NCBI GenBank assembly: GCA_020845635.1
Contig: JADLFI010000055.1
Span: forward strand, 1 to 35,664
Length of the DNA stretch: 35,664 nucleotides
Direction: 5' to 3'
Source: Bacteroidia bacterium
GTDB lineage: Bacteria; Bacteroidota; Bacteroidia; UBA4408
Shown here: positions 1-35,664 of the stretch, one piece after another
How the letters are laid out: each line of letters starts with the position of its first letter
Numbering within the stretch: the stretch's first letter is position 1
Made by a program: the position numbers and the translations under genes
The notes under the pieces: generated by a model
Told to the model about the DNA's origin: nothing
Seen by the model: the letters and a program-made list of their open reading frames with translations, nothing else
Database searches by the model: none

Positions 1-33
1 CTGTGTACGGTTTTTAGGAGTTATTTTAGGCAT
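1..33 (-). CDS. Possible 5' end of a gene leaving the left edge
   Basis: An ATG on the minus strand at 33-31 opens a frame of 11 codons (MPKITPKNRTQ) that is still open at the window edge. A TATCTTTG box matching the Bacteroidetes -7 consensus lies only four bases upstream, so the transcript would be almost leaderless. Too little is visible to name a product. The call rests only on the promoter-like box and the open frame. Confidence 0.25.
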   Translation of the reverse strand, partial: MPKITPKNRTQ

Positions 34-36
34 ACA

Positions 37-44
37 CAAAGATA
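37..44 (-). promoter_or_regulatory. TAnnTTTG -7 box for the gene at the left edge
   Basis: On the minus strand the sequence reads TATCTTTG, an exact TAnnTTTG match, just before the ATG at 33-31. No TTTG -33 element is seen at the right distance. Confidence 0.3.
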
Positions 45-104
45 TTGTATATTTCAGTTTTTATTTGTATTTTTATTTCAAAAAAATAAACAGCTTGTGT
101 AAAT

Positions 105-236
105 TACTACGAGTTTTTTCACAGGCTCCGTTAGGCCCAAGCAGGCCATAAAACTCACCTTTCTCAATGGAAAAGCTAATCCCATTTAATGCTTTTCTGC
201 CTCATAACTTTTTTCTAAATTACTTACATTAACCAT
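105..236 (-). pseudogene. Remnant of an ABC transporter ATP-binding protein
   Basis: Read on the minus strand from the ATG at 236, the translation is MVNVSNLEKSYEAEKH and then a stop. Shifting frame by one base in the A-run of that region gives KALNGISFSIEKGEFYGLLG followed by PNGA. Together these match the start of an ABC ATPase: N-terminal strand, the 'ISF.I.KGEF.GLLGPNGA' stretch, and the beginning of the Walker A loop. Walker A itself is broken (GPNGA is followed by CEKT in place of GKTT) and no further ABC sequence (Q-loop, signature, Walker B) follows. One base is missing in the homopolymer and the gene is truncated after about 40 codons, so it cannot make a working ATPase. The family assignment is from motif recognition. 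Confidence 0.7.
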
Positions 237-402
237 TACTAAAAATTTAAGTTATAAGTGTATGGGCGCGTCTAATATTTTATTTCTTAACAGCAAGGTA
301 TAAAAAATTAATTAATAATTTGTATTAACCTCAAAATTTTTAGCTTGTTTTTAGTGATAAGATGACATAAAAATTACATATCGATTTTATTGTTAAAAAA
401 AT

Positions 403-410
403 TACCTTTG
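403..410 (+). promoter_or_regulatory. TAnnTTTG -7 promoter box upstream of prfC
   Basis: TACCTTTG followed by CAGG, 17 bases before the prfC ATG at 428. It matches the Bacteroidetes -7 consensus; a clear TTTG -33 element is not visible. Confidence 0.45.
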
Positions 411-427
411 CAGGTTTATATATTATA

Positions 428-2008
428 ATGACAGTAGAACAAGAAATAAACAGACGCAAAACATTTGGTATTATTAGTCATCCTGATGCCGGAAAGACAA
501 CCCTTACCGAGAAGTTGCTATTATTTGGAGGTGCCATACAAAGTGCAGGAGCAGTAAAGAGCAATAAAATAAAGAAACATGCCACTTCCGATTTTATGGA
601 AATTGAAAGACAGCGAGGAATATCGGTTGCAACATCTGTCATGGGTTTTGAATATAAAGGGATAAAAATAAATTTATTAGATACTCCGGGACACGAGGAT
701 TTTGCCGAAGATACCTACCGCACACTAACAGCTGTTGATAGTGTAATCATGGTTATTGACTGCGTTAAAGGAGTTGAACCTCAAACCCGCAAATTGTTGG
801 AAGTTTGCCGAATGCGAAAAACGCCAGTTATTGTGTTTATCAATAAGCTCGACCGTGAAGGTCGCGATCCTTTTGAGCTATTAGATGAAATCGAGAAAGA
901 GTTAAAAATTAAAGTTAGACCTTTGAGTTGGCCTATTGGTATGGGAAAACAATTTAAGGGAGTGTATAGTTTGTTCGAAAAAAATTTGATTTTGTTTGAT
1001 GCAGGCAATAAGCTAAAAGCCGAAAATGCCATATATATTAATGATATAAACTCAGCAGAGATTGAAAGAAATGTAGGCGAAAGATTTGCTCAAATTTTAC
1101 GTGATGAAACTGAGATTATTGAAACTGTTTATCCGGTATTTGAACCTGAGGAGTATTTAAAAGGCAATATCTCTCCTGTATTTTTTGGAAGTGCGGTTAA
1201 TAATTTTGGGGTACGCGAATTGCTTGATTGTTTTGTTCAAATAGCCCCTACACCTCAACCACGTTATACCGATTTGAAGGAAGTAAAACCTGCCGACAAA
1301 CAATTTAGTGGTTTTGTATTTAAAATTCATGCTAATATTGATCCCAAGCACCGTGACAGGATTGCCTTTTTACGGGTTTGTTCAGGGGTATTTGAGAGAA
1401 ATAAAAACTATTACCATGTGCGCGAAAACAGGCAGCTAAAGTTTAATAATCCAACGGCATTTATGGCTGCAGAGAAAAGTATCATAGACAATGCCTACCC
1501 CGGTGATATTATAGGTTTGTATGATACAGGTGTATTTAAAATTGGCGATACCTTAACGGAGGGGGCAAAAGAATCATTTAAAGGAATTCCAAGTTTTTCG
1601 CCAGAAATTTTCAGATACGTAAACAACACCGACCCTATGAAAACCAAACAGCTTAACAAAGGGTTAGAACAATTAACCGATGAAGGCGTAGCTCAACTAT
1701 TTACTAAAACACTTAACAATAGAAAAATATTAGGCACTGTTGGAGTTCTCCAATTTGAAGTTATTCAGCACCGTCTTAAAAGCGAATATGGTGCAAGCTG
1801 TACTTTTGAGCCTATAAACCTTCATAAGGCTTGTTGGATAAGTAGTAAAGACAAAAAGAAGTTAGATAGTTTTATCCTGGAAAAATCGCATCATATAGCT
1901 ATTGACAAAGACAGTAAGCCGGTGTTTTTAGCTGAATCCGCTTGGACATTGCAGATGGCTCAAGAAAAGAATCCGGATATAGAGTTTCATAATAAATCGG
2001 AATTTTAA
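428..2008 (+). CDS. prfC: Peptide chain release factor 3 (RF3)
   Basis: Cytoplasmic translational GTPase that removes RF1/RF2 from the ribosome after peptide release. At 526 residues it has the normal RF3 length (E. coli about 529). The G domain shows all motifs: G1 at [15 protein letters not shown] (residues 17-31), the [10 protein letters not shown] switch I, G3 DTPGHEDF, and G4 [14 protein letters not shown]. Domain II follows, with the long RF3 insert region absent as usual, then the RF3-specific C-terminal domain ([14 protein letters not shown]). Start at ATG 428 follows a promoter-like box. The rRNA methyltransferase gene starts 34 bases downstream in the same direction, so the two may be co-transcribed. 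No anomalies seen. Confidence 0.95.
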
Positions 2009-2042
2009 TATTAAATATATACTTAAACATAAGAAAAATTAC

Positions 2043-3224
2043 ATGATGCCAAAAGTTATTTTAGGTTCGGGTAAGGATCAGTCGGTGCGCAGATTTCATC
2101 CTTGGATATTTTCGGGAGCCATAAAAAAAATAAAAGGGGAAGTAGCCGAAGGGATGTTGGTTGAAGTTTATAGCAATCATGATGAACCTTTAGCTGTTGG
2201 GCATTATTCCAATGGCAGTATTGCTGTAAGGGTGCTGAGTTTTGGCATAGAAGAAGTTAATGCTGAATTTTGGTATAATAAAATTGCCAAGGCTTATGAG
2301 TTTAGAAAAGATAGCGGCTTGATACAAAATAGAGAGACTAATACCTATCGTTTAATACATGCAGAAGGTGATAATTTGCCGGGTTTAATTATTGATATTT
2401 ATGATGACACTGCAGTAATTCAATCACACAGCGTAGGCATGCATTTAATAAAACCTTTGTTGGTTGAAGCATTAAAGAAGGTTTATGGAGATACTCTAAA
2501 AGCCATCTATGATAAAAGTGCCGACACTATGCCAAAGCTTAATAATATGGAAATTACCAATCAAGTGTTATGGGGTCAACCACAAAGTGAATTTGTATTA
2601 GAATATGGACTAAAGTTTAAGATTGATTGGGAGCAAGGACAAAAGACAGGATTTTTTATTGATCAACGTGAAAATAGAAAGCTACTTCAAAAATATTGTT
2701 CACACAAAAAAGTATTGAATACATTTTGTTACAGTGGGGGTTTTTCGGTATATGCACTTGCTGCCGGAGCAAATTTAGTTCACTCTGTTGATAGCTCAAA
2801 AAAAGCAATTACACTTACCGATGCCAATGTTCAACTTAATTTTGGCGATACACAAAAGCATCAATCTTTTGCATCAGATACTTTTCATTTTCTTGAACAG
2901 GCTAATGAAACCTATGATGTTATAATACTTGATCCGCCAGCATTTGCCAAGCATCACAATGTTAAGCATAATGCGGTTCAAGGTTATAAAAGGCTTAATG
3001 TTGAAGCTATGAAAAGAATTAAAAGCGGTGGGGTTTTATTTACATTTTCATGTTCCCAAGCTATTGATAAATCACTTTTTCAGAACACCATTATGTCGGC
3101 CGCTATCCTATCGGGTCGAAGAGTAAGAATATTAGAGTACATGTCGCAACCCGCAGACCACGCCCCAAGTATATTTCACCCCGAAGGTGAATACCTGAAA
3201 GGAATTGTACTTAAAGTTTATTAA
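2043..3224 (+). CDS. Class I SAM-dependent rRNA methyltransferase, RlmI/RlmQ-like
   Basis: Predicted 23S rRNA (cytosine-5)-methyltransferase of the RlmI family. The N-terminal 80 residues form a PUA-type RNA-binding domain (HPWIFSGAIKKIKGE...), followed by a Rossmann methyltransferase domain. SAM-binding motif I is visible as NTFCYSGGFSVYALAAGA, motif IV as ILDPPAFAK, and the m5C-type catalytic cysteine sits in FTFSCSQ. The length of 393 aa is close to E. coli RlmI (396). Two consecutive ATGs (2043 and 2046) could serve as start. It lies between prfC (34 bp) and the MATE gene (8 bp), which suggests one transcript. The family is firm; the exact base modified is inference, hence no symbol. Confidence 0.85.
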   Translation: MMPKVILGSGKDQSVRRFHPWIFSGAIKKIKGEVAEGMLVEVYSNHDEPLAVGHYSNGSIAVRVLSFGIEEVNAEFWYNKIAKAYEFRKDSGLIQNRETNTYRLIHAEGDNLPGLIIDIYDDTAVIQSHSVGMHLIKPLLVEALKKVYGDTLKAIYDKSADTMPKLNNMEITNQVLWGQPQSEFVLEYGLKFKIDWEQGQKTGFFIDQRENRKLLQKYCSHKKVLNTFCYSGGFSVYALAAGANLVHSVDSSKKAITLTDANVQLNFGDTQKHQSFASDTFHFLEQANETYDVIILDPPAFAKHHNVKHNAVQGYKRLNVEAMKRIKSGGVLFTFSCSQAIDKSLFQNTIMSAAILSGRRVRILEYMSQPADHAPSIFHPEGEYLKGIVLKVY

Positions 3225-3232
3225 TTTATACT

Positions 3233-4573
3233 ATGGGGGGGATTTTTAAAGACAAAACATACAAAGAAATATGGGAAATTTCGTATCCTATTATTTTGGG
3301 TGGTGTTGCTCAAACAGCTATAAATATTACCGATTCGGCATTTCTGGGAAGGATTAGTGAAGTAGCTTTGGGGGCAAGTGCCATAGCAGGCTTGTTTTAT
3401 GTTACCTTTATGATGTTGGGCTATGGTTTTGGAGTAGGCGTACAAATAATTATTGCCCGTCTTAATGGCGAAAGAAAATATGCTCTTATGGGAAATGTTT
3501 TAGACCATTCACTATATTTCTTAACGCTACTATCATTTATTCTTTTTGTGATAATGCACTGGGGCGGCCCTTATTTATTAAGTTATTTCGTAAAATCTGA
3601 AGGGGTTCTTGAGGCTAGCGTAACTTTTATTAAGGTAAGAAGTTATGCCATATTTTTTTCCTCCTTTGTATTTGTAATTCGAAGTTTTTTTACGGGTATT
3701 GCACAAACCAAAGTAGTGTTTTATACCACCGCCATTGTTGCAGTATTAAATGTTCTTTTCAATTATATTTTGGTGTTTGGACATTGGGGTTTTCCGCGCA
3801 TGGAAATTGCAGGTTCCGCATGGGCAAGCACCATTGCCGAATTTGTTGCAGCCGTATTTATTTTAATTTATACGATTAAAACAGTTGATTTAAAGAAATA
3901 TAAATTGTTTGCGCTTCAAAGTTTTAATTTCAATTATTTGAAAGAGGTTTTATATACAGCGGCTCCGGTAATGCTTCAAATGTTTATAGCTTTAACTTCA
4001 TGGTTTATTTTCTTTATGATTATTGAGCAAATGGGCGAAAGGCCTTTAGCAATCAGTAATATTATTCGAAATGCTTATATGATTTTGATGATTCCGTTAA
4101 TGGGATTTGGGTCAGCAACCAATACTTTAGTCAGCACCTTAATAGGCGAAAAAAAGTACAATCAAGTGTTTGTGATGATAAAAAAGATTAGCATTATGAG
4201 TTTTGTAATTTCGCTTATAGTAATGCTTATATTAAATATTATGCCTGAAATAATGTTGGGTATATTTACTAATAACGATGAATTAATTAAGGCTTCTATT
4301 CCATCACTTAGGGTTATTGATGGTTCATTGCTAATGTATTCCGTATCTACAATTGTATTAAGTGCTGTTTCAGGAAGTGGCAATACGTTGATGTCATTAA
4401 TCATTGAAATTGTTACCATTATATTTTATTTATTTGCAACCTATTTGGTAGCTGTTAGATGGGAACTCCCTATTGAATGGGTGTGGAGTGTGGAATATAT
4501 TTATTTCTTTTTCATGGGTATTATGCCTTATGCCTATTTAAAGTATGCGCAAAAAAGAAATTTTTTCAATTAA
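3233..4573 (+). CDS. MATE family multidrug/Na+ efflux transporter
   Basis: Inner-membrane exporter of the MATE (NorM/DinF-like) family. It has 446 residues, the typical size, with about 12 hydrophobic segments in two similar halves. The N-terminal half begins with the characteristic EISYPIILGGVAQTAINITD stretch, then FLGRISEVALGASAIAG, which is the classic MATE helix 1 to 2 region (D for the cation site, GxxALAA-like). A second-half counterpart is seen at AAPVMLQMFIALTSWFIFFMII. The gene starts 8 bp after the methyltransferase stop. Substrates are not predictable: MATE proteins move cationic drugs or other organic compounds by Na+ or H+ antiport. Confidence 0.9.
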   Translation: MGGIFKDKTYKEIWEISYPIILGGVAQTAINITDSAFLGRISEVALGASAIAGLFYVTFMMLGYGFGVGVQIIIARLNGERKYALMGNVLDHSLYFLTLLSFILFVIMHWGGPYLLSYFVKSEGVLEASVTFIKVRSYAIFFSSFVFVIRSFFTGIAQTKVVFYTTAIVAVLNVLFNYILVFGHWGFPRMEIAGSAWASTIAEFVAAVFILIYTIKTVDLKKYKLFALQSFNFNYLKEVLYTAAPVMLQMFIALTSWFIFFMIIEQMGERPLAISNIIRNAYMILMIPLMGFGSATNTLVSTLIGEKKYNQVFVMIKKISIMSFVISLIVMLILNIMPEIMLGIFTNNDELIKASIPSLRVIDGSLLMYSVSTIVLSAVSGSGNTLMSLIIEIVTIIFYLFATYLVAVRWELPIEWVWSVEYIYFFFMGIMPYAYLKYAQKRNFFN

Positions 4574-4659
4574 TTTTTGTTACTTTGACATTAAACTCCT
4601 ACAAAATGGCGTAAGCATATAAGGGAAGGGGCTTTAATTATTGAACAAAAAATATAAGG

Positions 4660-5307
4660 ATGGACGAATATCAAAAACTACTTGAACTGAATAAACTATG
4701 GGCAGCCGATATGGTGAATAAAGACCCTGATTTCTTTACTAAACTGGTTAATACTCAAAAACCTCAGTTCTTATGGATTGGATGCTCCGACAGTCGTGTA
4801 CCGGCCAACGAAATTACCAACACACAACCGGGAGAAATTTTTGTTCAACGTAACATAGCTAACTTGGTTGTGAATACCGATTTAAATATGCTGAGTGTAT
4901 TAAAATATGCTGTTGAAGTATTGGTTGTAAAGCATATAATAGTTACAGGGCATTATGGCTGTGGCGGTGTCAGGGCAGCACTTACTAATAATAATTACGG
5001 GCTACTGAATAAGTGGTTGTCGCAGATTAAAGATGTTTATCGCCTTCACGCTAAGGAACTTAATGCTATTACCAATGAACAGCTAAGGTTAGATCGACTG
5101 GTAGAGCTTAACGCTATTGAACAGGTAAATAATTTAGCCAAAACTTCCATTGTTCAAAAAGCATGGAAAAGAAATAGTGGGCTTAAGTTACACGCGTGTG
5201 TTTACAGTCTTCAAAATGGTGTGATGAATCATCTCAAAACCATTGACTCAAGTTCTCCAATGGATAAGATATTCAGGTTTAATTTTGATAGTGAAATGGA
5301 AGATTAA
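4660..5307 (+). CDS. can: Beta-class carbonic anhydrase
   Basis: Cytoplasmic zinc enzyme interconverting CO2 and bicarbonate. It has 215 aa, the usual beta-CA size. The diagnostic motifs are present: CSDSRVPANEI (Zn-ligand Cys plus the Asp-Arg catalytic dyad) and GHYGCGGVRAAL (Zn-ligand His and Cys). The N-terminal helix is 'YQKLLELNKLWAADMVNKDP'. The ATG is preceded by AAGGA close to it, a weak ribosome-binding site. It is separated from the MATE gene by 86 bp, so a promoter of its own is possible (a TTACTTTG near-match lies in the gap). No missing residues. Confidence 0.93.
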   Translation: MDEYQKLLELNKLWAADMVNKDPDFFTKLVNTQKPQFLWIGCSDSRVPANEITNTQPGEIFVQRNIANLVVNTDLNMLSVLKYAVEVLVVKHIIVTGHYGCGGVRAALTNNNYGLLNKWLSQIKDVYRLHAKELNAITNEQLRLDRLVELNAIEQVNNLAKTSIVQKAWKRNSGLKLHACVYSLQNGVMNHLKTIDSSSPMDKIFRFNFDSEMED

Positions 5308-5332
5308 GAGTCTGAACAATTCACCGCATTTA

Positions 5333-5340
5333 TAGTTTTG
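5333..5340 (+). promoter_or_regulatory. TAnnTTTG -7 box upstream of the DUF4442 gene
   Basis: TAGTTTTG lies six bases before the ATG at 5347. Its TTG overlaps a possible upstream TTG start codon at 5338, which argues for the ATG as the true start. It predicts a very short 5' leader. Confidence 0.35.
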
Positions 5341-5346
5341 ATAAGT

Positions 5347-5853
5347 ATGACAGATATTTTACACTATAGCAATCCTAAAGCTGTTAAGTTTATACAAGGT
5401 ATTAACAGTAAACTCAGGTTTCGACTCTTCTTTTTCTTGAAGATACCTTTGGTGTGGTATAGTGGTATTTATGTTCAAAAAATATCTCGTCAAAGTTGCG
5501 ATGTATTTTTGCCCTTTAAACGTAGAACTCAGAACCCTTTTAAATCAGTATATTTTGCTGCCCAATGTATGGCAGCCGAGCTAAGCACAGGTCTTCTTGT
5601 TATGGCCGAAATATTGGAGAGCAATAAAAAAGTATCAATGTTGGTAACAGGTATGCAGGCTACTTTTATGAAAAAAGCCACCCGGCATATTATTTTTACC
5701 TGCCAACCACACAATACCATCATAGATAAAGTAAGAACGGCTGTTGCCAATAAGCAAGCAGTAAAATTTAGTTTAATAAGCAAAGGCTGTTTACCTGACG
5801 GAACCGTTGTTGCAGAGTTTAGCTTTGAATGGAGTATAAAGCCTAAAGGTTAG
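5347..5853 (+). CDS. DUF4442 domain (hotdog-fold) protein, thioesterase-like
   Basis: A 168-aa protein of the DUF4442 family, related to the acyl-CoA thioesterase/PaaI hotdog fold. Visible features are the N-terminal helix, the SCDVFLPFKRRTQNPFKSVY strand region and the AAQCMAAELSTGLLVMAEIL central helix, which in hotdog proteins carries the substrate-pocket residues. The usual catalytic Asp/Glu is not evident, so enzymatic activity is uncertain. An in-frame TTG nine bases upstream overlaps a promoter-like box, so the ATG at 5347 is chosen. It follows the carbonic anhydrase by 39 bp and converges on the E1 gene across a 151-bp gap in which I see no strong terminator. Confidence 0.75.
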   Translation: MTDILHYSNPKAVKFIQGINSKLRFRLFFFLKIPLVWYSGIYVQKISRQSCDVFLPFKRRTQNPFKSVYFAAQCMAAELSTGLLVMAEILESNKKVSMLVTGMQATFMKKATRHIIFTCQPHNTIIDKVRTAVANKQAVKFSLISKGCLPDGTVVAEFSFEWSIKPKG

Positions 5854-6004
5854 AAATATTTTCTGAACTTTTCTGTTTTGTCCACTAAAAGTTTAGGTTA
5901 AACCCTTCTATTAGTTTTATCGCCCTATATTAGTTTCTAAATTAATTGCCCATCAAACAAAAAGTTTTCTATCCTATTCTAATTGGGAACTTTTCAATAA
6001 ATCA

Positions 6005-8419
6005 TTAATATATCTCAGGGAACTTTTCCGGATAGAATTCATGCATCATATTATAGGCTGCATCAAACACATCTTCTACTGATGGTTTACTAAAATAATC
6101 GCCATCTGAACCATAGGCCGGCCTATGTGGCTTGGCGGTTACGGTGATAGGTTTAGAATCAAGGTAACGGTATGCATCTTGTTCTTCCAATATTTGTTGC
6201 ATAATATAAGCCGAGGCACCACCCGGAACATCTTCATCTAACACAATTAATCGGTTTGTTTTTTTCACCGATTCGCAAATGCTTTGATGTACATCAAATG
6301 GAATTAGAGTTTGAATATCTATCAGCTCCACGCTTATGCCTATTGATTCTAGTTGCTTGCAAGCCTCATCAGCTATACGGCACAAGCTTCCGTAGGTTAC
6401 CAAGGTAATATCGTTACCGCTTTTTAGAACCTCCGGAATACCAACAGGAACTTTAAACTGCCCTAAATTGGTAGGCATTTTTTCTTTCAAACGATATCCG
6501 TTTAATGGTTCAACTATTAAAGCCGGTTCATCGCCTTGTAAAACTAAGTTGTAAAAACCTGCCGCTTGGGTCATATTCCGGGGCACACAAACATTTACGC
6601 CACGTAGTGCGTGAACAATAGTTCCCATGGGTGAACCACTATGCCATATACCTTCTAAACGATGACCTCTCGTTCTTATAATTAAAGGGGCTTTTTGACC
6701 ACCCTTGGTTCTATATTGAACTGTTGCCAAATCATCGCTAATAATTTGTAAACCGTACAAAAAGTAATCTAAATACTGAATCTCGGCAATAGGGCGCAAT
6801 CCACGCATAGCCATTCCTATACCCTGTCCCATAATGGTGGCTTCTCTAATACCTGTATCGCTTACTCTTAGTTCACCAAATTTTTCCTGTAACCTTTCGC
6901 AACCTTGATTTACATCTCCTATACGTCCCACGTCTTCTCCAAATATAAGCACTTCGGGGCGTGTGGCTAATATCTTCTCAAAATTATCGCGTAGTATTTC
7001 ACGGGCATCAACCATTTTTGAATCGTTATTATATTCAGGTGCTATGGCTTCAATATGTTTTAATGCCTTTGCTGATTGGCTGTAAAGATGACTACTGTAT
7101 TTGTCCTCGGCTTGGCTTAGCAATTGTTGATAGAAACTTTTTAATTCTCCGCTCACATCATTTTTTTCAGCCCTCAATACTCTTAAAGTTTTTCTAATAG
7201 CGCTATGCAAATCTCTTCTGATAGAATCGAGAGAGGAACTTAAACTACTTTTAATGGCAGATAGCTCAGAAGCATGCGCACTGCAACTTATAGCTCTGTC
7301 TAATATTTCAATAAATGCTGAAATTTCGGCTTTTATAGGGGCAAGGTAAGCTTTCCAGGCCTCATTTTTGGCCTCTTTTACTGTTTCTCGAGCTTTTTCT
7401 TCAATAATATTTAGGTCTTCAACTGTGGCAATGGCGTTTTTTATCATCCATTCACGCATTTGCTTAATACAATCGTATTCAGCCTCCCACTTTAGTCTTT
7501 CTTTGCTTTTATATCTCTCATGGCTTCCCGATGTGCTATGCCCTTGAGGTTGTGTAAGCTCTTCAACATGTATCAATACCGGAATATGTTGATGGCGAGC
7601 AATAGCAACAGCTTTTTCAAAGGTCTCATGGAGGGCAACATAATCCCAACCTTTTACTTTAAATATCTCGTAACCGTTTGTGTCTTCTCTTTTCTGAAAA
7701 CCTTTTAATACCTCTGAAATACTTTCTTTGGTGGTCTGATATTTTTTAGGTACAGAAATACCGTGACCATCGTCCCAAACACACATTACCAACGGTACTT
7801 GTAAAACTCCTGCTGCGTTAATGGTTTCCCAAAATAAACCCTCAGAGGTACTGGCATCGCCAATAGTTCCAAAGGCTACTTCATTGCCTTTATTTGAAAA
7901 GTTAGTAAATTCATCCAGACCGGTTACGTTGCGATAAATTTTTGAGGCTTGTGCAAGTCCTAATAACCTAGGCATTTGTCCTGCGGTTGGCGATATGTCG
8001 GCCGAAGAGTTTTTAATTTTTGTAAGGTTCTTCCAAGAGCCATCTTCATTGAGACTACGGGTAGCAAAATGTCCTCCCATTTGACGACCGGCTGAAGTTG
8101 GGTCGGCATGAACATCGGTATGTGCATACAAACCGGCAAACCATTGCTGTATGGTTAGGTTTCCGGTGGCAAACATAAAAGTTTGATCGCGATAATACCC
8201 GGAGCGAAAATCGCCTTCTTGGAAATTTTTTGCCATGGCCAATTGGGCTATTTCTTTACCATCTCCGAAAATACCGAATTTGGCTTTTCCGGTAAGAACT
8301 TCTTTTCTACCTGATAAACTTGCCTCACGGCTCTCACAAGCTATGCGATAATCGTTTATAACTTCTCTTTTAAAATCTTCAAAAGATGAACTTTTTACTT
8401 TCGAGCTTTCTGGTGACAT
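6005..8419 (-). CDS. 2-oxoacid (branched-chain/2-oxoisovalerate-type) dehydrogenase E1, alpha-beta fusion
   Basis: Thiamine-diphosphate E1 component that decarboxylates a 2-oxoacid and passes the acyl group to lipoyl-E2. In this 804-aa protein alpha and beta subunits are fused, as is common in Bacteroidota. The alpha part (about 1-330) carries the ThDP motif GDASTSEGLFWETINAAG near residue 183 and the phosphorylation-loop-like HGISVPKKYQ. A helical, charged linker spans about 330-465. The beta part (about 468-800) has VLIFGEDVGRIGDVNQG, DTGIREATIMGQGIGMAMRG and HRLEGIWHSGSPMG, then the transketolase C-domain (LIVLDEDVPGGASAYIMQQI). No E2 or E3 gene is nearby. Whether the substrate is branched-chain 2-oxoacids or pyruvate cannot be settled from motifs alone. 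Confidence 0.9.
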   Translation of the reverse strand: MSPESSKVKSSSFEDFKREVINDYRIACESREASLSGRKEVLTGKAKFGIFGDGKEIAQLAMAKNFQEGDFRSGYYRDQTFMFATGNLTIQQWFAGLYAHTDVHADPTSAGRQMGGHFATRSLNEDGSWKNLTKIKNSSADISPTAGQMPRLLGLAQASKIYRNVTGLDEFTNFSNKGNEVAFGTIGDASTSEGLFWETINAAGVLQVPLVMCVWDDGHGISVPKKYQTTKESISEVLKGFQKREDTNGYEIFKVKGWDYVALHETFEKAVAIARHQHIPVLIHVEELTQPQGHSTSGSHERYKSKERLKWEAEYDCIKQMREWMIKNAIATVEDLNIIEEKARETVKEAKNEAWKAYLAPIKAEISAFIEILDRAISCSAHASELSAIKSSLSSSLDSIRRDLHSAIRKTLRVLRAEKNDVSGELKSFYQQLLSQAEDKYSSHLYSQSAKALKHIEAIAPEYNNDSKMVDAREILRDNFEKILATRPEVLIFGEDVGRIGDVNQGCERLQEKFGELRVSDTGIREATIMGQGIGMAMRGLRPIAEIQYLDYFLYGLQIISDDLATVQYRTKGGQKAPLIIRTRGHRLEGIWHSGSPMGTIVHALRGVNVCVPRNMTQAAGFYNLVLQGDEPALIVEPLNGYRLKEKMPTNLGQFKVPVGIPEVLKSGNDITLVTYGSLCRIADEACKQLESIGISVELIDIQTLIPFDVHQSICESVKKTNRLIVLDEDVPGGASAYIMQQILEEQDAYRYLDSKPITVTAKPHRPAYGSDGDYFSKPSVEDVFDAAYNMMHEFYPEKFPEIY

Positions 8420-8458
8420 AATGTACTTTTATTAATAAATCTATAATCTCGATTTGTG

Positions 8459-8466
8459 CAAATATA
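8459..8466 (-). promoter_or_regulatory. TAnnTTTG -7 box for the E1 gene
   Basis: On the minus strand the sequence reads TATATTTGCAC, an exact match to the -7 consensus, 39 bases before the E1 ATG. A TTTG occurs 12 bases further upstream, which is closer than the usual -33 spacing. Confidence 0.45.
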
Positions 8467-8577
8467 ACAAAAATACAGCAAAGTTTTGTTGCTCTAAGAA
8501 CTAATATTTGTATCATCTTCTTTCATCATAACGATACAATCTTCTGCAAATGCTATATTTATATTAGGGGTTGAAAT

Positions 8578-8610
8578 AAAAAAAAGCTGCTCATTGGAGC
8601 AGCTTTTTTT
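8578..8610 (-). terminator. Rho-independent terminator of secDF
   Basis: Perfect stem GCTGCTC/GAGCAGC (8586-8592 with 8597-8603), loop ATTG, flanked by an A-run (8578-8585) and a T-run (8604-8610). These extend the stem and make it bidirectional. It lies 17 bp past the secDF stop codon at 8627 on the minus strand and isolates secDF from the E1 gene downstream. Confidence 0.85.
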
Positions 8611-8626
8611 ATCAAAAAGAATACGA

Positions 8627-11600
8627 TTATTTTTTTGCCGGTTCAAGCTCTTCAACATCTCGGTAAAAATCAACCACAATAGGAGTAGAGATACATAATG
8701 AAGAGTAAGTACCAATAATACGTCCTATTAATAAGGCAAATATAAATCCTCGAATACTGTCGCCACCAAAAATAAATATTACAATAAGCACAAAGAATAC
8801 AGTTAACGAAGTTAAGATGGTTCGACTTAAAGTACTGTTTAGAGCATAGTTAATTAAAATATTTCTTTCAGGGGCATGAATATCTGTTCTGCCGCTTTCA
8901 TTTAACCTTTCACGGATACGGTCAAATACAATTACAGTTTCAGTCATGGTGTAGCCCATAACTGTTAATATTGCTGCAATAAAGTCCTGACCAATTTCGA
9001 GAGAGAAAGGAACAATACCCTCTAATATAGTATAGAAGGATAAAACCACTAATACGTCATGGAATAATGCAACCACCGCTCCTAAACCAAACTGCCATTT
9101 TTTAAATCTAACTACAATGTAAAAAAACATTAATAAACAGGAGAATAAGATGGCAGCATAAGCACCGTATAAAATATCGGTGGCAATTGTTGGTCCAACT
9201 TTTTGTTGACCTACTAATTCGTATTTTGTAGATAATGAATTTAAACCATCATATAAAGCATTTTCAACTTCTGAGTCGGCTGTAGGAGAGTTGTCACTTA
9301 CACGATACGATGTTGTAATTTTCATTTGATTGCTACCACCAACAGTTTTTACTTCAAGTGATGCATCTTCAAATGAATTTCTTAAAGCATGTTTTACATC
9401 ATCAGAATGCATCTCTTTCTCAAAACGTACGTTATAAGTACGACCACCTTTAAAATCAACACCTAATTTAAAACCACCGTGTACAAAGAACATTATTGTA
9501 CCAAGCACAATAATTATTGACGATATGGAATAATAAAGCTTTCTGTGCCCCACAAAGTTGATGGCCACGTCCTTAAATGCATTTCTAGTAAATTTATTAT
9601 CAAAAGTAACATCCATTTTACGCTCAAGCATCCAATCAAATACTAAACGCGAAATAAAAATAGCTGAGAACAATGAAGTAATAATACCTATTAATAAAGT
9701 TGTGGCAAAACCTTGTACAGGGCCTGAACCGAAAACCATTAAGATGATAGCTAAGATAGCTAAGGTAACGTTAGCATCAATAATTGAGCTCATAGCATGC
9801 TTATAACCATCTTTAATTGACTGGGCGGTTGATTTTCCGCGCGCCAATTCTTCACGAACCCTTTCAAAAATAAGAATGTTGGCATCTACAGCCAAGCCTA
9901 TGGTAAGTACAATCCCTGCTACGCCCGGTAAGGTTAATACGGCTCCTAAGGAGGAAAGAATACCCATTATGAAAAACACGTTGGCTATCAAGGCTATGTC
10001 GGCTACCCAACCGGCTGCATGATAATAGAAGCCCATAAATAATAATACTACGATTAAGGCTAATACAAACGAAATTAAACCTGCATTAATGGCTTCTTGT
10101 CCTAAGGTAGGTCCAACTACATCTTCCTGAACAATTCTTGCTCTTGCAGGCATTTTACCAGCCTTTAATATGTTTGCAAGGTCTTTGGCTTCGGTAATAT
10201 CAAAATTCCCTGTAATTGAAGAACGTCCTCCACCTATTTCGCCTTGTACCGTAGGGAAAGAGTAAACATAATCATCTAATACAATAGCAATACTCTTTCC
10301 AATATTTTCTTTAGTTAATCTTCTCCATGTTTCGGCACCTTCAGCATTCATACTCATACTTACTTCTGCCTTAGCACTATTTTGAGCAAAGTCACCGCTG
10401 GCATCGGTAATTACATTTCCTGCAAGAGGAGCTCTTCCATCGCGGCTTTTTACTTTTATAGCCACTAATTGTAAAAATTTTCCTTCCTTATCGTAAGGTT
10501 TAACAGTCCAAAGTAGTCTTAAATCTCTAGGGAACATAGACTTAATTTGTGGCTTGTTTAAGTAAGCCATAACTTTAGCCGTGTCGCGAACGGCAGCAAT
10601 ACCTACTGCAGGTCCTTCAGCCGGGAAATATCCGTCTTTGGTTCTGTTAAGCATTGGTTGAAGCACCTCAAACAATGGGTTTACATTGTTTTGTAATGAA
10701 TCGTTTACTGCGGTTGTTGTTGAGGAAGTATCTTTTTTGGCAGCTTCTAGAAGTGATTCTTCTTGGCTGTTGTCTTGGGCTTTCCCGGTATTTGTGGTGT
10801 CTTGTACGCTGGCTAATTTCTCATCCTCCTTCTTGCTAACATTGGTACTATCTTTTGAGCCGGTGTTTAAACCTAATACCAAAGCAAGTTTTTTATCGGC
10901 TTCAATTAGGGTATTGGCTATTTCTTTATTGTCGTAAGTTTCCCAAAATTCCAAATTGGCTGTTCCTTGTAGTAGTTTGCGTACACGTTCTTTATCTTTT
11001 ACGCCAGGTAGTTCAATTAGTATTCTTCCTGAAATGCCTAGCTTTTGGATGTTAGGCTGTGCTACACCAAATTTATCAATACGGGTTCTTAATATATTAA
11101 ATGAACGGTCAACAGCGTCTTGCGATTCGCTTCTGATAACTTTTATAACCTGATCATTGGTACTTTCAAAATTAATTTTGTCTTTTAATTCTAAAGTGCT
11201 AAAAATGGCTGATAACTTGCCATTTGGACTTACTGCTTTGTATTCATCATAAAATAAAGTAACAAAATCTTTCTGACTTGTATTATGAGCTATTAAAGCA
11301 TTGTTAAGAGCTTTATTAAAAGCACTGTCAGTACTAAAATTACTCATGTTGCGAATAATATCGGCAACCGACACTTCTAAGGTAACATTCATACCTCCTC
11401 GCAAGTCCAAGCCTAAATTAATCTCTTTTTCTTTACATTCTTTATAGGTGTAGTTCTTTAAAAGAATATTATAGGCCGGCATTGTAGCAATAGAATCAAT
11501 ATACCTTTTATTATAAACTTCATATAATGAATCTAAATGTAGTCCGGGAGTTTTGTTGGCGGCTACTTTTTCTTTGGCATAGTCATCTGCCTTTCCTTCA

Positions 11601-11692
11601 ATTCTTAAAGTTACCAGAGTAAACGATAACTGAAAAATACATACAACTGCTAACGCAATTGCTAAAAATTTAATGGCACCTTTATTTTGCAT
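8627..11692 (-). CDS. secDF: Fused protein translocase subunit SecDF
   Basis: Inner-membrane motor protein (RND fold) that uses proton-motive force to help the Sec translocon release exported proteins. SecD and SecF are fused in one 1021-aa chain, as usual in Bacteroidota. SecD carries an N-terminal TM helix, the D1 motif LGLDLRGG at 93-100, the P1 periplasmic domain and the block of helices with AGIVLTIGLAVDANILIFER. SecF begins near residue 700 with KLGVDFKGG (about 740) and ends with the helices around AILTVMGYTMTETVIVFDRI. A low-complexity Ser/Thr/Asn/Glu-rich linker lies at about 277-335 inside the periplasmic part. A consensus promoter lies 75 bp upstream and a strong hairpin terminator follows, so it is monocistronic. 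Confidence 0.95.
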   Translation of the reverse strand: MQNKGAIKFLAIALAVVCIFQLSFTLVTLRIEGKADDYAKEKVAANKTPGLHLDSLYEVYNKRYIDSIATMPAYNILLKNYTYKECKEKEINLGLDLRGGMNVTLEVSVADIIRNMSNFSTDSAFNKALNNALIAHNTSQKDFVTLFYDEYKAVSPNGKLSAIFSTLELKDKINFESTNDQVIKVIRSESQDAVDRSFNILRTRIDKFGVAQPNIQKLGISGRILIELPGVKDKERVRKLLQGTANLEFWETYDNKEIANTLIEADKKLALVLGLNTGSKDSTNVSKKEDEKLASVQDTTNTGKAQDNSQEESLLEAAKKDTSSTTTAVNDSLQNNVNPLFEVLQPMLNRTKDGYFPAEGPAVGIAAVRDTAKVMAYLNKPQIKSMFPRDLRLLWTVKPYDKEGKFLQLVAIKVKSRDGRAPLAGNVITDASGDFAQNSAKAEVSMSMNAEGAETWRRLTKENIGKSIAIVLDDYVYSFPTVQGEIGGGRSSITGNFDITEAKDLANILKAGKMPARARIVQEDVVGPTLGQEAINAGLISFVLALIVVLLFMGFYYHAAGWVADIALIANVFFIMGILSSLGAVLTLPGVAGIVLTIGLAVDANILIFERVREELARGKSTAQSIKDGYKHAMSSIIDANVTLAILAIILMVFGSGPVQGFATTLLIGIITSLFSAIFISRLVFDWMLERKMDVTFDNKFTRNAFKDVAINFVGHRKLYYSISSIIIVLGTIMFFVHGGFKLGVDFKGGRTYNVRFEKEMHSDDVKHALRNSFEDASLEVKTVGGSNQMKITTSYRVSDNSPTADSEVENALYDGLNSLSTKYELVGQQKVGPTIATDILYGAYAAILFSCLLMFFYIVVRFKKWQFGLGAVVALFHDVLVVLSFYTILEGIVPFSLEIGQDFIAAILTVMGYTMTETVIVFDRIRERLNESGRTDIHAPERNILINYALNSTLSRTILTSLTVFFVLIVIFIFGGDSIRGFIFALLIGRIIGTYSSLCISTPIVVDFYRDVEELEPAKK

Positions 11693-11766
11693 AATTAACT
11701 GTTATTTCTGCTGCTTCTTTGCTTGATAAAAAGAATTAATATTAACTAAAAATATTTAAAAGGCTG

Positions 11767-11798
11767 CAAATATAGAATAACTATTAAATTTTACCAAA
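11767..11798 (-). promoter_or_regulatory. Promoter of secDF (TTTG-N20-TATATTTG)
   Basis: On the minus strand TTTG (11798-11795) is followed after 20 bases by TATATTTG (11774-11767), an exact match to the Bacteroidetes -33/-7 arrangement. The predicted leader is roughly 70 nt. This is the only site in the window where I see both elements at consensus spacing. Confidence 0.65.
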
Positions 11799-11896
11799 TT
11801 GAATATTTTTCCAATCAAAAATAATGGAACTATTTTTAACGTATTGTTGAAAATTACTTCTTAATTTTTAATTTAAAAAATATAAAGTATTGATAT

Positions 11897-12178
11897 TTAG
11901 GCGTTTAAATGCTTAGATAAATCAATTAAATTGCCGTTTTCGTGCATCAATAATTTGAATAATTCTTTTTGATTAAGTTTTGAGATAAGTTCCAGATAGG
12001 TTTTTCCATCACTTTCAGATAAATAATGTTTAAGCATAACTAGCTTATTATAAGCTACTAATGAGGCCGATGAACCTAGAGATTTGGATAAAGAGAAATA
12101 TACTTCTTCTTTATTGTTTCCTCCTGCAACAATGAACTTCTTATTACTCTCATCAGTAAAAATACAAACCAAATACAT
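11897..12178 (-). CDS. Small protein, possible degenerate GIY-YIG-fold domain
   Basis: A 93-aa protein that I cannot name with certainty. It begins MYLVCIFTDESNKKFIVAGG, continues with NNKEEV, then a middle segment, then NKLVMLKHYLSESDGKTYLE and LISKLNQKELFKLL. The order and spacing resemble small YhbQ-type GIY-YIG proteins (Y.VYI..., Y.G.TN..., KLV..E.F.S.SEALKREK.IK.LSR.EK..L). The catalytic Tyr, Arg and Glu positions are replaced, so nuclease activity would be lost. This is my alignment from memory, not a search. It has no signal peptide or membrane segment. It sits between secDF and a 470-bp gap and is transcribed toward secDF, 204 bp away. ATG start, TAA stop. Confidence 0.6.
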   Translation of the reverse strand: MYLVCIFTDESNKKFIVAGGNNKEEVYFSLSKSLGSSASLVAYNKLVMLKHYLSESDGKTYLELISKLNQKELFKLLMHENGNLIDLSKHLNA

Positions 12179-12648
12179 TATTTTTTTGTTGTTGAACGGA
12201 CAAGAATAATGAATAATAAATTAAATAGTGTTAAAATGCATTAATTATTTTCTAGAAATTCGATGAACACCTCCTTTTGTAAGTTTAATATTTTTTTACT
12301 CGTGATATTTGTTTTAATTTAAATTAAATGCAAATCAATGAAAGCTGGTTTATCATCTCGAACAGTCCGATAATATTAAATACCTCTTGATTGTTTACAA
12401 AATTGTACTTCCTAAAGTACTTGATATATATAAATATTAAAACTATCGTCTATTAATTTATTTGCTGTTCTTATAAATTCCCATATTGTAATTAAACTAT
12501 AAGCCTGTATAATGAGTTAAATTTGCACATTGTGTTGTTATTAATTAAGTAACTTAATCAGTTTACTTATGATTTGCCTTTGCTACATTTGGTACGTTTT
12601 TTGGGTCAAACCCCTTATAATATTAAACCATTTAATGCTGATTGCGAT
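12179..12648. other. 470-bp divergent intergenic region
   Basis: AT-rich spacer between the minus-strand small gene and the plus-strand OmpA lipoprotein gene. It holds a -7 box at 12584-12591 and a short inverted repeat GTACTT-CCTA-AAGTAC at 12405-12420. I see no coding frame with recognisable content, no tRNA and no pseudogene in it. Confidence 0.6.
12584..12591 (+). promoter_or_regulatory. TAnnTTTG -7 box for the OmpA lipoprotein gene
   Basis: TACATTTG matches the -7 consensus, 57 bases before the chosen ATG at 12649. Its position inside an alternative TTG-started frame (12574) supports the downstream ATG as the true start. Confidence 0.45.
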
Positions 12649-13680
12649 ATGAATAAATTTTTTTTGTTAGGCGGTGTATTTACTTCTGTTTTATGGATTG
12701 CATCTTGTGTTCCGGCACGCCAATTTGAAGCTTTAAAAGAAAAAGAAAAGAAATGTTCACAAGAGTTGGCTGAACTGAAAACCAGTTCCCTGAATTGCAG
12801 TACTAAATTAACTGAATGTGAAAATGATGTAGATATTTTAAAACGTAAAGTAAGCAATTTGCAAAATGATACCATGGTAATGGGCAATTCGTTGAGACTA
12901 ATGACCAAAAATTATGATAAGCTCAATCAGACATACGATTTGTTATTAGCTAAAAATAGAGAATTATTGGAAGGCAATGCCAATGAAACAAAGCAATTAG
13001 CATCTAACTACCAGCTTTCGCAAGAACAGTTGCAACGAGAACAAGATAAATTAAAAACTGCTCGCGAAGAACTAGAAGCTCAAAAGAATAATTTTAATAA
13101 ATTAACCGCAGAGCTTAAAGAGTCGCAAGAGGCGTTAAAGGTAAAGGAAGTGAAGCTCAATGAGCTTCAAAATATTCTATCACGAAAAGATTCTACGGTA
13201 AAGGCCTTAAAAACAAAAGTTACAGATGCATTATTAGGCTTTCATGATAATGGTCTAACTGTTGAACAAAAAAATGGGAAGGTATATGTATCGCTCGAAG
13301 AAAAGCTTTTATTTGCAAGCGGAAGTACGGTAGTTGATGCAAAAGGCGCTGAGGCCATAAAGAGTTTGGCCAAAGTATTGGAACAAAATGCCGACATTAA
13401 TATTTTAGTGGAAGGTCACACCGATAATGTACCCTACATAAATGCCAGCGGTGGAATTAAAGATAATTGGGATTTGAGCGTATTACGTGCCACTTCAATA
13501 GTAAAATTAATTACAGCCAATAGTAAGGTTGACCCTAAACGATTAACTGCAGCAGGGCATGGAGAGTTTTTTCCCTTAGACCCTGAAAATACTGCACAGG
13601 CACGCAAAAAAAACAGAAGAACAGAGATAATTCTTACCCCTAAATTAGATGAGCTCTTTCAAATTTTGGAGACAAACTAA
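12649..13680 (+). CDS. OmpA-family lipoprotein with N-terminal coiled coil
   Basis: Outer-membrane lipoprotein that probably anchors the envelope to peptidoglycan. The ATG at 12649 gives a signal peptide ending in the lipobox WIASC with the acylated Cys at residue 20; an in-frame TTG 75 bases upstream would bury this signal, so it is not used. Residues about 27-200 are rich in Lys/Glu/Leu and Gln and predicted as a long coiled coil (e.g. SQEQLQREQDKLKTAREELE). The C-terminal 120 residues form the OmpA/MotB peptidoglycan-binding domain, with LLFASGSTVV, VEGHTDNVPY, LSVLRATSIV and the RKKNRRTEIIL end. Total length 343 aa. No beta-barrel is present. The dsbD-like gene follows with its own promoter. 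Confidence 0.9.
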   Translation: MNKFFLLGGVFTSVLWIASCVPARQFEALKEKEKKCSQELAELKTSSLNCSTKLTECENDVDILKRKVSNLQNDTMVMGNSLRLMTKNYDKLNQTYDLLLAKNRELLEGNANETKQLASNYQLSQEQLQREQDKLKTAREELEAQKNNFNKLTAELKESQEALKVKEVKLNELQNILSRKDSTVKALKTKVTDALLGFHDNGLTVEQKNGKVYVSLEEKLLFASGSTVVDAKGAEAIKSLAKVLEQNADINILVEGHTDNVPYINASGGIKDNWDLSVLRATSIVKLITANSKVDPKRLTAAGHGEFFPLDPENTAQARKKNRRTEIILTPKLDELFQILETN

Positions 13681-13712
13681 GCATTTAGCATAATTTAATC
13701 AACACTAACCTT

Positions 13713-13748
13713 AATATCCTGTAAATAATCCTATTTTTGCAGGATATT
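13713..13748 (+). promoter_or_regulatory. 9-bp inverted repeat enclosing a -7 box upstream of dsbD
   Basis: AATATCCTG (13713-13721) and CAGGATATT (13740-13748) are perfect inverse complements around an 18-base loop. The loop contains TATTTTTG (13732-13739), a TAnnTTTG -7 element 23 bases before the dsbD ATG at 13762. The right arm runs into TTTTG, so the same hairpin could end the OmpA transcript. It may be a terminator, an operator over the promoter, or both; the sequence alone does not decide. Confidence 0.5.
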
Positions 13749-13761
13749 TTGTTAAAATAGT

Positions 13762-15867
13762 ATGAGAAAAATTTCGTTTAAAAGCTTTGCTCTGTTTCTT
13801 TTTGTTTTATTATTGTCAAAACTCAGTGTCGGACAAATATTAAAACCCGTTAAATGGTCATTTAGCGTTAATCGAATAAACGATTGCGAGGCTGAATTAA
13901 TCTTTAAAGCAAAAATTGACAAAGGATTTCATGTTTATTCTCAATTCTTAGGAAGCGATGATGGCCCGGTAGCTACTACTTTTAATTTTGAAAAAAATAG
14001 TAATTACCAAACTATTGGAAAAACCACCGAAGGCAAACCTTTAGAGGAGTTTGATCCGAACTTTGAGATGGTTTTAAAGTTTTTTGCCAACGAGGCTACT
14101 TTCAAACAAAAAATTAAGATCAATACCCTTCAACCTTTTTCGGTAAAAGGGTATTTAAACTTCATGTGCTGTGATGAAACTAAATGCTTGCCTCCTGAAG
14201 ATATTGATTTTGAATTTAAATTAGAAAAAGCCCCCGGAATAGCTTGTGCTGTTGAAGAAGGAGTTCAAAAAACAGAAAACAATACTTCAGGTGCAATTGA
14301 TGAAAAAACTGAGCCTATATCAGAAAATATTAAAGAAGACACAAATTTAGTTAAAGAAGAAGTTGTAGCCTCCCAAGCAGTTGTGCAAGCTGGCGATGCC
14401 GAGAATGATACTGATAAGTTAAGTATTTGGGCAATTTTTGCAGCCGGGTTCTTGGGCGGATTACTGGCTTTGGTTACACCATGCGTGTTTCCTATGATAC
14501 CTTTAACAGTGAGTTTCTTTACTAAACGCAGCGGGAACAGAAAAAAAGGAATTGCCAATGCGCTTATTTACGGACTTTCAATTATACTAATTTATGTAAC
14601 TTTAGGAATGCTTATTACCTTATCATTAGGTCCTGATGCTTTGAACGCTATGGCAAGTAATGCAATAGTTAATTTAGCCTTCTTTATAATTTTTGTAGTT
14701 TTTGCAGCCTCTTTTTTGGGAGCATTTGAAATAACCCTACCTAGCAGTTGGGTAAACAAGGCCGATACTGCCAGTGAAAAAGGTGGGTTAATAGGAATCT
14801 TCTTTATGGCTTTTACCTTAACCTTAGTTTCATTTTCGTGCACAGGCCCTATTATAGGTACATTGTTAGTTCAGGCAGCCGTAGGAGGCAATGTTTTAAA
14901 CCCTACCATAGGCATGGTAGGATTTTCTTTAGCTTTAGCTTTGCCTTTTGGATTATTTGCGGCTTTTCCGGGATGGCTCAATTCTTTGCCTAAATCAGGC
15001 GGATGGCTCAATATAGTAAAAGTGGTATTAGGTTTATTGGAATTGGCTTTTGCCTTGAAATTTTTATCAAATGTTGACTTGGCGTATCATTGGGGAATAC
15101 TTACACGAGAGGTATTTATAGCTTTATGGATTGTAATATTCAGTATTCTGGGTTTTTATTTGTTGGGGAAATTAAAATTTTCGCACGATAGTGAAGTACC
15201 CTATATAAGTATTCCACGAGTTTTCTTTGCCATTATAGTATTTGCCTTTGTGGTATATTTAATTCCGGGAATGTTTGGTGCCCCACTACGCATAATTAGT
15301 GGGTTTCCGCCACCAAGTTTTTATAACGAAGGATGGACATTAGGCGCCTCAGGCCCGGTTAATACCGTTGCAGGGAATAGTGAAATACCGGAAGGCACAG
15401 ATCCTGAACATTGTCCACATAACCTAAACTGTTTTCATGATTACCAAACCGGATTAGCTTACGCTCGAAAAGTAAATAAGCCTTTAATGCTTGACTTTAC
15501 CGGATGGAGCTGCGTAAACTGCCGTAAAATGGAGGATAATGTATGGGTTGATCCGCGTGTGTTGGAGAGATTGAGAAATGATTTTGTACTTGTTTCACTT
15601 TATGTTGATGATAAAGCCTTACTCCCGGAAGCCGAGAGATATGTAAGTAAAACTACAGGAAATAAAGTGAAAACCGTGGGCAACAAGTGGAGTGATATGC
15701 AAACTGAGCGTTTTGGGACTAATTCCCAACCGTATTATGTATTACTTGACAACAATGAGAAAATGCTGAATAAACCATCAGGATATGACCCGGACATTGA
15801 AAAGTTTATTCACTTTTTAGATGAGGGGAAGAATGCTTTTGCAAAGAATATTACTGTTAATAAATAA
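13762..15867 (+). CDS. dsbD: DsbD-type thiol:disulfide interchange protein
   Basis: Inner-membrane protein that carries electrons from cytoplasmic thioredoxin to periplasmic thiols, e.g. for cytochrome c maturation or disulfide isomerisation. The 701 residues contain all three DsbD modules. After a signal peptide, the N-terminal domain (about 25-155) has the redox pair C136/C142 with an extra C137. An acidic linker (about 160-215) follows. The membrane domain (about 220-510) has the key cysteines in VTPCVFPMIPLTVSFF (C241) and FSCTGPIIG (C360). The C-terminal thioredoxin domain has the active site GWSCVNCRKME (C584/C587). It is followed after 14 bp by a TPR membrane protein gene. All expected cysteines are present. 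Confidence 0.9.
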   Translation: MRKISFKSFALFLFVLLLSKLSVGQILKPVKWSFSVNRINDCEAELIFKAKIDKGFHVYSQFLGSDDGPVATTFNFEKNSNYQTIGKTTEGKPLEEFDPNFEMVLKFFANEATFKQKIKINTLQPFSVKGYLNFMCCDETKCLPPEDIDFEFKLEKAPGIACAVEEGVQKTENNTSGAIDEKTEPISENIKEDTNLVKEEVVASQAVVQAGDAENDTDKLSIWAIFAAGFLGGLLALVTPCVFPMIPLTVSFFTKRSGNRKKGIANALIYGLSIILIYVTLGMLITLSLGPDALNAMASNAIVNLAFFIIFVVFAASFLGAFEITLPSSWVNKADTASEKGGLIGIFFMAFTLTLVSFSCTGPIIGTLLVQAAVGGNVLNPTIGMVGFSLALALPFGLFAAFPGWLNSLPKSGGWLNIVKVVLGLLELAFALKFLSNVDLAYHWGILTREVFIALWIVIFSILGFYLLGKLKFSHDSEVPYISIPRVFFAIIVFAFVVYLIPGMFGAPLRIISGFPPPSFYNEGWTLGASGPVNTVAGNSEIPEGTDPEHCPHNLNCFHDYQTGLAYARKVNKPLMLDFTGWSCVNCRKMEDNVWVDPRVLERLRNDFVLVSLYVDDKALLPEAERYVSKTTGNKVKTVGNKWSDMQTERFGTNSQPYYVLLDNNEKMLNKPSGYDPDIEKFIHFLDEGKNAFAKNITVNK

Positions 15868-15881
15868 TAACTATACTAAGT

Positions 15882-16532
15882 ATGAAATTTTATAACTTTT
15901 TAATCAGATATCGTTTTTGGTTAGGATTACTGTCTTTAGTATTGGCAATAGTAGCCCAATTTACTATGGATGTTTGGACTGCTGTTATGTTTTATACTAT
16001 TGCTTTTATTGCCATTTTAACCCATTTTTTGATTGGGCCGATAAGATTGTTGCAGAAGCCTATTGAAGAAGGCAATATTGATGAGGTAAATAAGATATTA
16101 AAATCTATATGGTTTCCGGGGTTATTAATAAAACCTGTACGGAGTAGTTATTATACTCTAAAAGCCAATATGGATATGGCTCAACAAAATTTTGCATCAG
16201 CCGAACAAAATTTAAAAAAGAGTGTACAATTAGGTGGTGTTAATTCTGATATGGATGCAACTAATAATTTACAAATGGGGATGATGGCCATGCAAAGAGG
16301 CGATTTTAAAGAAGGTGAAAAGTACGTTAAATCTGCTATTAGAGTGGGGTTGCCTGATAAGGACAGTGCGGCAATGGCTTATTTAGCTATGTCTCAAATT
16401 TATTTAAGAAGAAGCCAAAATAAGGCTGCCAAAGATTTCTTTAATAAAGCTAAAGGTTGCAAACCTAAATCTGAGGAGATTGTAAAACAAATTAAGGAAA
16501 TGGATAAATACTTAAGTCGTATGCCGGGCTAA
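15882..16532 (+). CDS. Membrane-anchored TPR protein
   Basis: A 216-aa protein with two N-terminal transmembrane helices (about 10-30 and 33-55, FWLGLLSLVLAIVAQFTMDV and the following hydrophobic stretch). A cytoplasmic or periplasmic part has TPR-like helical repeats, such as DMAQQNFASAEQNLKKSVQL, MGMMAMQRGDFKEGEKYVKS and the YLAMSQIYLRRSQNKAAKDF region. TPRs bind other proteins. I do not recognise a specific family. The start is only 14 bp after the dsbD stop, so they are probably one transcript, and a role in the redox or envelope pathway is a guess from context. The convergent DUF3108 gene ends 108 bp away. Confidence 0.75.
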   Translation: MKFYNFLIRYRFWLGLLSLVLAIVAQFTMDVWTAVMFYTIAFIAILTHFLIGPIRLLQKPIEEGNIDEVNKILKSIWFPGLLIKPVRSSYYTLKANMDMAQQNFASAEQNLKKSVQLGGVNSDMDATNNLQMGMMAMQRGDFKEGEKYVKSAIRVGLPDKDSAAMAYLAMSQIYLRRSQNKAAKDFFNKAKGCKPKSEEIVKQIKEMDKYLSRMPG

Positions 16533-16640
16533 AGAGCTAGACCATACTTCTAAGTATTGATATAGAAAACACTACATAATATTTTTCTGAAGGAATTAAG
16601 CTGTTTTGCTCCAACGATGCTTGAATAAACAAACCTTTAT

Positions 16641-17462
16641 TTATTTTACCAAAGCTAAGGGATTAGCTAAGCCACGATATTCCATCAAATCCATTTTAAC
16701 GGAACCTACCAAAATATTTGCTTGAGCCCTTACAGGTATTTTATTCTCGTCATCAGAAATCCATACGTTTAGATCTTCCTCACTTTTAAAAATTCTACCT
16801 TTTTGAATAACAGGTCTGAACTTAATACATTTAAATTTCCCTTTTGAGGTGTTTATGGTTTCTTTTCCGATATATTTAATTTTTAAAGGAAATATTTCAT
16901 TATCAACAAAACTATTAATTGTAAACACATCACCCGGTTTGGCCTTTGAGTAATCAAGTGCGCGGGCATAATAAAATGCCGAAATCATATCTTGTACATC
17001 ATTTATTTCTCGCGGAATATCATATACTTTTCCTTCGCTTATAACTTGCTTTCTAGGGTGATTATATACATAGTTCTGATTAATTTTGTAGCCTCCCTCA
17101 TCAACTCTTCTTATAAAAGCCATAGGTACAAGTGCTTCTTTATCTATGTATGATTCATACCTATCGCGAACTTTAAAAAACCAATCAAACGCACCAATAC
17201 TTTTTCCTAAAGCAACTACATGATAAGTTGGACGCCCACTAACTTCGCGTTCTTCATGAGTAACCTCTAGGGTAGCTATTCCGGCATCAATAACCCCATA
17301 GTGTAAACGATATGACAAGAATTCTCCCTTTTTAAAAGCCTTATTGTTTTTTAATTTAAATACTTCATCATTCGGATTTTCTTGAGCACGAAAACTTCCT
17401 GTAAACAATATTGCCATGGTTAATAATATTACTCTGGCTAAATTTAAAATAGCTTCTTTCAT
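16641..17462 (-). CDS. DUF3108 family exported protein
   Basis: A 273-aa exported protein of the DUF3108 family, widespread in Bacteroidota and Proteobacteria and of unknown exact function. A signal peptide covers about residues 1-26 (ends SFRAQE). The mature part has the beta-rich DUF3108 pattern: FKKGEFLSYRLHYGVIDAG, ATLEV, RPTYHVVALGKS, FFKVRDRYESYID, and near the end VWISDDENKIPVRAQANILV. The family fold resembles lipoprotein-carrier or LolA-like beta-shells, but the role is not established. It lies 73 bp downstream of the TMTC-like gene on the same strand and is probably the last gene of that operon. Confidence 0.8.
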   Translation of the reverse strand: MKEAILNLARVILLTMAILFTGSFRAQENPNDEVFKLKNNKAFKKGEFLSYRLHYGVIDAGIATLEVTHEEREVSGRPTYHVVALGKSIGAFDWFFKVRDRYESYIDKEALVPMAFIRRVDEGGYKINQNYVYNHPRKQVISEGKVYDIPREINDVQDMISAFYYARALDYSKAKPGDVFTINSFVDNEIFPLKIKYIGKETINTSKGKFKCIKFRPVIQKGRIFKSEEDLNVWISDDENKIPVRAQANILVGSVKMDLMEYRGLANPLALVK

Positions 17463-17535
17463 AACCTTCAGTTTTTAGTCTTTAAAAAACTATATTGCAA
17501 ACAGTGTTCCAAAAAATTTTGTGCTCTCCCAACCC

Positions 17536-19440
17536 TTATTTTAAAAGACTCCTATAATAATTGGCCTTGTTTATATCATTTAAATTTTGGTAGGTTAATG
17601 CAAGAAAGGTAATATTTTTTTGATTTGTTGGATCAATATCAAAAGCCTTATGAAACCAAACTAGAGCTTCTTGGTATTTTCCCATAGAACCGTAGCAACT
17701 ACCTAAGTTCATCATGGCATCTGCAAACCTGGGGTTAAGAGCTATTGAGCGGTTAAAGTATTCAATAGCTTTTTGGTACTCGCCTCTGTTAAAGTAATAT
17801 GAACCCATATTACTGATGGCAACACTGTTGCTTTCATTGTATTTTAAACTCAATTTAAAGTAATGTCCTGCACTGTCATTATTGTTGAGGTTGTAATATC
17901 CTACCCCAATTTGTGCGTATCCGTCAGAATATTCGGGGTAAATTTGTATGGCTTTTCTTACCTCGGAAATACCCTGCATGATAAGAGCCTCTTTTTTTGC
18001 TTTATCTGTTTCGTTATTGGCTAATTCTTTTATTATTTCGTTCCCTAAATAATAATGTGTTTTGGCACTTTGCGGATTTAATTCAACATCATGTGAATAC
18101 AAAGTGTAATTATTTTTCCAATCAAAATTACGGCTAATGGTTTTTACACTATATAATACTAATATTACAGTAGTTAAGTAAAATAAATTTTTGTATTTAG
18201 TATCGTTAGGGGAATATTTAGAAATGTCAATTTTTAAAATTACGGTAAATAAATATATCAAAGCTATACAAAAACCGGTTGATGCCAAGAAAGTAAAGCG
18301 TTCGGCCTTAGCTGCTCCAATCGGGAAAACAATATTGCTGTATAATGATAATGAAATAAAAATAAATAAAATAGAGTAGGAGATTAGTGGCCATTTTTTA
18401 TAAGTAAAAAACATAGCAGCTATTAAACTACATATTATAATAATGCCAATAATAATGGGCAGTGTGATGCCTTGATGTAGTGGTATGGAGTTGTATGAAT
18501 AATCATAAACTAAAGGGTGTGGAAAAACAAATAATTGAATGTATTCGCCCAATACCTGAAAGCTTCCCATTATGCGTAAAATAAAATCTGTTTGAGCGCC
18601 CACCGGATTGTCTAGTATGGTTACTGTTTGAAGCCCTGCAAAACTTCCTAAAACATTTCTACGAATAAGCATATATACCACAAAAGGTATAAGTGTGGCT
18701 AACAAAATAGGTACATATTTATTAAATCGGTCTTTGCGAAAAAACCATAATGAAATTAACAGCAAAGGAATGGTTAAAATAGCTGATTCTTTGGCTAGAA
18801 AAGCAAGAAATAAGCTAAAAGATGATAGTACTAAATATAGTATTTTTTTACTGTCAAAATATTGTATTGCCCATAACATACTTAATATGGAAAACAAATA
18901 ACACAGCAACTCATCACGACTTTTTATATTGCCCACTACCTCCGTATGTATAGGATGGGCAATGAATAGTAATACTGCAAGCAGTAAAACAACATTATGA
19001 ATATGAGGGAAAAGTTTACGAGTAAAATTAAATAATACAATGCCACATAATAGGTAGCAGATTAAGTTAATAAAGTGGCCTACAAAAGGCTTATCTGGCC
19101 AATGTTGCCACTCCAAGGCAAACATAGCCAGAGACAGAGGTCGATAAAGCCCATCATTAACATTCAAATACCCTGCACGATAGCTGGTTTTAAATATATT
19201 ACCTATACTTTTACTTCCTAAATTTACAATATTATTTTCTTTGATTACCGAGAAGTCATCAAGGACATAACCATTATTTAGGGAATTGCCGTACAGTATA
19301 AAAACTGATGCAATAATAAAGGCGTAATAAACAATAATATTATTATTTTTATTATTGTTTACTGTTTTAGGTACAACTTTGGCAGCTTCTTGTGAAATTT
19401 TAAACTTTTCACGCTTATTTAACTTTTGTGGCCGGGCCAT
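17536..19440 (-). CDS. TMTC-like multi-pass membrane protein with C-terminal TPRs
   Basis: A 634-aa protein. The N-terminal two thirds (about 35-430) have about ten membrane helices; the last third (about 440-634) consists of TPR repeats (SNSVAISNMGSYYFNRGEYQ, KAIEYFNRSIALNPRFADAM, LGSCYGSMGKYQEALVWFHK). The first loop has LNNGYVLDDFSVIKENNIV with the acidic pair D61-D62, and the layout is that of TMTC/GT-C type O-mannosyltransferases, which transfer sugar from a lipid carrier to proteins on the far side of the membrane. Whether this bacterial homologue is an active glycosyltransferase is not shown. It is encoded 21 bp after the TonB-C protein gene, with DUF3108 following, as one likely operon. 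Confidence 0.75.
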   Translation of the reverse strand: MARPQKLNKREKFKISQEAAKVVPKTVNNNKNNNIIVYYAFIIASVFILYGNSLNNGYVLDDFSVIKENNIVNLGSKSIGNIFKTSYRAGYLNVNDGLYRPLSLAMFALEWQHWPDKPFVGHFINLICYLLCGIVLFNFTRKLFPHIHNVVLLLAVLLFIAHPIHTEVVGNIKSRDELLCYLFSILSMLWAIQYFDSKKILYLVLSSFSLFLAFLAKESAILTIPLLLISLWFFRKDRFNKYVPILLATLIPFVVYMLIRRNVLGSFAGLQTVTILDNPVGAQTDFILRIMGSFQVLGEYIQLFVFPHPLVYDYSYNSIPLHQGITLPIIIGIIIICSLIAAMFFTYKKWPLISYSILFIFISLSLYSNIVFPIGAAKAERFTFLASTGFCIALIYLFTVILKIDISKYSPNDTKYKNLFYLTTVILVLYSVKTISRNFDWKNNYTLYSHDVELNPQSAKTHYYLGNEIIKELANNETDKAKKEALIMQGISEVRKAIQIYPEYSDGYAQIGVGYYNLNNNDSAGHYFKLSLKYNESNSVAISNMGSYYFNRGEYQKAIEYFNRSIALNPRFADAMMNLGSCYGSMGKYQEALVWFHKAFDIDPTNQKNITFLALTYQNLNDINKANYYRSLLK

Positions 19441-19461
19441 TTATGGAAAGGGGATAAAAAA

Positions 19462-19866
19462 TTAATGAGCTTTTACCGGAAAGTCCATCATTACATTCAT
19501 TCTCATTTTAACTCCGTTTTGAATTGCGGGTGCAAATTTTAATTCTTTCACCACTCGTTGAATTTCTTCATTTATACCACAGCATAAACCGCTAATTACA
19601 CTAATATTACTTATTGTGCTGTCGGGCGACACATCAAAACTTAATGTAATGTTTCCTTCAATATATTTAGCTTTAGCCTCATCGCTGTATTTAATAGCAT
19701 TTAAAACGTATTTAAATAGCTCGGTGTCACCTTTTGGATAAAAAGGTTCTTGGCTTGTAACAACTGCCATATTTTGCTTATCGTTATATGGCTCTTTAGA
19801 TTGCGCATTGCTTGTTGTGCAAATAGCTATAATTGCTATAACAGTGAGTAATATAGTTTTTTTCAT
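19462..19866 (-). CDS. Exported TonB C-terminal-domain-like protein
   Basis: A short 134-aa protein with a signal peptide (about 1-21, ending SNAQ) followed by a TonB_C-type domain: SQEPFYPKGDTELFKYVLNA, AKYIEGNITLSFDVSPDSTI, VVKELKFAPAIQNGVKMRMN, ending MMDFPV. There is no N-terminal anchor helix or Pro-rich stalk as in a true TonB, so it is probably a free periplasmic protein rather than an energy transducer. It has an unusual adjacent cysteine pair in SGLCCGINEE. It is sandwiched between yajQ (8 bp) and the TMTC-like gene (21 bp). Function unknown. Confidence 0.7.
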   Translation of the reverse strand: MKKTILLTVIAIIAICTTSNAQSKEPYNDKQNMAVVTSQEPFYPKGDTELFKYVLNAIKYSDEAKAKYIEGNITLSFDVSPDSTISNISVISGLCCGINEEIQRVVKELKFAPAIQNGVKMRMNVMMDFPVKAH

Positions 19867-19874
19867 GATTAATT

Positions 19875-20363
19875 TTATTTAAGGTTTACAAATTGTAATG
19901 GAATATCAAAATTGTTGCTTCTAAGACTTGCAATAACTGCTTGTAAATCGTCTATTTTTTTGCCCGAAACTCTCACCTGTTCATCCATAATTTGGGCTTC
20001 AACTTTTAGTTTTAATTCTTTAATATGTTTGGTAATCTTTCGGGCAGTATCTTTATCAATGCCTTGTTTTACCTTAATATCTTTCTTTATCATATTTCCA
20101 GCTGCATACCGTTCTTTACCAAAATCCAGCGCCATGGGGTTAAGACCTTGTTTAATCATTCTACTCCTAATGGTATCTTCTATTGCCTCAATACGCATTT
20201 CGTTTTCGGCCGAGATATTAATATTTAAAGCCTTTTTATCTAACTCTATACTAAGCTTAGAGCCTTTAAAGTCATAACGCCCTGCTAAATCTTTACGCGC
20301 TACATTAATTGCATTATCTAATGTTTGGATATCAATTTTATTTACAACATCAAAAGATGGCAT
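19875..20363 (-). CDS. yajQ: YajQ family nucleotide/cyclic di-GMP-binding protein
   Basis: A 162-aa protein matching YajQ over its whole length: MPSFDVVNKIDIQTLDNAIN at the start, RYDFKGSKLSIELD, GKERYAAGNMIKKDIKVKQG and the C-terminal VRVSGKKIDDLQAVIASLR. YajQ has two ferredoxin-like domains; it binds nucleic acid or nucleotides, and some members bind cyclic di-GMP and act with a transcription factor. Which applies here is not known. A consensus -7 box lies 17 bp upstream. It is followed by the TonB-C gene after 8 bp, which makes it the likely first gene of a four-gene transcript. Confidence 0.93.
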   Translation of the reverse strand: MPSFDVVNKIDIQTLDNAINVARKDLAGRYDFKGSKLSIELDKKALNINISAENEMRIEAIEDTIRSRMIKQGLNPMALDFGKERYAAGNMIKKDIKVKQGIDKDTARKITKHIKELKLKVEAQIMDEQVRVSGKKIDDLQAVIASLRSNNFDIPLQFVNLK

Positions 20364-20379
20364 TGGAATAATTTTTCTT

Positions 20380-20387
20380 CAAAAATA
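20380..20387 (-). promoter_or_regulatory. TAnnTTTG -7 box for yajQ
   Basis: The minus strand reads TATTTTTG, an exact -7 consensus match, 16 bases before the yajQ ATG at 20363. It is in the 84-bp gap between mnmD and yajQ. Confidence 0.45.
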
Positions 20388-20447
20388 GTAAAAAAGAAAT
20401 TATTTTAAATTTTTAGGAGAGTCTATAAAAATGTTCATGTTCAAGAT

Positions 20448-21131
20448 TTATTTCTTTATGGCTCTTGTTATTTCTCTTTTTTTGGGAGGGCCGGGCAAAC
20501 TTTCTACTTCAAACCCTACCTTTTTTAAATCTCGTTTTATTTGCCCCTTGGCGCAGTAGGTTACTAATACTCCACCTTTACACATCATGTGGTATAGTTT
20601 CTCAAATACTTGTTCTGTCCACATTTCGGGTTGCGTTGAAGGGGCAAAAGCATCAAAATACACCAGATGATATAATATATTACTATTAAATAATTGTATG
20701 CCCGTTTTATATTTATTCAGTGTAAAGTTGGGTGAAATTGCATTTGTGTTGTTAAAATCAGCAGTATGTATTTTTATAAAGTATGGCTCTATAATGGCTG
20801 AAAGATACCGGCAATAGTTTAATTGATTAACTACCGATATTGGAATAGGGAAGGGCTCTAAGGCATGGTATTGGATATTTAATTTGTAGGGTTCTACCAA
20901 AATATTGTTTAATGTAAGCAAACAATTGAGACCTGTGCCAAAACCAATTTCTAAAATATTAATTGACGTGTTTTGTTTAACATGTGCTAACCCGTAATTT
21001 ATATAAATGAGTTGGCTTTCTTGAAATGCACCATGAATAGAATGATAATAGTCATTGCTATTTACCACTTTTAGCGTGGTAGAACCATCAGCGGTTGTTA
21101 TTAGTTCTAAATCTTTTTGTTGTTTGCTCAT
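20448..21131 (-). CDS. mnmD: tRNA U34 modification methyltransferase MnmD
   Basis: SAM-dependent methyltransferase that makes the final step of mnm5s2U at tRNA position 34 (DUF752). Its 227 aa correspond to the methyltransferase half of MnmC, without the FAD-oxidase half, as in other Bacteroidota MnmD proteins. Visible motifs are LEIGFGTGLNCLLTL (SAM-binding loop), VYFDAFAPSTQPEMWTEQVF (the family signature) and GGVLVTYCAKGQIKRDLKK, and the C-terminus is GPPKKREITRAIKK. The start ATG at 21131 is the first in frame. No promoter box is clear in the 209-bp divergent gap to the respiratory cluster. Confidence 0.88.
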   Translation of the reverse strand: MSKQQKDLELITTADGSTTLKVVNSNDYYHSIHGAFQESQLIYINYGLAHVKQNTSINILEIGFGTGLNCLLTLNNILVEPYKLNIQYHALEPFPIPISVVNQLNYCRYLSAIIEPYFIKIHTADFNNTNAISPNFTLNKYKTGIQLFNSNILYHLVYFDAFAPSTQPEMWTEQVFEKLYHMMCKGGVLVTYCAKGQIKRDLKKVGFEVESLPGPPKKREITRAIKK

Positions 21132-21255
21132 ATATTACCTGTGCAATTTAGAAGAAAATTAATTGTAAATGTATGTAAATCAACATAAAATATAATGATG
21201 TTGATAAAACAAAAATAATAATTCGGATAAAAATGTCTTTAATAAATAAATTTTA

Positions 21256-21263
21256 TAATTTTG
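21256..21263 (+). promoter_or_regulatory. TAnnTTTG -7 box for the heme-copper cluster
   Basis: TAATTTTG matches the -7 consensus, 77 bases before the subunit II ATG at 21341. No -33 TTTG at normal spacing is seen. It would drive the three-gene cluster. Confidence 0.45.
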
Positions 21264-21340
21264 CCTAAAATAGTTATTAATTAAAAAAACAAAACTGATG
21301 TAAAATAAAACTTTATTTCACTTATTAAAACTCCAATATT

Positions 21341-21886
21341 ATGCAACAATCGTTATTATCTTTATTTCTTATTCTATCAGGAATAATAATACTCGTTTTT
21401 ATTCTTGTGTATTTAAGTTCGATCCAAAGTCAGCCTCAACAAGGTATGAAAAATCCTTTGCAGAAAAGGTTTTGGTTCATTACTATTATGGTGGTAGTAC
21501 TTGGAATGTTTTTTTTCATAACCATTCCTAAGTCGCCTTATTACTTATATGCCAACGAGCAACCTGCACGAATAGTTCATACAGTCTCTAGTCAGTTTGT
21601 TTTTCTAATGTCTAATCAGGATATAGATCCTGCCCAACCCATGGGTGAGAATATTGAACTTAATACAAATGAACTAGTAGAGTTTAGAGTTACCAGTTTA
21701 GATGTTACACACGGTTTTGGTATTTATAATGATAAGTATGAGTTAGTGGCTCAAACCCAGGCTATGCCCGGATATGTAAACAAGCTTCGCTGGAAGTTCA
21801 GTGAGCCGGGTAAGTATTATATTCTTTGTTTAGAGTATTGTGGTTCAGGCCATCAAGTAATGAAATCATTTTTTAATGTAAAATAA
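21341..21886 (+). CDS. Heme-copper oxidoreductase subunit II with CuA site
   Basis: A 181-aa membrane protein that takes electrons from a c-type cytochrome through a dinuclear CuA centre. Two N-terminal helices (about 6-26 and 45-62) are followed by a cupredoxin domain outside the membrane. All CuA ligands are visible: H124 (in DVTHGFGIYN), then C163-L-E-Y-C167-G-S-G-H171-Q-V-M174. The short length and the CxxxCGxGHxxM pattern resemble B-family (ba3-type) subunit II. The stop is 12 bp before the subunit I ATG, so the genes are co-transcribed. Confidence 0.9.
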   Translation: MQQSLLSLFLILSGIIILVFILVYLSSIQSQPQQGMKNPLQKRFWFITIMVVVLGMFFFITIPKSPYYLYANEQPARIVHTVSSQFVFLMSNQDIDPAQPMGENIELNTNELVEFRVTSLDVTHGFGIYNDKYELVAQTQAMPGYVNKLRWKFSEPGKYYILCLEYCGSGHQVMKSFFNVK

Positions 21887-21898
21887 ATTGAATTGAAT

Positions 21899-23341
21899 AT
21901 GGAAACTAAAAAACTTAATAAAATAACAGCACTTTGGATAGTTGCAATATTGGTATTATTTATTCTTAGTATAATTTTAGGTATTATTATGCGTCTTAAC
22001 CAAGGCGAATTAATAAAAATTCAACCACCAACATTTTATGCCGATATGACTACTCATGGTGTAACCATGATTGGTATATGGTTTGTTGCCGGTATGGCAG
22101 CAGTTAACTACTTTATGGAACGATATGTAAAAACCAGTTACACCGCCAATATGTTTGCCATGGTAATGACGGTAATAGGGGTAGTAATGCTTTGGTTATC
22201 TACTTTAGTGGGAAACTTTCATGCCGGTTGGACATTCTTGTATCCACTGCCTTTTAAAATAATGTGGTCAACATGGGCTACTCCATTATTTTTATGGTCA
22301 ATAGGTGTTTTTGGTATTGGATGGTTTGTTTGGACGATTAGTCTAATGGCTGCCATGCTAAAAAAATATTCAATGTCGCAGGTTCTTGCCTGGCAACATT
22401 TTGGGAAGAAAGACCCGGAAGTATCAACACCACCTTTCGTACTTATTTCAATGATAAGTTTAATAGGAGTATTAACCTGCCTGATAGCTGCCGTTATATT
22501 GCTTATATTATTATTTGCTGAATACTATTCGGGAGGAACCTTCAAAAACGATGCATTGTTAATAAAAAATCTTACTTATTTCTTTGGTCATACTATAGCT
22601 AATGAAATGCTTTATTTGGGCTTAGCCGTTATATACGAGTTGTTCCCTGAAGTTAGCGGAAGACCAAAATTAAAAACTACCTGGTATGTGGCATTAGCCT
22701 GGAACCTAACTTTGTTCTTTGTTTTGGCTGCTTTTTTCCATCATTTGTATATGGACTTTGTTCAACCGGAAGGATTACAGATTATAGGTCAATTGGCCTC
22801 CTATTTAGCCAGTTTGCCTTCATCGGGTGTTACAGTGTTTAGTATAATTGTGGTTGTTTTCAGAAACAAAATTAATTGGTCGCTTACTAACTCCTTATTC
22901 TTTATAGGTATAGTTGGATGGGTAGTAGGAGGTGTTGGAGCAGTTATTGATGCTACTATTTCAAACAATTTTATTTTACATAATACGCTTTGGGTGCCTG
23001 CCCACTTCCATACATACAATGCTATGGGCAATGTATTGTTTAGTTTAGGATTCTTTCACTGGTTTTCAAAATATGCAACTAATCACTCCTTGCCTGATAA
23101 ATACTCATTTGTTAAATTGGCTATATTGATTATAGGTGGTGTAGGATTCTTATTGGCATTTTATATAGCCGGTGCCGATTCAGTACCTAGAAGATATAGC
23201 ACTTATCCTAAAGGATTAGAAAGTGCTAAGACTTTAGCTGCGGTAGGAGGTGTTTTTGCTATTGTTTATTTAACGGGCATATTATCCTTTTTTGTTAATA
23301 TTTCGAAGAGATGTTTAAACGTACTTTTTCAACGCTCTTAA
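21899..23341 (+). CDS. Heme-copper oxidoreductase subunit I, B-family-like; terminal oxidase or NO reductase
   Basis: Catalytic subunit with about 13 membrane helices in 480 aa. The metal ligands are in place: H53 (low-spin haem, TTHGVTMIG), H231 (CuB, FFGHTIANE), H281/H282 (CuB, AAFFHHLYMDF), and H369/H371 (high-spin and low-spin haem, VPAHFHTYNAMG). The region around HNTLWVPAHFH resembles ba3-type oxidases. Four residues after H231, where oxidases of A and B type have the cross-linked Tyr, is Asn (N235), next to E236. Loss of that Tyr is known in NO-reducing members of the superfamily. I therefore leave oxidase versus NO reductase open. An in-frame TTG six bases upstream is less likely than the ATG at 21899. 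Confidence 0.85.
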   Translation: METKKLNKITALWIVAILVLFILSIILGIIMRLNQGELIKIQPPTFYADMTTHGVTMIGIWFVAGMAAVNYFMERYVKTSYTANMFAMVMTVIGVVMLWLSTLVGNFHAGWTFLYPLPFKIMWSTWATPLFLWSIGVFGIGWFVWTISLMAAMLKKYSMSQVLAWQHFGKKDPEVSTPPFVLISMISLIGVLTCLIAAVILLILLFAEYYSGGTFKNDALLIKNLTYFFGHTIANEMLYLGLAVIYELFPEVSGRPKLKTTWYVALAWNLTLFFVLAAFFHHLYMDFVQPEGLQIIGQLASYLASLPSSGVTVFSIIVVVFRNKINWSLTNSLFFIGIVGWVVGGVGAVIDATISNNFILHNTLWVPAHFHTYNAMGNVLFSLGFFHWFSKYATNHSLPDKYSFVKLAILIIGGVGFLLAFYIAGADSVPRRYSTYPKGLESAKTLAAVGGVFAIVYLTGILSFFVNISKRCLNVLFQRS

Positions 23342-24075
23342 TAATATTATTAATCTCAAATTATAATTCTATTGCGAACAATCTTTATGACAAACAAGAT
23401 TGGCGTGAAGAGGAAGGTATATATACACGAATTTATGATGCGAAAATTAAATTGATAAGTGGAGAACAAACCTCTATACATCAGTTAGCTGCTAAAAAGC
23501 CACTCATAGTTGCTTTAGTGTTTACACGATGTGCAGGGGTTTGCAACCCTCTTCTTCTGCAGTTAAAAGAAAATATACAAATTATTTTAAGAAAGAATCA
23601 ATATAAGTTTAGTGTACTGGTATTAAGTTTTGATCCTTTAGATTCGCTAAAAGATATGCAAAATTTAGCCTACCGATTTAACCTGTTAAATGAACCTAAT
23701 TGGGAGCTGGCTGTGGTTGACAGTATTTCAAGTATGACAAAATCAGTTAATTTTTTTCCTGTTTGGGATATGCGCAAAAAGCAATATGATCATGATGCTC
23801 TTTTAGTAGGGGTTAACACGCAGGGTTATATTACCAAAAAATTAATTGGTTTAAGAAGTGCCGATGAAATTTCACTATTGATTTCAGATATCAATAATGT
23901 ATATAGGCCTTCTTATAGATTACCTACCCCTGCCAATATGTTTACTTGCTTTAATTACGATCCTAAAACCGGAAAGAATACTCCGGGATGGGGCTTGGCA
24001 TTTATTGCCTTACCGGCTTTGTTAACTGTTGGTATTTTGGCCTTTTTAAGACTTAGAGGGAAATACCACTCGTAA
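23311..24075 (+). CDS. SCO1/SenC family copper chaperone for the CuA centre
   Basis: A 254-aa thioredoxin-like protein that loads or reduces copper for the CuA site of subunit II. After a signal peptide or anchor (1-22), the copper ligands are C74 and C78 in FTRCAGVCNP plus H161 in YDHDALLVGV, exactly the SCO set. A second hydrophobic segment near the C-terminus (WGLAFIALPALLTVGILAFL) likely anchors the domain in the membrane. Its ATG overlaps the last 31 bases of subunit I in another frame, which indicates translational coupling. The minus-strand PKD protein gene converges on it across 59 bp. Confidence 0.9.
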   Translation: MFKRTFSTLLIILLISNYNSIANNLYDKQDWREEEGIYTRIYDAKIKLISGEQTSIHQLAAKKPLIVALVFTRCAGVCNPLLLQLKENIQIILRKNQYKFSVLVLSFDPLDSLKDMQNLAYRFNLLNEPNWELAVVDSISSMTKSVNFFPVWDMRKKQYDHDALLVGVNTQGYITKKLIGLRSADEISLLISDINNVYRPSYRLPTPANMFTCFNYDPKTGKNTPGWGLAFIALPALLTVGILAFLRLRGKYHS

Positions 24076-24088
24076 TACATTTACATAA

Positions 24089-24116
24089 GCTATTTTTTTG
24101 AGTTATAAAATATAGC
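24089..24116. terminator. Weak hairpin between convergent genes
   Basis: GCTAT (24089-24093) and ATAGC (24112-24116) with adjoining T and A runs form an imperfect, AT-rich stem between the SCO gene and the convergent PKD-protein gene. It may act as a weak bidirectional terminator. Confidence 0.3.
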
Positions 24117-24134
24117 AATGTTGGTGAATGTGCA

Positions 24135-26789
24135 CTAACGAAGTAAAACAACTTTACCATTGTATAGGTGACTGTTGCCCCTAATATCAATAACATTTAA
24201 AAGATAAACATAAACACCTTGAGGAGAGTTTACACCTTTGTAAGTTCCATCCCACCCATTAACGCTGTGTGTTTCAAATATTTGTTCGCCCCACCGGTTA
24301 ATTATTCTCATATTAAATTCCTTTATCCCTATTGTTGAAGGAATAAATATATCGTTTAAGCCATCGCCATTAGGCGTAAAAGCATCGGGAATAAACAATC
24401 GGAACTCCGGATAAATATAAACTGTTATACTAACACTATCTACACAATCCAGTTCGTTTTTTACAATCTGAGTTACTTTATATACCCCTGTATCACTAAA
24501 TGTATGTGTATAATTACAATTTCTGTCAACCCAAGTACCATCACTAAATTGCAAAGCACAATGTACTGCACCATGCGAGGTATCAATAAAAGTAACAATA
24601 GGGTCAAAAATACCGGCTTGTGAGGGTTCTGCATAAAACCCTGCTTGCGGTGGAGAAATTACATTAACTACATTAGGCATAATATAGGAAGTTGTATCAA
24701 TACATCCGGAAGTAGAAATAATGGTCAGGCTTATAGTGTATGTACCCGGGTTTTGATAGGTGTAATTTGGGTCTTGTACATTACTGCTGTTATTGTCTCC
24801 CAAATTCCAATGATATATCAAAGGCGTATCAGAAGTACTGCTATCAGTAAGTTGAACAAAAATCGGAGCACAGCCGCTGCCTTGGCTAATTACAAATTTA
24901 GCTTCGGGCGAATGGAAAAGACCTACAGAATCAGATACTGTTTTGCTGCATCCATATTGGCTAACCGTTAAAGTTATAGGATAATATCCATAATCAGAAA
25001 ATGAAACACCTTGCGGATTAGCCAGGGTTGATTGTTGTATTAAGGCAGTAGGGCCAAAATTCCAGTTAAAAGTGGCATCTGTTGTATAAGCTCCGGCAAC
25101 AGAAAAATCATAGCTGTTGCCTAGCAAACACTGATCTCCGGCTCCGGAAATTTCAGGAGATAGTTTAGGGAAAACCCAAAACAATAAATGTGTTGTATCG
25201 CTACAAACACCTTGACTATAGGCAATAAGTGTAATATTGTATATTCCGGAGTCGGGAAAAAAATATTGTGGTTCAAACAATCTGCTTGTGTCTGAAAGAA
25301 TACTATTAACCCCAAAATCCCAAAACCATGATGATGAATTTTGAGAGTTATTTCCGAAATCGACTTGATTGCCTACACAATATTGATTGGCAGTAGAAAT
25401 TTCGGCAGTTGGTTTAATGGCAGTTTTAATCGTGTCGGTATAGGTTTTTGTGCAACCATACTGCGAGACGGTTAGCGTAACGATATTGGCACCGAGTTGC
25501 CCAAAGTGAATATTTGTAGGGTTTTGAAGTGTACTGGTGGTGGGAACCGAATTTGGTCCAAAGTCCCATAAAAAGGTTGCGTCAGAAGTATAACTCCCTC
25601 CGGCAGTAAAGTTAAAACTATTATTATCAAAGCACTGTGGCGGTGGTGGAATAAACATAGGTTCCAATACAGGATATACTTCAAAATTAGCATAGGTAGT
25701 ATCATAACAATTTCCGGCAGGGTCGTAAGCTACCAACATCACGGTATATATGCCCGAATCGGGGTAGGTGTAAGTGGTGGAAACAAGATTTGAAGTATCG
25801 GCATTGGTGCTTAAATCCCCAAAATCCCAGAAATATGTATTTGCGTTTACGCTGGCTGCAGCCGTAAAGTTTACTGTATATCCATTGCAAAATAAACTTT
25901 GAGCAGGAATAGAAGCAATAGCAGCATCGCACGAAACGATATTAAACTGGTAATCTCTTTTATTGGTACTAAGCAGTACTCCGTTTCGATATTCACTTAC
26001 ACAAACACCCATAACATATTGCCCAATATTTATGGGAGTACCTGTAATGTACCCTGTATTGTTGTTAATAGTTAGTGGAGGGTTTGCATCAATAGGGTAT
26101 GTTCCGTTGTACCCCGGTAAGTAATTTACAATAGGTAAAGGAGGAGCTGCCGGAGGATTAGGTGCAGGGCTAATAGTAGAGCCACCCGAATATGGTGTAC
26201 AAAAGCTATATACCAGTAAGTCACCATCAGGGTCTGTTGCCATGTGGTCAAAATTAAAGCTTACATTGCTACACAAAAATAAAGGGGGTAATGAGTTGTA
26301 TCTTGGACTGCTGTTGCAAGTGGCTAAAGAAGGGTCGGGTATATGTGCCCAATAACTGGCGCCTTGTGAGCCGGGATCATCTAAATTGGTAATGGTACCA
26401 TTTCGGCAACATCTTTGGTAAACAATGTCGTATCCACCTGGACTATCGGGCAAGTTAATGGTTTGTTCATAAACTGCCTCTTCAACACAAATATTTGTAG
26501 GTGGAACCAAGCAAGGACTAATAATCATAGGGGGTACATTAGTAGCCCCCGAGTGATACATACTTAAGGTATTCACCAATGTGCCTGAAGCGTCAAAAAT
26601 ACCAACATAGGCGGGTGAGTCAAACGGAGCTTGACCGTTAAAGCAGTCCCGATATAATTTTAAAGTAATTTTATAATTGTTATTCCCTAAACAAGTATAA
26701 TATATTTCTCCTCCAACAATGTGAGTGGCCAAAGCCCTTAAATATATTAGAGATAGAAATATTATTATATTAACAACCTTAGCACGCAA
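24135..26789 (-). CDS. Secreted multi-PKD-domain protein with type B T9SS C-terminal signal
   Basis: An 884-aa cell-surface or secreted protein. It has a signal peptide (about 1-21) and an N-terminal module typical of this family (THIVGGEIYYTCLGNNNYKI, TLKLYRDCFNGQ). Six PKD-like beta-sandwich repeats follow at about 290-780, recognised by repeated WDFG/WNFG/WNLGD centres near residues 320, 411, 491, 578 and 661, the last copy (near 750) being diverged. The C-terminus (about 795-884) is the gliding-motility-associated C-terminal domain: FIPDAFTPNGDGLNDIF, IINRWGEQIFE, GWDGTYKG. That domain directs export by the type IX system. It is the last gene of a three-gene operon (29 bp after its neighbour). 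No SprF/PorP partner gene follows. The ligand is unknown. Confidence 0.88.
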   Translation of the reverse strand: MRAKVVNIIIFLSLIYLRALATHIVGGEIYYTCLGNNNYKITLKLYRDCFNGQAPFDSPAYVGIFDASGTLVNTLSMYHSGATNVPPMIISPCLVPPTNICVEEAVYEQTINLPDSPGGYDIVYQRCCRNGTITNLDDPGSQGASYWAHIPDPSLATCNSSPRYNSLPPLFLCSNVSFNFDHMATDPDGDLLVYSFCTPYSGGSTISPAPNPPAAPPLPIVNYLPGYNGTYPIDANPPLTINNNTGYITGTPINIGQYVMGVCVSEYRNGVLLSTNKRDYQFNIVSCDAAIASIPAQSLFCNGYTVNFTAAASVNANTYFWDFGDLSTNADTSNLVSTTYTYPDSGIYTVMLVAYDPAGNCYDTTYANFEVYPVLEPMFIPPPPQCFDNNSFNFTAGGSYTSDATFLWDFGPNSVPTTSTLQNPTNIHFGQLGANIVTLTVSQYGCTKTYTDTIKTAIKPTAEISTANQYCVGNQVDFGNNSQNSSSWFWDFGVNSILSDTSRLFEPQYFFPDSGIYNITLIAYSQGVCSDTTHLLFWVFPKLSPEISGAGDQCLLGNSYDFSVAGAYTTDATFNWNFGPTALIQQSTLANPQGVSFSDYGYYPITLTVSQYGCSKTVSDSVGLFHSPEAKFVISQGSGCAPIFVQLTDSSTSDTPLIYHWNLGDNNSSNVQDPNYTYQNPGTYTISLTIISTSGCIDTTSYIMPNVVNVISPPQAGFYAEPSQAGIFDPIVTFIDTSHGAVHCALQFSDGTWVDRNCNYTHTFSDTGVYKVTQIVKNELDCVDSVSITVYIYPEFRLFIPDAFTPNGDGLNDIFIPSTIGIKEFNMRIINRWGEQIFETHSVNGWDGTYKGVNSPQGVYVYLLNVIDIRGNSHLYNGKVVLLR

Positions 26790-26818
26790 TTCAAGATATC
26801 ATAAAATTTCTTTTATAC

Positions 26819-29221
26819 TTATTTTAATAATTGGAAGAAGCCCTTTTTAGTGGGGATAGTCTTAAGCTCAAGAACAAAGAAATACACCCCTGGATTTAGC
26901 TCGGTAGGCGCCCAATTATTTTGATAATTATCAGAACTGTAAACTAACAATCCCCAACGGTTAAACACTTCTAACTTAGGTTGAGGGAATAGCTCTAAGT
27001 TTTCAAAGACTAAATATTGGTTAGCTCCATCTCCGTTTGGAGTAATAATATTTGGGACTACCACATCACAATCATTTCGTAATGGTATTTCAACATCGTC
27101 AAAGGCCGTGGTGCCACATCTGTCTGTAACGGTAATTTTATAGGTTACCGAATTATCAATAGTAGGACTAATGGAGACATTAGTGTTGCCATCAAATGCG
27201 GTCAAAGTGCTTAGATTTTCCCATAGGTAAGTATATTGTCCTGCCCCGCCATCAGCAATTACGCTAATAGTCACAGGATTGCCCGGGCAAACTGTAGTAT
27301 CAGGACTGGCCAATGCTCTTAAAGCATCGTATGTGGCTACTTTTACAAATACGGAATCGCTTACAGGAGTTTGATTACAAGCATCGGTCATAGTTAAATA
27401 ATATGCTGTAGATGTAGCAGGTTGGGCAATTGCAGCACTATCTCCTGCAATTGGCACAGCGCCATTGCTCCAGGTAAATGTATAAGGTCTTACCCCGTAA
27501 TTATAAACAGGAGTTAATTGAATTCCGGTATTAGGGCATGGTACTGTAAGGGTATCTTCCAAATTTAGCGAAATAGGAGTGTAAGGAACTACCTGAACAG
27601 GCACATCTATGGTAAATGGGGCAGAGCCACAAGCATCATTAATTGTTAACACATAAATAGTATCCTGATTAAGATTATTAGGGGTAGTATAAGTATTTCC
27701 TGTGCTTACTACATTGCCGTTAAGTGTCCAATTGTAGGTATATCCGGGGTATCCTCCGGATGCATTAGCCTCAAGCGTACTTGTTCCACCCGGACAAGCA
27801 ATAATATTGGCTGTAGGAGCTGCAGTAATAGGTGATGGAGGAGGCACGTTAACAGTAACAGACTGACTGACACCCTGTGGCCAACAATTGTCGTAAACGG
27901 TATAGGTATAAATAGTTGTGTCATTTGGGTTAACCATTATGGTATTGGTTGAATCGCCTGTGTTCCAGACCACTGTGTAAGGCCCATACCCACCACTAAA
28001 CTGGGCGCTAATATTTATTGGGGTGTTAGGGCAAGTTAAGGAAGTATCATAAGGACTGGTCACTATAGGAGAATAAGGAACTATCCAAAGTGTTGAGGTT
28101 ACAACTGTTGAATCGCAAATACCTTGCGTAAAAGAAATGGAAATTGACTCGGCTCCTTCGCTAATGCCATCATTAATAGGATTAACTGTAACATTTACGG
28201 TATTCTGTCCGGGTAAAAATACAATAGTATCAGGTATGGTATTATAGTCATCACCTGGCGTTGCAGTTCCTCCAACAGTAATAGGTAGGAAAAGTGTATC
28301 TGACGAACTGCCCGGGCGGTAGAAAGTAAATACACCTTCAGAGCAGCCCTCAACTAAAGTTGAATCGCCAGCTCCTGTACTTGATTCAACGGTTACGGAA
28401 TTAGATGTAAAACTTAAAGCTTCGAGAAATACACCTGAATCTAACGAACCGTCAGAGCCATCGGCAATGGCAAGACGTATATGATATGTTTCACCACAGA
28501 TAACGGGCGACATAGCCGTAAACACGGTAGTAAAACCATTAAGTGCAACGGTAGTTTGTGCGGTGTTACTTATATAATACTGGCTATTTAATGAAGGTTG
28601 CACAGAACTTACTGTAATAGGTAATGGAGGGTTAGTGTTAGGAACAACCGCAATATTTTCTGAATTTCCTGAAAAATTGCCTGTTATGCCGGGGCCACTG
28701 ATAAAAAAACCAAATACATCGTTATACTGGGAATTAATCCAGGTGGTATATTCATTAGAACCAAAAATATAGCGAAATTTTACCGTGTCGGAAGCGGGTA
28801 CAAAATCAAATTCAAGAACAGCTGCATCATTGGTACTTGTAACTGTAAATGGTTGACCAATTAAAGGAGGCACACTATTGGCTAAGGTCAACAAATCGTT
28901 ATTGGAACCACCCGGAGGAGCGGCACCACCTATATTACCCGGTATTAAGTTCATTACATTTCCTGTAGAAAGTACAATTCCACTATCTAAACCTAAATTG
29001 GAGTTTAAACCGTTAAAAAAGCCTAACTGAATAGTGGAGCCATTAGCAGGAGTAAAGGTAATATTACTGGCAGTTACTCCTTGCCCTAATAACACATCGG
29101 TTACCAATGTTTGGGGGGTATAGTTGTTTGTGTTAACAGATAGCTGAGCCTTTAACTGCGTTAGATTAATACAGAAAAAACTTGCAATTAGAGTAATTAA
29201 TTGTAACTTGTTTATTTTCAT
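26819..29221 (-). CDS. Choice-of-anchor L / Ig-like secreted protein with T9SS C-terminal signal
   Basis: An 800-aa secreted protein. After the signal peptide (about 1-25), residues about 30-265 form a choice-of-anchor L domain (LLGQGVTASNITFTPANGS, SGIVLSTGNV, FDFVPASDTVKFRYIFGSNE, VFGFFISGPGI). A Calx-beta-like segment (about 280-375) and several Ig-like or SprB-like repeats (ITVYD.C style, e.g. YTYLWENLSTLTAFDG) follow. The C-terminal domain (about 715-800) has the type B T9SS motif VVPNIITPNGDGANQYLVF with VFNRWGLLVYSS. It is a paralogue of the upstream gene, 26 bp away, and is followed by the PKD gene after 29 bp. Surface adhesion is plausible from the domain mix but not shown. Confidence 0.88.
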   Translation of the reverse strand: MKINKLQLITLIASFFCINLTQLKAQLSVNTNNYTPQTLVTDVLLGQGVTASNITFTPANGSTIQLGFFNGLNSNLGLDSGIVLSTGNVMNLIPGNIGGAAPPGGSNNDLLTLANSVPPLIGQPFTVTSTNDAAVLEFDFVPASDTVKFRYIFGSNEYTTWINSQYNDVFGFFISGPGITGNFSGNSENIAVVPNTNPPLPITVSSVQPSLNSQYYISNTAQTTVALNGFTTVFTAMSPVICGETYHIRLAIADGSDGSLDSGVFLEALSFTSNSVTVESSTGAGDSTLVEGCSEGVFTFYRPGSSSDTLFLPITVGGTATPGDDYNTIPDTIVFLPGQNTVNVTVNPINDGISEGAESISISFTQGICDSTVVTSTLWIVPYSPIVTSPYDTSLTCPNTPINISAQFSGGYGPYTVVWNTGDSTNTIMVNPNDTTIYTYTVYDNCWPQGVSQSVTVNVPPPSPITAAPTANIIACPGGTSTLEANASGGYPGYTYNWTLNGNVVSTGNTYTTPNNLNQDTIYVLTINDACGSAPFTIDVPVQVVPYTPISLNLEDTLTVPCPNTGIQLTPVYNYGVRPYTFTWSNGAVPIAGDSAAIAQPATSTAYYLTMTDACNQTPVSDSVFVKVATYDALRALASPDTTVCPGNPVTISVIADGGAGQYTYLWENLSTLTAFDGNTNVSISPTIDNSVTYKITVTDRCGTTAFDDVEIPLRNDCDVVVPNIITPNGDGANQYLVFENLELFPQPKLEVFNRWGLLVYSSDNYQNNWAPTELNPGVYFFVLELKTIPTKKGFFQLLK

Positions 29222-29247
29222 AACTGATTAAATAATAATTAATTGTA

Positions 29248-31641
29248 TTAACGTATTAAAAATATTGAACCGTACTTTTCGTAAATTTTTCCGGTAAAGC
29301 TTTTGGCATATATATAATAACTGTAAACATCTTGTGGGTAGTTATTTCCCTCCCAAAAATAATTATTTACATTATCATATATTTTTATTCCCCAACGGTC
29401 AAAAATAACAAAACTAAGTTCTTTCATACCTTGACCTCTTATTTCCCACCTATCATTTAAATTATCACCGTTAGGTGTAAAAGCATTAGGAATGAGCACT
29501 CTTAAGTCGGGATTAACCCAAACATCATGAATAATAGTATCTGTACAGCCATTGGCATCAACCATAATTAATTTAACCTGATATGTTCCACTATCACCAT
29601 AGGTATGTTCAGGATGAATATCAAAAGATTTTTCTCCATCACCATAATGCCAAATATTAGTGATAGGCTTTTCTGATTCGTTCAGAAAAATAATTCTATA
29701 ATCGTTTTGAGGGTCGGAGCTAAATGAAAAGTCAGCCTTAGGATAATTTATTAAAACTTTAGAGCTTACTGAAGCGGTACGTCCACAAAAGTCGGAAACC
29801 GTTACCGAATAAATTGTATTATTTATCGGACTAACAGTAATTTCAGATGCACTTGAGTTTATTGATGTCCAAGCATAATGATAATCTTTCACTCCACCAA
29901 ATACTTGCGGCTCAAGCTTAACCGACTCGCCCAAACATATTTTAAACTCTTCGGGGAGGAACACGGTTAGAGGGTTACTGGCTATAAGATTTACCCTGAC
30001 GGTATCATATCCGTGTAAAATATTGCATGCGTCAGTAACATCAACCACATACCATTGGTCGGTAGGGGTAATAAAAGTTGCCGTATTACCTATAACCGGT
30101 GGGTTGGTTTGCCAAACATAATTGTAAGGTGGAGTGCCACCACTGGCAGTAGCAATAAATGTGGCCGGGTCGTTAGGGCAAATTATATCTTGTTGTTGCG
30201 GGGCGGATGTTACAGTTATTGGCTGAATATTAGGAATATTTACCACAACGGTATCGTAATCAACCACCTGATGGCAAGTATCTTCCACCATTACTATATA
30301 ACTGGTTGTAACCAAAGGGTTAACTACAATAGTTTGTGTGTTTCCTAAACCACCCAGCCAGGTGTAATAATAGCCCGGAAGTCCTCCTGTGGCACTGGCA
30401 TGTAAAGTGGCAGGATCCCCAGGACAATTTAAGGTTGTGTCATTACCTGCAAAGGCTGTAATAGGAGGAGCATCAGCAACATATATGGTTATACTTGATT
30501 CAATACTTGAGCAATTATTTGCAGGGAAAGTGATTGTAATGGTATCTAAACCTTCCACTAAATTATCTTGAAATGCATTAATAGTAATAAAAGCACTTTG
30601 TTGCCCGGGGGTAAAAACCAAGCTGTCGGCAAAATTAGTATAGTCTCCATTATTAGGACTACCGCTAATAACAAAATGAATTGTATCTCCTTGTGAGATA
30701 TCTCCGGGACGCACCATTTCAATAATTGCTGTTCCGCAGCCTTCATATAAGATAGTATCTGAACCACCAATATTTATAGAACTTGAAAGTTGAACTCCCT
30801 GACTACTGAAACTGTTGGCTTCTAAGAAAACTCCTGAATCTAATGAACTATCACTACCATCGGCAATAGCTATACGTATATGATAGGTTTCTCCACAAGT
30901 AACCGGAGACATGGCTGTAAATACTTTGGTAAATCCATTTAGGCTTACAGTTGCATTGGTAGGATTATTAATATAGTAGCTTCCATTTAAGTTAGGTTGT
31001 ACAGAGCTAATTGTTATAGGTAAGGGTGGGTTTGAATTAGGAACGATAGCAATATTTTTTGAATTTCCTGCGTAGGGGCCGCTAATACCGGGTCCGCTAA
31101 TAAAGAAACCGAAAACATCATTATAACTAGAATTAATAAATGTAAGATACTCGTTAGAACCAAAAACATATTTAAAACGAACGGTATCTGAGGAAGGTAC
31201 AAAATCAAACTCTAACACGGCAACATCATAAACATTACCTACTGAAAAGCTCTGATTTATTAAAGGAGGCACAGAGTTAGCAACACTTAATAAATCAGGA
31301 TAATTCGTAGGAAAGAAGTTCCCCACGTTTCCTATAGAAATACCTGGGGTAATGTCATGAACATTTCCTGTGCTTAGTACTATTCCACTATCAAGGCCAA
31401 TATTAGAATTGTTTTTTTTGAAGAAACCTAATTGAGAAGTTGAGTTAGCAGATGGTGTAAAAGTAATATTACTGGCGGTAACCCCTTGTCCTAATAAAAT
31501 ATTGTTAACCAGGCTGGTTGCAGGATTAGGGGTAGTGTAAGTGTTTGTATTAATAATAATTTGCGCATTTAATAAATTTGTATTTATAAAAAACAATACA
31601 AAGGCAAATATTAAGGACCTATTTTTTTGAGGAGAAAACAT
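29248..31641 (-). CDS. Choice-of-anchor L secreted protein with PKD domain and T9SS C-terminal signal
   Basis: A 797-aa paralogue of the following gene and the first of the operon. It has a signal peptide (1-26), a choice-of-anchor L domain (about 30-265: NNILLGQGVTASNITFTPSA, SNEYLTFINSSYNDVFGFFI), a Calx-beta-like segment, Ig-like repeats, then one PKD domain (about 645-715, NIWHYGDGEKSFDIHPEHTY) that the paralogue lacks. It ends in the type B C-terminal domain (LIPNAFTPNGDNLNDRW, FVIFDRWGIKIYDNVNNYFW). The first 265 residues are nearly collinear with the paralogue. The operon has a possible operator at 31676-31701. Confidence 0.88.
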   Translation of the reverse strand: MFSPQKNRSLIFAFVLFFINTNLLNAQIIINTNTYTTPNPATSLVNNILLGQGVTASNITFTPSANSTSQLGFFKKNNSNIGLDSGIVLSTGNVHDITPGISIGNVGNFFPTNYPDLLSVANSVPPLINQSFSVGNVYDVAVLEFDFVPSSDTVRFKYVFGSNEYLTFINSSYNDVFGFFISGPGISGPYAGNSKNIAIVPNSNPPLPITISSVQPNLNGSYYINNPTNATVSLNGFTKVFTAMSPVTCGETYHIRIAIADGSDSSLDSGVFLEANSFSSQGVQLSSSINIGGSDTILYEGCGTAIIEMVRPGDISQGDTIHFVISGSPNNGDYTNFADSLVFTPGQQSAFITINAFQDNLVEGLDTITITFPANNCSSIESSITIYVADAPPITAFAGNDTTLNCPGDPATLHASATGGLPGYYYTWLGGLGNTQTIVVNPLVTTSYIVMVEDTCHQVVDYDTVVVNIPNIQPITVTSAPQQQDIICPNDPATFIATASGGTPPYNYVWQTNPPVIGNTATFITPTDQWYVVDVTDACNILHGYDTVRVNLIASNPLTVFLPEEFKICLGESVKLEPQVFGGVKDYHYAWTSINSSASEITVSPINNTIYSVTVSDFCGRTASVSSKVLINYPKADFSFSSDPQNDYRIIFLNESEKPITNIWHYGDGEKSFDIHPEHTYGDSGTYQVKLIMVDANGCTDTIIHDVWVNPDLRVLIPNAFTPNGDNLNDRWEIRGQGMKELSFVIFDRWGIKIYDNVNNYFWEGNNYPQDVYSYYIYAKSFTGKIYEKYGSIFLIR

Positions 31642-31675
31642 TTGTAATCTTTATTAATAGAATACGTTTTTTATA

Positions 31676-31701
31676 TACAAACTGTTAGTAATAAGTTTGT
31701 A
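31676..31701 (-). promoter_or_regulatory. 8-bp inverted repeat upstream of the T9SS-cargo operon
   Basis: TACAAACT (31676-31683) and AGTTTGTA (31694-31701) are perfect inverse complements around a 10-base loop. It lies 34 bp upstream of the operon's first ATG (31641). The 176-bp gap holds no perfect TAnnTTTG box, so this symmetric site is the most conspicuous candidate for a regulator-binding site. No factor is named. Confidence 0.35.
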
Positions 31702-31817
31702 AAAGTAAAAAAAAATATATTAAATTCAAGAATCTTTCAAAATTTTGACTTTAAAGAATTTAAAAGACTATATAAACGTAAGTTGTTGGTGAGTAGTTTT
31801 ATACTATCAAAACAGTT

Positions 31818-33656
31818 TTATATTTTAAGGCTATGTAACGAGTGCCCCGAGGTAAATAATTGGTCAACTTTCTTTTCTGTGTTGGCATCTAGAAATAAAT
31901 CGGGGGCATGAAATGGCTTTTTACGTGCATCTATTATTAGGGGACCTTTGCATCCCCAGTGTTTAAATCTAGTAAAACTGTTTACACCGTATATATCATG
32001 TGAAGGATTACTTTTTGTAAAACATGTCCAAACAAAATTATTCATATTATATGCAGCAAATTCACTATCATCGCAAACAACTATAAGAGCTATTCCGTCA
32101 GTGTTTTGAAGTGTCAGAAAGGAGGTAAGTTCTTCCATTTCCTTTTCGGCATTAACATACATGGTAAATGGCTTGAAAGAAACGCACAGTACCCCTGGCA
32201 TAGCTAATTTAATATTATTGCACAGGGCAGACCAATTGATATTTGACGGAATATGTTGAATTAAAGTTCTTACCGGTTTACCGGCAGCAGCTATAATTAC
32301 CTTTGAACCACTGTTAAGTTTTTCGCCACTATAATCGAGCGTATCAATGGTAGTATTGGTAAAGAAGTGTAAATCACGCTCCCAATGTACCCTTTCAAAT
32401 ACATGGGTAAAAAAGTCTTCGAGATTGTAAATACTAATTTTTGGGTTATCTTCTTTGGCAATAATGAATAAAAATTTAGCCAAAGACATTTGCCCGTAGC
32501 CCAATATATGATTAGCTGTTGTTAGAATTTCCTGCGGTTTTCTTTCTTTCAAATATGGCGTATATCTTTCGCTTCCTATAGCCAAAAGAAGAGGGTGTAC
32601 ACCTGCGGCATCAACCGCATGTACATCGTGTAAACCGGAAATAGAATTAGTTAAAGCAAATCCGGTAATTTTATGTATTAAATTCCCAAAAGCGGTATCT
32701 TCTTGAGGGGGACGTCCAACTACAGTAAAAGCCCAAATTGCATTTTTTTTATGATACACTTTGTTTACTTTCATAACCGGAAATGGATGGGTAAGACTAT
32801 AATATCCTAAATGGTCGCCAAAAGGCCCTTCCGGCTTGGTAATTCCGGGAACAACCTCACCCGTAATAACAAAATCAGCATCATTACTGATTAAGTTCAT
32901 ATTTTCGTCATAGCAATATCTGAATCTTCTTCCCCCTAACGAGCCGGCAAATTTTAGCTCACTAAGTCCCTCTGGTAGAGGCATAACAGCCGAAAATGTA
33001 TTTGCCGGAGGGCCACCAACAAAGATACTAACTTTAAGTGGTTTGTTTTGGGCTTCACTTTTTGTTTGATGTATTCCAATACCTCTGTGTAACTGATAAT
33101 GCAAGCCTACTTCCTGATTAGGAATATATTCATTACCACTCATTTGAATACGATACATTCCCAGATTGCTATTGGCTGTACCGGGACTGTCAATATCTTC
33201 AGAATATACTTGTGGTAAAGTAATAAAAGCACCGCCATCTTTGGGCCAATGCACTATTTGTGGTAGTTTATCTATTGATGTGGTTGAAAAGCTATGTAAA
33301 CCACTACTTACTTTCGTAGGGAGAGAATGTATAAGGCCCGGGATAAGTTTGAAAATCATGCCGGGATTTTTTAAAATCTCAGTAGGGTCAGTTTTAAATT
33401 TGATGAGCTGTTCAACAGTATCAATAGTGTGTCTGAATAAAAAGTTAGAACGTTGAGGTGTGCCAAACAAATTGCTGACAGCTCTAAAAGGAGAACCTTT
33501 CACTTTTTCGAATAAAAGTGCAGGACCACCCATGTTATGTACACGCAAATGAATGGAGGCCATTTCTAAATAAGGGTCAACTTCCTCTTTAATTCGAATT
33601 AAATGCCCATTTTTCTCTAAATCATTAACTGCCTCCTGAAGAGTTGAATATCCCAT
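31818..33656 (-). CDS. ubiD: UbiD family decarboxylase, probably for menaquinone synthesis
   Basis: A 612-aa prenylated-FMN-dependent aromatic acid decarboxylase. This is longer than E. coli UbiD (about 497) but the usual Bacteroidota length. Recognisable regions are the N-terminal LEKNGHLIRIKEEVDPYLEM, MYRIQMSGNEYIPNQEVGLH, GGRRFRYCYDENMNLISND and TKPEGPFGDHLGYYSLTHPF, the last being the conserved Glu-containing active-site segment of UbiD. In bacteria with menaquinone this family performs the decarboxylation of the naphthoquinone precursor (futalosine route, MqnL-like) or the ubiquinone-like step. Which pathway operates cannot be told here. It needs a UbiX-made cofactor, and no ubiX is in the window. 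It is transcribed alone on the minus strand. Confidence 0.88.
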   Translation of the reverse strand: MGYSTLQEAVNDLEKNGHLIRIKEEVDPYLEMASIHLRVHNMGGPALLFEKVKGSPFRAVSNLFGTPQRSNFLFRHTIDTVEQLIKFKTDPTEILKNPGMIFKLIPGLIHSLPTKVSSGLHSFSTTSIDKLPQIVHWPKDGGAFITLPQVYSEDIDSPGTANSNLGMYRIQMSGNEYIPNQEVGLHYQLHRGIGIHQTKSEAQNKPLKVSIFVGGPPANTFSAVMPLPEGLSELKFAGSLGGRRFRYCYDENMNLISNDADFVITGEVVPGITKPEGPFGDHLGYYSLTHPFPVMKVNKVYHKKNAIWAFTVVGRPPQEDTAFGNLIHKITGFALTNSISGLHDVHAVDAAGVHPLLLAIGSERYTPYLKERKPQEILTTANHILGYGQMSLAKFLFIIAKEDNPKISIYNLEDFFTHVFERVHWERDLHFFTNTTIDTLDYSGEKLNSGSKVIIAAAGKPVRTLIQHIPSNINWSALCNNIKLAMPGVLCVSFKPFTMYVNAEKEMEELTSFLTLQNTDGIALIVVCDDSEFAAYNMNNFVWTCFTKSNPSHDIYGVNSFTRFKHWGCKGPLIIDARKKPFHAPDLFLDANTEKKVDQLFTSGHSLHSLKI

Positions 33657-34030
33657 TTTTAAAAAAATTATTATGACAAATAACGTAAAAAGTTCTTATA
33701 ATAAAGGTATAAAGGAAAAATCTGTTTGACCAAAGCCGTATTAGGTGTTCGAATATTACTTAATAATGCTATGTGTTTCTATCAACAAATAATTAATTCA
33801 AAAGGCTAAAGTGATAAAATTCCAACTAGGGTTGAGTAGGTAAGCATGCGTAAATTAAATATTTATGGTATAGAGTTTGTAACAGTTGGTAATTGAGCTT
33901 TTAAAGTTCGTAAAAGTGTTCATTAATAGTTATTTGTTAAAGTTATGGCGCATATAAGTTAGTTAACACGAATGAAAGAAGCAGAAAGTTTTTGTATTTT
34001 GGTTGATGTTAACTTGCAAGGAGAATAATT

Positions 34031-34062
34031 ATTTTAGGTTTTGAATGGATTTAACCTAAGAT
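34031..34062. repeat. 10-bp inverted repeat in the intergenic gap
   Basis: Arms ATTTTAGGTT (34031-34040) and AACCTAAGAT (34053-34062) pair with one G-T wobble around a 12-base loop. It sits about 65 bp upstream of the -7 box of the coiled-coil gene. It could be an operator or an RNA hairpin. Confidence 0.35.
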
Positions 34063-34125
34063 ACAGAATAGATGAAATCTAAGAAATATACACATGAAAT
34101 ATTAGGATTTTCGGATAAAATGCTT

Positions 34126-34133
34126 TATTTTTG
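34126..34133 (+). promoter_or_regulatory. TAnnTTTG -7 box for the coiled-coil gene
   Basis: TATTTTTG followed by CAG matches the extended consensus seen upstream of prfC and dsbD. It is 53 bases before the ATG at 34187. Confidence 0.45.
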
Positions 34134-34186
34134 CAGATTATCATAATGTAATTTTGATAAATATATAAAATTGAAAAATTTACTTA

Positions 34187-35664
34187 ATGTATCCATATAT
34201 AAATCAATCATTCGTAATAAGATGTTTGGTTGTTTTTTTTAGTTTTCTGACAATTTCGGCAAGAGCCCAAAAAGAATGGAAACTTGAGGTAAAAGGTATT
34301 GTATATGATGAAAATAACTTGAAGTGTGGAGGTGTAAGCGTAGTTTTAAAGAATGGAACCAAAGAAGTAGAGCGTATATTAACTACTGAAAGCGGTACCT
34401 ATGAGTTTAAGTTAGATTCAGATGAAGAATATACTTTATCGTTTTCTAAGAGTAATTATCTAACTAAGATAATTGAGGTAAACACAGAAAATGTCCCCCC
34501 AAATGATGTGATAGATCCATTATTTACCTATCGGGCTAATATTTCCATGTTACGATATTTCCCGGGAATAGATAATTCTGTGATGGATGACCCTGTTGTT
34601 CGTATTTTTTATGTGAAATCAACCATGGAATTTGGCTTTGATACCGAGTATTACAAAGCCATTAAGAAGAAGGTAGAAGATATGCAGAAAGAATATGAAG
34701 AAAAATTGAAAGAGGAAAAAGAAAGATTAAAAGCAGAGGAAGCAGAAAGAAAAAGACAAGAAAAAGAGAAGTTAGAGGAGCAAAGGAGAAAGGAATTAGC
34801 TGAGGCGGAAGCACGCAAGAAAGCTGAAGAAGAGGCACGTAAGAAAGCAGCAGCAGAAGAAAAAGCGAGATTAGAGCAAGAGGCTCTTGAGAAACAAAAA
34901 GCGTTGGAGGAGGCAAAAGCTAAGGCATTATTAGAAGCCGAAGCTAAGAAAAAGGCAGCAGAAGAAGAAGCACAACGCTTGTTGGCCGAAAAAAAAGCAA
35001 AGGAAGCAGAATTGGCTAGATTAAAGGCTGAGGAAGAGGCACGTAAAAAGGCAGAAGAGGAAGCACGAAAGAGGGCGGAGGAAGAAAAGAGATTACAGCA
35101 ACAAGCGGAGGCTGAAGCTAAAAAGAAAGCAGCAGAAGAAGAGAAATTGCGTATTGAAGCTGAAAAAAAAGCAAAGGAAGCAGAATTGGCACGTTTAAAA
35201 GCTGAAGAAGAGCAACGAAAAAAAGCTGAAAAAGAAGCCCAAAGAATTGCTGCTGAGGAAGCCAAAAGATTGGCTTTAGAAAAAGAGGAAATGCTGAAAA
35301 AGCAAAAGGAAGAGGAGAAGTTAAAAATTGCCCAAGAAAAAGCAGCCAAAGAGGCCGAGGCCGCCCGAATAAAAGCTGAACAAGAAGCCCAACGCAAGGC
35401 CGAATTAGAGGCTATGCGATTAGCCAAAGAAAAGGAGGAAGCTGAAGCGGCAGAAAAACAAAGGTTAATAGAAGAGGAGCGACTAAGAGCTATAGCCGAA
35501 CAGAAGGCAAAAGAAGAGGCCGAGGCCGCCCGAATAAAAGCCGAACAAGAAGCCCAACGTCAGGCCGAGTTAGAGGCTATGCGATTAGCCAAAGAAAAGG
35601 AGGAAGCTGAAGCGGCAGAAAAGCAAAGACTTGCCGAGGAGGAAAGACAGAAACTTATAGCCGA
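34187..35664 (+). CDS. Exported Lys/Glu/Ala-rich coiled-coil protein with N-terminal carboxypeptidase-regulatory-like domain (3' end missing)
   Basis: Open frame of 492 codons still running at the window edge. A signal peptide covers about 1-27 (ends ISARAQ). Residues about 30-105 look like a carboxypeptidase regulatory-like beta-sandwich (VKGIVYDENNLKCGGVSVVL, TTESGTYEFKLDSDEEYTLS). From about 150 to the edge the sequence is almost only K, E, A, R, L, Q: a very long coiled coil like TolA stalks. A 55-residue unit repeats from EAEAARIKAEQ to EAEAARIKAEQ. 55 = 5 x 11, suggesting hendecad periodicity. The protein probably spans the periplasm, but the C-terminal domain that would tell its role (for example OmpA or TolA-III) is outside. 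No neighbour is visible downstream. The sense strand is strongly purine-rich. Confidence 0.85.
   Translation, partial: MYPYINQSFVIRCLVVFFSFLTISARAQKEWKLEVKGIVYDENNLKCGGVSVVLKNGTKEVERILTTESGTYEFKLDSDEEYTLSFSKSNYLTKIIEVNTENVPPNDVIDPLFTYRANISMLRYFPGIDNSVMDDPVVRIFYVKSTMEFGFDTEYYKAIKKKVEDMQKEYEEKLKEEKERLKAEEAERKRQEKEKLEEQRRKELAEAEARKKAEEEARKKAAAEEKARLEQEALEKQKALEEAKAKALLEAEAKKKAAEEEAQRLLAEKKAKEAELARLKAEEEARKKAEEEARKRAEEEKRLQQQAEAEAKKKAAEEEKLRIEAEKKAKEAELARLKAEEEQRKKAEKEAQRIAAEEAKRLALEKEEMLKKQKEEEKLKIAQEKAAKEAEAARIKAEQEAQRKAELEAMRLAKEKEEAEAAEKQRLIEEERLRAIAEQKAKEEAEAARIKAEQEAQRQAELEAMRLAKEKEEAEAAEKQRLAEEERQKLIA
35351..35628 (+). repeat. Tandem 165-bp internal direct repeat in the coiled-coil gene
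   Basis: The 113-base stretch 35351-35463 (GAGGCCGAGGCCGCCCGAAT...) recurs nearly identically at 35516-35628, offset by 165 bp (55 codons). Only a few base differences are visible. An earlier, more diverged pair (AGGAAGCAGAATTGG at 35001 and 35175) has an offset of 174 bp. This points to growth of the coil by repeat duplication. Confidence 0.85.

Follow-up and report, generated by a model that had tools for sequence, protein, structure and literature searches.

An sNOR-type haem-copper operon of a Bacteroidia bacterium with asparagine in place of the cross-linked tyrosine: a predicted nitric oxide reductase

Does a haem-copper operon, the catalytic subunit of which has lost the cross-linked tyrosine of the A- and B-family oxidases, encode an oxygen reductase or a nitric oxide reductase? 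The question is raised by a locus of a Bacteroidia bacterium, located in a stretch of 35,664 nucleotides (contig JADLFI010000055.1, hereafter the window), in which an earlier note, made from the sequence alone, had recognized a CuA-bearing subunit II, a catalytic subunit I and a SenC protein. The three genes and their coordinates hold with respect to both open reading frames and Pfam matches. The NorS-like subunit II (21341..21886, + strand) is an open reading frame of 181 aa that matches COX2 (5.8e-07), the NorY-like haem-copper catalytic subunit I (21899..23341, +) matches COX1 (1.8e-53), and a SenC/SCO-type copper chaperone with a C-terminal TM helix (23311..24075, +) matches PF02630 (SCO1-SenC, 1.7e-04), the latter being a borderline match of 22.0 bits for a cut-off of 22.8. 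The ATG at position 21899 gives subunit I a length of 480 aa, with a TTG at 21893 as the alternative start, and the end of the gene shares 31 bases with the SenC/SCO reading frame. The top NCBIfam models for the three-gene cluster are CoxB, CtaD and CyoB, all far under their cut-offs. Such weak matches are the usual route to the label "cytochrome oxidase", and the expectation that operons of this type are auto-annotated in this way is borne out by the best matches to CtaD and CyoB. The operon is flanked on its 5' side by a divergent methyltransferase-like gene and on its 3' side by a surface-protein-like gene, neither of which has any bearing on NO.

All six haem and CuB histidines reported in the earlier note (H53, H231, H281, H282, H369 and H371) occur in subunit I and are invariant in the 61 aligned relatives. 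They include H231 (codon 22589..22591, +), a CuB/FeB ligand of helix VI, and the CuB/FeB ligands H281-H282 (22739..22744, +). Four residues after H231, where the A- and B-family oxidases carry their cross-linked Tyr, the codon AAT (22601..22603, +) specifies Asn235, followed by Glu236 (22604..22606, +). The reading of Asn instead of Tyr is confirmed by a profile alignment to PDB chains, which puts N235 onto the cross-linked Tyr237 of the ba3 oxidase from Thermus thermophilus (4gp8). An AlphaFold (AF2) model of subunit I, obtained from an input without the Ruegeria and Thermomicrobium rows, consists of 12 TM helices (pLDDT 89.1, pTM 0.91) and resembles the oxidase subunit I structures of the PDB at Z values of about 38.

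In 84,980 species genomes scanned, 481 relatives were detected, of which the best 80 were kept. Asn occupies the Tyr position at every one of these 80 loci, as well as in 61/61 aligned sequences, and Asn235 is therefore a family trait rather than the result of chance or of a local mutation. Nineteen reference enzymes were aligned for comparison, comprising 11 Tyr-bearing B-family enzymes, six A-family enzymes and two Gln-type plasmid genes. The cross-linked Tyr is kept in all 17 A- and B-family oxidases, and Gln replaces it in the two plasmid genes, L131 from Defluviimonas and L132 from Thermus. The Asn-Glu pair described previously stands for the window but has to be refined for the family, Glu236 being found in 62 of the best 80 of the 481 relatives and replaced by Ile or Leu in the remainder.

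The loss of this Tyr could be compensated by a Tyr supplied from another helix, as in the cbb3 (C-family) enzymes, which would make the protein a normal oxidase, and Y302 had been proposed for this role. Position 302 is occupied by Tyr in 52 of the 61 relatives but by Trp in seven and Phe in two, all of them with the same Asn, although a catalytic Tyr should be invariant. The rescue by Y302 is rejected because of these nine sequences, and the CuA-linked, COX1/CtaD-like nature of the window enzyme also contradicts C-family membership, so that such a compensation appears extremely improbable. The only Tyr residues that are invariant among the 61 relatives are Y239, Y246 and Y373, none of which is a plausible substitute for the lost one. 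Y246 is the counterpart of Y248 of the ba3 oxidase. Residue Y239 is located eight residues after H231, two turns away along the same helix, and a His-Tyr bond is therefore unlikely, judging from the helix geometry, since the distance is too large.

According to the code compiled for the Tyr position, Y designates the O2 reductases, N both sNOR and CuANOR, Q eNOR, D gNOR and E cNOR and qNOR (PMC8756737 Table A4, after Hemp and Gennis). In this respect, sNOR has been listed from Silicibacter (PMC8756737), and norSY has been reported for Ca. Methylomirabilis (PMC6094997, PMC8906906). The tree and alignment with A- and B-family oxidases and eNOR-like genes, called for in the earlier note, place the window enzyme in the same company. 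In an IQ-TREE phylogeny (LG+C20+F+G4) of 41 N-type rows together with ba3, eNOR-like and A-family rows, built without the Nitrosomonas sequence, all 41 N-type rows form a single clade supported at 100/100, with the ba3, eNOR-like and A-family sequences outside. The exact sister of the N-type clade is uncertain because of the long branch leading to it. The clade includes Ruegeria (Silicibacter) pomeroyi (L013) and Ca. Methylomirabilis, the locus from the latter genus (L071) being a relative of 50-51% identity. The gene from the R. pomeroyi megaplasmid displays the same Asn and the same order of subunit II, subunit I and SCO, in line with the earlier remark that the gene set recalls the norSY-senC pattern.

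The operon is thus probably, with a likelihood that we would set at roughly 0.78, that of a cytochrome c:NO reductase of the sNOR group (norSY-senC), NO turnover being predicted from the sequence. This assignment, already preferred in the earlier note as a CuA NO reductase of the norSY-senC/sNOR type, is supported by the Asn code, the clade, the gene architecture and an excess of NosZ among the genomes that carry the enzyme. The operon accordingly belongs to an already known enzyme group, and only its Asn-Glu subgroup may be new. To our knowledge, no member of the N-type clade has been purified and assayed.

Compared to the known sNOR operons of Nitrosomonas, Silicibacter/Ruegeria and Ca. Methylomirabilis, the window shares the Asn residue, a CuA subunit II upstream, a SenC downstream and a short subunit I. 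With respect to the R. pomeroyi sNOR, however, its subunit I is 30-31% identical, exhibits Glu236 and polar residues at positions 356, 374 and 378, and the operon is devoid of the additional gene of 189 aa found after SCO in R. pomeroyi. The T. thermophilus ba3 oxidase resembles the window enzyme in its fold, six histidines, CuA and some K-channel positions (Y246, T312), but its Tyr237 and Tyr244 are replaced by Asn and Leu, respectively, and the two proteins belong to separate clades. The identity of a B-family (ba3) O2 reductase was rejected on the basis of Asn235 at the +4 position and the location outside the Tyr-bearing ba3 clade; as reported above, the N group splits off at 100/100, which also disposes of the placement among canonical ba3 oxidases with a substitute Tyr envisaged in the earlier note. 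Similarly, eNOR is related to the B-family, linked to CuA and deprived of the Tyr, but it possesses Gln where the window possesses Asn. An eNOR identity was discarded, since Gln occurs only in L131 and L132, and these group with ba3, not with the N-type clade. NorB of cNOR is an NO reductase of the same superfamily as the window subunit I, in which an FeB-ligating Glu occurs at His+4 and NorC serves as the partner; the Asn at +4 and the CuA partner of the window led to the rejection of this identity.

The bNOR/qCuANOR of Bacillus azotoformans, which comprises a purified type I enzyme and a type II paralog and was compared by its description, also shares Asn, a CuA subunit II and a linked SenC with the window (PMC3475470). 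Type I differs by a subunit I of about 568 aa and a single TM helix in subunit II, and an identity with bNOR (CuANOR type I) was rejected, as the window enzyme has 12 helices in the AF2 model and a two-helix subunit II, compared to 13 and one for type I. Type II resembles the window enzyme more closely: its TM helices number 12, its subunit II has a pair of N-terminal helices, and SenC is linked to it (PMC3475470).

The subunit II of the window consists of two N-terminal TM helices, as read from its sequence, and a CuA cupredoxin domain with the motif C-LEY-C-GSG-H-QV-M and an upstream His. The complete CuA site announced in the earlier note is thus found again, and none of the 67 subunits II compared deviates in the ligand columns H124, C163, E165, C167, H171 and M174. 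In SenC, residues C74 and C78 (Cx3C), H161 and C213 are kept in 68/68 homologs, and the overlap with subunit I occurs in 65 of the 68. The additional invariant C213 belongs to a CFNYDP motif that precedes the C-terminal TM helix. Outside the three-gene set, no general conserved neighbours were found among the loci examined, the genes occurring near the operon in relatives being Rrf2 regulators (12 loci), DUF2249 (9), hemerythrin (4) and a NorCB-like pair (3). No enrichment of FNR, CRP or NsrR boxes was detected across 67 upstream regions, and the short inverted repeats present upstream are AT-rich and uninformative.

The predicted NO reductase would operate as follows. A periplasmic c-type cytochrome or cupredoxin would reduce the CuA of subunit II, from which electrons would pass to the low-spin haem (H53/H371) and then reach the high-spin haem (H369) and a metal, Cu or Fe, held by H231, H281 and H282. 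At this binuclear site, two NO would be converted into N2O and water. Because Asn235 replaces the redox-active Tyr, the enzyme would lack the residue from which oxidases draw an electron and a proton locally in the four-electron cleavage of O2. The overlapping SenC would load CuA with copper, and the clade II NosZ of the host could consume the N2O produced.

A different function has been advocated for the sNOR of Nitrosomonas europaea, which its authors consider as a high-affinity O2 reductase because the norSY-senC transcripts increase 2.7-10.8-fold under O2 limitation and cNOR acts as the main NO reductase in this organism (PMC6967387). Applied to the window, this proposal implies an O2 reductase that dispenses with the cross-linked Tyr and reduces NO as a side reaction only. 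The persistence of three invariant Tyr (Y239, Y246 and Y373) would be in keeping with it, and a haem-copper, rather than haem-iron, centre is often read as a sign of O2 reduction. Yet the cross-linked Tyr has been lost in every member (80/80 of the best 80 of 481), Y239 is probably too far from H231 to form a His-Tyr bond, dedicated aa3 or cbb3 oxidases are nearly always present in the carriers, and NosZ is enriched among them, all of which makes the O2 reductase rather improbable for the window. In addition, a CuANOR endowed with NO reductase activity, in which Asn replaces Tyr, was purified from B. azotoformans (PMC3475470) and shows, by analogy, that an Asn-type architecture can reduce NO. 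Whether sNOR reduces NO or O2 is a question that this widespread three-gene operon opens to direct tests.

Much of the genomic context is consistent with the assignment as NO reductase. The host genome contains a clade II NosZ (927 bits) in a nos cluster, together with a canonical A-family (aa3) oxidase of 473 bits and a C-family (cbb3) oxidase of 411 bits; NirK and NirS gave no match in this genome, a point against the assignment. The NO consumed would therefore probably come from neighbouring organisms, and the role of the enzyme would be NO scavenging or detoxification in addition to respiration. At least one A- or C-family oxidase with a score of at least 370 bits occurs in 49/50 carriers, and since the host also has both, the N-type enzyme is not the sole terminal oxidase. 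NirK is present in 18 of the 50 carrier genomes.

NosZ accompanies the enzyme in 42/50 genomes carrying a relative, compared to 123/388 non-carriers of the phylum (Fisher p about 1e-12, uncorrected for phylogeny or habitat). The baseline is an even sample of the phylum, with NosZ in 128/395 genomes and in 123/388 once the carriers are removed, and most of the carriers are MAGs, several of them from bioreactors, although culturable species such as Cerina litoralis and Gelidibacter japonicus (L040, L045) also carry the enzyme. Within the phylum sample alone, the difference is weak (5/7 carriers vs 123/388, p = 0.04). The link breaks within the host genus, where one genome (G001) possesses NosZ without the enzyme and another (G003) an N-type enzyme without NosZ. 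The latter (L006, G003:C2:373491-374921) represents a different N-type lineage, 43% identical, accompanied by SCO and a fourth gene, which suggests an independent acquisition within a single genus. Bacteroidota play a major part in the consumption of the greenhouse gas N2O, and among their genomes with NosZ, many have been classed as "terminators" (PMC12569097). The capacity of such genomes to convert NO into N2O is easily missed, because cytochrome c oxidase is the default label of the enzyme.

Within the N-type clade, the window belongs to a nested Asn-Glu subclade (support 100/99 in the IQ-TREE phylogeny), which also holds most of the Bacteroidota carriers, Ignavibacteriota, Kapabacteria and Methylomirabilis. 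Glu236 is the mark of this subgroup, occurring in 39/39 of its sequences and in 0/22 of the other subgroup in alignment A2, and N356, N374 and N378 are nearly exclusive to it. Both N374 and N378 come after the haem ligands H369 and H371 on helix X and, together with the other residues of the subclade, could participate in a proton path or a second shell. The subclade may correspond to what others call nNOR. From the residues and the branch support, it is tempting to regard it as an NO reductase family of its own, perhaps the nNOR already published, perhaps one without a name, with an active site or proton path unlike that of sNOR. Glu236, N356, N374 and N378 would then form a second-shell or proton-delivery network absent from other sNORs, perhaps rendering NO reduction electrogenic. 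Both the separate family and the network are doubtful, if conceivable. Against a separate family, the subclade nests in the N-type clade, and Ca. Methylomirabilis, an organism with a reported sNOR, sits inside it. Such a family would still be an NO reductase and, in this respect, overlaps with the sNOR-group assignment retained above.

Other loci deserve mention. A conserved NorCB-like pair occurs in the host genome, with a NorB-like gene (G000:C34:668-1855; L004/L135, 569-1894, - strand) and a NorC-like gene of 139 aa (L135, 1872-2291), and homologs were found at L103-L122, L027, L034, L050, L136 and L137. The NorB-like protein lacks the FeB His of helix VI and its Glu, and Met replaces the low-spin haem His, but the HH pair and the other haem His are kept, as is the CxxCH of NorC. 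The losses are the same against a P. aeruginosa NorB row and against PDB 4xyd and 3o0r, apart from a slight difference of registration around the His. Nos islands containing Rrf2 and Crp-like regulators harbour the pair or lie close to it. Of the 50 genomes that carry a relative of the window enzyme, 20 also have the pair, which adjoins a window-type operon at three loci. It may represent an electron-transfer relic, or else its NorB may have an active site of another kind.

On the plasmid pW43B of the marine alphaproteobacterium Parasedimentitalea marina (L014), an sNOR-type subunit I is probably broken, since it reads in two frames and is unannotated. Finally, the Gln-type, eNOR-like haem-copper operons of the Defluviimonas plasmid (L131, 2785-4515) and of the T. 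thermophilus plasmid pTF24b (L132, 2821-4506) are annotated as cbb3-type and b(o/a)3-type oxidase, and an Rrf2 regulator follows the Thermus operon.
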